From contig CALVRO010000011.1 in the NCBI GenBank assembly GCA_944358655.1, positions 1 to 46,043 on the forward strand: 46,043 nt of DNA. The letters run 5' to 3'. The position numbers and the translations under genes are program-made. Each line of letters begins with the position of its first letter. The stretch's first letter is position 1. Positions 1-46,043 of the stretch are shown here, piece by piece. This DNA is from an uncultured Clostridia bacterium (lineage in GTDB: Bacteria > Bacillota > Clostridia > Christensenellales > Borkfalkiaceae). The notes under the pieces were generated by a model. It ran no database searches, was not told the origin of the DNA, and saw only the letters and a program-made list of their open reading frames with translations.

Positions 1-498
1 CACTTCATATCCCGATTGAATACATTGCCCGTAGCTATATGCGTAGAGCAAGCCATAGGGCGTTGCCTCGCCGTACTCTTTGGCATTGAGTTCGATCAGC
101 AGACTCAAATGCGACAAATCACCAATGTTAAAATAAAATGTGTCTATCGTTCGGTTGACCGTGTTTACGGCATTGCGGATCGAGCCGACGTAAGCGGTAT
201 TGAAGGACGTTCCCACAACAAATTCTGCCTTATCTTGCGGGTAATCGGTCAGCACTTGCTCTGCGGTATCTATAAACTCGTCTGTCTGTTGACTATCCAA
301 AGTCGCTTCAAAATAATAATCTGCGTTTTCCGTTGTATAAGTATGGCAATCCACCCATAAAGACTCTTCATCCGCGGCAGTATATATCTCTGTTCGCACA
401 CCTTGCTCATAAAGGCTATATTTAGCCTGATAGCTGCACCCACTTAACATCGTTATCAATACTGCTATAACGCCGATTAATATTATGTTTTTATTCAT
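1..498 (-). CDS. Lipoprotein of unknown function (partial, runs off the left edge)
   Basis: An open frame of 166 codons reads leftward from ATG at 498 with no stop before the window edge. The N-terminus is a lipoprotein signal: MNKN, a hydrophobic stretch and a lipobox ending LSGC near residue 24, so the mature protein should be diacylated on that cysteine and sit on the outer face of the membrane. The visible mature part is mixed polar, rich in Y, T and D, and I recognise no domain. A GGAG sits 6 bases before ATG. It is transcribed divergently from the small cysteine-rich gene at 668; their -35 boxes are only about 45 bp apart, so the two may be co-regulated. It belongs to the AT-rich accessory segment. 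Confidence 0.75.
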   Translation of the reverse strand, partial: MNKNIILIGVIAVLITMLSGCSYQAKYSLYEQGVRTEIYTAADEESLWVDCHTYTTENADYYFEATLDSQQTDEFIDTAEQVLTDYPQDKAEFVVGTSFNTAYVGSIRNAVNTVNRTIDTFYFNIGDLSHLSLLIELNAKEYGEATPYGLLYAYSYGQCIQSGYEV

Positions 499-547
499 TA
501 TTCTCCATCCTCATATACGATATTTCATGTTATCATAATCTAATATA

Positions 548-576
548 ATTATACCATATTTAATCTATTTATTCAA
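548..576 (-). promoter_or_regulatory. Promoter of the partial lipoprotein gene
   Basis: On the minus strand TTGAAT (576-571), a 17-bp spacer and TATAAT (553-548) match the vegetative consensus at 11 of 12 positions. It points at the lipoprotein start at 498. Confidence 0.65.
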
Positions 577-619
577 TAGGCATATTCGATAATTTTTTTT
601 AACTTTTTTAATGTTCATA

Positions 620-648
620 TTGACATACTTTTCCTTATATGATATAAT
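620..648 (+). promoter_or_regulatory. Perfect consensus vegetative promoter of the Cys-rich gene
   Basis: TTGACA at 620-625, a 17-bp spacer and TATAAT at 643-648: all twelve consensus bases and the ideal spacing. The expected start near 655 leaves a leader of only about 13 bases that is mostly the AAAGGAGG ribosome site (655-662). Confidence 0.85.
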
Positions 649-667
649 AAAAGAAAAGGAGGAAAAT

Positions 668-976
668 ATGAAATCTCTCAACGACCTCATTTGGGCACCC
701 GAATCTGATGATATTTGCGAAAGCAAGCATTTGGCTAGCAGTCTAGCTATTTCTGGTGAGCTATGTAATCCTATTACCCCGCCCACTCCACCGCAAGCAA
801 TAGTTTGTCTTAATCCGCCCATTAATCCTCTTACAAATTGCTCCTCCGGTGGACCAATGATAATTACTTGCAATGAAATTATGGGAAGTTGCGGTGGTGG
901 ACCTATTTCCCCTCAGGGGGCGACTTGCGGAACCATACGACCAAGCACTGGTTTCGGTTGTGCTGTAGAGCAGTAA
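668..976 (+). CDS. Small cysteine-rich protein, unknown function (102 aa)
   Basis: Start ATG at 668 is chosen because AAAGGAGG ends 5 bases before it and a consensus promoter lies directly upstream; an in-frame ATG at 611 lies upstream of that promoter and cannot be used. The protein has no signal peptide or membrane segment. It has eight cysteines (17, 33, 47, 58, 68, 75, 87, 98) spaced 7-16 residues apart, in a chain rich in Pro, Gly, Thr and Ser with motifs such as CNPITPPTPP and GSCGGGPISPQG. Residues 1-30 are acidic and helix-prone, like a leader. The design (leader-like N-terminus, evenly spaced Cys in a Gly/Pro/Ser/Thr context, very strong expression signals, own terminator) resembles a ribosomally made modified peptide precursor or a disulfide/metal-binding small protein. 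No modifying enzyme is visible in the window, so this remains open. Confidence 0.7.
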   Translation: MKSLNDLIWAPESDDICESKHLASSLAISGELCNPITPPTPPQAIVCLNPPINPLTNCSSGGPMIITCNEIMGSCGGGPISPQGATCGTIRPSTGFGCAVEQ

Positions 977-1029
977 ATTATAAATCTACTCTTACTAGCA
1001 TGATACATAAATCTAATTAAATAAATTTT

Positions 1030-1068
1030 GATTCTCAGGATTCTGACGTATCCTGAGAATCATTTTTT
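1030..1068 (+). terminator. Intrinsic terminator of the Cys-rich gene
   Basis: A 12-bp perfect stem (1030-1041 with 1050-1061), 8-base loop, then a run of six T (1063-1068). Confidence 0.85.
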
Positions 1069-1095
1069 CTTAAGAAAAATTATTAAATTTTTCAA

Positions 1096-1132
1096 TAATA
1101 TATAAGGTGAGCATCGCCCACCTTATATATTA
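1096..1132 (-). terminator. Probable terminator of the secreted-protein operon
   Basis: A 14-bp perfect inverted repeat (1096-1109 with 1119-1132). On the minus strand it is followed by a T-rich but interrupted tail, so it is a weaker terminator than the one at 1030. Confidence 0.5.
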
Positions 1133-1165
1133 CGCCCTCATTGTTTAGCTTGCTTATTAATAATA

Positions 1166-3712
1166 CTAAGCACTTCCAATATTTCCTCCATCAATTTTAA
1201 AACAATTATCGGACTGATTCCATGACCATAGCCACCATCCTCCAGATTTGCACTCTATTAAATTTGACGGTGAGATTGTCTGACAAGATGAATAGTTGCC
1301 TTTATTGCATCCAATTATATAACCAATACTAGGTTTGATGCTACTATCATCTATAGTACATTTCCATTCTATATAACCTCCATAATAAGAAGTAGTCACA
1401 ATAGAATTAGTATCATTATACCCTACTATTCCGCCAACGCTTTTATTCTCGGTATTCCATGTGTAATAAATATCAGTATATGAGTTACAAGCTTGAATTA
1501 CTCCTCCTGAAGTATTAAAGCCTGCTATACCACCCAAATAGCTATATCCTTTTACTACATTATCACGCATTGAAAAACAATTATATATCAATCCTTGGTT
1601 CTGACCCACGATAGTTCCCACATGTGCATAATGATAATTAACCGTTATTGTACCCTTTTCAACTGTGCAATCATACACCTGAGCTTGATAGCCATTAAAC
1701 CCGGCTATTGCACCTACAGCAATAAAAGCAGAATTAGAGGCTGAAATATTGATTGTATAATTTGAAAGTATTAAATTTTTTACACTTCCCAAATTCTCAC
1801 TAAATAATCCATAAGGCGCATCTTTATTAGTTGAAGCACTAATTTTGAGATTTAAAATTTTATGATATTGCCCTTCTAATGTACCTTTAAATGAAATAGG
1901 CGTCCAATATCCCGTTAGAGAAATATCATTTATCAAATAATAAGTGTCACTTGAAGAAGCGTTTTTTAACTTGGCTAAATGATTTTGCGATGCCACAAAG
2001 CGCCTTTTTACAGTTAATTGAGGCCGCCAATTACTATCCAAGTCTTTACCATTATAATATGCTGTGCTATATGCTGTTATAGTAATTAAGTCACTTGCAC
2101 TGGCTGGTGATAGCGCCTTGAAAATTTTGTTATTTACTGTAAAAGTTGGATCGCTGGAAGTAAAAGCTATATCGGAAGCCCTTGCGGTGAAATTTGACCC
2201 TTGCAATGTAATTACTACGCTGTAACTTGTAGTTGTAATTAATCCATTACTTGCTCCTGATAAATAAAATGAAGTCGGCAAACTGTTACCTAATGGTCTA
2301 AAGACTTCTATGCTTTTATTAATAGTGGCATAACTTTTTTTTCCATCAGAAATTTCAATCTGATATTGAAACGTAGTTTTTTGATTATTTGTATAGGCAG
2401 GTGCATTATTTTTCATTGATATTTTTTTGTTATCAATAATCTCTAAATAACCCCCGCCATTATATGTAAGTTCAACATCTACTCCCCATTGTCGCAACTC
2501 TCCTACTGTATATAATGTTTGAGTTGTTGCCCCACGCAAGTAAAAGTCAACATTATAATTATTTCTTAATTGAGTTTTATTATTTACCTCTATAAGCTGA
2601 ATACCATTATTTGGATTATTTGCGCCTTGATAATCCTTTGAATATTCTACGCTATAACTCTCTTCAAGTAAATTAACTAATACACTAAACTCATCATAAA
2701 TTTGATTATTATCCATGCTTATCACATATACTGTTATACCTGCCCCATATGGCGCCTGCTTGTCTATCTCGATACTAAAATCATAAATCGTATTAGAATA
2801 AACATCAAAATAACTCTCATTATCAACTATAGCGTCTTCTATGGGCACAACTCTAATTTTATATCCTTTTATTGACGCAACATTATTTGCGTTATATCGA
2901 ACATTATATTTAAGTGTACTATCCCTATGTGATTCACCTGAAATTTTCTCAACGGTTAGACTTTTAACTGGGTTATAAATGTTGACAACAATTTCCTTTG
3001 TTAAATTTTGAATCTGCAACGGTGCCTTATGCTGAATTACTACTATAGTGAACTTTATAAAAGGATTATCTTCAGTTTGACTTTCTGAAACTAAAACAGA
3101 AATCTTAAATTCGTCAATTGTTGCTAATCCTGTAGATGAATCATCCAACACAACAGCAAAATCGGGGTAAGTAACATTATTTGAAATACCATAGACAACA
3201 TCATCGACTTTGAAACTTTCAATCCTTATATCGATTTTATCCCCAGGTTGTACTATTGGATTTTCACTGTCTATCGGAACCCCACCTACACTCATGCCAA
3301 CCTTTTCTATAGAGTCAGCATACACTGGTAGCACCATTATTTGAAGAGTTGCTCTTGCGTTAGTCACTTGATCTTCCGCTGTAAGGGTGAAAACACTATA
3401 TAGCAAGGCATCATCTGTTATATACAAAATAACGCTGTCTTCATTAACCTCTTGGATTATAATGTTATTATCATCAACAGAAAAAACAATAAAACTAAAA
3501 TCACTTGTACTTCTTGCTATATATTTTTCACTTTCTCCTCTATACACACTTTTAGATCCATCTATTTGAATAGTATTAGAAGTTGAAGAACTATTACTAT
3601 CAGCGTAAGCAACATTATTAAAATTACTATTTAATATCAGCAGAATTGAACACAGTATTACAGAAACTACAAATGCGGCAATTAACCATTTTTTTATGTT
3701 TAAAATTTTCAT
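1166..3712 (-). CDS. Large secreted protein with Ig-like and GLUG repeats
   Basis: I take ATG at 3712 (848 aa) because AAGGAGG lies 6 bases upstream of it; an upstream in-frame ATG at 3730 has no such site. Residues 1-37 form a signal peptide: basic start (MKILNIKKW), long hydrophobic core, AYA cleavage. The body is beta-rich; residues about 480-570 look like a Big_2-type Ig domain. Residues about 580-840 carry GLUG-type units (GGIAGFN, GGIVGYN, VGAIAGFN, VGTIVGQN), which in known proteins form a right-handed beta-solenoid on the cell surface. No LPXTG sorting signal or C-terminal membrane anchor is seen, so it is probably released or held by non-covalent contacts. It is the second gene of an operon; its ribosome site lies at the end of the upstream gene, 14 bp away. 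Role: adhesion or surface coat, by inference only. Confidence 0.75.
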   Translation of the reverse strand: MKILNIKKWLIAAFVVSVILCSILLILNSNFNNVAYADSNSSSTSNTIQIDGSKSVYRGESEKYIARSTSDFSFIVFSVDDNNIIIQEVNEDSVILYITDDALLYSVFTLTAEDQVTNARATLQIMVLPVYADSIEKVGMSVGGVPIDSENPIVQPGDKIDIRIESFKVDDVVYGISNNVTYPDFAVVLDDSSTGLATIDEFKISVLVSESQTEDNPFIKFTIVVIQHKAPLQIQNLTKEIVVNIYNPVKSLTVEKISGESHRDSTLKYNVRYNANNVASIKGYKIRVVPIEDAIVDNESYFDVYSNTIYDFSIEIDKQAPYGAGITVYVISMDNNQIYDEFSVLVNLLEESYSVEYSKDYQGANNPNNGIQLIEVNNKTQLRNNYNVDFYLRGATTQTLYTVGELRQWGVDVELTYNGGGYLEIIDNKKISMKNNAPAYTNNQKTTFQYQIEISDGKKSYATINKSIEVFRPLGNSLPTSFYLSGASNGLITTTSYSVVITLQGSNFTARASDIAFTSSDPTFTVNNKIFKALSPASASDLITITAYSTAYYNGKDLDSNWRPQLTVKRRFVASQNHLAKLKNASSSDTYYLINDISLTGYWTPISFKGTLEGQYHKILNLKISASTNKDAPYGLFSENLGSVKNLILSNYTINISASNSAFIAVGAIAGFNGYQAQVYDCTVEKGTITVNYHYAHVGTIVGQNQGLIYNCFSMRDNVVKGYSYLGGIAGFNTSGGVIQACNSYTDIYYTWNTENKSVGGIVGYNDTNSIVTTSYYGGYIEWKCTIDDSSIKPSIGYIIGCNKGNYSSCQTISPSNLIECKSGGWWLWSWNQSDNCFKIDGGNIGSA

Positions 3713-3726
3713 AATACACCTCCTTA

Positions 3727-6700
3727 TCAATCGTTTGCTCCTTGTTCTGAATTTTTTCCTACTACTTGACGATTATCGGATGTTATATATTCGAATTCGT
3801 CAGTAGCAGGTGTTTCATCATCTGACGGTAAAACAGTATCGGAAATATCCTCAACAATGTAAATAACTAATTTATTGCTCTGTACACCATTTACTACAGC
3901 AACCACTTCTACATATGAATCAGCCACTGCGTTATTCGAAGCAAATAGTCTATTCCCTGATATAAATACACCTGGAGCTTCATTTACTATCTTATACGTT
4001 GTTGATTCTATATCCGCCTTTTCAGGATAGACATAAGCTTCTAGAGATATTATTGCATTTTTTTCTATGTAGCTATACTCAGAAGTTAGCATTACTGATT
4101 CAACTGGTATTTGTTCAACAACAATTTTATATGAACCCGTACTTTTATGCATTGCTGTGGCCGACAAAAAAATCTCCATTCCAAAAGGCGCGTTATCTGA
4201 TATCTTTAATGTGCCATTACTATCTATGGACACATATCTACCATAGTTAGGAATATCAGCAAATATATTATAACTAACCTCTTTTAAACTAGCATTTACT
4301 GGATTAATTACTGCTGATACTTTTAGAATCCCCCCTCTGGTGAGTGATATCGTACTATCTAACTCGGTTTGAGTTTCTGCATTGTACAAGGTCATACTTT
4401 CAATTGGAATAGCGCCAATAGTATATGAAAACGTTCTTAAATAGTCGCCTATAGCAACAGTAACAGTGATTATTTTACCTATATTCTCATTATTATCAAA
4501 TGCGTAAAGCTCATAGTGAAAGTCATCAATTTTATTTATTGTGGCGCATTCTTTATTTTTAGAAATATAAACATCAACCGTTTCATCATTTAAAATATTA
4601 AAAGTAGCATTTGTTGGAAATACAGATAGTTCTATTCCTAGTTTTTCACCGAGGTTTATATCATTACGGTAAAAATCATCTTTGAACTGTATCCTTTCTA
4701 TTTCTATTCGATTCACAGTAACTACTAATGTAGAGCTTTCTACATCATCTTCTGTTGCGACAGCTGTGATAAAAATTCTCGAACCAATTTCTATTTCATC
4801 CGTCGTTGTAAGATAATTATTTTCAATAGTAGCATATTGTGTTAAGTTACCATTATAATAAGTATGATTTGGTTTTTCTATTTTATTAATTTTATATGAG
4901 TAATTAGCATATGTAGCGTTATAAGGCAATAATTCAACTGACATTAATTTCTTTTCTGTAAGCCCTATAACCGTTGTATTATCTTCTAATTTTAAATTAA
5001 TACTCTGAACAGCTATCGGCTCTCTAACAATTCTTATAGGTAATACGAGATCACCACTATCATTATCTTCAAGTCTTATATTAACCCTATTATCAATTAC
5101 AGGTTCGTAATAATCTCGTGCATAACAAGTTAATTCATTAAAGAAGACCTTTTCTTCATTAATATATGATAGTTGTTTAGCATCAACAGGGCTATAAGTT
5201 ACATCGCCACTAATTAAATCAATCCGTCGAATGAATATTTTCGGTATTGAAACTGTGGCAGCTCCTTGTGGTAATTCAAACACAGGGGTAGGATCATAAC
5301 TCGTGCCCTTGTTGCATATTTCGTTAATAGAGCTAATAATTTCATCAAATGTCTTAAGGTTTGTTTCATTTTCAAAAACTAATTCCCTAAAAAAGAAATT
5401 GCTTTCCTCGTCGTTCTTGATAAATGAAATTTTATCTCCAATAATTTCAAATGTTTTTGACGTTTCAATTACCCATAGATCTAGACTGACTTTATAATTT
5501 AATAAATAGTATGATCCGACATCATAATTGATAGTGCCTACTATCGATGAATTATCTGTAACGCTTGCCTCTGCAAACAAATCACTCTCTTCTTCAGAAA
5601 GTCCAAGACTAGCACTATCTCCAAAGCAAATTGCCCCTAATGCGCTAAAATTAAAATAAAGACCTCCTTCTAATGTTAAGTTTAAATTAAATACGCCAGC
5701 TATCGTTACACCTACTCCAATTTGAGCTCCTATCTTAAATTCTATTTCACCACATATACCAACAAATCCAGATACTTGATGAAAAGCATTATAGAAATCC
5801 TCTTGAGAGTTGGCTGTAGATACCGTCCCGACTTCCTGTATTGAATTTATCACTAATTTGCTATTAAGAGACGCACTAACAGAGAAGTCCAGAATCGCCC
5901 CGGCATCAGTAGTAAATGCCACACCAGGAGCTACAGGGAAAAATAATTGGACAAATTTAATTACAGAACCAGATTCTTTCATACTTGTTTTGTAATATTG
6001 TGTTAATGTTTTAAGCTCCAACATAGCAGCTTTCTTATTTTCCATTTGTAGGAATTTTTTATCAAGATTAGCGTAATCTACCGCTGATTGAGCTATTTGG
6101 AGTTTTAGCGCAAGCATATCTTTTTCTTCTTGCGTCAAATTTGGATTTTTTAACTGCTTTTCGACATTATGTAATTGTTTATCGGCATCGTATGATTCCT
6201 TTAGACTGACAATGTATTTATTGCGATATCTAATACTTGAAAAAAGTTTTTGCACATCGGGGGATACAACGTCCCCAGTTATATCAATCGAAATTGTCCA
6301 CTTACCACTCTCGCTAGTAATTTGTCTTTTTTCCGCATCATTTGCATAAAACGAAACAGTCGTGGTTTTCTCATAGCGTAAAACAATAATGAGATTAACA
6401 TTATCACCTAACTTCCACTTAATTGTTACCATTACATCTAATGGATCAAAACTATTAAATTCTACATTAATTTTTTCTGGAGCAGCTTGTGTGTTAAATG
6501 TGCTAAAATTTCTCTTACTAGTATTATTAGTCATATCATATACCGCTTTACTTACAGCTTTAATTTCTGGATTTTGCAATATTTGGTATTTAATTTCATC
6601 ATCGCTGTAGGGTTTGACCTGTTCAGCAGTATATGTATTATTTATTTCAAATTGAGAATATATCTCTTGTATTTCTGGAGTAGAATACGTAATTTTAGCA

Positions 6701-7305
6701 CCTTCTATTTTTTCCACCTTATAGGCTTTTTCCACAAAAAAATCCGTCTCATGAATTACAGTTGGAATGATTAAAATATCGCCCACATTAAGTTGTTCAT
6801 CATAATTCTCATATATATATAGGATCTTATTTTCTGTATCTATATTCTTCACGATGTCTTTTTCAAAAGTTTTTACATTCGAAGAAAAAGATACATTTTC
6901 TACAACTGGTGATTCAATCGTAAATGTTAAACTGTTACCGTACGACGCATTTTTAAAATTCACATTATTTAAATTTATATTGTATGACTTCCCCGCGATA
7001 TAAGGCTCTTTAGGTAGTATGTAGTAACTATCACCAGCATCTTCGACCGTTAGAGAAACGCTATCACCAACGACATCTTTAACCGACACATATGAATCAA
7101 TATTTTTATCAGTTAAATACTTATCTTTTTCTATTTCAAATCCAAAATTGTTTGGAACACTATCCAATATTTCAATTTTCTCATATGAATTATTGTTATC
7201 TTTAATGGAAGTATCTTCTGTACCATATTCTTGTGCGCCATATGAAATACATAACGCTCCAAAGCACATGCAAAATATTAGTAATGTGTTAATAAACTTT
7301 TTCAT
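3727..7305 (-). CDS. Very large secreted protein with four Big_2-like domains
   Basis: 1192 aa with a signal peptide at residues 1-24 (MKKF, hydrophobic core, SYGA). A GAGGTGA ribosome site precedes ATG at 7305. Residues about 370-440 are charged and heptad-like, a probable coiled coil. Residues about 440-640 are beta-rich and glycine-rich with alternating hydrophobics. From about residue 765 to 1150 there are four successive Ig-like units, each opening with a short strand such as IAVQSI, IEIERI, IPIESM and IPVESV, followed by P-x-N-A-type turns: the pattern of bacterial Ig-like group 2 (Big_2) domains. The last 40 residues are acidic. No sorting motif is seen. First gene of the operon with the GLUG protein; a promoter and an attenuator-like leader lie upstream. 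A structural or adhesive surface role is inferred. AT-rich codon use unlike the genes right of 12.3 kb suggests acquisition. Confidence 0.75.
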   Translation of the reverse strand: MKKFINTLLIFCMCFGALCISYGAQEYGTEDTSIKDNNNSYEKIEILDSVPNNFGFEIEKDKYLTDKNIDSYVSVKDVVGDSVSLTVEDAGDSYYILPKEPYIAGKSYNINLNNVNFKNASYGNSLTFTIESPVVENVSFSSNVKTFEKDIVKNIDTENKILYIYENYDEQLNVGDILIIPTVIHETDFFVEKAYKVEKIEGAKITYSTPEIQEIYSQFEINNTYTAEQVKPYSDDEIKYQILQNPEIKAVSKAVYDMTNNTSKRNFSTFNTQAAPEKINVEFNSFDPLDVMVTIKWKLGDNVNLIIVLRYEKTTTVSFYANDAEKRQITSESGKWTISIDITGDVVSPDVQKLFSSIRYRNKYIVSLKESYDADKQLHNVEKQLKNPNLTQEEKDMLALKLQIAQSAVDYANLDKKFLQMENKKAAMLELKTLTQYYKTSMKESGSVIKFVQLFFPVAPGVAFTTDAGAILDFSVSASLNSKLVINSIQEVGTVSTANSQEDFYNAFHQVSGFVGICGEIEFKIGAQIGVGVTIAGVFNLNLTLEGGLYFNFSALGAICFGDSASLGLSEEESDLFAEASVTDNSSIVGTINYDVGSYYLLNYKVSLDLWVIETSKTFEIIGDKISFIKNDEESNFFFRELVFENETNLKTFDEIISSINEICNKGTSYDPTPVFELPQGAATVSIPKIFIRRIDLISGDVTYSPVDAKQLSYINEEKVFFNELTCYARDYYEPVIDNRVNIRLEDNDSGDLVLPIRIVREPIAVQSINLKLEDNTTVIGLTEKKLMSVELLPYNATYANYSYKINKIEKPNHTYYNGNLTQYATIENNYLTTTDEIEIGSRIFITAVATEDDVESSTLVVTVNRIEIERIQFKDDFYRNDINLGEKLGIELSVFPTNATFNILNDETVDVYISKNKECATINKIDDFHYELYAFDNNENIGKIITVTVAIGDYLRTFSYTIGAIPIESMTLYNAETQTELDSTISLTRGGILKVSAVINPVNASLKEVSYNIFADIPNYGRYVSIDSNGTLKISDNAPFGMEIFLSATAMHKSTGSYKIVVEQIPVESVMLTSEYSYIEKNAIISLEAYVYPEKADIESTTYKIVNEAPGVFISGNRLFASNNAVADSYVEVVAVVNGVQSNKLVIYIVEDISDTVLPSDDETPATDEFEYITSDNRQVVGKNSEQGAND

Positions 7306-7361
7306 AATTCACCTCAATGCTTTAATACTTTATATGACATCTCATTCAACAAAATAAAAAA

Positions 7362-7392
7362 GCACAAAGAAACCCACCAGATTTCGTTGTGC
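7362..7392 (-). terminator. Terminator hairpin inside the leader of the secreted-protein operon
   Basis: On the minus strand GCACAA-C-GAAA pairs with TTTC-T-TTGTGC around a 9-base loop, followed by TTTTTTATTTT (7361-7352). It lies between the promoter at 7533-7506 and the gene starting at 7305, so it should act as an attenuator. It could also simply end transcripts from yolD. Confidence 0.6.
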
Positions 7393-7394
7393 AG

Positions 7395-7412
7395 TTAAAA
7401 TAAAATATTCAT
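7395..7412 (-). CDS. Possible 5-residue leader peptide MNILF
   Basis: ATG at 7412 is followed by four codons and TAA, ending 3 bases before the terminator hairpin. A GGGAGGT ribosome site (7427-7421) stands 9 bases upstream, and GGAG/CTCC flanking GTATA can fold over that site. Short leader peptides placed like this control terminators or ribosome access upstream of some translation-inhibitor resistance genes; here the downstream gene is a surface protein. No direct proof of translation. Confidence 0.35.
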   Translation of the reverse strand: MNILF

Positions 7413-7505
7413 TGGAGTATACCTCCCTTAATATTAAAACATATCGTTTAAATTATGTTTGCAAAATTATACAAAATATCATCATTGTAAAACTATCCTA
7501 ATTTT

Positions 7506-7533
7506 ATTGTATCATAAATAAACTATTTGTCAA
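7506..7533 (-). promoter_or_regulatory. Promoter of the secreted-protein operon
   Basis: Minus strand TTGACA (7533-7528), 16-bp spacer, TACAAT (7511-7506). The transcript would carry a leader of about 190 nt containing the mini-ORF and terminator. A weaker alternative (TTGAAT, 16 bp, TATTAA) lies beyond the terminator near 7350-7323. Confidence 0.6.
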
Positions 7534-7571
7534 TACTATACAAATAAATTATCCACCATAATTTAGTGCTA

Positions 7572-7976
7572 TTAATCTAGGTTTTCTATTCCTTTAATGT
7601 GTTTTATGCTTATGCTTCTGGCATCCTCAAAGATAAATACGCGCTTATAACCGTCTATCTTCTTTATTTTACCCACGCAGGTGACATATGCGCCTCCCTC
7701 CTTTTTATCGTCAGGCTCGAAGTAGATTATCGTAACTTCGGGGTGTTCTTCAATGCGGGTCATCAGGTCGGCGAGCTTTTGGTCAAGTTCTTCAAGCTGA
7801 TTTTCGTCAAGTTCAGGCTTGCTGTCTGTAAGTCGCCTTGCCTCTTTTACGGCATCGTCATAGCCCGTGAGGGCAGCAAACGGCGCAAACTGCGCTGCTC
7901 GATCGTGCAGAGACATGCGCGGGTGATTTTTTGACTGATGATGTGGCAGATTGATTATATCGTCATAGTCGCTCAT
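7572..7976 (-). CDS. yolD: YolD-like family protein
   Basis: 134 aa, the usual size of the YolD-like family, small proteins found beside Y-family polymerases in Firmicutes and proposed to be UmuD-like partners. The N-terminal motif MSLHDRAAQFAPFAAL (residues about 21-36) is the family's conserved block; the C-terminal half holds the beta-strand core (VTIIYFEPD, YVTCVGKIKKID). The ATG overlaps the TGA of the polymerase gene by 4 bases (ATGA), so the two are translationally coupled. Biochemical role is not established for the family. Confidence 0.85.
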   Translation of the reverse strand: MSDYDDIINLPHHQSKNHPRMSLHDRAAQFAPFAALTGYDDAVKEARRLTDSKPELDENQLEELDQKLADLMTRIEEHPEVTIIYFEPDDKKEGGAYVTCVGKIKKIDGYKRVFIFEDARSISIKHIKGIENLD

Positions 7977-9469
7977 GCCTTGTGTCCTCCTATCTGATTA
8001 TTTCTCTCCCTCGCCGTTGCGCCATCTTCAAGACTCGTAGCTTTGAGCACGGCATTTTTGCCGTACTTTTCCCTTAATGCAAGCACGGCTTTCTGGCGTT
8101 TTCTCTCCTTGTCACTTTCAGTAGCAAACAATTCTCTGCGGGCTGTTTCTTCCTCATAGTTTGTAAACAGGTCGAGCTGCTCTGCTCCGTCCTGCGGGGC
8201 ATCCTCTTCGCGTACTACCTTTGTTGCCGTTATATACAGGCGGCGGATATTGAGCTTTTTATCGACTATTCTGTCGAACAACTCCGTTGTAGCATAGCGC
8301 AGATATTTCCCGAAAGAGGAGTACTCGTCGAGATTAAATGTACCGTGCGCGTGTTTGGGTATCTTTCTGCCATAGTGGTCGTAGGTAAACTCGCCGTCGT
8401 AGTTTTCGTTGTCACAGTCGTAGCCAACGGTCATAACTATCTGCTTTGTAACAAGCCCCTTTGCTACGAGGTCTAGCGCAAGGGCGTCCGCCATTTCTGT
8501 TACAACGAGCTTTGCCTTTTTATAAGGGTAAGGCTCCTGCAATACCTGACCTGAACCGAGGCTGTTTGCCTGCGGTTTGTATGCCTTGATGTCCGCAATG
8601 GTGCACGGCTCCCACCCCCATGCGTGGTCAATGAGAAGTTCAGCATTGATACCGAACATCCGATAGAGTAAATCTTCATTGTAAAGCGAACCGTTCTCTA
8701 TGGAGCAGCGTGCAATGTCGCCCATAGTGTAAAGCCCGTGGCGTTCCAACTTATTGGAATAACCTCTTCCCACGCGCCAGAAGTCTGTGAGCGGACGGTG
8801 ACTCCACAATGTTTGACGATAGGTCATCTCGTCAAGCTCTGCAATGCGCACGCCGTCCTTGTCGGCAGGAACATGCTTTGCAACAATGTCCATTGCGACT
8901 TTGCACAGATATAAATTGGTACCTATTCCTGCCGTGGCGGTTATGCCCGTTTCCTTTAAAACATGCTTTATCATACGCATTGCATATTCGCGGGCGGTGC
9001 ACTTTGCCGTTTTAAGGTATGAAGAGACATCGATAAATACCTCGTCTATCGAATAGACGTGAATATCATCGGGCGCGGCGTACTGTAAATATATCTGATA
9101 AATCTTCGTGCTGTATTCAATGTAGTGCGCCATACGGGGCGGGGCGACAATATATCCAAGTTCGAGCGATGGGTCGGCTTTAAGTTCGCTGTCGAAGTGC
9201 GACTTGCCTGTAAACTTCCTGTTCGGAGCATTCCTGCGGCGTTCTCGGTTAACCTCCCCCACTCTCTGCACAACTTCAAACAGACGCGCTCTGCCGGACA
9301 CACCGTATGATTTGAGCGCAGGAGTTACAGCAAGGCAGATTGTCTTTTCCGTTCTGCTCTTATCTGCCACGACAAGGTTGGTATCCAGCGGGTCGAGTCC
9401 TCTGTCCACGCACTCTACGGAGGCATAAAATGATTTAAGGTCGATTGCAATATAAGTACGCTCTTTCAC
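7973..9469 (-). CDS. Y-family translesion DNA polymerase (UmuC/DinB type)
   Basis: 498 aa with GTG start at 9469 preceded by AGGAGGT. The catalytic acidic residues are visible: D10 in AIDLKSFYASVE and D142/E143 in YSIDEVF. The helix-hairpin-helix little-finger region follows (residues about 230-270, GYSNKLERHGLYTMGDIA). QLDLF at residues 431-435 is a textbook beta-clamp binding motif, so the enzyme should be recruited to stalled forks. The length fits the Firmicute UvrX/UmuC-like group, which is typically next to yolD and often on mobile DNA. It copies past damaged bases in the cytoplasm. Fourth step of the cassette ku-lig-polY-yolD. Its own promoter carries a LexA-like box, so SOS control is plausible. 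Confidence 0.92.
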   Translation of the reverse strand: MKERTYIAIDLKSFYASVECVDRGLDPLDTNLVVADKSRTEKTICLAVTPALKSYGVSGRARLFEVVQRVGEVNRERRRNAPNRKFTGKSHFDSELKADPSLELGYIVAPPRMAHYIEYSTKIYQIYLQYAAPDDIHVYSIDEVFIDVSSYLKTAKCTAREYAMRMIKHVLKETGITATAGIGTNLYLCKVAMDIVAKHVPADKDGVRIAELDEMTYRQTLWSHRPLTDFWRVGRGYSNKLERHGLYTMGDIARCSIENGSLYNEDLLYRMFGINAELLIDHAWGWEPCTIADIKAYKPQANSLGSGQVLQEPYPYKKAKLVVTEMADALALDLVAKGLVTKQIVMTVGYDCDNENYDGEFTYDHYGRKIPKHAHGTFNLDEYSSFGKYLRYATTELFDRIVDKKLNIRRLYITATKVVREEDAPQDGAEQLDLFTNYEEETARRELFATESDKERKRQKAVLALREKYGKNAVLKATSLEDGATARERNNQIGGHKA

Positions 9470-9488
9470 TTTTACCTCCTAAAAATAT

Positions 9489-9500
9489 AAACATTTGTTT
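9489..9500 (-). promoter_or_regulatory. Possible LexA-type operator
   Basis: AAACATTTGTTT lies just downstream of the -10 box of the polymerase promoter. It fits the Gram-positive LexA pattern GAAC-N4-GTTC at the inner AAC/GTT positions but not at the outer G and C. Placement is right for a repressor; the match is imperfect. Confidence 0.4.
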
Positions 9501-9505
9501 GTATT

Positions 9506-9534
9506 ATTTTAATACTTGAAATTCTATTTGTCAA
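9506..9534 (-). promoter_or_regulatory. Promoter of the polY-yolD pair
   Basis: Minus strand TTGACA (9534-9529), 17-bp spacer, TAAAAT (9511-9506). The -35 overlaps the stop codon of the ligase gene. Confidence 0.7.
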
Positions 9535-10454
9535 TAGATTTTATCAAATCTCAAGCCTTTCCATACGGGCTGGCGCATACCTCCGCTCTCTGTTTCGTGC
9601 ATGAAGTGAGCCGTGCCGACGAGGTTAGGTTTGAGCCAGACGGCGTTTTTATATTTGGGAAACCACGGCTTTTTGACCGTATTTGTCTTTGCGAATTGCG
9701 CTATTATGCCCCTCTCCTCCTTGGTTATGCCGAGGTAGACTTTGCCGCGGCATTGCAGTTTTCCATCTTCGTCGTAGTAGCCCAGAATGAGGTCTTTGAC
9801 TTCGCCGTCTTCATCCGGCTGGTAACCCAAAATCAGCAAGTCATCGTCCTGCATTACCTTGATTTTGAGCCAGTCGCGCGTGCGCTTGCCTATGTGGTAC
9901 AGCCCGTCTTTGCGCTTTGCGACTATGCCTTCAAGCTCCTGCGCCTTTGCAAGCTCGAAGAAGGCAACGCCGTTCTTTTCTATATACCTTGAAATAGTGA
10001 GGTTATTCCCCTCGTTCACCGACTCTGAAAGTATTTTCTTGCGCTCCATGAGCGGCTTATCCGTAAGGTCGTTGCCATTACAATATATAATGTCGTAGGC
10101 GACAAACTGAACGGGGTTACTCTTTGCCGCAAGACTTATTTTAAAGCTGTCCGCCATTAGGCTGCGGCGTTGCAGGGCATAAAAATCGGGCTTACCGTCT
10201 TTATTTAATACGACAAGCTCGCCGTCGAGTATAACTCGCCTTTTTATGCACTTATTCATGCCCGCGAGTTCGGGATAGATAGCCGTCACGTCCTTATGCC
10301 GCTTGTTTTGCAAAACTACTGATTTACTGTCGATATAGGCAAGGCAGCGTATTCCGTCCAGCTTTAATTCATAGATATAGTTATCATCGTCGAAGGGTTG
10401 CGTTTCATACAGGAGCATGGGCGAGATATTTTTATCTTCAAACAGGTCGCTCAC
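9531..10454 (-). CDS. Stand-alone ATP-dependent DNA ligase (LigD ligase-domain type)
   Basis: 307 aa. The nucleotidyltransferase motifs are in order: motif I ELKLDGIR with the adenylated lysine at K31, motif III DGELVV, motif IV EGIVAKRKD, motif V RDWLKIK, then an OB-fold region. This matches the ligase domain of LigD without the polymerase and nuclease domains found in large LigD proteins. It starts with GTG, whose last bases overlap the ku stop (GTGA), so it is coupled to ku. With Ku it should seal double-strand breaks by non-homologous end joining. Confidence 0.92.
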   Translation of the reverse strand: MSDLFEDKNISPMLLYETQPFDDDNYIYELKLDGIRCLAYIDSKSVVLQNKRHKDVTAIYPELAGMNKCIKRRVILDGELVVLNKDGKPDFYALQRRSLMADSFKISLAAKSNPVQFVAYDIIYCNGNDLTDKPLMERKKILSESVNEGNNLTISRYIEKNGVAFFELAKAQELEGIVAKRKDGLYHIGKRTRDWLKIKVMQDDDLLILGYQPDEDGEVKDLILGYYDEDGKLQCRGKVYLGITKEERGIIAQFAKTNTVKKPWFPKYKNAVWLKPNLVGTAHFMHETESGGMRQPVWKGLRFDKIY

Positions 10455-11266
10455 GCCTTTTTACGCTCCACAGTTTTCTTGGTTGCCGTCCGTTTGGCAG
10501 GCTTAGGCTTTTGCGCAAGTTCGAGACTCTTCGTCAGCGCCTCCATTAAATCTATCATCTTGCCTGAACTGCTCTCCTTAGGAGAAACGATTTCCTTACC
10601 TGCAATTTTGCGCTCTATTGCCTCCTGAACCTTGCGGCGGTATTCGTCCTTATAGTCTGCTGGATTGAACTTGCCGCTCATACCCTCGATAAGCGCTTTT
10701 GCCATTTTAAGTTCCGCATCGCTGCCCTGTTCCTTTACCTCTTTGGCGGGGTTGGCTGTGATTTCTTCCTCAAAGAAAAGTGTATTGAGCATCATCTGCC
10801 CGCCCCTTGCACGGATGAGTATCAGCGTTTCCTTTGTTCCGAGCACGGTTTTGGCAACGGCTGCTTTATCCTCCTGCTCCATTGCGGCAAGGAGCACGGC
10901 AAATGCCTTCTCCGCGCCCGTGGGGACGACATAGTAGGGCTTATCGAAATAGATAGGGTCAACTTCGGAGAGCTTGACGAACTTTTCTATCGTTATGTTC
11001 TTATCCTTCTTGGATTTGAGCTTATCGAAGTCCTTATTTTCAAAAATAACGTACTTGCCGTCCTCGTACTCGAAGCCCTTTACTATGTCCTCCTGCTTTA
11101 CCTCGCTGCCGTCGCAGTCGGCACACGTTTTTTTATATATTACGCGGCTCATTGTCTTTCTATCTATCATGTTGAAGCCGATGGAGTTGTCCTTCACCGC
11201 GCTGTGGAGCGTGACAGGGATATAAACAAGTCCAAAACTTATGCTGCCTTTATAACTGTATGCCAT
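10451..11266 (-). CDS. ku: Ku, DNA-end-binding protein of bacterial NHEJ
   Basis: 271 aa, the usual length of bacterial Ku homodimer subunits. It opens with the characteristic MAYSYKGSISFGLVYIPV block, followed by DRKTMSRVIYKKTCADCDG, YVIFENKDFDKL and the QEDKAAVAKTV region; a lysine-rich tail (KPKPAKRTATKKTVERKK) is the DNA-binding extension typical of Ku. It threads onto broken DNA ends and recruits the ligase encoded 4 bases in overlap downstream. No ribosome binding site precedes ATG at 11266; instead a CATACT box ends 6 bases upstream, so the message may be leaderless. Confidence 0.95.
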   Translation of the reverse strand: MAYSYKGSISFGLVYIPVTLHSAVKDNSIGFNMIDRKTMSRVIYKKTCADCDGSEVKQEDIVKGFEYEDGKYVIFENKDFDKLKSKKDKNITIEKFVKLSEVDPIYFDKPYYVVPTGAEKAFAVLLAAMEQEDKAAVAKTVLGTKETLILIRARGGQMMLNTLFFEEEITANPAKEVKEQGSDAELKMAKALIEGMSGKFNPADYKDEYRRKVQEAIERKIAGKEIVSPKESSSGKMIDLMEALTKSLELAQKPKPAKRTATKKTVERKKA

Positions 11267-11271
11267 AATTT

Positions 11272-11278
11272 TAGTATG
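11272..11278 (-). promoter_or_regulatory. Candidate -10 box of a leaderless ku transcript
   Basis: Minus strand CATACTA, then 5 bases, then the ku ATG. The box fits the forespore sigma (SigF/SigG) -10 pattern CATWHTA; no convincing -35 is seen at 17-18 bp. Confidence 0.3.
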
Positions 11279-11293
11279 GTCGGAACGACAGTA

Positions 11294-11330
11294 AAATAAC
11301 TACTTTTAATCCTTAAGTAGGTAGTTATTT
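11294..11330. repeat. Inverted repeat upstream of ku
   Basis: Ten-base perfect arms AAATAACTAC (11294-11303) and GTAGTTATTT (11321-11330). It has no T-tail, so it is more likely an operator than a terminator; it covers the region where the ku -35 would be. Confidence 0.4.
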
Positions 11331-11376
11331 ATTTGTCCATAATTTATGCGCGTAGGATTGCTGATTTGCTGAGCAT

Positions 11377-11415
11377 AAAAAACCGCAGCAAATTTTGCTT
11401 TCGCTGCGGTTTTTT
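11377..11415. terminator. Bidirectional terminator after the IstA-like gene
   Basis: Perfect 13-base arms AAAAAACCGCAGC (11377-11389) and GCTGCGGTTTTTT (11403-11415) give a GC stem with T-runs on both strands. It separates the IstA-like gene from ku. Confidence 0.85.
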
Positions 11416-11564
11416 ACCTGAAATTCACTAATATTATAGACAATTTGTATAAAATCTGGAGTATTCGGTCACTTTTTTTCTATATTTTTTGTTTGTCCAT
11501 AATTTTCTCTCGCGGCGGCGAAATCAATTTGTATATCTCCCTCAAGAAACTTGTTCTCACATTA

Positions 11565-12134
11565 CTATGCCAACTGATAGTCGGCTCCATCCCATATTTT
11601 ATGCTTGTTCAATCGTCGTTTTTTGCACCATTCATCGATTTCAACCTCCAAACGTGCCCTTGCCTCGTCAGAATATTTTATCACATCGGAATAAGACTCT
11701 TTCCATATTGTAAAGAGCCTTATCTGTTTCATGTTTTCGCTGCGCTTGACGTGAGGAGGTGTATAAAATGAAAAATAGTCTTTATATAACTTGTAGAACC
11801 ACGATTTGCCGTATGCCTTATACCCCTCCCTTTTTGCAACGCGACAATACTTCTGCCAAGCGCGGTATTTTGTGAAGCCGCGCTTTTTCTTATCCTTATT
11901 CAAAAGGTAGAAATCCGGTCTATAATACTCCTTTTTCGGGCCTCTTTTAGGGTAAAGCATAAAATATAGCTCTTCATCCTTTATTTTATCAGACACGGGA
12001 AGAGCCAAATTGATTGCCTTTGCCCTCTTCACAGCGCGGATGACCGTAGTACGGGAGCAATCGCAGATAGTGGCTATCTGCGTAGTCGTATTTCCTTTGC
12101 TGTAATATAGGAGAATTGCTCTGTAATTGGTCAT
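11565..12134 (-). CDS. IstA (IS21) N-terminal-like protein without integrase core
   Basis: 189 aa. Residues 1-45 form a helix-turn-helix (YSKGNTTTQIATICDCSRTTVIRAV), and the following stretch to about residue 125 (ELYFMLYPKRGP, the PDF/YKLYK blocks) follows the layout of the IS21 transposase IstA N-terminus. IstA is normally 400-500 aa with an rve DDE core; here the frame ends after an unrelated 60-residue basic tail and no DDE motif or IstB follows. An AAGGAAGG ribosome site precedes ATG at 12134 and a good terminator follows, so it looks intact as a short gene rather than freshly broken. It could be a decayed transposase or a reused DNA-binding protein. Confidence 0.6.
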   Translation of the reverse strand: MTNYRAILLYYSKGNTTTQIATICDCSRTTVIRAVKRAKAINLALPVSDKIKDEELYFMLYPKRGPKKEYYRPDFYLLNKDKKKRGFTKYRAWQKYCRVAKREGYKAYGKSWFYKLYKDYFSFYTPPHVKRSENMKQIRLFTIWKESYSDVIKYSDEARARLEVEIDEWCKKRRLNKHKIWDGADYQLA

Positions 12135-12243
12135 CTCTGCTACCTTCCTTTATCTTAATATACCATATTTTTTCGATAAAATCAAGTGTTCAACTTATAT
12201 GGAAAATACTTTTTTTGAGCTTTTTTTAAGCCTTTTTTGACAT

Positions 12244-12278
12244 AAAAATAGGGCTTATCCCGTGACAGGGTAAGCCCT
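12244..12278 (-). terminator. Terminator of ppdK
   Basis: Arms AGGGCTTA (12250-12257) and TAAGCCCT (12271-12278) with an inner CCC/GGG extension; on the minus strand an ATTTTTATG tail follows. Confidence 0.8.
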
Positions 12279-12318
12279 TATATACTATATATAGTACTGT
12301 TTGTAATTTACGCCACTA

Positions 12319-14967
12319 TTACTTGGACCTCGGGCTGCGAATATTAGCCTGCGCGGCGGCAAGACGTGCGATGGGCACGCGGTAAGGCGAGCAGGATACA
12401 TAGTCGAGGCCGATCTTGTGGCAGAACTCGATGGACGAAGGATCGCCGCCGTGTTCGCCGCAGATGCCGCAGTGGAGCGTTTTGTTGGCGCCTTTGCCGA
12501 GCTTGACGGCCATATCCATGAGCTTGCCTACGCCGGTGGTGTCGAGCTTGGCGAAGGGATCGAACTCGTAGATCTTGTTGGAGTAGTACGAAGGCAGGAA
12601 CTTGCCTGCGTCGTCGCGCGAGAAGCCGAAGGTCATCTGCGTGAGGTCGTTGGTGCCGAAGCAGAAGAAGTCTGCCTCTTTGGCGATATCGTCGGCGGTG
12701 AGGGCCGCGCGGGGGATCTCTATCATGGTGCCGACTTCGTACTTGAGGTCTGCGCCGGCTTCCTTGATGACCTTATCGGCCGTGGCAACTACCGTCTTCT
12801 TAACAAACGCAAGCTCCTTGACCTCGCCTACGAGAGGGATCATGATCTCGGGAACCACCTTCCAGTCGGGATGCCTCTTCTGAACGGCGATGGCGGCCTT
12901 GATGACGGCGCTGGTCTGCATTACGGCGATCTCGGGATAGGTTACCGTAAGACGGCAGCCGCGGTGACCCATCATGGGGTTGAACTCGTGGAGGTCGGAG
13001 ATTATCTGCTTGATCTGAGCGACCGTCTTGCCCTGAGCCTTTGCAAGAGCCTCGATGTCGGCCTCTTCGGTGGGTACGAACTCATGGAGAGGGGGATCGA
13101 GGAAGCGGATGGTTACGGGCTGGCCTTCAAGGGCCTCCATAAGGCCTTCGAAGTCGGCCTGCTGCATGGGCTCGATCTTGGCGAGGGCAGCTTCGCGCTC
13201 CTCAACGGTATCCGAGCAGATCATCTCGCGGAAGGCGCCTATTCTGGCGGGATCGAAGAACATGTGCTCGGTACGGCAGAGGCCGATGCCCTGCGCGCCG
13301 AATGCGGCGGCCTGCTTGGCGTCCTTGGGAGTGTCGGCGTTAGTCCTTACGCCGAGAGCCTTGTATTTATCTGCAAGCTCCATTATCCTGCCGAAGTAAC
13401 CGGAGTTGGGATCGGCGGGTACGGTGGGGATGAGGCAGTCGTAAATGTTGCCGGTGGAGCCGTCGAGCGAGATGGAGTCGCCCTCCTTATATACCTTGCC
13501 GGCGAGGGTGAAGCACTTGTTCTCTTCATCCATCTTTATGTCGCCGCAGCCCGAAACGCAGCAGGTGCCCATGCCGCGGGCAACGACGGCTGCGTGCGAA
13601 GTCTGGCCGCCGCGGACGGTGAGTATGCCCTGCGCGAACTTCATGCCTTCGATGTCCTCGGGAGAGGTCTCGAGGCGGACGAGAACGACCTTCTTGCCCT
13701 GCTTGCCCTGCTCAACGGCGTCCTCGGCCGTGAACACGATGGAACCTGCGGCGGCGCCGGGGGAAGCGGCGATACCCTTGCCGACCACGTTGTTCTTGTC
13801 GGCGGCCTTGAGGGCCTTGGGATCGAACTGAGGGTGAAGGAGCATGTCCAAAGACTTTGCGTCTATCTGCATGAGGGCTTCCTGTTCGGTTATCATGCCC
13901 TCGTCGATGAGGTCGCAGGCGATCTTTATAGCGGCAGCGGCCGTGCGCTTGCCGTTACGCGTCTGCAGCATGTAGAGCTTGCCCTTTTCGATGGTGAACT
14001 CCATGTCCTGCATGTCGCGGTAGTGCTTTTCGAGAATATTGCAAACTTCGAGGAACTGATTATATACGTCGGGAAGAACTTCGGCCATCTGCGAGATGGG
14101 CATGGGAGTGCGGACGCCTGCAACAACGTCCTCGCCCTGTGCGTTCATAAGGAACTCGCCCATGAGGCCCTTTTCGCCCGTGGCGGGGTTACGCGTGAAC
14201 GCGACGCCCGTGCCGCAGTCGTCGCCCATGTTGCCGAAGGCCATCATCTGAACGTTTACGGCCGTGCCCCACGAATAGGGGATGTCGTGATCCATGCGGT
14301 AGATATTCGCGCGGGGGTTGTCCCAGCTGCGGAATACGGCCTTGACGGCTTCAAAGAGCTGCTCCTTGGGATCGGAGGGGAAGTCCTTGCCTATCTGGGC
14401 CTTGTACTCTGCCTTGAACTGGTTGGCGAGAGTCTTTAAATCGTCGGCGGTCAGCTCAACGTCGAACTGTACGCCCTTCTCTTCCTTCATCTTGTCGATG
14501 AGTTTTTCGAAGTACTTCTTGCCGACTTCCATAACGACGTCGGAGAACATCTGGATAAATCTTCTGTAGCAGTCCCAAGCCCAGCGGGGGTTGCCCGACT
14601 TTGCGGCGAGCGATTCAACTACGTCCTCGTTGAGGCCGAGGTTGAGAATGGTGTCCATCATGCCGGGCATGGAAGCGCGGGCGCCCGAACGAACGGACAC
14701 GAGCAGGGGATTTTCCTTGTCGCCGAACTTCTTGCCGCAGATCTTTTCCATCTTGTCGACATATTCCATTATTTCCTTCTGGATAGAAGGGTTGATCTGT
14801 CTGCCGTCTTCGTAGTACTGCGTGCAGGCTTCGGTGGAGATGGTGAAGCCCTGGGGAACGGGGAGACCTATCTTGGTCATCTCTGCAAGGTTGGCGCCCT
14901 TGCCGCCGAGCAACTCTCTCATATTAGCGTTGCCTTCGCTGAAAAGATAGCAATACTTTTTTGCCAT
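12319..14967 (-). CDS. ppdK: Pyruvate phosphate dikinase
   Basis: 882 aa, full length. It interconverts pyruvate + ATP + Pi and phosphoenolpyruvate + AMP + PPi in the cytoplasm; in anaerobic Firmicutes it often runs in the glycolytic direction. The N-terminal ATP-grasp domain opens with YLFSEGNANMRELLGGKGAN. The phosphohistidine is in GGQTSHAAVVARGMG (around residue 455). The C-terminal PEP/pyruvate barrel has ICGEHGGDPSSIEF with the catalytic Cys near residue 830. ATG at 14967 begins MAKKYCYLF; an AGGAGG lies 12 bases upstream, a rather long spacing. Single-gene transcript with its own promoter and terminator. High GC, marking the start of the backbone-like part. Confidence 0.97.
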   Translation of the reverse strand: MAKKYCYLFSEGNANMRELLGGKGANLAEMTKIGLPVPQGFTISTEACTQYYEDGRQINPSIQKEIMEYVDKMEKICGKKFGDKENPLLVSVRSGARASMPGMMDTILNLGLNEDVVESLAAKSGNPRWAWDCYRRFIQMFSDVVMEVGKKYFEKLIDKMKEEKGVQFDVELTADDLKTLANQFKAEYKAQIGKDFPSDPKEQLFEAVKAVFRSWDNPRANIYRMDHDIPYSWGTAVNVQMMAFGNMGDDCGTGVAFTRNPATGEKGLMGEFLMNAQGEDVVAGVRTPMPISQMAEVLPDVYNQFLEVCNILEKHYRDMQDMEFTIEKGKLYMLQTRNGKRTAAAAIKIACDLIDEGMITEQEALMQIDAKSLDMLLHPQFDPKALKAADKNNVVGKGIAASPGAAAGSIVFTAEDAVEQGKQGKKVVLVRLETSPEDIEGMKFAQGILTVRGGQTSHAAVVARGMGTCCVSGCGDIKMDEENKCFTLAGKVYKEGDSISLDGSTGNIYDCLIPTVPADPNSGYFGRIMELADKYKALGVRTNADTPKDAKQAAAFGAQGIGLCRTEHMFFDPARIGAFREMICSDTVEEREAALAKIEPMQQADFEGLMEALEGQPVTIRFLDPPLHEFVPTEEADIEALAKAQGKTVAQIKQIISDLHEFNPMMGHRGCRLTVTYPEIAVMQTSAVIKAAIAVQKRHPDWKVVPEIMIPLVGEVKELAFVKKTVVATADKVIKEAGADLKYEVGTMIEIPRAALTADDIAKEADFFCFGTNDLTQMTFGFSRDDAGKFLPSYYSNKIYEFDPFAKLDTTGVGKLMDMAVKLGKGANKTLHCGICGEHGGDPSSIEFCHKIGLDYVSCSPYRVPIARLAAAQANIRSPRSK

Positions 14968-14989
14968 AAATGAAAATTTCCTCCTGAAG

Positions 14990-15023
14990 ATTTTTGTTCT
15001 CGAACGTGCGAAATTTTTGTTCT
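14990..15023 (-). repeat. Tandem 11-bp direct repeat in the ppdK leader
   Basis: ATTTTTGTTCT occurs at 14990-15000 and 15013-15023, a 23-bp offset (about two helical turns), between the ppdK -10 box and ATG. Possible regulator site. Confidence 0.4.
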
Positions 15024-15036
15024 TTCAACACTATAT

Positions 15037-15065
15037 ATTGTAATACATATTTAAAAACTTTTCAA
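15037..15065 (-). promoter_or_regulatory. ppdK promoter
   Basis: Minus strand TTGAAA (15065-15060), 17-bp spacer, TACAAT (15042-15037). Confidence 0.7.
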
Positions 15066-15210
15066 GTGATTGAGCGTAGATTTTATTGCCTTTCGATAAA
15101 AAAATACGCATTTTTCACGGCACTTTAAGAAAATGCCGGATATTGGGCCGATACGGGGCCCATTGTCCGCGCCCATCCCCCCTTTGTACTGACCGGGAAA
15201 GGGCACATGG

Positions 15211-15242
15211 GGCGGCGCACGGCCTTTCGGCCGTGCGCCGCC
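15211..15242. repeat. GC-rich perfect palindrome
   Basis: Fourteen-base arms GGCGGCGCACGGCC / GGCCGTGCGCCGCC around TTTC. No T-tail. The rest of the 15,066-15,384 gap holds the pst terminator and otherwise nothing recognised. Confidence 0.6.
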
Positions 15243-15255
15243 ACCCGTTCCGATC

Positions 15256-15294
15256 AAAAACTTCCCGCGCGGAGGCGTGGCTCCGCGCGGGAAG
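15256..15294 (-). terminator. Terminator of the pst operon
   Basis: Perfect 14-base arms CTTCCCGCGCGGAG (15261-15274) and CTCCGCGCGGGAAG (15281-15294); on the minus strand TTTTT (15260-15256) follows. Confidence 0.85.
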
Positions 15295-15384
15295 ATAAGG
15301 AAAAATATGAAAAAACGGTTAGGAAAAACATGTATATTGCGCCGTCGGCAGCCCTCTGCGGCCAAAGCGCGCGAAGGCGGGATA

Positions 15385-16170
15385 TCAACCGAAACGGCCG
15401 TTGATATAGTCGTCCGTCTTTTTGTTCTTGGGATGGGAGAATATGACCTTTGTGTCGTCCATCTCGATCATCTCGCCGAGCAGGAAGTAGGCCGTTTTGT
15501 CGGCGATACGGAAGGCCTGCTGCATGTTGTGCGTGACCATGATTATGGTCATGTGCTTTTTGAGTTCGGTGCACAGCTCCTCTATCTTGCCCGTCGAGAT
15601 GGGGTCGAGGGCGGACGTGGGCTCGTCCATTAAGAGTATCTGGGGCTCTACTGCCAGCGAACGGGCTATGCAAAGCCTCTGCTGCTGGCCGCCCGAAAGG
15701 CCGAGGGCGGACTTGTTCAGTCTGTCCTTCACCTCGTCCCACATGGCCGCTTCGCGCAGCGACTTTTCAACTATGCCGTCGAGGTCGTGCTTGGAGCGTA
15801 TGCCGAAGGTGCGGGGGCCGTAGGCTATGTTGTCGTAGACGCTCATGGCAAGGGGGTTGGGGCGCTGGAACACCATGCCCACGTTCTTTCTAAGGCGGGC
15901 GAGGTCGGTCTTTTTGTCGTAGATATTGGTGTCGCCCACCTTTATCTCGCCCGTTATCTTACACCCTTCGATGAGATCGTTCATGCGGTTGAGCGACTTG
16001 ATGAGCGTAGACTTGCCGCAGCCCGAAGGGCCTATCATGGCCGTCAGCTGATTGACGGGGAAGTCCATGAAAATGCTCTTTAATGCGTGGAAGCTGCCGT
16101 AATAGAGGTTCATCTCCTTTACGGATATGGCCACGTCGCCCGTTATGTTAAAGTTTTCAATTTTCTTCAT
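15385..16170 (-). CDS. pstB: Phosphate ABC transporter ATP-binding protein PstB
   Basis: 261 aa, standard PstB length. Walker [10 protein letters not shown] (residues about 46-54), the PstB-typical SLNRMNDLI directly after it, signature LSGGQQQRL, Walker [13 protein letters not shown] and the H-loop MVTHNM are all present. It powers import of inorganic phosphate through the fused PstCA permease. Its ATG lies 14 bases inside the end of pstCA, so translation is coupled. Last gene of the operon; no phoU follows. Confidence 0.97.
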
Positions 16171-18202
16171 TTTTGACCTCTTGTTCTTCTTCCAGATCGA
16201 TATGTTTTCTTTCTTCGTCGGTGGGAATGGCGACAGACTGGTCGGACACGTTTATCTGCGAGAAGTCGCCGCCGTCGGTTATTGCCGCCTCGGCAAGGGC
16301 GGGTTTGCGAGTAAGTTTGCGCCACAGCAGAGTTATGCCGAGCGGTTTTTCCTTATCGCGCTCGAACGCCCATTGAACTACTACGACTATTACGTTTATA
16401 AGCACCACCATCATCAGCAGCACGAACGCCGTAGCGTATGCCTTGTCGTAATGCTTGCCTTCGTTAAAGAATCTGTAGATATATACGGTGAATGTAGCGC
16501 CGGGCGAGAACAGACCTCCCTTACCTATAACATAGGCCGAACCTGCGGTATAGATGAGGGCGGCGGACTCGCCTACTATACGGCCGACGGAGAGTATTAT
16601 AGAAGTGATTATACCCTGAAGGGCCTGGGGAAGAACGACCACAAAAATAGTTCTGACCTTGCTTGCGCCGAGAGCGAGCGAGGCCTCCCTCATCGAGTCG
16701 GGCACTTCGGAGAGCGCCTGTTCGGTGGAGCGTATTATCGTGGGCAGTATGACGAGCGCCATGGTAAGGCCGCCCGAGAGCAGCGAATAGCCGAGCCCGC
16801 AGTACATTCCGAAGAATATATAGCCGAAGAGGCCGAAGATTATCGAAGGAACGCCCGCGAGCGTGTCGACGAACAGCCTTATTACTTTTACGAATTTAGA
16901 GCCGCGCTTTGCATATTCGTTGAGGTATATGGCCGCACCAATGCCCAAGGGCAGACCCACGAGCAGAGCGACTAAAATAATCAGCAGCGTATGCGCCATT
17001 GCCGGCCCGAGGGTGGGATCGGAGTTGGAGCTCTCGCCGAACAGGAAGTCCCACGTCAGGGCTATCTCGCCCGTTTCCGCATTGGGTATGAAGGCCTGAA
17101 CGACGACGAAAACAATGACCGTGACAAGTGCCACAACGACGATGACGGCGAAGATTATGGAGAGTATCCACAAAACATCCTGCGCCGATCCGGTGCGCTT
17201 GTAGTTGAAAGTCTTTTCGCGGTCCTCGCCTTCGCGGAACTTACGCGTGAAAAAGCGATTGCCGGCCATTGCGTTGTTCTGCTTTACCATCCACAAAGCA
17301 ACGTTGATGATGAGGATGAATATGAGCAGTATGAAGCCTATGGCGATGAGCGACTGCCTGTGCAGACCGCCCGCATACGACCATTCGGAGATAATGGCCG
17401 AAGTCAGCGACTTGAGGGGCAGGAAGAATGAACTTGGGAAGTTGTTGCCGCCGCCCAGAAGGAAGAGCACGGCCATAGCCTCGCCTATCGCACGGCCCAC
17501 GCCGAGGATGACTGCGGAAATAATACCGTTTTTGGCTGCGGGCACGCACACCTTCCAAACCGTCTGATTGCGGGTGTTGCCGAGGGCGAGCGAGCCTTCA
17601 TAATAGTGCATGGGCACGTTTTCGAGCGAGTTTTTGGCTATAGAAGCTATTGTGGGCACTATCATTATGGACAGCACCGTTGAGCTGAGCAGCAGGCCTA
17701 CGCCCGAGGACTGATTGAATACGTCGCGGAATATGCCCTCGAGAAAGGAGGTTCCGAAATAGCCGAAGATTATAGAAGGTATGCCCGCGAGCAGATTGAT
17801 GAGTTGGTTGAATATACCTTTCAGCTTTTTGGGGCAGTAGTAAACGATGAATACTGCCGTGAAGATCGCAAGTATGCCGCCGACGAGCACCGCAAGGCCC
17901 GTGAGCGCTATACTTGTGACTATCATTCTGAGTATGCCGTATGAGCCGCTTACCTCGCCGGTGACGCCGTCGTTGCGATCGGGCACCCACTCCTGCCCAA
18001 AAATAAAGTTAAAGAAACCTATCTGTTTGAAAGCGGGGATACTTTCGGACAGTACAAAGATTATAATTGCAAATACCGCCAAAATCGAAAAAGCCGCAAG
18101 GGCGATAAATATCCCCCTTGCAACATTTTCCTTTGTGAAGGCATTTGCAAAATTTTCCTTTGTAAACAGAGGAAGTTTCTCGGAATTTTTTGCTTTTGCC
18201 AT
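16157..18202 (-). CDS. Fused phosphate permease PstC-PstA
   Basis: 681 aa, about twice the normal size of one permease. Residues about 25-320 are PstC: six membrane segments and the coupling loop around [17 protein letters not shown] and [10 protein letters not shown] charged linker ([13 protein letters not shown], about residues 320-335) follows. Residues about 335-630 are PstA: again six segments, with [14 protein letters not shown] and [15 protein letters not shown]. The final 50 residues are an acidic cytoplasmic tail. The frame is uninterrupted and both EAA-type loops are intact, so this is a real fusion, supplying both halves of the channel in a 1:1 ratio. Between pstS (18 bp upstream) and pstB (overlap). 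Confidence 0.93.
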
Positions 18203-18221
18203 TGTTTACTAATTCTCCTGC

Positions 18222-19109
18222 TTATTTCGCATTGTGAAGAACTTCGGAGATGCAGCCCTCGTCTTCGCAGATCTCCTGACCTTCTTCGCTCATGATGAAG
18301 TCGATGAACTCCTTGGCAAGGGCGGAGAGGGAATCGTATTCCTTATAGCAGATGGTGAAGGGACGGGACAGAGCGTAGTCGCCGGAGAGGACATTTTCCT
18401 TGGTCGCCTCAACAGCGCCCTTGCCGTCCTCGGCGTCGTACTTGAGAGCCTTTACCGTTTTATCTACGGAACCCATGGAGATATAGCCGAGCTTGGTGCC
18501 GGCCTCGTCGGCAACGATGGCAGACTTGAGGGAGCCGGTGGAGTTGTACTCGTTGAAGCCCGTACCCTGGTAGATATCCTTATCTTCAATGCCTACCTTC
18601 TCCTGGAAGCCGTCGCGTGTGCCCGAGCCGGACTCGCGGCGGAAAGCGCCGTCTATCTTTGCGCCTTCGGCTTCGATTGCCGTACCCTTGGTGTATATAT
18701 TTATAAGCTGAGTTTTGGTCACCGTAGTAAGAGTGCAGGCGGGATTGACAACGACGGAGATACCGTCGAGGCAGAGCGTTTTAGATTCCAGATTTTTAGC
18801 TTCTTCGGTGGAAAGAGCCCTCGAAGCAAGGCCTATATCAACACGGCCGTCGGTAGCTGCCTGAACGCCCGAGCCCGATCCCGTGAAGGCCGTATCGAAT
18901 GTGATGTCAACGCCCTCGTTTTCGGCTTCGTACTTCTTCTCGAAAGCATCGGTGAGGGCGAGCATTACATCCTCCATAGAGGTAGAACCCTCGATGCTGA
19001 CGGTGAGTTCATCGTCACCGCCGCCGCAGCCAACAAGGCCGAATGCCATGCTCGCGCCGATTGCCGCAACTGCGGCGCCACTCATGATTACTTTGGTAAA
19101 CTTTTTCAT
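18222..19109 (-). CDS. pstS: Phosphate-binding lipoprotein PstS
   Basis: 295 aa. Lipoprotein signal with lipobox LVGC near residue 28, so it is anchored outside the membrane. Phosphate-ligand loops are visible: IEGSTSM (about 38-44), TGSGSGVQ (about 72-79) and RRESGSGTR. It captures inorganic phosphate and delivers it to PstCA. AAGGAG lies upstream of ATG. First gene of pstS-pstCA-pstB. PhoP-like repeats and a -10 box directly upstream indicate induction by phosphate starvation. Confidence 0.97.
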   Translation of the reverse strand: MKKFTKVIMSGAAVAAIGASMAFGLVGCGGGDDELTVSIEGSTSMEDVMLALTDAFEKKYEAENEGVDITFDTAFTGSGSGVQAATDGRVDIGLASRALSTEEAKNLESKTLCLDGISVVVNPACTLTTVTKTQLINIYTKGTAIEAEGAKIDGAFRRESGSGTRDGFQEKVGIEDKDIYQGTGFNEYNSTGSLKSAIVADEAGTKLGYISMGSVDKTVKALKYDAEDGKGAVEATKENVLSGDYALSRPFTICYKEYDSLSALAKEFIDFIMSEEGQEICEDEGCISEVLHNAK

Positions 19110-19161
19110 AAACTTTTTTCTCCTTGAAAAATAAAAATTTGATTTCCTTGTTACTGACTAT

Positions 19162-19215
19162 ATTGTAGCAGGCATTTGTAATAAACTTCTACACAAGGTT
19201 GTAATAAAGTTGTAA
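19162..19215 (-). promoter_or_regulatory. PhoP-type boxes and promoter of the pst operon
   Basis: On the minus strand TTACAAC occurs at 19215-19209 and 19204-19198 (11-bp period), with TTACAAA at 19181-19175 a further 23 bp on, then TACAAT as -10 (19167-19162). Repeats of TT(A/T)ACA at 11 bp replacing a -35 are the hallmark of Bacillus-type PhoP activation. Confidence 0.65.
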
Positions 19216-19416
19216 AAAAATGGGCGTTTTGAAAATATTTTTTGATTTATTAAACAAATATTCGGCCTTTTTATTAGTATTTGCAATAATTGTTCCCTTT
19301 AAACAGGCGACCTCCTTCCCCCTTGTCATTCCTCGCGCTTCCACCACTCCCCCCTTGTCATACCGCGCGCCGATAAGATTGTGATAAAACCCAGAAAGGA
19401 ACAAGTAAAGATTATA

Positions 19417-19541
19417 TTACCTTAGCCTCGCGCAAAACCGTGGCTTTTGCGCGATAGAGGAGGGATAACCGAGCGATGTTGCAAGTTGAATTTATTCGAC
19501 TTGCTTTAAGCGAGGTTTATCCCGACGAGCCGAGGCATCTC
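19417..19541 (+). repeat. Repeat family A, copy 1
   Basis: Starts near TTACCTTAG and ends at GAGGCATCTC. Contains hairpin CGCGCAAAA/TTTTGCGCG, an AGGAGGGATAACCGAGC block, the GCAAGT...ACTTGC hairpin and GAGGTTTATCCC. Carries the conserved frame beginning MLQVEFIRLALSEVYP with ATG at 19476. Confidence 0.8.
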
Positions 19542-19583
19542 AAAGCGTTAGCGACGGATAAATGTGGCGACACGCCACACCTT

Positions 19584-19643
19584 GGCTCCCCGTCGTTATG
19601 GGGAGCTGTCGGCAATTTATTGCCGACTGAGGGGGCGTTTTTT
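19584..19643 (+). repeat. Repeat family C, copy 1
   Basis: Two hairpins in series: GGCTCCCC...GGGGAGCT and GTCGGCAA...TTGCCGAC, then TGAGGGGGCGTTTTTT. Second copy at 36,334. Together with A1 and simple sequence it fills the 19,216-19,866 gap, where no gene is seen. Confidence 0.75.
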
Positions 19644-19868
19644 ACAATAATCTTACCACAACGCGGCGCGGTTAGCGCCGCATATCGAGGCCGCGACGGG
19701 TCGCGGCCATATCGAGCCACGAATGTGGCATATCGAATTGTCGTAGACAATATATCGTCATTTTCAGATCCTTCGCTGTCGCTCAGGATGACAAGTCTGC
19801 CCCGCCCACCCTCCCCGTGCCGTCTCGCCTTTACAAATTAAGGCAGGGATATTAAACCCTCCTCCGTT

Positions 19869-19903
19869 AAAAAAAGTCGGGGCGGAAAATTCCGCCCCGA
19901 CTT
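19869..19903 (-). terminator. Terminator of the glycosyltransferase gene
   Basis: Fourteen-base arms AAGTCGGGGCGGAA (19874-19887) and TTCCGCCCCGACTT (19890-19903); seven T follow on the minus strand. Confidence 0.85.
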
Positions 19904-19944
19904 AAAAATTATTGCCGAGAAAAAATTATTATTGTGCCTTGAAA

Positions 19945-20970
19945 TCAGCCCAGATATATCTTGTTGCAGAGCAGGCTGTAGCTCTTATCCATTATCCACG
20001 CGCGGATAGGACGGGGCAAAAATACAACCGAGGTGCAGTACGAACGCAGGCGCAGCCTGTTGTACAGCTTTTTGTCGTTCTTTTTGATATGCGCCCACAG
20101 CTCCTTTAAGGCCTCCTCCTTTTCGGGCGCGTAGACGGCGCTGACAAAGTAGATGGTGACCATCATTATCACTTCGAGCGCGTGCCACATGTACTTTCTG
20201 AGGCCCTTTTTGTAGCCGGCTATCTCCTCCCACTTGTAGCTGTCGGCCATGGTGCGCATTACGCGTATCTGCTGGTCGTACCTCTTGGAGAAATTGGCCT
20301 TTGTTATCGACTGATCCGACCGGCCTATAAAATAATGATACAAGTCTATATTTAAATAATAGAGCTTGTTCATGTAGGGCATGGGCTTGTAGGCGAATAT
20401 GTCGTCGACGTAGAAAGTGTGCTCGGGCAGCACAGTGTTGCTGGCGACGAGCGGTTCGCGCTTGTACACGAGCGAGTGCATGAGCAGCATGTGCGAGAAG
20501 CGGAAGGGCTTTACATCCTCCCAGCCGAAGAACCTGTTCTGTGGCATCTTCTTTTCGTACGACGAAACGTGCTGCTTGCCCGCCGAGGGCTTGTCGTAGA
20601 CAAAGTTGACTATGTACAGGTCGGGCAGGGTGTCCGCCGCGAGGTGGGCGCGGATGGTGGACAGCAGCTTGTTCAAAGCGTCGGCGTCCAGCCAGTCGTC
20701 GGAGTCGACGACTTTGTAGTAGAGGCCCGTGGCGAGCTCGAGGCCCTTGTTCACGCCCGAACCGTGGCCGCCGTTGGGCTTGTGCACGGCGCGGACGATC
20801 GAGGGATATCTGGCCTGGTATTCGTCGGCGATGGCCGCCGTATTGTCGGTGGAGCCGTCGTTTATTATGAGTATCTCCACATCCTCGCCGCCGACAAGCA
20901 GACTGTCGACGCAAGTTTTTAAGTAGTCCTGCGAGTTGTAACTCGGCACGGCAAAAGTGATAAGTTTCAT
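19945..20970 (-). CDS. Family 2 glycosyltransferase
   Basis: The real start is probably ATG at 20970 (341 aa), where the GT-A fold begins: MKLITFAVPSYNSQDYL; the 21 upstream in-frame codons show no domain character. Motifs: INDGSTDNT (nucleotide binding), DSDDWLD (the DxD metal site) and FYVDDIF. C-terminal half is basic with aromatic patches and may touch the membrane. It would add a sugar from a nucleotide donor to a cell-surface polysaccharide or lipid; acceptor unknown. No ribosome site precedes the ATG, and the promoter is so close that the transcript would be almost leaderless. Stands alone between pst and the GH3 gene. Confidence 0.85.
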   Translation of the reverse strand: MKLITFAVPSYNSQDYLKTCVDSLLVGGEDVEILIINDGSTDNTAAIADEYQARYPSIVRAVHKPNGGHGSGVNKGLELATGLYYKVVDSDDWLDADALNKLLSTIRAHLAADTLPDLYIVNFVYDKPSAGKQHVSSYEKKMPQNRFFGWEDVKPFRFSHMLLMHSLVYKREPLVASNTVLPEHTFYVDDIFAYKPMPYMNKLYYLNIDLYHYFIGRSDQSITKANFSKRYDQQIRVMRTMADSYKWEEIAGYKKGLRKYMWHALEVIMMVTIYFVSAVYAPEKEEALKELWAHIKKNDKKLYNRLRLRSYCTSVVFLPRPIRAWIMDKSYSLLCNKIYLG

Positions 20971-20981
20971 AATTGTGCAGA

Positions 20982-21010
20982 AATGTAAAAAATTAACTTT
21001 TGTCTGTAAA
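20982..21010 (-). promoter_or_regulatory. Promoter of the glycosyltransferase, leaderless spacing
   Basis: Minus strand TTTACA (21010-21005), 17-bp spacer, TACATT (20987-20982). Only 11 bases separate the -10 from ATG at 20970, so the 5' leader would be about 4 nt. Confidence 0.55.
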
Positions 21011-21019
21011 TTTTCATTT

Positions 21020-21047
21020 GCCGCCGCCCGCATGCGCGGGCGGCGGC
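21020..21047. repeat. GC-rich palindrome between GH3 and glycosyltransferase
   Basis: Twelve-base arms GCCGCCGCCCGC / GCGGGCGGCGGC around ATGC. It lies 40 bases after the GH3 stop and may end that transcript, but there is no T-run. Confidence 0.5.
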
Positions 21048-21087
21048 AAACAGAGTTATAAACTGTTTTTCAAAGAGATTACATCTC

Positions 21088-23490
21088 TCAGTTCTTGTCG
21101 GCCTTTTCCTTGGTGATGAACCTGCCCGCGCCCTTGAAGAAGTGGCCGTTGAACATCAGCAGAAGAGCCTCCATCTGCCTGCGGCTCATGCCCGTGAACT
21201 TGGCCAGACCGCGCACGGGCTGGTGCACCATGCCCATGGTCAGGGTGTTGGCCATGGTCTTGTTGCCTATCGCCCACATGAAGCTGCGCGCAAAGCGTAT
21301 GCCCCACGAGAACAACCTGCCCACCCAGCGCCTTGAATAGCGCAGATCGTCCACCGTGCAGTTTTCGTGGATGACCATTCTGTTCTTTTTGTAGAATTTA
21401 TAGTTGGGGTCGGGCAGCTCTCTGCCGAGGAGCGTTTCGAACTGTTTGGCGTCGACGTCGGCTACCTTGCCTGTGAAGTAGTCGGCAAGCGCGGCCCTGT
21501 CGTAGCCGAAATCGGTGGCGTTGCCCTGTACGGCTATTTCTCCCTTAAGGCGGATGTCCTCGGAGGAGGCGCCGACCAGCACGCCGTAGGTGCCGCTCTC
21601 CCTCTGCCACTCGTTGGCCTTGGGATTGAACACGCGGAAGGTGTAGCCGTCGAAGGGAATGGTGACGGAGGCGCTTTCGCCCGCCTTTAAGAATACCTTT
21701 TTAAAGCCCTTGAGCTCGCGCGCGGGCCTGAAGGCGGCGCTGTCGGCGGGGCCGGATATGTACAGCTGAGCGGCCTCGGCGCCGTCGACGTCGCCCGTGT
21801 TTGTAACGGTAAAAGTGACGCCGTCGTCGGACACTTCGAGGTCGGAATAGTCGAACTTGGTGTAGCTGAGGCCGTAGCCGAAGGGGTAGTTTACCTTTAC
21901 GCCCGCCGTGGAGTAGTAGCGGTAGCCTATGAAGATGCTCTCGCGGTATTCAACCGTCAGCTGCCTGCCGGGGAAGTGGCTGGCGGACGAGCAGTCCTCG
22001 TACCTGACGGGGTAGCTCTCGGACAGCTTGCCCGAGGGATTTACCTTGCCCGTGAGCACGTTGAGCATGGCCGTGACGCCCGCCTGTCCGCCGAGATAGG
22101 CGTGAACGAGGGCGTTGGCGTCGTTGACCACGTCGAGCTCGACGGCGCTGCCGCAGAAGAGCACGACGACGACCTTTTTGCCGAGGGTATATACGCGCTT
22201 TAAAACTTCGAGCTGATCCTTGGGCAGCTTCATGTTCTGCCTGTCGAGGCCCTCGGCCTCGGCAACTTCGTCAAGGCCGGCGAAGAACACCACCGTGTCG
22301 GCCTTGGCCGCGAGAGCCATGGCCTCGTCGGCCAGCTTTGCGCTTTCGCCGCCGAAGCGCTTGAACGCGGGCGCGTAGCCTATGTAATCTATGTCGTAAT
22401 CCTTGACGGCCGTTAAGAAACTCTCCGTCTTGGTGGGGTTGACGAGGGAAGAACCCGCGCCCTGATAGCGGGGCTTATCGGCAAAGTCGCCGAGGAAGCA
22501 CACCTTGCCGCCCTTCAGCGGAAGGACGCCGTCGTTCCTTAGGAGCACTATGCTCTCCTCGGCGCACTTTCTCGCAATGGCGTGGTGTTTTTCGACATCG
22601 AAGCTCTTGGCCGCCTTTTCGATGGCCTCGTGCGTGGTCAGCACGAATTCTATGAGCCTGTCGAGGCACTCGTCGACTATGCCTTCATCGAGGCTGCCGT
22701 CCTCTAAGGCCTTATATACGTCGTCGGCGCCGTAGCGGCAGGCGGGCATTTCAAGCTCGTTTCCGCACTTTACGCCCTCCACTCTGTCGTTGCAACCCGC
22801 CCAGTCGGTGACTACTACGCCGTCGAAGCCCCATTCATCCCTGAGTATCTCCTTGAGAAGGTGGGGATTTTCGTTGGTGAACAGGCCGTTGAGCTTGTTA
22901 TAGGAGGACATCACGGCCTTTGCGCCGCCCTCCTTTATGGCAATTTCGAATGCGGTGAGATAGATCTCGCGCAGGGCGCGCTCGTCGACAATGCTGTCCG
23001 ACACCATGCGCCTGAGCTCCTGATTGTTGCACGCGAAGTGCTTGACGCAGGCATACAGGCCCGCCTTCTGCACGCCGCGTATGTATGCGGCGGCCATTTT
23101 GCCCGCGAGATAGGGGTCTTCGGAGTAGTACTCGAAGTCCCTGCCGCACAGGGGGCTGCGCTTCATGTTGGTGCCGGGGCCGAGCAGCATGTTGACGCCC
23201 TGCGAGGCGGCCTCGACGCCCAGAAGTTCGCCGGCCTTTTCTAAAAGTTCCTCGTTGAAGGTGTTGGCCATGCTCGCCGACGAGGGCAGGCAGGTGGCCG
23301 CAATGCTGGGATTGAGGCCGAGGTGGTCGCTGGCAGCGGCCTGTTTTCTGACGCCGCTGGGGCCGTCCGAAAGGGAGGCCGAGGGCAGGCCTATCTCGGG
23401 TATGCCGAGAGTAGTCCAGAAGTCCTTGCCGGTCAGAAGATCGGCCTTCTGCCTGCGCGTAAGTTTTGCGATCTTGTCTTGATATTTCAC
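21088..23490 (-). CDS. Glycoside hydrolase family 3 beta-glucosidase (cytoplasmic type)
   Basis: 800 aa, GTG start at 23490 after GAGAGGGG; no signal peptide. Standard GH3 order: barrel (SLSDGPSGVR, CGRDFEYYSEDP, CVKHFACNNQE), nucleophile D229 in VVVTDWAGC, alpha/beta sandwich (SIVLLRNDGVLPLK, PFGYGLSYTKF) and a fibronectin-like domain (residues about 560-655). The last ~120 residues are an extension after the Fn3-like domain, basic and partly hydrophobic, of a kind I do not recognise. It should release glucose or another sugar from the non-reducing end of imported oligosaccharides. Its place beside a sugar transporter and other glucanases fits beta-glucan use; exact linkage cannot be told from sequence. 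Confidence 0.93.
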   Translation of the reverse strand: MKYQDKIAKLTRRQKADLLTGKDFWTTLGIPEIGLPSASLSDGPSGVRKQAAASDHLGLNPSIAATCLPSSASMANTFNEELLEKAGELLGVEAASQGVNMLLGPGTNMKRSPLCGRDFEYYSEDPYLAGKMAAAYIRGVQKAGLYACVKHFACNNQELRRMVSDSIVDERALREIYLTAFEIAIKEGGAKAVMSSYNKLNGLFTNENPHLLKEILRDEWGFDGVVVTDWAGCNDRVEGVKCGNELEMPACRYGADDVYKALEDGSLDEGIVDECLDRLIEFVLTTHEAIEKAAKSFDVEKHHAIARKCAEESIVLLRNDGVLPLKGGKVCFLGDFADKPRYQGAGSSLVNPTKTESFLTAVKDYDIDYIGYAPAFKRFGGESAKLADEAMALAAKADTVVFFAGLDEVAEAEGLDRQNMKLPKDQLEVLKRVYTLGKKVVVVLFCGSAVELDVVNDANALVHAYLGGQAGVTAMLNVLTGKVNPSGKLSESYPVRYEDCSSASHFPGRQLTVEYRESIFIGYRYYSTAGVKVNYPFGYGLSYTKFDYSDLEVSDDGVTFTVTNTGDVDGAEAAQLYISGPADSAAFRPARELKGFKKVFLKAGESASVTIPFDGYTFRVFNPKANEWQRESGTYGVLVGASSEDIRLKGEIAVQGNATDFGYDRAALADYFTGKVADVDAKQFETLLGRELPDPNYKFYKKNRMVIHENCTVDDLRYSRRWVGRLFSWGIRFARSFMWAIGNKTMANTLTMGMVHQPVRGLAKFTGMSRRQMEALLLMFNGHFFKGAGRFITKEKADKN

Positions 23491-23525
23491 GATTTAGTAC
23501 CCCTCTCACAATTTTTTGTGTAAAA

Positions 23526-23554
23526 ATTGTATCACGTTTTTAAATTGTTTTGAA
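23526..23554 (-). promoter_or_regulatory. Promoter of the GH3 gene at 23490
   Basis: Minus strand TTCAAA (23554-23549), 17-bp spacer, TACAAT (23531-23526). Upstream to 23,760 the DNA is low complexity without a recognised gene. Confidence 0.6.
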
Positions 23555-23761
23555 TAGGAACGACACATACGGTCATTTAAATTACTTAAATTGCACTGCG
23601 CCGCCCATATCCCCGCGCAAAGCCCTTAAAAGCCCGCGCGCAAAAACCTTGTTGTTAACACAATTATTATACAACATGCGCGCGATAAATTCAATAGTTT
23701 TTAAAAAAATAAAGTCATTTTGCGGCAAAAAATTTTTTAATTTGCACTTCCAACGCCCCGC

Positions 23762-23793
23762 ATGTTGACAACATGCCGCCGTTGGGCTATACT
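23762..23793 (+). promoter_or_regulatory. CPBP-protease promoter with palindrome over the -35
   Basis: TTGACA (23765-23770), 17-bp spacer, TATACT (23788-23793). The -35 lies inside CATGTTG-A-CAACATG, a perfect 15-bp palindrome (23761-23775), a likely repressor site. Confidence 0.65.
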
Positions 23794-23832
23794 TAAACGG
23801 TAAATAAGTTGCTTAAACAGGAGAAGATCGCC

Positions 23833-24642
23833 ATGCGGAGCGGAAAATTAAAACTGAAGGACGTTGCGGCCATAGCCGTCATAATTGCCTGCGCGGCGGC
23901 GTTGGCGGCCATATATATAGCGCCCGTCGAGTTTTCGGCCGACAAAACGGCCGACGGGCTGTGGCGCGACGGAGTGACGCGGGCGCTGCTCGCCTGCGCG
24001 ATAATTGCCCTTATAATATCATGCGGATACACGGCCTCGCTCACCCGCAGGGAGAAGGGGACGGCGGCGCGCCTTTTGTGGTGCCTGCCCCTCCTGCTCG
24101 TTGCGGCGGCCAACTTCCCCTACTCGGCGCTGGCCGACGGCTCGGCCACGGTCACCCGTCCCGACCTCATATGGCTGTTCATAATAAAGTGCGCCATGAT
24201 AGCCCTGAGCGAGGAGCTGCTCTTCCGCGGCTTTCTGCTGGAATTTTTGAAGGAGACTTTTAAGGGAAAGAGCTACGAATATCTTAAGGTACTGCTCCTT
24301 TCCTCGGCCATATTCGCCCTCTTTCACCTTTTGAACCTCTTTGAGGGGGCGGGCGTGGGCGCAACGTTTTTGCAGGTGGGCTACACCTTTCTGACGGGCA
24401 TAACCTACGCCGCCGCCACTCTGCACACGGGCAACATATGGGCCGCCGTGTTTATACACGCCCTGTTCGATGTGGGCGGGCTGATGATAGGCGACATAGG
24501 CGAGGGGCCCTTTCAGGACGGCGTGTTCTGGGCGCTGACGGCGATTGCCGCGGCAATATGCGCCGTGCACCTCATTCTGCATGTAGTAAAAATGTATAAC
24601 GGAAAAGATAAAAGCGACGGGCAGGCGGGAAATACTAATTGA
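23833..24642 (+). CDS. CPBP-family intramembrane metalloprotease
   Basis: 269 aa from ATG at 23833, chosen because AGGAGA stands 8 bases before it. Several membrane segments. The three CPBP (CAAX protease/Abi) motifs are present: E127-E128-xxx-R132 (EELLFR), H165 in FALFHLLNL and H209-xxx-D213 (IHALFD), all inside predicted membrane helices. Family members process prenylated or bacteriocin-type peptides or act in immunity; the substrate here is unknown. Single gene with its own promoter and terminator, convergent with the MFS gene. Confidence 0.88.
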   Translation: MRSGKLKLKDVAAIAVIIACAAALAAIYIAPVEFSADKTADGLWRDGVTRALLACAIIALIISCGYTASLTRREKGTAARLLWCLPLLLVAAANFPYSALADGSATVTRPDLIWLFIIKCAMIALSEELLFRGFLLEFLKETFKGKSYEYLKVLLLSSAIFALFHLLNLFEGAGVGATFLQVGYTFLTGITYAAATLHTGNIWAAVFIHALFDVGGLMIGDIGEGPFQDGVFWALTAIAAAICAVHLILHVVKMYNGKDKSDGQAGNTN

Positions 24643-24655
24643 TAACCTTAAAAGC

Positions 24656-24679
24656 AAGGGGGCGGCGACGCCCCCTTTT
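24656..24679 (+). terminator. Terminator of the CPBP gene
   Basis: AAGGGGGCG (24656-24664), loop GCGA, CGCCCCCTT (24669-24677) then TT. Confidence 0.75.
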
Positions 24680-24864
24680 CCATACCGAACAGCGCCACCC
24701 CCTGTCATGCCGGGAAGCGCACCACTCACACCCCCTTTGTCATGCCGAGCAGCGCGCCTCGTCGCCGCAAGGCTAATTTTGCAGCAAGCCGAGTAAACTA
24801 TGCTTGTTTGCTCTATAGCCTGCAGCTCCTCTTTCGCGCAAATACTAAGCTAAAGCGCGAGGCT

Positions 24865-24936
24865 GTGGTAAAAGTGTATCTGAAGCGTAACCCGAGGAGA
24901 TTTCTCCGCTTCGGCTTCGCCTTCGGTCGAAATGAC
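24865..24936 (+). repeat. Repeat family B copy
   Basis: GTGGTAAAAGTGTATCTGAAG ... GAGATTTCTCC ... GGTCGAAATGACA. The 24,680-25,624 gap is almost entirely such repeats and holds no gene I can support. Confidence 0.7.
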
Positions 24937-24973
24937 AGCAACCCCCGAGGGTAGGCTGCGCACCATACCCTCC

Positions 24974-25165
24974 CTTGTCATGCCGAGCAGCGCGCCGAAA
25001 TGGAACGGGCAAAACCAAGCGTGAGTAAATAGAGATTATGTTACCTTAGTCTCGCGCAAAACCGTGGCTTTTGCGCGAAAAAGGAGGGATAACCGAGCAA
25101 CGTTGCAAGTTGAATTTATTCGACTTGCTTTAAGCGAGGTTTATCCCGACGCGCCGAGGCATCTC
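24974..25165 (+). repeat. Repeat family A, copy 2 (192 bp, identical to copy 4)
   Basis: Begins CTTGTCATGCCGAGCAGCG and ends GAGGCATCTC. Base for base the same as 40,138-40,329 by eye. Conserved frame present but the ATG of copies 1 and 3 is ACG here. Confidence 0.85.
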
Positions 25166-25188
25166 ATCGCGACAGCGGCGGACAAGCT

Positions 25189-25274
25189 GTGGTAAAAGTG
25201 TATCTGAAATGCACCCGTGGAGATTTCTCCGTGCGGCGGCCGCGCATTGCGCGGCCGCCTTAGTCGAAATGACA
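25189..25274 (+). repeat. Repeat family B copy
   Basis: Directly follows family A copy 2. The centre between GAGATTTCTCC and GTCGAAATGACA is a GC palindrome GGCGGCCGCGC/GCGCGGCCGCC. Confidence 0.7.
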
Positions 25275-25290
25275 CTCTTTTTTTACATGG

Positions 25291-25348
25291 GAGATTTCTC
25301 CGCTCCGTTCGTCGGGCAAAAGCCCTCCTCTCTTCGGTCGAAATGACA
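25291..25348 (+). repeat. Repeat family B copy (short form)
   Basis: GAGATTTCTCCGCTCCG ... CGGTCGAAATGACA without the GTGGTAAAAG head. Confidence 0.65.
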
Positions 25349-25391
25349 TTCATTGAAGAATTATTCTTCTCCGCTTGTCGAAACGATGCAC

Positions 25392-25432
25392 AAAAAAATT
25401 TACCTGTCGCGTTGCGGGCGGCAGGTAAATTT
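25392..25432 (-). terminator. Terminator for the MFS transcript
   Basis: Eleven-base arms AAATTTACCTG (25396-25406) and CAGGTAAATTT (25422-25432); on the minus strand seven T follow (25398-25392). It lies 190 bp past the MFS stop, implying a long 3' leader; the intervening 25,433-25,624 has an imperfect GC hairpin and no gene I can support. Confidence 0.7.
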
Positions 25433-25624
25433 GAATAAGGAGAGAAATGAATGAAAAAACTTTATTGCAAAGCGTGTATTCATGTTTTTTGCGGAGCGGC
25501 AGAGGGGCCGCGCGCACGGTATATCCTTTTTCTCTTTCGGGCCGCCCGCCTCACGGCGGGCAGCCCTAAGAGAAAGGGGATGGAGGTAATGAAAAAACTT
25601 TGTTTTTTCAGTGTGGGCTGTAAT

Positions 25625-27346
25625 TTAGTTGTTGTCCGAGCCGTCTGCGGGAGGCTGAAGCTTCTTCTTTTTGGCTGCCTTTGCGGCGAGCTTGGCCTGA
25701 TACTTGGCCTCCTCTTCCTCGAAGCTGAGGCCCTTCTTGTTGCAGTAGGCCTTGAGCTCTTCGATGCGGGCCTCTTCGGCGAGGCGGTCGCTCTCCTCCT
25801 CTTCTATGCGCAGGCGCTCTTCGGGAGGTATCCACTCAATGCCGGCGGCCTCTGCTTCGGCCTTCTGACGGGCGAGTATGGCCTCTCTGTCCTTGGAAAG
25901 GAACTTTTCAACGCCGAAGAAGAGAACTACAACGGCGGCTATACCATAGGCGGCAGTCTCTATCCATATGTAGGAAACAACCGATCCATAGGCGCCTATA
26001 GCGTTTATGCCGCTGACTATACCCGTTGCCAGAGGCACCGAGGCGATCAGTATGGCGCTGTATATCGACATGCCGAAGCCGTCGCAGCGGAAGCCGTTTT
26101 TGGCCTCCATGTGGTCGAGACAGTCGGCTATCATGGCGAGGATCATGTATCCTGCGGGTGCAGAGCCGAGGCACTTTAAGGCAATGCCGACGGCAGCGAC
26201 GTAGAAATTATCGTACCATATGCCGGCTATAACGCCGCCCACCGCACCGAGAGCCATACCGGCGAACACTACTATGCGCTTGCCGAACTTGTTGCACAGG
26301 GGTGCGACGAACAGAATGGCCACGGCCATGGGTACGGCGCCGACGACGCCGAGAATGGTCATTGCCATGGCGGGATCGATGCCATCGAAGGGGATCATTT
26401 CGGTATAGGACTTCATGGAGGCGTTCTTAATGGCGCCGGCTACCTGATAGAGCAGATAGAACACTATGGTTATCATGAAGAACTTGTCCGAGAAAAGGGC
26501 CCTGGCCTGCTCCTTCATCGTGGGAGAGTTGGCCTTCTTGTCCTCCATGGCCTCGATGGCTTCGGCCTTCTTTTCGGCGGGCGTGAGCTGCTGGGCCATG
26601 GTCTCTTCGGTGACGCGCTCGCGGGTGAAATAGTACTGCAGGGCGCAACCGAGGAAGGTGATTATAGCGATGATGAGGAATATGATGAGATAGCCCGTGG
26701 AATCGGGGGTATCCTTAACAGCGCTGGGGAAAGGCTTGGAGAACAGCATGAACACGGTGGGGAAGATTATGGAACCTGCGCCCGCGCCGCCCAAAACGGC
26801 CATGTTGACGAAGGAAGCCAGCACTCCGCGCTGCTTGCTGTTACGCGTGGATACGGGAACGAGTGCGCTGTTCGCCGTATTGTAGATGGGGAACGCCACC
26901 GCGTAGAACAAATTATACGATATGGCAATCCATATCATTTTAAATACAGTGTTCTCGGGAGCGGGCTGAATGAACATGAGTATGCTCGCCACGGCCAGAA
27001 TGACGGCGGATAAGAGTATCCACGGCCTCGCCTTGCCCGCGCGGGTCTTTGTCCGCTCGATTATCTGTCCCGCCAGCAGGTTGCCCGCGACGATGAGTAT
27101 TGCCGAGAGCATGGGGAATATTGTTATGAACGTCCTAACTCCCGCGTCGCCGGCGGCCAGCTCGTTGTAGAAGAGAACGTTCTCGAAATACGAAACGAGA
27201 TAGGTGCCGAACAGGCTGTTGGCCAGAAGTCCGCAGAACGGGCCGACCAGATAGCCGAGCAGCGATTCAACCGGCTTTACGTTTGCCGATTTGACTTTGG
27301 TTGACAAGAGCGGGTTGTCGAACGCGCTCTTTCTGTTGCTTGCCAT
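25625..27346 (-). CDS. GPH/MFS-type sugar transporter
   Basis: 573 aa from ATG at 27346 (MASNRKSAF); the AGGAGG is 13 bases upstream and the 15 extra upstream codons look like leader. Twelve hydrophobic segments. The pattern fits the glycoside-pentoside-hexuronide:cation symporters (MelB/XylP group): RTKTRAGKARPWIL after the second segment, NTANSALVPV, and a cytoplasmic loop rich in Lys/Glu in the middle. The C-terminal 90 residues are a charged, helical cytoplasmic tail (EEERLRIEEEE, KAAKKKK) longer than usual. It probably imports beta-glucosides or short glucans with a cation. Divergent from the two-component operon. Confidence 0.85.
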   Translation of the reverse strand: MASNRKSAFDNPLLSTKVKSANVKPVESLLGYLVGPFCGLLANSLFGTYLVSYFENVLFYNELAAGDAGVRTFITIFPMLSAILIVAGNLLAGQIIERTKTRAGKARPWILLSAVILAVASILMFIQPAPENTVFKMIWIAISYNLFYAVAFPIYNTANSALVPVSTRNSKQRGVLASFVNMAVLGGAGAGSIIFPTVFMLFSKPFPSAVKDTPDSTGYLIIFLIIAIITFLGCALQYYFTRERVTEETMAQQLTPAEKKAEAIEAMEDKKANSPTMKEQARALFSDKFFMITIVFYLLYQVAGAIKNASMKSYTEMIPFDGIDPAMAMTILGVVGAVPMAVAILFVAPLCNKFGKRIVVFAGMALGAVGGVIAGIWYDNFYVAAVGIALKCLGSAPAGYMILAMIADCLDHMEAKNGFRCDGFGMSIYSAILIASVPLATGIVSGINAIGAYGSVVSYIWIETAAYGIAAVVVLFFGVEKFLSKDREAILARQKAEAEAAGIEWIPPEERLRIEEEESDRLAEEARIEELKAYCNKKGLSFEEEEAKYQAKLAAKAAKKKKLQPPADGSDNN

Positions 27347-27546
27347 TTTAATATACCATCCTCCTTTTTTTAAGTGAGGTTTACCCCTCACATTTTTCGT
27401 GTATCATTCTAACACTTTATTTTTAAAATTACCATAGTTGTTACATATTTGGTTACTTTTACGGCATAAATTGCACCGCTCGGACACAAACGCCGCAAAA
27501 ATTTGTATTTAAGGCGCGTTTATGCGTAAAATAAAACTAAACAGCT

Positions 27547-27575
27547 ATTGACAAGACAACGTGCGTGTGATAAAA
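27547..27575 (+). promoter_or_regulatory. Promoter of the two-component operon
   Basis: TTGACA (27547-27552), 17-bp spacer, TAAAAT (27570-27575). The leader then contains the palindrome at 27,601. Confidence 0.75.
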
Positions 27576-27600
27576 TTAAATTGCCTCGGCGCAAACAGTC

Positions 27601-27633
27601 GGGGCGCGGCGGGCCGCGGGCCCGCCGCGCCCC
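27601..27633 (+). repeat. GC palindrome in the leader of the regulator gene
   Basis: Fifteen-base perfect arms GGGGCGCGGCGGGCC / GGCCCGCCGCGCCCC around GCG, between the promoter and the ribosome site. No T-tail, so not a terminator on either strand. Confidence 0.65.
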
Positions 27634-27670
27634 TTAAAACAAGCCGCCCGCCGACGGCAAGAGGGAATTC

Positions 27671-28387
27671 ATGAGGAACATAGCCATAGTCGAGGACGAG
27701 GACAATGCCGCCGAGCTGCTGCGCTCGTACATACTGCGTTACGGCGACGAGAACGGCGAGGAGTTCAAAATTTTCCGCTTTAAGAACGCCATGGAATTTT
27801 TAAAGGACTACCGCGCCGTGTACGCCGTTGTGTTCATGGACATTCAGATGCCGCACATGAACGGCATGGACGGGGCGATCGAGCTGAGAAAGGCCGACAA
27901 GGCCGTTTCGATAGTGTTCATAACCAACCTTGTGCAGTTCGCGCAGAGGGGCTACGAGGTGGACGCCGTGGGCTTTTTGGTAAAGCCCGTAAAATACGGC
28001 GACTTCGCGCTGCGCTTTAAAAAGGCGCTGGCCGTGTACATGACGCACGAGGAGCGCACGATAATCGTAAAATATCAGGGCGGCATGAGCAGGATATCGA
28101 CCGACAGCCTGATATATGTGGAGATAATCGCCCACAGGCTGTACTACCACCTTTTAGACGGCGACATAGAGGTGACGGGCGTGCTTTCGGAGGTGGAGCG
28201 CGAGCTCAAAAAATACGGCTTTCTGCGCTGCAACAAGTGCTACCTCGTCAACCCCAAGTTCATAACGAGCATCAAGGGCGCCGACCTGCAGGTGGGCGAC
28301 TACACGCTGCAGATATCCCGCCCCCGCCGCGCCACCTTTTTGGCCGAGCTGGCCAAGTGGTATTCGGGCGGAGGTGACAGCACATGA
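27671..28387 (+). CDS. LytTR-family response regulator (AgrA/LytR type)
   Basis: 238 aa. Receiver domain with acidic pocket E8-D9, phospho-acceptor D57 in VVFMDIQMP, and conserved Lys in FLVKPVKYGDF. Residues about 130-235 are a LytTR DNA-binding domain (YVEIIAHRLYYHLLDGDIEV, FLRCNKCYLVNPKFI). Partner of the kinase that follows with ATGA overlap. AGAGGG precedes ATG. LytTR proteins bind tandem 9-bp direct repeats near -35 boxes; a candidate lies just before the GH16 promoter. Confidence 0.93.
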   Translation: MRNIAIVEDEDNAAELLRSYILRYGDENGEEFKIFRFKNAMEFLKDYRAVYAVVFMDIQMPHMNGMDGAIELRKADKAVSIVFITNLVQFAQRGYEVDAVGFLVKPVKYGDFALRFKKALAVYMTHEERTIIVKYQGGMSRISTDSLIYVEIIAHRLYYHLLDGDIEVTGVLSEVERELKKYGFLRCNKCYLVNPKFITSIKGADLQVGDYTLQISRPRRATFLAELAKWYSGGGDST

Positions 28388-29772
28388 TGGCCGAAGTTGC
28401 GGGCGTATATGCCCGCATCATTTTGCAGTTTTTGGGCGAGCTGTATATATTTTACGCCCTGATAATGTTCAGGCTGGAGCGCGCGGACAGGTTTATATTA
28501 AAACTTTTGTGCGGGCTGGCGGCCGTGGCGGCCGCCGCGTTCGGCGCTGCGGTGTTTTATTACTACTTCGGGCAGAACGTTTACGGGCGCATAGCCACAT
28601 ACTTCTTTTTGTTCGGCATTTCTACGATACATGCCCGGATATGCTTTAACGAAAGCTACCCCACCATTTTTTTCTGCTGCTGCCTTGCCTATGCCGCGCA
28701 GAATATGGTATATAAAATTTACCTTATAATATGGTGCGTTGTGGAGCTGGCGCGGGCCACCGACGGCTGGGGCGGCGCGGCCGAACTTTACTACCGCCTG
28801 ATATACCTTTCGATATTCGCCGTGTTTGCCGCGGCGGAGTACTTTGTGCTCATCCGCCCGCAGATGAAGAGGCTGACCGACAGCAGCATAAACGTGCGCA
28901 TGCTGCTGATTGCCGCCCTTGTGCTGGGCATAACCATAATTTTGTGCTCGTTCGAGGACGTGTACTTCAACGCCTTCTCCTATCAGAAGGAGAACAGATA
29001 CGACGACTTCAATATATATGTATTAAGGCAGACGGGCAACGTGTTCTCGGCGCTGTGCTGCGGGGCGGTACTTCTTCTGACCTCGCAGACGCTTGTCGAC
29101 CGCGACTTAAAGCGCGAGGTGGGCTATCTGCAATACACCATCCGTCAGGGCGAAAAGCAGTACGACATGACCAAGAGCACGATGGACATGATAAACGTCA
29201 AGTATCACGACATCAAATATAAGGTAAACGCGCTGCTGGCCGAGGGCAGCGGCGGCGCGCAGGCGGCGGGCGAACTTTTGAAGGACATTTCGGTTTACGA
29301 CGCCAACGTGGCCACGGGCAACAAGATATTGGACGTGCTGCTCACCGAAAAGAGCCTTTACTGCGAGCAGAACGGCATTTCGTTCACCTGCATGGCCGAC
29401 GGCGGCTGTCTTGATTTTATGGAGGACGGCGACCTCTACTGCCTGTTCGGCAACATTGTAGACAACGCATTGGAGGCCGTTAAAAAGCTGACAGACCCCG
29501 AAAAGCGCACCATAAGCCTGAGCGTGCGCCGACAGGGCGGGCTGGTGACCATTGAGGAGGAAAATTACTTTTCGGGCAGCCTCACCTTTGAGGACGGCCT
29601 GCCCAAGACCACCAAGGACGACAAGGCCTACCACGGCTTCGGCACGCGCAGCATTAAGATGATAGCCACAAAATACGGCGGGGCGATGACCGCCTCCGCC
29701 GACGGCGACGTTTATAGCCTTTGCGTCATTTTAAGTGCGCAAGTAAAAAATAATGGCCCTCAAAACAGATAA
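28384..29772 (+). CDS. GHKL sensor histidine kinase (AgrC type)
   Basis: 462 aa. Residues about 1-235 hold six to seven membrane segments with no large external domain, as in AgrC/ComD peptide sensors. The phosphorylation helix contains VKYHDIKYKVNAL with the catalytic His, and the ATPase has the N box FGNIVDNALEAV, no classical D box, and a G box HGFGTRSIKMIA. The signal is unknown: no AgrB or AgrD is present. The start overlaps the regulator stop. An intrinsic terminator follows 40 bases after the stop. Its position upstream of GH16 suggests a role in glucanase control. Confidence 0.92.
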   Translation: MMAEVAGVYARIILQFLGELYIFYALIMFRLERADRFILKLLCGLAAVAAAAFGAAVFYYYFGQNVYGRIATYFFLFGISTIHARICFNESYPTIFFCCCLAYAAQNMVYKIYLIIWCVVELARATDGWGGAAELYYRLIYLSIFAVFAAAEYFVLIRPQMKRLTDSSINVRMLLIAALVLGITIILCSFEDVYFNAFSYQKENRYDDFNIYVLRQTGNVFSALCCGAVLLLTSQTLVDRDLKREVGYLQYTIRQGEKQYDMTKSTMDMINVKYHDIKYKVNALLAEGSGGAQAAGELLKDISVYDANVATGNKILDVLLTEKSLYCEQNGISFTCMADGGCLDFMEDGDLYCLFGNIVDNALEAVKKLTDPEKRTISLSVRRQGGLVTIEEENYFSGSLTFEDGLPKTTKDDKAYHGFGTRSIKMIATKYGGAMTASADGDVYSLCVILSAQVKNNGPQNR

Positions 29773-29778
29773 AAACTT

Positions 29779-29808
29779 GCAGAATAAGTAAACAATTTAC
29801 AGTTAAAG
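29779..29808 (+). promoter_or_regulatory. Candidate LytTR tandem site upstream of GH16
   Basis: GCAGAATAAG (29779-29788) and ACAGTTAAAG (29799-29808) share CAG-N3-AAG at a 20-bp offset; the second closely fits the AgrA-type ACAGTTAAG box. It ends 9 bp before the -35 of the GH16 promoter. Confidence 0.4.
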
Positions 29809-29840
29809 GAACGCCCATTGACAACGGGCGTTTCTTTTAT
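29809..29840 (+). terminator. Terminator of the two-component operon
   Basis: AACGCCC / GGGCGTT stem (29810-29816 with 29826-29832) followed by TTTCTTTTATT. It overlaps the promoter of the next gene. Confidence 0.75.
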
Positions 29841-29846
29841 TATAGT
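29818..29846 (+). promoter_or_regulatory. Promoter of the GH16-GH3 operon
   Basis: TTGACA (29818-29823) in the loop of the upstream terminator, 17-bp spacer, TATAGT (29841-29846). Leader of about 100 nt before ATG at 29955. Confidence 0.7.
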
Positions 29847-29954
29847 ATGGGCGACCGAGAGAGAGGGGCCAAATTCCATTCACGGCTCCCTTTGAACGGT
29901 TGCGGCGCGAAGGGCGCGCCGCGGCGAAAAAAAATTTATAGGGAGAAATTTTTT

Positions 29955-32453
29955 ATGAAAAACAAACTTTTTAAGACTGTGCCGGCCTTAGTGCTGGCGG
30001 CAACCCTTGCGGCGGGCACCTTTGCCTTTACCGCCTGCGGCGATCCCGAGGAGAAGGGGCCCGAAACGCAACTTCCCCCCGGCGCGCAGATCGAAGGCCT
30101 GACCGACAAGCCCCTCGAAGGCGAGATCTTCGCCGACTACACCAAGGGCTCTGCCGACGCCATGCACCCCACCAACGGCTACACCAACGGCTCGCCCTTC
30201 AACAACTTCTGGACGACCGATTGCGTTACCTACGACGGCGGCGTGATGAAGCTGCACATTAAAGACAACCCCACCGGTTCGGTAGAGCAATTCACCGAAT
30301 ATTACGGCGGCGAAGAGCGCTCGTACCAGAACTTCGGCTACGGCGACTACGAAGTAAGGATGAAGCCCGCTAAAAAGACGGGCACCGCCTCCACCTTCTT
30401 CCTCTACACCGGCCCCTCGGACACCAACCCCAACACCGGCGAAGCCCATCCTTGGGACGAGATAGACATTGAGTTCCTCGGCAAGGACACCACACAAGTT
30501 CAGTTCAACTACTTTGTAAACGGCGTGGGCGGACACGAGTATATGTACGACCTCGGCTTCGACGCCTCGGAGGAGTTCCACAACTACGGCTTCCGCTGGG
30601 AAGAGGACGCCATAACGTGGTTTGTTGACGGCGAGCCCGTATTCAAGATCAACGGCAGCGAAAACGTTCCCATTCCCTCGCACGAGAGCAAGATAATAAT
30701 GAACTACTGGTGCGGCGCCCCCGCGGGCGAAGCGTGGATGGGCAAGTTTGAAAATCCCGACGAACTCGCACCCGAGTACGAGTGGATAAAAGTCAACTCC
30801 CAGCCCGCATGGGGCGAGATACCCGAAAAGGTGGAAGTTGAGGAATTTGAAGGCGACTGGACTACTATAGACGCCATTTCCACCACCTTTGACAGGAGCG
30901 ACAACGGAGTTGGCACCGACTACGCCATAACGGCAGCCGAGGACGGCAAGTCCGCCACCGTAACATGGACAAAGGCCGGCAACTACGACAACGTAAACTT
31001 CGACGTGACCGAGGCCGCCGCCGACAAGAACTGGCTGCACCTTGTGCTTGAGAACACGGGCGACGAAGCCATAACCGGCCGCATCAATATCCGCAACACC
31101 GAGGCTAACGCCACCATAAACCAGTACGGCTTCGGCAACGGCAGCGAGCTTTCGACGGCCATAGGCGAAGGCACGACCGTCAACCTGACCGCCGGCCAGA
31201 AGATGGAGATAGAGATATACTACACCGACGTGGCCGACACCGTTGAAATAATGCTCGACTCCCTTCAGGCTAACGCCATAGACCTTGCGGGCAGCCTTAA
31301 AATAAGCGACATAAAGCTTGCCAAGCAGGGCGATATAGTCATTCCCGACAGGGGCGACAATCAGCCCGTAGTTATCAACGGCGAGTCCATCAAGTTTGCC
31401 AACAACGCCTACGTCATCACCACGGACACCGAGGCCAACTCCATTGACGTTACCTACAGCGGAATAGGCAAAGAGAGCTGGCAGAACATAAGCGCCGACG
31501 TTGCAAACATTGCAAGCACCAAGAACATATTCAACGCCACCGTAACCAATAACGGCGAAAAGGCTGTAAAGTTCCGCGTTGACATACTTGCAAAGAACGC
31601 CCTTCCCGGCGCGGTGACCAACCCCGACGCGGACACTCCCCGCCATATGGCCTGCAACCTTTCGGCAACGCAGGACGGGCAGGAAGCTTACACCAACCTT
31701 CAGTGGGGCGGCTCCGAATTCACCGTAGCACCCGGCAAAACCACAAAGATAACCGTTACTTACGATACGAGGTATTCCCCCACTCAGCTTCAGTTCCTCA
31801 TCGACTCCATTGCAGGCACCGCAAGCGAGAGCAACAGCGGCGACATAACCATATCCGAAATGTCCTTCACGGGCGAAGGCGCGGTCGACCCCGATATCGG
31901 CGGTTCCACCACTCCCGACACCCCCGTTGTTGTACCCGAGGGCGACCCCGTTCCCCTTACATTTGAGGATCAAAACATAACTCCAGCTTATACACTTGAC
32001 AAAACGACCGCAACGGAAACGCTCAATATGCAGTATAGCGGCCTTGCAGGCAACGCTTACGCTTTTGTTACGGCAACCGATGCAGCTCAGTATCTCAACG
32101 GCAAAGACACCTTCACTATCACCGTTAAAAACAACGGCACCGTAGCAGTAAATGTCCGCATTGATATAGTGGGCTCCATAAAAGACGGAAACTCCAACGT
32201 TATCAACCAGTCGGCAGTTGCGACGGGCGGCACGGGTATTTTCACCGATACCGATTGGGGCGGAACCAAGCTTGAAATTGCCGCAGGCGAAGAAGTTACC
32301 ATAGTAATAACCTATGACGAAAGCACCGCAAGGGGCGCGGCTACGGCCGTACTCGTTTCCTGCGACTCGCACAGGGGCGACACCAACACCTACAGCGGCA
32401 ACGTTACCATAAGCGGCTTTAAGTTTACCTCCTCCACCGCCGCGGCCGAATAA
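29955..32453 (+). CDS. Lipid-anchored GH16 endo-beta-glucanase with three C-terminal modules
   Basis: 832 aa from ATG at 29955 (GGGAGA upstream). Lipobox FTAC near residue 28 predicts a surface-anchored lipoprotein. Residues about 50-290 are a GH16 jelly roll with the catalytic signature WDEIDIEFLG: nucleophile E169, D171, acid/base E173. GH16 with this E-[ILV]-D-[IV]-[AEQ]-F pattern hydrolyses internal beta-1,3 or mixed-linkage glucan bonds. Three similar modules follow (residues about 305-455, 475-645, 665-830), each with a beta-sandwich pattern, a conserved tract such as NIFNATVTNNGEKAVKFRVD / DTFTITVKNNGTVAVNVRID, and a WGG patch; they are probably carbohydrate-binding. First gene of the operon with the membrane-bound GH3; 41 bp between them. 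Confidence 0.92.
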   Translation: MKNKLFKTVPALVLAATLAAGTFAFTACGDPEEKGPETQLPPGAQIEGLTDKPLEGEIFADYTKGSADAMHPTNGYTNGSPFNNFWTTDCVTYDGGVMKLHIKDNPTGSVEQFTEYYGGEERSYQNFGYGDYEVRMKPAKKTGTASTFFLYTGPSDTNPNTGEAHPWDEIDIEFLGKDTTQVQFNYFVNGVGGHEYMYDLGFDASEEFHNYGFRWEEDAITWFVDGEPVFKINGSENVPIPSHESKIIMNYWCGAPAGEAWMGKFENPDELAPEYEWIKVNSQPAWGEIPEKVEVEEFEGDWTTIDAISTTFDRSDNGVGTDYAITAAEDGKSATVTWTKAGNYDNVNFDVTEAAADKNWLHLVLENTGDEAITGRINIRNTEANATINQYGFGNGSELSTAIGEGTTVNLTAGQKMEIEIYYTDVADTVEIMLDSLQANAIDLAGSLKISDIKLAKQGDIVIPDRGDNQPVVINGESIKFANNAYVITTDTEANSIDVTYSGIGKESWQNISADVANIASTKNIFNATVTNNGEKAVKFRVDILAKNALPGAVTNPDADTPRHMACNLSATQDGQEAYTNLQWGGSEFTVAPGKTTKITVTYDTRYSPTQLQFLIDSIAGTASESNSGDITISEMSFTGEGAVDPDIGGSTTPDTPVVVPEGDPVPLTFEDQNITPAYTLDKTTATETLNMQYSGLAGNAYAFVTATDAAQYLNGKDTFTITVKNNGTVAVNVRIDIVGSIKDGNSNVINQSAVATGGTGIFTDTDWGGTKLEIAAGEEVTIVITYDESTARGAATAVLVSCDSHRGDTNTYSGNVTISGFKFTSSTAAAE

Positions 32454-32494
32454 TTTTGCGGCTTTCGGCAAACATATTTATTTATAGGTGAAAG

Positions 32495-35400
32495 ATGAAA
32501 AAAACCAAGAAAAAGATAGGCATTGCCATAATGTCCGTCGCCATAGTAATACTGCTTGCGTTTTCGATAATCTTAAACGTGCTGGCGCTGACCACGTTCG
32601 ACAACATTTTTGAACAGGCGCTGGGAAAGTTTGACGACCGCACCGAGGGCGACACCAAGGGCGCCGACGTGCAGTATTACAAGAGCGACTACGATAACGC
32701 CATTGATTTAAGGGCGCACGAGGAAGAAGTTGTGGCCGAAATGGCCATGGAGGGCGCCACGCTGCTTAAAAACAACGACGGCGTGCTCCCCCTTAAGGAA
32801 GGCACTACGTTGAGCCTCTTTTCGCACTCCTCGGTAGACATTGTGTCCGGCGGTTCGGGCTCGGGTTCGGGCTCGTTCGAGCTGACTCTCAACCTTAAGG
32901 AAGGCCTTGAAAGGTCGGGCTTTAAGGTAAACCAAAAGCTTTGGGACTTCTACTCCACGGGCAAGGGCAGCGGCAAGGAATACACCCGCGGCGCGGGCTC
33001 CATCAACTACGGCGCCGACCTCGACTGGAACATCAACGAAGTGCCCTTAAGCGTTATAACCTCCGACAGCGACCTTGTTAAGAGCTTTGAAGGCACTACA
33101 GCCATGTTTGTAATGTCGCGCACGGGCGGCGAGGGCGCCGACCTTGCAAGGGACATGGCGGCCTTCGGCGGCAAGAGCGGCCAGCACTACCTTGAGCCCG
33201 ACCAGACCGAGCTTGAGATAATAAAGTACCTGTGCGACAACTTCGACGACGTCATTTTATTGGTAAACGCCAACAACGTTATGGAACTGACGGCCTTCGA
33301 GGGCGAGGAATACGCAAACCTCGACGCCATTATAAACTTCCCCGGCGCGGGCAGAACGGGCACGATAGGCCTTGGCTACATGCTGCGCGGCATAGACGGC
33401 GACGGCAACGAAATTTCGCCTTCGGGCCACCTTGTCGACACATGGGTGAGCGACAACTTCTCCTCCCCCGCCATGCAGAACATGGGCGACTTCTGGTACG
33501 ACGACGGCAACCCAGACTTTAATAACAACAGGGGCAATTACTACTACGTCAACTATGCCGAGGGCATATATGTAGGCTATAAGTACTACGAGACCCGCTA
33601 CGAGGACACCGTGCTCGGGCAGGGCAAAACCACGGTAAACGACTTCGACTATTCAAAAGAGGTGCTCTATCCCTTCGGCTACGGCCTGAGCTACACCACC
33701 TTTGAGTGGAGCGAATTCAACGTAGGCGACATAGCCGACGACGGCACGTTCGAAGTCTCCGTAAAGGTCACCAACACGGGCGACCGCGCGGGCAAGGAAG
33801 TTGTGCAGATCTACGCGCAGACCCCCTACACCGAGGGCGGCGTTGAAAAGGCCTCGATAGCCCTTGTGGGCTTCGACAAGACCGAACTGCTCTACCCCGC
33901 AGCCGAGGCCACGACAGACAAGCCCGCATCCCAGACCGTCACAATAACTCTCGATCTCGAGGACTTCATCTCCTACGACGAGAACAAGAACGGCGGCAAG
34001 GGCGGATATGTGCTCGACGCGGGCGACTACTACATCACCGCCTCCACCGACGCGCACTCGGCGCTCAACAACGTGCTCGACCAAAAGGGCGAGACCGAGC
34101 TGGCCCATCCCGGCGCGGTAGAGGCCACGGCGCCTAACGGCGACCTCATTACAAAGCTGACTTTCAGCGAGGCCGACGCGCAGAAGTACGCCGCACTCTA
34201 TGTAAACGGCGAGGACGGCAAAGAGATAGTCAACCTGTTCGACTACGCCGACGTCACCGTCTACGACTCGACGGCGCCCGACTACCTCTCCCGCGCCGAC
34301 TGGAGCAAAATGAACGGCGACGCGCTGCGCTACGGCGAGGCTTCCTCCTACGCCAGCGAAGCCGAAATAAACGGCAAAAAGTGGGTACACTCGATAAGCG
34401 ACGAGCTTATGGCGCTGCTCAAGTCGGAAGATCCCACTCCCTCCGAGGAGCTGTTCACGAGGGAGGATCCCGAAACTCCCGTATTCGACGCGCGCAACGG
34501 CGTTGAACTCATCGACCTGCGCGGCCTGCCCTACGACGACCCCATGTGGGAGGATCTTTTAGACAACATAACAGTTAAAGAGCTCTCCCTCCTCGTTGAC
34601 CAGTGCGGCTACTGCTCGCCCGCAATGGCTTCGATACACAAACCCAAGGTCACCGACCTCGACGGCCCCGCAGGCCTCAACCTTGTTGTAGGTCACGGCT
34701 CCGTGCCCATCGGCGAGGACGAGAACGGCAACGAGATAAAGTCGATGACGTGGCCCAGCGAATATCTGCTGGCCAGCACATGGAACGTAGACCTCGCCTA
34801 TGAAATGGGCCTCGGCGTTGCGGAGGACGGCCTCCACGGCCAGGTAGAGGGCTGGTACGGCCCCGCCGTCAACATCCACCGCACACCCTTTGCGGGAAGA
34901 AACTTCGAGTACTACTCCGAGGACGCCTTCCTCTCCGGCGAGTTCGGCTATCAGGCCGTAAAGGGCGCGGCAGAAAAGGGCATGTACGCCTTCCTGAAGC
35001 ACTTTGCGCTCAACGACCAGGAGACCCACCGCGACCACCTCGGCATTGTTACATGGTCGAACGAACAGGCCATCCGCGAGATATACCTCAAGCCCTTCCA
35101 GATGGTTATAGAAGATAACTATGTGGATATCAACGTAAACGTTCCCGTCTACGGCGAAAACGGCGAGATAACGGGCTACGAGGAGGAATACGACATTGCC
35201 ACCGTGCCTGCAGCTACGGCGATAATGTCCTCCTTCAACCGCATAGGCCCCACATGGGCGGGCGGCAACTATAATCTGCTGACCGAAGTTCTCCGCGAGG
35301 AATGGGGTTTCAACGGCTTTGTTCTCACCGACTACGAAGTTTCGTCCTACATGGGCACCACGCAGTGCCTTGCGGCGGGCGGCGACGGCAAGTTAAAGAC

Positions 35401-35698
35401 CGTAGGCCTCGAAGGCGACATGCTGTTCGGCTACGACCTCAACGACGAAGAACCCGTCGTCCGCGCATATGCGCGTGAGGCCGCGCACCACATTCTGTAC
35501 ACGGTGGTCAACTCGGCAGGCATGAACGGCTTCGTCCACGGCATAGTGTTCGTACCCGGCTTTGCATTCTACAAGTTCATCCTCATCGCTTGGGATATAC
35601 TTGCGGCGGCAGGCATAGGCGTTATGGTATTCTTTATCGTAAAGAACATAAAGGCGCTTAAAAGGGGAACTGCGGAGAGCGCGGATAAGGGCGAATGA
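32495..35698 (+). CDS. Membrane-anchored, domain-permuted GH3 beta-glucosidase
   Basis: 1067 aa, ATG after AGGTGAAAG. A basic start and hydrophobic helix (residues about 8-32) anchor the N-terminus; a second hydrophobic helix near residues 1030-1052 precedes a short basic tail. In between, GH3 domains come in reversed order: the alpha/beta sandwich (EGATLLKNNDGVLPLK, residues about 85-100) and PFGYGLSYTTFEWS plus Fn3 first, then the barrel (VTDLDGPAGL, GRNFEYYSEDAFL, FLKHFALNDQETHR) with nucleophile D946 in GFVLTDYE. Reversed GH3 proteins are known from Butyrivibrio and Ruminococcus beta-glucosidases. With two anchors the enzyme is held against the outer membrane face, where it would finish oligosaccharides released by GH16. 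Confidence 0.92.
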   Translation: MKKTKKKIGIAIMSVAIVILLAFSIILNVLALTTFDNIFEQALGKFDDRTEGDTKGADVQYYKSDYDNAIDLRAHEEEVVAEMAMEGATLLKNNDGVLPLKEGTTLSLFSHSSVDIVSGGSGSGSGSFELTLNLKEGLERSGFKVNQKLWDFYSTGKGSGKEYTRGAGSINYGADLDWNINEVPLSVITSDSDLVKSFEGTTAMFVMSRTGGEGADLARDMAAFGGKSGQHYLEPDQTELEIIKYLCDNFDDVILLVNANNVMELTAFEGEEYANLDAIINFPGAGRTGTIGLGYMLRGIDGDGNEISPSGHLVDTWVSDNFSSPAMQNMGDFWYDDGNPDFNNNRGNYYYVNYAEGIYVGYKYYETRYEDTVLGQGKTTVNDFDYSKEVLYPFGYGLSYTTFEWSEFNVGDIADDGTFEVSVKVTNTGDRAGKEVVQIYAQTPYTEGGVEKASIALVGFDKTELLYPAAEATTDKPASQTVTITLDLEDFISYDENKNGGKGGYVLDAGDYYITASTDAHSALNNVLDQKGETELAHPGAVEATAPNGDLITKLTFSEADAQKYAALYVNGEDGKEIVNLFDYADVTVYDSTAPDYLSRADWSKMNGDALRYGEASSYASEAEINGKKWVHSISDELMALLKSEDPTPSEELFTREDPETPVFDARNGVELIDLRGLPYDDPMWEDLLDNITVKELSLLVDQCGYCSPAMASIHKPKVTDLDGPAGLNLVVGHGSVPIGEDENGNEIKSMTWPSEYLLASTWNVDLAYEMGLGVAEDGLHGQVEGWYGPAVNIHRTPFAGRNFEYYSEDAFLSGEFGYQAVKGAAEKGMYAFLKHFALNDQETHRDHLGIVTWSNEQAIREIYLKPFQMVIEDNYVDINVNVPVYGENGEITGYEEEYDIATVPAATAIMSSFNRIGPTWAGGNYNLLTEVLREEWGFNGFVLTDYEVSSYMGTTQCLAAGGDGKLKTVGLEGDMLFGYDLNDEEPVVRAYAREAAHHILYTVVNSAGMNGFVHGIVFVPGFAFYKFILIAWDILAAAGIGVMVFFIVKNIKALKRGTAESADKGE

Positions 35699-35827
35699 GC
35701 CCCCTCCCACCGCTTTGTAAAAAAGGGACGATGAAGGTAAACCAAAATTCTCCGCCGCACCGACAGCGGAGGCGGGCAAGGTAATTTGTCCGCCTGACGA
35801 CGGGCTTCGGCGAAGAACATAAAAAAG

Positions 35828-35870
35828 ATCTCTCCCACCGGGGCGAAAGCCTCGGCGGGAGAGATTTTTT
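35828..35870. terminator. Terminator of the GH16-GH3 operon
   Basis: ATCTCTCCC (35828-35836) pairs with GGGAGAGAT (35857-35865) with a further inner stem; T-run on the plus strand and A-run on the left make it work in both directions. Confidence 0.85.
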
Positions 35871-35897
35871 GTTTGCGAATTTGGTTCCTCTCCCCGT

Positions 35898-35944
35898 GAG
35901 ATTTCTCCGCTCCGCACACTTCGTGTGCTGCGGTCGAAATGACA
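35898..35944 (+). repeat. Repeat family B copy (short form)
   Basis: GAGATTTCTCCGCTCCGC ... CGGTCGAAATGACA with a GCACACTTCGTGTGC hairpin in the middle. Confidence 0.65.
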
Positions 35945-36064
35945 AGCTCTACCCGAGGGGGCAGCGCGCGAGGCCACACCCCACCATTGTCATACCGAGC
36001 AGCGCGCCAATATGGTGGGGATAAAATGAAACAATAAAGTTTACAAAATAATGTGTAACCATAG

Positions 36065-36178
36065 CTTCGCGCTTTAGCCTGCTTTTGCGCGATAGAGGAG
36101 GGATAACCGAGCGATGTTGCAAGTTGAATTTATTCGACTTGCTTTAAGCGAGGTTTATCCCGGCGAGCCGAGGTATCT
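36065..36178 (+). repeat. Repeat family A, copy 3
   Basis: Diverged at the left hairpin but keeps the AGGAGGGATAACCGAGC block, the GCAAGT/ACTTGC hairpin and the frame MLQVEFIRLALSEVYP with ATG at 36,114. Convergent gap 35,871-36,622; no gene seen. Confidence 0.75.
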
Positions 36179-36202
36179 ATACGCGACAGCGACGGACAAG
36201 CT

Positions 36203-36282
36203 GTGGTAAAAGTGTATCTGAAGCGTAGCCCGTGAGATTTCTCCGCGCGCTCGGCCTTCGGCCTCGCTTGGTCGAAATGACA
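36203..36282 (+). repeat. Repeat family B copy
   Basis: GTGGTAAAAGTGTATCTGAAG head, GAGATTTCTCC, a GCCTTCGGC hairpin, GGTCGAAATGACA. Follows A copy 3 at the same distance as at 25,189. Confidence 0.7.
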
Positions 36283-36333
36283 CTTTAAAAGAGGGGCGTC
36301 GGCGCGACAAACGGGGCGAAATACGCCCGTAAT

Positions 36334-36390
36334 GGCTCCCCGTCGCCATGGGGAGCTGTCGGCAACTTGTTGCCGACTGAGGGGGCGTTT
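36334..36390 (+). repeat. Repeat family C, copy 2
   Basis: Same two-hairpin layout as at 19,584; ends TGAGGGGGCGTTT. Confidence 0.75.
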
Positions 36391-36463
36391 CCATTTTTTT
36401 CGACCTCTCCGACTGCGCACTCTCGTGCGCAGCCACCTCTCCATGCGAAGGAGAGGCAATATT

Positions 36464-36582
36464 GCGGTAAAAGTGTATCTGAAGCGTAGTCCGTGAGATT
36501 TCTCCGTTTCGCGTCTTGTTCGCGTTCAACAAAAATGCTTGCTTCCATGGCGAAAGCGGCGCTTCGCTTGCCCGAAATGACA
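36464..36582 (+). repeat. Repeat family B copy (long form)
   Basis: GCGGTAAAAGTGTATCTGAAG ... GAGATTTCTCCGTTTCGC ... GCTTGCCCGAAATGACA; same long form as at 39,978. Confidence 0.65.
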
Positions 36583-36622
36583 ACTTAAAACAGGGGACAC
36601 AGGGAGAGCGAGGCGGCGCCGC

Positions 36623-39600
36623 TTAAAGCGCGCGGATGGATTCCACGGGCTTGCGGCGGGCGATGGAGTAGACGGGCAGGAATGTGGCGATAAATGAAGT
36701 TGCCGCCGCTATGCCCAGCATCACCAGCCACGAGAGGGGCCCGAAAACAAATATCGTTGCCCCCAGCGCGCCAGCCACTTCGGCGTTGAGTATGTCGCAC
36801 ACAACAAAGCTGAGCACCATTGCAAGCACAAAGCATATGGCCGTGATGATGACCGACTCGGAGTAGAATATTTTGAACACGTCGGCGCTCCTCGCACCCA
36901 CAGCGCGGAGGATGCCTATCTCCTTCTTTTTATAGGATATGGAAACCGAAATAAAGTTGAACAGCAGCAGCATGGAGAAGAGCGCCATGACAAGCCCCAC
37001 CCAGAGGAACACCTGCCCGAGCATTTCTATCATGCTGTCGGCGTAGCGGAGGCCGTTTTCAACGGGGGAATAGAGTTCGAACAGGCTGTCGTCGTCGGCC
37101 ACTACTCCCGCCGAGGATATAAGGCCGGTCAGCAGCCCCGTATCGGCGGGCTTGGACACGACCAGTTTATTATATTTGGCGTCCTCGGGCACAACGTACT
37201 TTGTCTTTTGGACGTTATAGTAGTCGCCGTATATGCCCGACTGCGTGTCGCGCATTATCTTGTCGAAGTCGCCGTCTGAAAGGTAGCAGCCGTCGCTGCT
37301 GTATGTGTTGAAGGGCTGAATGTAATAGCCGACGATCTTCCAATCGCCGTATTTTACCGAGGATTCGCCGAGGTAACACTCGACGGTGAGGGCCTCGTAT
37401 CCGCCCTCTGCGCCCGACAGCATGTCGGCCACAAGCTGCTTGCAGGAGGCCATCTCCTCCTCGGTGGGCTCGCGCATGAACCAATTACCCTCGTCGTCGT
37501 TCACATTGACGCATCCGTTGATGAATATGTCGTTACAGAGGTAATATCTCTCGTACAGTTCCTTCGCCTCGGCAGAGAGGCGATCCCCCTCCTCACTATC
37601 TCCGCGGTCATAGGCCTCGGCGGCCTGTTCATTAAGAAGGCCTGCCTTATTATTGACTAAATCTTGCACATACCCGTCCAGCCACGCATAGGGCACTACC
37701 ATCTGTCCGTCGGATATTGCCGAAGCGCCACCGAAATAGACCATTTCGGGCAGCTTCCCCTCGGAAGGAGTGAGCGTGCTTGCGCTGTTAAAATAGAGGG
37801 TGCGACCATCCTCGCCGTAGAACGACGCGGACGCTTTTATTGAATTATTGAGGTATTCGAAGTGCAGATCGCTGCGCCTATACGAAAAATCGGATAAATG
37901 CGCGTCGTAGAACGAGTCGGAGACGAGCAAACACTGATAGAAGCCGTACGCGAGCTCGTTGCTGAACTCGGTGGCCAGCATTTCATAGCCCGGCTTGCCA
38001 ACGTTTTCGTATTTGGAGATATCGGGTAAGTTGTTGTCGTACACGCCCGCCACGGTCAGAGCGACCTCGCTGTTGCCGTAACCGTTGCGGGTGCCCAGCA
38101 TAAGGGTCTGCCCTACAATGTCGGAGTAGTTGTTGAGCACGATTTCGCGCTGCCCGTCGGCGGAGTACAGGCCGCCGTCGCGTATGCTCTCGAAGGTGTA
38201 AGAGGAGATGACTATTTCGTCGTCGCCGAGGTCGGAGATGTCGCCCTCCGTCAGCATTTCGCCCTGCCATGCCGCAGGATCGAACTCGGCAAAGGAGTTG
38301 ACAGTGGTATCGTAATACCCTGCCGCAGGATTACCAACGTTTTTAAAGGTCAGATTGACGAACGAAGCATCATCATAGTTATAGACGGCCAGCGTCTTGT
38401 CGCCGTACAGCTCGGCGTAACGGTCGCGGTCGGCGGGCGTGAACAGCGTATAATTGGTGCCGCTGTAGGAGTATTCGGGCTCTCCGTTCTCATAGTAGAT
38501 ATCCTCGTAGGCGTACGCCTTGCGCATGGATATGTAGTCGGCGGAGTAGTCGGCATAGGTGTTGACGGCCGTCTGCACGCGGTCGTAGAAGGTCAGCGTG
38601 GAAAAGAGGCCGAAGAGCGTGAAGGCCACCGTAGAGAGGAGCACGGTGAAGAACAGGCGGAAGGGCTTTGCCTTGAGGCCGCTGGCGCCTATGCGCACGG
38701 CGTGGCGGGCGGGCAGGCGGGAGCGGATGAAGTTGCCCTCCTCCTTTTTGTACTGCCTGACCTTTATGTCCTCATCTGCGGTGGTTTTAAAAGTCTCGCG
38801 CGCGCCGCTGTCGTCTATGCGGGCCGCCTTTTTAAAGTCGGCTATCTCCCTCTTGCCGTTGGAGATGATGACTCCGCCCTCCGAAGAGCGCAAAAAGTCT
38901 GCTATTCTGGCAATTTCGCCGTCGGTGAGCGCCGAGCCGCTCTTTATGTTTATGATATCCCCGCCCGAAAAGCTAAGATTTTCCCCCGCGTTGCCTGCGG
39001 GTATCTTTGTCTTGGTGACGTCGGAGATGACTTTGCCGTCCTTGAGCTCGATTATCCTGTCGCCGTAGACCTCGGCAAATTCCCTGTCGTGCGACACGAC
39101 TATTACAAGCTTTTCCTCCGAAAGCTTTTTAAGCGTTTCGAAAACCTGTCTGCCCGTCGCCGAGTCGAGCGCGCCCGTAGGCTCGTCGGCCATGATTATT
39201 TCGGGATCCTTTACGAGGGCTCGGGCAATGGCCACGCGCTGTTTCTGGCCGCCCGAGAGCGTGTTGGGCTTGCGGCGGGCGAAGTTCTGCAGCTCTACTT
39301 TTTTAAGTATCTCGTCGACGAGCGCCCTGTCCCTCCCCCTGCTCTGCAGCTCGAGGGCGAGGGCAATGTTGTCGGCCACGGTGAATTCATCTAAAATGTT
39401 GTATTCCTGAAAGACGAAGCCTATAAAGGTGTTGCGGTAGCTGTCGAAGTCGCTCTGCGTGAAGTCCTTGCTCGAACGGCCCTTTATGATTATTTCGCCC
39501 GAGTCGGGGGAGTCGAGGCCGCCGCAGAGGTTGAGAAGGGTTGACTTGCCGCTGCCCGACTTGCCGAGCAGAAAGACCATGCCCTTCTCCTCGAACTTCA

Positions 39601-39679
39601 GCGAAACGCCGTCGAGGGCGCGCACCTCGGCTCCGCCCTTGGTTTTGTAAACTTTGGTGAGATCTTTGATTTCAAGCAT
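36623..39679 (-). CDS. ABC transporter, ATPase fused to FtsX-type permease (MacB-like)
   Basis: 1018 aa. Residues about 1-225 are a MacB/LolD-type ATPase: GKSGSGKST, signature LSGGQKQRV, Walker [14 protein letters not shown]-loop VVSHDR. After a charged linker, one membrane segment (about 335-358) leads to a large external domain of about 530 residues rich in Tyr and Asp. Three more membrane segments and the FtsX motif [11 protein letters not shown] follow (about 885-1018). This is the four-segment layout of mechanotransmission ABC proteins that export or extract peptides and lipids or support peptide-antibiotic resistance. Fusion to the ATPase makes it self-sufficient as a homodimer. Substrate unknown. 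AGGAGG is 16 bases before ATG, unusually far. It is divergent from the four-peptide operon. Confidence 0.9.
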
Positions 39680-39699
39680 TGCTCTTTTAGATGCTCCTC

Positions 39700-39756
39700 C
39701 TAAATATTATTGCATGCGCATGTGGGCATGTGCCCGCAGACGCACAAAATACGCAT
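39700..39756 (-). CDS. Possible 18-residue Cys-rich leader peptide
   Basis: In the leader of the ABC gene, ATG at 39756 opens an 18-codon frame containing CVCGHMPTCAC (four Cys and one His); its TAG overlaps the ABC ribosome site (TAGGAGG). No ribosome site of its own is visible. Could be a metal- or cysteine-sensing leader or chance. Confidence 0.2.
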   Translation of the reverse strand: MRILCVCGHMPTCACNNI

Positions 39757-39796
39757 TTAAGGTCGGGTTTGCGTTACCCCGACCCGACATGAGTAA

Positions 39797-39825
39797 ATTT
39801 TATCACTTTATTATGGTAAAGTCAA
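39797..39825 (-). promoter_or_regulatory. Promoter of the ABC transporter gene
   Basis: Minus strand TTGACT (39825-39820), 17-bp spacer, TAAAAT (39802-39797). The leader is about 115 nt and contains a GTCGGG/CCCGAC hairpin. Confidence 0.7.
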
Positions 39826-39977
39826 CAAAACTGCGCACATGTGCCGTCCCGCATTTGTCCCGAATTGACAGAATTTGCAGCAGAATGTTTTATTTATCGA
39901 TTTGAAATGGGTCTATGCCGCCACCCTCCGCCCGTACCATGTTCGGGCACCTCCACAAAGCAACGGGGAAACATAAT

Positions 39978-40095
39978 GCGGAATAAGTGTATCTGAAACG
40001 AAGCTGTGGAGATTTCTCCGTTTCGCATCTTGTATGCGTTCAACGTAATTGCTCTCGTTCCAAGGAAAGCGGCGCTACGCTTGCCCGAAATGACA
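39978..40095 (+). repeat. Repeat family B copy (long form)
   Basis: GTGTATCTGAAACG ... GAGATTTCTCCGTTTCGC ... GCTTGCCCGAAATGACA. Confidence 0.65.
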
Positions 40096-40137
40096 GGCTC
40101 TACCCGAGGGGAGGGGCAGCGCCCCCTTCCCTCACCC

Positions 40138-40329
40138 CTTGTCATGCCGAGCAGCGCGCCGAAATGGAACGGGCAAAACCAAGCGTGAGTAAATAGAGAT
40201 TATGTTACCTTAGTCTCGCGCAAAACCGTGGCTTTTGCGCGAAAAAGGAGGGATAACCGAGCAACGTTGCAAGTTGAATTTATTCGACTTGCTTTAAGCG
40301 AGGTTTATCCCGACGCGCCGAGGCATCTC
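40138..40329 (+). repeat. Repeat family A, copy 4 (192 bp, identical to copy 2)
   Basis: Same 192 bases as 24,974-25,165. It lies in the 1.2-kb divergent region between the ABC gene and the peptide operon. Confidence 0.85.
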
Positions 40330-40362
40330 GTCGCGATAGCGACGGACAAACGGGGGGCAATA

Positions 40363-40398
40363 GGGGCGGCGCGCGGCCGAATGGCCGCGCGCCGCCCC
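40363..40398. repeat. GC-rich perfect palindrome
   Basis: Sixteen-base arms GGGGCGGCGCGCGGCC / GGCCGCGCGCCGCCCC around GAAT. Confidence 0.65.
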
Positions 40399-40407
40399 TC
40401 TCCTTCC

Positions 40408-40456
40408 TGTCATTTCGAGCGAAGAACGCTCTGGCGTTCGCAGCCGAGAAATCTCC
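40408..40456 (-). repeat. Repeat family B copy, inverted
   Basis: The only copy in the other direction: TGTCATTTCGAGCGAAG ... GAGAAATCTCC. To its right, 40,460-40,760 is AT-rich with no gene recognised. Confidence 0.6.
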
Positions 40457-40766
40457 CGGGGCTAAGTTTTCAATACTACTTCCCCAAAACAAAAATATTT
40501 TTAACTATTTTGTTTAAGGTAATATGCGTTCGGTTATAATATGTGCGACAAAGAAAGTGACAATAAAAGCACTTTCAGCGTCAGGCATATATATTTTTAC
40601 AAATACAGGTCACAACTTGTTAATTACATTTAAATTCTGTTATAAATGAAATTTAGTTACAGAAATATCGCTTTAAAAATGTAAGTTAACATTAATTATC
40701 CGAATTATCATATAATATTGTTAGTAAATCACAAAATAAATTCTTTCAAAAATTTTTTCAATGTGA

Positions 40767-40795
40767 TTGACTAACACAATAACTTATGTTATACT
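40767..40795 (+). promoter_or_regulatory. Promoter of the small-peptide operon
   Basis: TTGACT (40767-40772), 17-bp spacer, TATACT (40790-40795). The 80-nt leader holds a perfect hairpin ATCAAGGG/CCCTTGAT (40805-40825). Confidence 0.75.
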
Positions 40796-40882
40796 TCTGC
40801 CGAAATCAAGGGAGGCACCCTTGATAGGTACACTGAATGCGGCACTCGGCCGCGCACAATACCTTTAAGGAGGTACAAAAAA

Positions 40883-40978
40883 ATGGAGATCTACGAAAAG
40901 TTAAATCAATTCGACGAAGAGGCAAACGAATACGGCGTGAACCCTCTTTCGTATGTAGCGCTCGGCTGCGGCAAATAA
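40883..40978 (+). CDS. Small peptide 1 (31 aa) of a tandem family
   Basis: ATG at 40883 with AAGGAGG nine bases upstream, behind a good promoter. The N-terminal half is acidic and helical (MEIYEKLNQFDEEANE); the C-terminal half YGVNPLSYVALGC ends Cys-Gly-Lys. It aligns with peptide 2 over most of its length. No signal peptide. Function unknown; could be a precursor of a processed or modified peptide, a signal or a toxin. Confidence 0.65.
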   Translation: MEIYEKLNQFDEEANEYGVNPLSYVALGCGK

Positions 40979-41053
40979 TCGCACCGAAAAATGCCCGCAA
41001 CTATGGCGCGGGCGGCACAGAAGAAAATGACGCAAATTAAAGGAGGCATTGAA

Positions 41054-41155
41054 ATGATTGATCTTTATGAAAAAATCGCAGAGCTTGACAGTGCCGAGAA
41101 TGAGATGGGCGTCAGCCCCCTCGAGTACGTCGCTCTCGACTGCGCAAGAAAGTAA
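41054..41155 (+). CDS. Small peptide 2 (33 aa), paralogue of peptide 1
   Basis: ATG at 41054 with AAAGGAGG seven bases upstream; this excludes the in-frame ATG at 40991. Acidic helical N-terminus (MIDLYEKIAELDSAENE), then MGVSPLEYVALDC and a basic ARK end. Identical to peptide 1 at YEK, NE, GV, PL, YVAL and Cys, while the DNA differs widely, so the protein sequence appears to be what is kept. Confidence 0.65.
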   Translation: MIDLYEKIAELDSAENEMGVSPLEYVALDCARK

Positions 41156-41221
41156 TTACGCTATAACGCAATTTATGCACAAAAACATATCCAAAGCCAA
41201 ACACGGCAGGAGTAAAAAGCA

Positions 41222-41329
41222 TTGTTCGACATATTCGAAGAGGTCGACCGCCAACGCGGCGGCGACAAAGAACAGCAAGACCACATTCGTAACATGTTGC
41301 TGTGGTACTACCTTTCCCTCAATCATTGA
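41222..41329 (+). CDS. Small peptide 3 (35 aa), TTG start
   Basis: TTG at 41222 with AGGAG nine bases upstream. The product has the same size and an acidic start (MFDIFEEVDRQ) but lacks the terminal Cys and ends MLLWYYLSLNH. It is less similar to the others and may be a different class or a decayed member. Confidence 0.45.
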   Translation: MFDIFEEVDRQRGGDKEQQDHIRNMLLWYYLSLNH

Positions 41330-41418
41330 GCCAAAGGACATAAAGTTCCGCAGGGCTACGACAGATAACGCTTAAAATTTTATTTCCATATTATCACAGA
41401 ATAAAGGAGAAAAAAGTT

Positions 41419-41523
41419 ATGGTTGACAAGTTTATCAGGATCAGCGAAGAGATGAAGAAGAGCAGGCAGAAGAACATGACCTATGGCGAGAGCATAATGA
41501 TGCTCCTTTCCATCTGCCGCTAA
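41419..41523 (+). CDS. Small peptide 4 (34 aa), related C-terminus
   Basis: ATG at 41419 with AAAGGAGA upstream. Basic middle (EEMKKSRQKN), then YGESIMMLLSIC-R, which lines up with the YGVNPLSYVALGC end of peptide 1 with one gap. A Cys next to last. Last gene of the row, followed by a terminator. Confidence 0.6.
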   Translation: MVDKFIRISEEMKKSRQKNMTYGESIMMLLSICR

Positions 41524-41530
41524 ACGGCGG

Positions 41531-41559
41531 CGCGCCGCTTCGGCGCGGGGCAAAATTTT
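41531..41559 (+). terminator. Terminator of the small-peptide operon
   Basis: CGCGCCG/CGGCGCG stem (41531-41537, 41541-41547) and a TTTTT run at 41556-41560. A second stem GAGACGGCGG/CCGCCGTCTC follows at 41,599-41,633. Confidence 0.65.
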
Positions 41560-41677
41560 TAATTACGTTTACACAATTTTAGTATCCCCCCTTTAAAGGA
41601 GACGGCGGACTGCGTTATGCGGCCCGCCGTCTCTCTTGCTGTTCAGCCCTTCCCCCGCCTCTCCTTTTTCGGCAGGG

Positions 41678-41714
41678 CGCAAAGGGGCCGCCGCGCCTGC
41701 GGCGCGGCGGCCCC
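41678..41714. repeat. GC palindrome, left copy flanking the XRE gene
   Basis: GCGCAAA then GGGGCCGCCGCGCC-TGC-GGCGCGGCGGCCCC. The same string recurs at 42,582-42,618 in the same orientation. Confidence 0.75.
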
Positions 41715-41734
41715 CGTTAAACAAGATAATAACT

Positions 41735-42433
41735 TTATTCCCGCCCCGCACACGCCGAGGCAACGGCATGCAGCCCGCCCGTCAGCGCGAAGGCTATAAT
41801 GAATATCACCCACGAAGGGTGCCAAATGCCCCACACGCAGCCGATAAACACATATATGGTGGCGGCGAGGGGCATGAGCATGGAGCCGAGGCCGCCGAAT
41901 ATGCGCGCCGAGAGCGGCTTTAAGCGGGCCCCTTCCTCATCTTCGTCCTCCTTGGCAAACAGGCCGTCGACAAAAATACACAGCGAGAGGGCAAACGGAA
42001 AGATTATCCACCCCGGGTGCCACAGCCCGCACAGCGCGCCTATGAGCACATAACTCAGGAGCGAAAGGGTCATTATGCACCCGCTGACCGCCCCGCCGAT
42101 GGCGCGCAGGCGGCGCACCCTTTCGGCCTCGCCCGCGTTTGCGGCACCGTCGGAGGGTGTTCGAGCAAGCTCCGCGGAGGGCGCCTCCTCGGGAGAGGGG
42201 GGCGCGGAGGCTGCCTGATCTTCGTTCGGCGTCGTTAAATCGCCGCGCATGAGGTCGTCCATGCCCACCGAAAATAGCTCGCAAAGACAGAGTATTTTTT
42301 CGGTCTCGGGATAGGCCTCGCCCGTCTCCCACTTGCTGACCGACTGTCTTGATACTCCCAAACGGCCGGCCAGTTCCTCTTGAGTCATTCCCTCCCTGCG
42401 GCGCAGGAATTGAATATTGTCGGCAAACGACAT
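41735..42433 (-). CDS. XRE-family regulator with C-terminal membrane domain
   Basis: 232 aa. Residues about 5-60 are a Cro/C1 helix-turn-helix (MTQEELAGRLGVSRQSVSKWETGEAYPE is its centre, split here by helix boundaries), followed by an Ala/Pro/Glu-rich linker and four membrane segments (about 108-228) with two near-identical GxWHP[GS]W[IV]I motifs. Such membrane-tethered XRE proteins are common in Firmicutes; the ligand is unknown. AAGGAGG precedes ATG. Convergent with the peptide operon and flanked by identical palindromes. Confidence 0.88.
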   Translation of the reverse strand: MSFADNIQFLRRREGMTQEELAGRLGVSRQSVSKWETGEAYPETEKILCLCELFSVGMDDLMRGDLTTPNEDQAASAPPSPEEAPSAELARTPSDGAANAGEAERVRRLRAIGGAVSGCIMTLSLLSYVLIGALCGLWHPGWIIFPFALSLCIFVDGLFAKEDEDEEGARLKPLSARIFGGLGSMLMPLAATIYVFIGCVWGIWHPSWVIFIIAFALTGGLHAVASACAGRE

Positions 42434-42467
42434 GTGTTACCGCCTCCTTATTTTTATTTACGGTTTA

Positions 42468-42496
42468 ATTATAATGCATTTGAGGCGGTTTTTCAA
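42468..42496 (-). promoter_or_regulatory. Promoter of the XRE gene
   Basis: Minus strand TTGAAA (42496-42491), 17-bp spacer, TATAAT (42473-42468). Confidence 0.75.
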
Positions 42497-42581
42497 CCGA
42501 CTTTGGCGTGCTTTTTCGCAACTTCGGGTTGCGTTTGGGTAAAAATAGTTAATAAGCTCGTTTTGAGCTGTATGCGCGGAG

Positions 42582-42618
42582 CGCAAAGGGGCCGCCGCGC
42601 CTGCGGCGCGGCGGCCCC
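42582..42618. repeat. GC palindrome, right copy flanking the XRE gene
   Basis: Identical to 41,678-41,714. The remaining gap to 42,821 has small palindromes (ATGGGTATATACCCAT at 42,632 region, GCCCC...GGGGC) and no gene. Confidence 0.75.
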
Positions 42619-42821
42619 GAAAATGGGTAAACGATGGGTATATACCCATATTTGACGCAATTTTCCGCCCCTCGAGGCGGGGCGCTGTACGGCGCTTAGC
42701 GGGGACATATCCCCGCACATATCGCCCTTTTGCACATGGCGGCGCCTAAATTTGCGCACGTTTATGCAATAGCATCAATGCAGCAGGGCAATTTTTTGAT
42801 ACACCCCAAACTATACCTCAA

Positions 42822-43712
42822 TCAAACGCCCCTCTTGTCCGAGCTGAAGTAGAAGAGCGCCACGCAGCCGGGGCCCGTGTGCGAGCCTATTACCGTGCCG
42901 ATATTGTCTATTTCCACCGTGCCGTCGAGGTTGGGGAAGGCGCCCTCTATCATCGAGGCGAGCTCCTTGGCGTCGCCCATTACGCGCGAATGGCTTATGA
43001 AGCACTTTCCTGCGTAGTTTTTGCCGCCCTCGGCCTGCGAGCACATTATGTCGAACATCTCCTTGATGGCCTTCTTTTTGCCCATCATCTTTTTGCGGAT
43101 GATGAGTTTGCCCTCGTTGTTGACATCCATTACGGGGCATATCCTCAGAAGGCTGCCTATCGCGGCGGCGGAGCCCGAGATCCTTCCGCCCCTCTTGAAG
43201 TGCTGGAGGTTGGTGGAGAAGAACCAGTGCCTTACGCGCAGTTTGTTGTCCTCGAGCCATGCGACGAGCTCGTCAAAGCCCATACCGCCCGCCTTGAGTT
43301 CGGCGGCCTTGTCTACGAGCAGGCCGTAACCCGCCGACGCCGCGAGGGAGTCGACAACGGCGACCGTGCGGTCGGGGAAGAGCTTTTTGGCCTCGTCCCT
43401 CGCCATGAGAGCCGAAGCGTACCCGCCCGAAAGGCCGGACGAGAACTCTATGTGCAGTATGTCGTACCCCTCCTTTAAGATGGGCTGCCAGATCTCGAGC
43501 AGCTCCTCGGGGGTGACCTGCGAGGTGGTGGGCAGCGCGCCGCCGTCTATGGCGCCGTAGAACTCTTCGGGCGTGGACGAAGTGAACAGGTCGTCCCTGT
43601 AGTCGACGCCGTCGATTATATAGTGGTACTTGGCAAAGGGGATGCCGAGCGAAGCGAGGTGTTCGGCGGTGATATCGCAGGTGGAACAGCACGTCAGCTT
43701 GTAATCTTTCAT
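42822..43712 (-). CDS. DegV family fatty-acid-binding protein
   Basis: 296 aa, typical DegV (FakB-like) length. Conserved blocks: CDITAEHL near the start, LPTTSQVTPEEL with the Thr-Ser that holds the fatty-acid carboxylate, IEFSSGLSGGYASA, VVDSLAASAGYGLLV, LQHFKRGGRISG, and FISHSRV. FakB proteins present a fatty acid to the kinase FakA; no fakA is nearby, so the partner is elsewhere. GGAGG precedes ATG at 43712. Confidence 0.93.
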   Translation of the reverse strand: MKDYKLTCCSTCDITAEHLASLGIPFAKYHYIIDGVDYRDDLFTSSTPEEFYGAIDGGALPTTSQVTPEELLEIWQPILKEGYDILHIEFSSGLSGGYASALMARDEAKKLFPDRTVAVVDSLAASAGYGLLVDKAAELKAGGMGFDELVAWLEDNKLRVRHWFFSTNLQHFKRGGRISGSAAAIGSLLRICPVMDVNNEGKLIIRKKMMGKKKAIKEMFDIMCSQAEGGKNYAGKCFISHSRVMGDAKELASMIEGAFPNLDGTVEIDNIGTVIGSHTGPGCVALFYFSSDKRGV

Positions 43713-43770
43713 GTATCCTCCGTGGGCAGGGCAGCGCGTGCGCCCTCCCCGTCATTTAATTTACCATTAA

Positions 43771-43799
43771 ATTTTAGCTTTATGCGCCACCTTTGTCAA
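43771..43799 (-). promoter_or_regulatory. degV promoter
   Basis: Minus strand TTGACA (43799-43794), 17-bp spacer, TAAAAT (43776-43771). Confidence 0.75.
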
Positions 43800-43856
43800 C
43801 CTTTAACCGCCGCGGGGCGTTCTACATTTTAAAAGCGCGCTCTACTGCAACAAAAT

Positions 43857-43881
43857 GCCACTCTACCGTCGGTAGAGTGGC
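43857..43881 (-). terminator. Terminator of the ROK-rex operon
   Basis: Eleven-base arms GCCACTCTACC/GGTAGAGTGGC around GTC; ATTTTG follows on the minus strand. Confidence 0.75.
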
Positions 43882-43896
43882 TAAAAACACACAAAA

Positions 43897-44514
43897 TTAA
43901 AGCATGGAGGCGAGTATTGCAAGGTTTGCGGCAACGTCGATATTGATGACGCGCACGCTGTCGCCCGGGGCTATCTGAACGGGGGCGAAGTTCAAAATGG
44001 CCTTGATGCCAGCGTCCTTGAGCTGTTCGGCCACCGTCTGCGCGGCCTGCGCGGGGACGGCGACAATGGCGAGTATGGCGCCGCAGCGCCTGCAGCCCTC
44101 CCTTAAGTCGGCCACCGATAAAACGGGCTTGCCCGCAATATATGTGCCTATCTTTGCGGGGTCGTTGTCGAAGGCGCACGCAAGCTCTATGCCGTAGTTG
44201 ACAAAGCCGCCGTAGCTTAAAAGGGCGCGGCCCAGCCCGCCGACGCCGACGATGACGGCGTTCTTTTTGTCGTGCACGCACAAAAACTTTTCAAGCGCGC
44301 GGATGAGTTCGGCGCGCGGATAGCCCACCTTGGGCTTGCCCGCGCAGCCTGTGTAGGCCAGATCCTTTCTGACCAGCACCTCGCCGAGGCCCAGCCCCTG
44401 CGCTATGGCGCCCGAGGAGATGTAGCCGTAGGTGCCGTCGTCGGGCAGCGAACGCAGATAGTTGAGATATACGGGCATCCTCTGCAGAGAAAACTCGGGT
44501 ATGTCCTTTGTCAT
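43897..44514 (-). CDS. rex: Redox-sensing transcriptional repressor Rex
   Basis: 205 aa, normal Rex size. N-terminal winged helix (LQRMPVYLNYLRSL, ISSGAIAQGLGLGEVLVRKDLAYTG is the recognition region) and a Rossmann domain with VGVGGLGRALL and AFDNDPAKIG; C-terminal ALNFAPV-like block. It senses NADH/NAD+ and represses fermentation and redox genes. It lies 24 bp after the ROK kinase, so sugar phosphorylation and redox control share a transcript. Confidence 0.95.
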   Translation of the reverse strand: MTKDIPEFSLQRMPVYLNYLRSLPDDGTYGYISSGAIAQGLGLGEVLVRKDLAYTGCAGKPKVGYPRAELIRALEKFLCVHDKKNAVIVGVGGLGRALLSYGGFVNYGIELACAFDNDPAKIGTYIAGKPVLSVADLREGCRRCGAILAIVAVPAQAAQTVAEQLKDAGIKAILNFAPVQIAPGDSVRVINIDVAANLAILASML

Positions 44515-44538
44515 GTCTACCCCCTTCGAAAATCCGGG

Positions 44539-45474
44539 TCAGTCGAGGCAGAGGGCGGCCGCGCCGAGCGAGCCCGCTCCGTTGCCGAGCGAGGCTATGA
44601 CGACGGTGACGGTGGCATAGTCGTTGCCGCCGAACACTTCGGCGTCCATTATAGCCTGAAGAGGTTTGGTAAGCTTTTCGCCCTGAGCGGCCACGCCGCC
44701 GCCCAGCATTATGACTTCGGGGCGGAATATGTTTGCCAGATTGATGAGGCCGCAGGCGAGATATTTTATGTACCAGTCGACTACGTCCTTGGCCGTGCGG
44801 TCGGTATCCATGAACTCGAAGGCCGTCTTGCCCGAGCAGTTCTGCGAGGTGTACTTTGTCCACATCTGCGAGCCGGTGTCCTCCTCCATCGCGAACTTGG
44901 TGTGGCGGGTGAGGGCCGAGGCCGAGGAGTACCTTTCAAAGCAACCCCTTCTGCCGCAGGTGCACATTTCGCCGTGGCGCTCTATTACCATGTGGCCTAT
45001 CTCGGCGCCCGCCGAGGCGCCGCCTTCGAACAATTTGCCGTCGATTATTATGCCGCCTCCCACGCCCGTGCCGAGCGTGACGAGGATGGAGTTTTTATAG
45101 TTTCTGCCCGCGCCGAACCTTGCCTCGCCGAGGGCGGCGGCGTTGGCGTCGTTGGTGACCTTTACGGGCACGCCGAGGCGCTTTTCGAGCTCGTAGCCGA
45201 GGGGGAAATTTTTGAGCCCGAGGTTGCCCGCGAATTTGACGGTGCCCGAAGAGCTCTGTATCATGCCCGGACAGCCCGCGCCCACGCCGGCGAGCTCGCC
45301 GCTGCTCTTGGCCTGAAGCTGGGCGCACAGCGCGGCTATATTGTCGCACATTACGCGTCCGCCCTTGTCGCAGCCGGTGTCGCACTTGCCCTCGGCAAGT
45401 ATCTTGCCGTCCGCGGTTATTGAAACGGCCTTTACGAACGTTCCACCTATATCGAGTCCGAGATAATACTTCAT
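44539..45474 (-). CDS. ROK-family sugar kinase, probable glucokinase
   Basis: 311 aa from ATG at 45474, chosen for AAGGAG nine bases upstream and because MKYYLGLDIGGTFVKA is the phosphate-binding start of the fold. ROK signatures: TNDANAAALGEA, TLGTGVGGGIIIDG, GAEIGHM and the zinc site CTCGRRGCFE. It likely phosphorylates glucose with ATP in the cytoplasm, serving the glucan-degrading enzymes encoded to the left. A repressor role is unlikely because there is no helix-turn-helix. Confidence 0.92.
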   Translation of the reverse strand: MKYYLGLDIGGTFVKAVSITADGKILAEGKCDTGCDKGGRVMCDNIAALCAQLQAKSSGELAGVGAGCPGMIQSSSGTVKFAGNLGLKNFPLGYELEKRLGVPVKVTNDANAAALGEARFGAGRNYKNSILVTLGTGVGGGIIIDGKLFEGGASAGAEIGHMVIERHGEMCTCGRRGCFERYSSASALTRHTKFAMEEDTGSQMWTKYTSQNCSGKTAFEFMDTDRTAKDVVDWYIKYLACGLINLANIFRPEVIMLGGGVAAQGEKLTKPLQAIMDAEVFGGNDYATVTVVIASLGNGAGSLGAAALCLD

Positions 45475-45573
45475 GATTTTCCACTCCTTCTCTGCGTGGC
45501 GCGGAGCGCGCACCCAACGCCGGCCGTGGCCGACGCCGTCCGCAGCAGATATTTCGTTATAATTCTAACTATT

Positions 45574-45602
45574 ATTGTAGTACAAATATGCCTTTCTGTC
45601 AA
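45574..45602 (-). promoter_or_regulatory. Promoter of the ROK-rex operon
   Basis: Minus strand TTGACA (45602-45597), 17-bp spacer, TACAAT (45579-45574). Confidence 0.75.
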
Positions 45603-45612
45603 TCCCAAAATC

Positions 45613-45651
45613 AAAAAAAGCGGGCGCGCGAAAAAAATTTTCGCGCGCCCG
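45613..45651 (-). terminator. Terminator of dut
   Basis: Fourteen-base arms CGGGCGCGCGAAAA (45621-45634) and TTTTCGCGCGCCCG (45638-45651), then C and TTTTTTT on the minus strand. Confidence 0.85.
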
Positions 45652-45664
45652 AGCACTATTTTGC

Positions 45665-46043
45665 TTAATTTGCGCCCGTGGAGCCGAATCCGCCCTCGCC
45701 GCGCACCGTTGCGGAGAGCTCCTCCGCCTCGTAAAACTGCGCCGCCGCATAGGGGGCTATCACCATCTGAGCTATCCTCTCGCCGGGCGAAACCGTCTGC
45801 GCGGCGTCGCCGTGGTTGTGCAGCGCCACCTTTACCTCGCCGCGGTAGTCGCAGTCGACGACGCCCACCTTGTTGGCGGGGGCCAGACCCTTTTTGGAGG
45901 CCAGCCCGCTGCGTGCGTAGATGAAGCCCGCATAGCCTACGGGCAGCTCCATGGCAAGGCCCGTGGGGATCATTACGGTGCCCCCTCACGCCACCGTAAT
46001 GATCCCTCCACGCAGGCGCAGAGGTCGGCGCCCGCGGCGTACG
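45665..46043 (-). CDS. dut: dUTPase, N-terminal part out of frame at the window edge
   Basis: The frame from 45973 to 45665 encodes the C-terminal 100 residues of a trimeric dUTPase: ARSGLASKKGL (motif 2), VVDCDYRGEVKVAL (motif 3), ERIAQMV (motif 4) and the P-loop-like RGEGGFGSTG (motif 5). Motif 1 (AAGADLCACVE) is present upstream at about 46,037-46,005 but in another frame, and a TGA interrupts the good frame at 45988-45986. The break coincides with a perfect 15-bp inverted repeat. The enzyme hydrolyses dUTP to dUMP and PPi. Either an assembly error at a contig end or a real mutation. Confidence 0.8.
45966..46006. repeat. Inverted repeat within dut
   Basis: GGGATCATTACGGTG (45966-45980) and CACCGTAATGATCCC (45992-46006) with an 11-base loop, exactly where the dut frame is lost. 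Confidence 0.8.

What the first reader, a model, noticed from the sequence alone, without database searches (positions are those of the whole stretch)
40767..41560. Operon of four tiny genes encoding related 31-35 residue peptides next to a divergent ABC-FtsX exporter-like gene
Four consecutive short frames each have a strong, well-spaced ribosome site, share one good promoter with a hairpin leader, and end at a terminator. Peptides 1 and 2 are clear paralogues (YEK...NE..GV.PL.YVAL.C) although their DNA differs; peptide 4 ends YGESIMMLLSIC-R in the same style; three of four place a Cys within three residues of the C-terminus. No known family comes to mind. The neighbouring 1018-aa ABC-FtsX fusion and membrane XRE regulator suggest a peptide made, exported or resisted by the cell: signal, bacteriocin-like or modified peptide. 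Function is inference.
Basis: partly seen in the sequence, partly recalled or inferred. Interest (0 to 1): 0.78.

Follow-up and report, generated by a model that had tools for sequence, protein, structure and literature searches.

The report
Tiny peptides behind a frozen promoter
A genus of gut bacteria carries clusters of tiny genes, each making a peptide of about 30 amino acids, behind a promoter that has hardly changed while the peptides behind it have been swapped for quite different ones; what the peptides do is unknown.

Summary
Four tiny frames with good ribosome sites stand behind one promoter at 40767-41523. Peptides 1 and 2 belong to a conserved family (consensus MxIYxxLNxLDE...GVSPLSYVxLxCAR). 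A profile finds it in 72 of 93 genomes of the host's genus, in one to five tandem copies, and not credibly in any other genus searched. The frames are under purifying selection (pN/pS about 0.18). Peptides 3 and 4 have homologues too.

The link to the ABC-FtsX gene fails: it lies beside the peptides only here. The unexpected feature is the promoter. About 130 bases, with dyads over and upstream of a near-consensus -35 box, are conserved across the genus. Where core peptides are missing, or at second copies, the same promoter leads to other tiny peptides, of about ten types by eye. In other genera the bare -35/-10 pattern lacks the dyad and precedes no tiny frame (21 sites).

Best reading: a genus-specific, tightly controlled microprotein operon whose products probably act inside the cell on a protein partner. 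Function is inference. Secretion as signal or bacteriocin is the main rival; no exporter, leader or immunity gene supports it.

The parts
40719..40733 (+). Upstream dyad TGTTAGTAAATCACA (TGTKA-N5-TMACA), probable operator 1
   Evidence: 43 bases from the second dyad, as in 39 of 64 loci that could be read
40762..40776 (+). Second dyad TGTGATTGACTAACA overlapping the -35 box, probable operator 2
40767..40795 (+). Promoter TTGACT-17-TATACT with extended -10 (TG); -35/-10 pattern found in 80 of 93 genus genomes
40805..40825 (+). 5' leader hairpin ATCAAGGG/CCCTTGAT; pairing kept with changed sequence in relatives
40883..40978 (+). Peptide 1, 31 aa, core family
41054..41155 (+). Peptide 2, 33 aa, core family
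41222..41329 (+). Peptide 3, 35 aa, TTG start, accessory type; homologues in L024 and L094 at the same place in the operon
41419..41523 (+). Peptide 4, 34 aa, accessory type; homologue behind its own copy of the promoter in L214
41537..41551 (+). Weak terminator-like hairpin
   Evidence: not above the chance count
36623..39679 (-). ABC-FtsX fusion, 1018 aa: a neighbour, not part of the system
41735..42433 (-). XRE regulator with probable membrane segments (by reading), 232 aa: neighbour in 10 of 76 contigs only

Best explanation
Shown by sequence: a genus-specific transcription unit (genus probably Candidatus Coproplasma) whose conserved promoter drives one or more tiny peptide genes, each with its own ribosome site; the core peptide is a conserved, acidic protein of about 30 residues. 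Inferred: a dimeric repressor binds the dyads, one of which covers the -35 box, and keeps a near-consensus promoter shut; on a signal it lets go and the peptides are made in bulk. Inferred: the peptides stay in the cytoplasm and act as short helical ligands. An acidic N-terminal helix and the conserved C-terminal segment PLSYVxLxCAR dock on a protein (enzyme, regulator or membrane-edge protein) and change its activity. Tandem and swapped peptide types would hit related or different partners under the same signal.
For: Family in 72 of 93 genus genomes; purifying selection with pN/pS 0.18, against 1.3-2.5 in the two shifted frames; net charge -1 to -9 in all 123 core frames. Promoter pattern (up to one mismatch) in 80 of 93 genus genomes, reversed control 0 in all 93. 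83 of 84 distinct promoter sites in fetched genus loci lead first to an SD-led frame of 19-48 aa; all 84 have an arm that starts TGT, against 0 of 21 sites in other genera, where 11 of 21 have an SD-led frame within 320 bases, all 156-491 aa. 5' hairpin: own arms pair by at least 5 bases in 72 of 84 loci against about half when 3' parts are swapped. No linked exporter kept. AlphaFold gives helix 2-16, turn, helix 21-26.
Against: No partner and no regulator was identified. The AlphaFold model is weak (pLDDT 67, pTM 0.23). The dyad alone is not exclusive: 165 forward matches in 20 other genus genomes against 87 for the reversed control; in the window's own genome 3 places against 2 for the control. 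Both dyads at the 43-base spacing were found by pattern in only 39 of 64 readable loci. A LacI-family gene just upstream of several second-copy promoters is in only 20 of 93 genomes and not found in the window's own, so it is not the general regulator. The variety of peptide types fits secreted effectors at least as well as intracellular ligands. Repression rather than activation is inferred from dyad position only.
Confidence: 0.4

Rival explanations
1. Secreted unmodified peptides: a bacteriocin-like, surfactant or signalling regulon in which one promoter motif serves changing peptides, exported by an unlinked transporter.
For: Same promoter with about ten peptide types by eye; tandem copies 1-5; some 21-22 residue cationic peptides (MKFIQWLRYINSLLHPNRHSR in L217, MRFIHWLRYIGSLLTPAKSKKN in L219) and peptides with high helical moment (type RRC: mean percentile 0.93, 5 of 8 at or above 0.95).
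Against: Core peptides: moment percentile 0.69, 10 of 115 at or above 0.95; the acidic accessory group 0.23, 0 of 13. No leader by reading, no immunity gene or exporter kept beside the peptides. The core C-terminus is conserved, not variable.
Confidence: 0.27
2. Toxic or growth-arresting micropeptides held shut by a repressor and released by stress, like small SOS-controlled toxins.
For: Near-consensus promoter with a dyad over the -35 box; tiny products.
Against: No membrane-spanning segment in the core by reading; no antitoxin seen; nothing in Rfam at the curated threshold (best match 21.8 bits against 41.2); nothing for the four peptides in PADLOC.
Confidence: 0.13
3. Prophage or plasmid cargo such as superinfection or counter-defence peptides.
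For: Lineage-specific, rapidly changing small genes are typical of phages (established knowledge).
Against: Seven pattern matches in viral contigs, none confirmed as a relative, no exact promoter match there, no plasmid match, no PHROG match; stable place behind a SpoIIQ-like gene in 47 of 62 contigs with at least 1 kb upstream.
Confidence: 0.06
4. Chance frames, or leader peptides whose sequence does not matter.
For: Short frames arise by chance.
Against: pN/pS 0.18 and third-position bias, 123 frames with kept motif.
Confidence: 0.01

Closest known systems
Phenol-soluble modulin operons of staphylococci (psm-alpha, psm-beta; recalled)
   Same: Several tiny leaderless peptide genes in tandem, strong ribosome sites, one tightly controlled promoter, sequences that vary among species
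   Different: Core peptides here are acidic, carry a conserved Cys and are not markedly amphipathic; no linked exporter; the probable operator is a pair of dyads, not direct repeats
Peptide bacteriocin regulons with a shared promoter motif (blp, pln; recalled)
   Same: One promoter motif in front of different small peptide genes
   Different: No leader with GG by reading, no immunity gene, exporter, histidine kinase or response regulator kept beside the core peptides
Intracellular inhibitor microproteins such as Sda, MciZ, SinI (recalled)
   Same: Short soluble helical proteins, no export signal, conserved sequence
   Different: No sequence relation found (Pfam, NCBIfam, PHROGs and PDB searches); here many sequence types sit behind one promoter
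LacI-type operator (lac operator, recalled: TGTGA-N5-TAACA)
   Same: Same half sites and 5-base spacing as the dyads here
   Different: No central CG; the LacI-family gene seen near some copies is missing from 73 of 93 genomes of the genus at the limit used

Membership tests
Phenol-soluble modulins | Amphipathic helix | tested here: not met
   Core maximum moment at mean percentile 0.69 of own shuffles, 10 of 115 at or above 0.95; some accessory types do score high
Phenol-soluble modulins | Export by a dedicated ABC transporter | tested here: inconclusive
   No exporter kept beside the peptides in 76 contigs, many of them short; an unlinked one cannot be excluded
Class II or leaderless bacteriocins | Double-glycine leader, or cationic leaderless peptide, with immunity gene | tested here: not met
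   No GG leader by reading; core net charge -1 to -9; no immunity-like gene kept with the peptides (labels by my reading)
RiPP precursor peptides | Linked modification enzyme | tested here: not met
   No such gene kept in the neighbourhoods (labels by my reading)
Peptide pheromones with linked receptor | Signal sequence and adjacent receptor or regulator | tested here: not met
   No hydrophobic signal segment by reading; XRE gene near in 10 of 76 contigs only
Bacteriocin export by ABC-FtsX (MacB-like) | ABC-FtsX gene co-occurs beside the peptides | tested here: not met
   Only the window has it beside the peptides, of 47 contigs with at least 4.3 kb upstream
Known protein families | Profile match | tested here: not met
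   No match at or above a curated cut-off for p1-p4 in Pfam (best: p4, E 0.077), none listed in PHROGs, NCBIfam, PADLOC; PDB with profile A2 best E 0.12
Intracellular inhibitor microproteins | Defined protein partner | not testable with these tools
   Needs pull-down or genetics

The most novel reading that the evidence does not exclude
A genus-wide regulatory cassette in which a hyperconserved promoter with dyad operators acts as a fixed socket, and the tiny peptide genes plugged into it are exchanged, duplicated and diversified: a dedicated, stimulus-controlled microprotein arsenal of a kind not described before.
Probability: 0.35. Interest if true: 0.82.

Novelty: new variant of a known kind. 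Interest (0 to 1): 0.62.

Why it matters
Peptides of 30 residues are usually missed by gene finders. Here the promoter, more than the peptides, marks the genes: it gives a way to list such peptides in a whole genus of uncultured gut bacteria and to see how peptides are exchanged under constant control. If the regulator and its signal are found, a large set of unknown microproteins gets a common condition in which to test them.

Tried and rejected
ABC-FtsX as partner: rejected. XRE gene as general partner: rejected. LacI-family gene as the regulator: first attractive because five orthologues (L204, L205, L209, L210, L221) and one distant relative (L208) lie 122-201 bases upstream of second-copy promoters and the dyads resemble the lac operator (recalled); rejected as general because at E up to 1e-30 it is in 20 of 93 genomes and not found in the window's own. 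Of those 20 loci, five gave no readable end and two stop within 13 bases after the gene; of the other 13, six carry the promoter at 0-2 mismatches followed by a peptide and a seventh a peptide behind a degenerate promoter. Amphipathic surfactant reading of the core: not supported. Operator uniqueness: in the window's own genome only 3 dyad places exist, 2 of them here, with 2 for the reversed control; in 20 other genomes, with a slightly looser pattern, the dyad is more common (165 against 87 control), so uniqueness is not general. Dyad control: with the loose rule (4 of 5 arm letters) 5 of 21 out-of-genus sites would pass; with TGT at the start of the arm none does, against 84 of 84 in the genus. 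DNA repeats of 12 bases or more within the operon: none found. RNA family: only a sub-threshold match. MAFFT alignment of the leaders misplaced the 3' arms, so the pairing was tested by swapping. SpoIIQ-like genes in other genera of the family: one search gave loci for 25 of 54 such genomes; 17 could be read by my motif and by eye none has a peptide of this kind downstream.

Full report
WHAT IS THERE. Four small frames follow one promoter at 40767: p1 40883-40978, p2 41054-41155, p3 41222-41329, p4 41419-41523. Each has a GGAG-type ribosome site 7-9 bases ahead of its start. p1 and p2 are 52% identical.

THE CORE FAMILY IS REAL. A protein search with p1 (E up to 1; weakest hit 0.05) found relatives in 28 of 61 genomes, all of the same genus (28 of 37 genus genomes, own included; 0 of 24 others). 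A scan of the species genomes of GTDB 220 with one nine-residue pattern, GV[SN]PLSYV[AV], gave 25 confirmed loci, all titled as Clostridia MAGs or, once, Candidatus Coproplasma avicola, which is my ground for the genus name. In 76 contigs from 72 genomes I counted 123 core frames, one to five per contig, a few cut by contig ends. In 10 orthologues each of p1 and p2, pS is 0.593 and 0.610, pN 0.108 and 0.111; the two shifted frames give pN/pS of 1.3 to 2.5. Cys is third from the end in 108 of 123, elsewhere in the last eight residues in 6, absent there in 9; all 123 have negative net charge. In the nine contigs of the window's lineage that hold both, the p1 type precedes the p2 type.

ACCESSORY PEPTIDES. 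p3 has homologues at the same place in L024 and L094 (pairwise E 3e-8 for L094, 0.023 in a search for L024). p4 has one in L214 (pairwise E 9e-7). Other loci carry further types before, between or after core frames.

NEIGHBOURS. Labels here are my reading of the sequences except where Pfam was run. The usual place is behind a SpoIIQ-like gene on the same strand: 47 of 76 contigs, or 47 of the 62 with at least 1 kb upstream, five of them with another gene between. Downstream genes vary (MocR-type regulator, Ddl, MurF and others). The ABC-FtsX gene is beside the peptides only in the window, of 47 contigs with at least 4.3 kb upstream. For other genera of the family, 17 readable loci with the SpoIIQ-like gene (of 25 given, of 54 genomes with a match) showed no such peptide downstream.

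THE PROMOTER. In loci with enough upstream sequence, about 130 bases line up without gaps: an A/T tract, a dyad TGTTA-N5-TAACA over the -35 box, a second dyad upstream, and TTGACTAACA-N10-TGcTATACT. Two dyads are found by pattern in 40 of 64 readable loci, 43 bases apart in 39 and 44 in one; in the other 24 at least one of them departs from the pattern. Among 78 promoter sites the mean frequency of the commonest base is 0.74 over the 100 bases upstream of the -35, 0.60 in the 40 bases before that, and 0.37 in the region 60-159 bases downstream (the -35/-10 part and the dyad arm were used to choose the sites). The -35/-10 pattern with up to one mismatch occurs in 80 of 93 genus genomes, reversed control 0 in all; in three of the 80 (G009, G025, G437) the only match is a one-mismatch site that I did not fetch and that may be chance.

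SAME PROMOTER, OTHER PEPTIDES. One search listed 32 sites away from the core loci; I fetched 20 (all 16 without mismatch and 4 of 16 with one). Of the 16, 15 lead to a small SD-led frame (in L218 the dyad arm reads AGTGA); in L208 the rule finds none, the looser rule lists a 36-residue TTG frame, and a GTG frame is open too. Of the four with a mismatch, L212 and L221 lead to small frames; L220 and L222 lack the dyad and lead to proteins of 670 and 338 residues. By eye, without a test of relatedness among them, these are about ten types: MYDF..., MDMF..., MKWF..., MIYELF..., the ...DRRC...LDLKT type, a p4 type, MFFDF..., MNSLIK...MATW, cationic peptides of 21-22 residues, and MKINFEKL...LNSAR. 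Over all fetched genus loci, 84 distinct sites with the dyad arm gave 83 first frames of 19-48 residues, 48 of them 30 or 31. Control: of 248 genomes of other genera of the family 21 have a matching site (47 of 53 genus genomes there). All 21 sites were read: none has an arm starting TGT (84 of 84 in the genus do), though 5 match the arm at 4 of 5 letters; 11 have an SD-led frame within 320 bases, all 156-491 residues (for the first 18).

LEADER HAIRPIN. Leaders fold near the 5' end (mean z -2.0, 57 of 84 below -1, mononucleotide shuffles). The 5' arm pairs by five or more bases with its own downstream part in 72 of 84, against 48-52% when these parts are swapped between loci, so the pairing is kept by matching changes. 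Some short leaders (such as L079, L090, L091, L103, L106) show no such hairpin.

WHAT IT IS NOT. No family at a curated cut-off in Pfam, and none listed in PHROGs, NCBIfam or PADLOC, for the four peptides; none in the PDB (best E 0.12); no Rfam match at threshold in 40400-41700; no confirmed viral relative, no viral promoter match, no plasmid match. Searches of open papers for the genus name (6 papers), for the family name with small proteins (0), and for motif strings (11 papers; the 8 listed hold only the DNA string) showed no report of it in the listings, which is all I saw; on related terms likewise.

HOW IT MAY WORK. A near-consensus promoter with a dyad on its -35 box is best read as repressed, with strong output on release (inference). 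What binds is unknown. The peptides have no export signal by reading, and the core is acidic, little amphipathic (percentile 0.69) and predicted, weakly, as two short helices (pLDDT 67). I therefore favour intracellular action on a protein partner (0.4) over secretion (0.27) or toxicity (0.13).

LIMITS. The genomes are mostly draft MAGs; 21 of 93 lack a core match. In 17 of these 21 the SpoIIQ-like gene was found, 15 could be read, and in three a diverged 31-residue peptide (ending LNSAR or LNSAK plus one residue) sits at the usual place (L136, L137, L141). Related species are not independent, so counts of loci are not counts of events.

Noticed in passing
L204, L205, L209, L210, L221 (and a distant relative in L208): A LacI-family regulator gene lies 122-201 bases upstream of second copies of the promoter, on the same strand; present in 20 of 93 genus genomes.
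   Followed up: partly
L094 upstream of the core frames; also L098: 30-residue peptides of another type with two or more Cys (MDMYxNLTxTCxxHCxNY... in L094, tandem; MDMYTYLTQPAALFCMMYC... in L098) precede the core frames.
   Followed up: no
L082-L086 (genomes G436, G437): Core frames of which several have lost the Cys (ending MGL, LGY, MGR; L085 keeps it), with a -10 that reads TAGAAT in L084 and L085.
   Followed up: no
window about 41677-41715 and 42578-42617: A long GC-rich hairpin sequence (gcgcaaaggggccgccgcgcctgcggcgcggcggcccc) occurs twice between genes, like an interspersed palindromic repeat (seen).
   Followed up: no
window about 36500-36600 and 40016-40100: Two similar intergenic stretches (ttctccgtttcgc.tcttg...gcttgcccgaaatgaca), probably a dispersed repeat (seen).
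   Followed up: no
L136, L137, L141: Diverged 31-residue peptides with Ser in place of Cys (LNSAR, LNSAK) at the usual place behind the SpoIIQ-like gene in genomes without a core match.
   Followed up: partly
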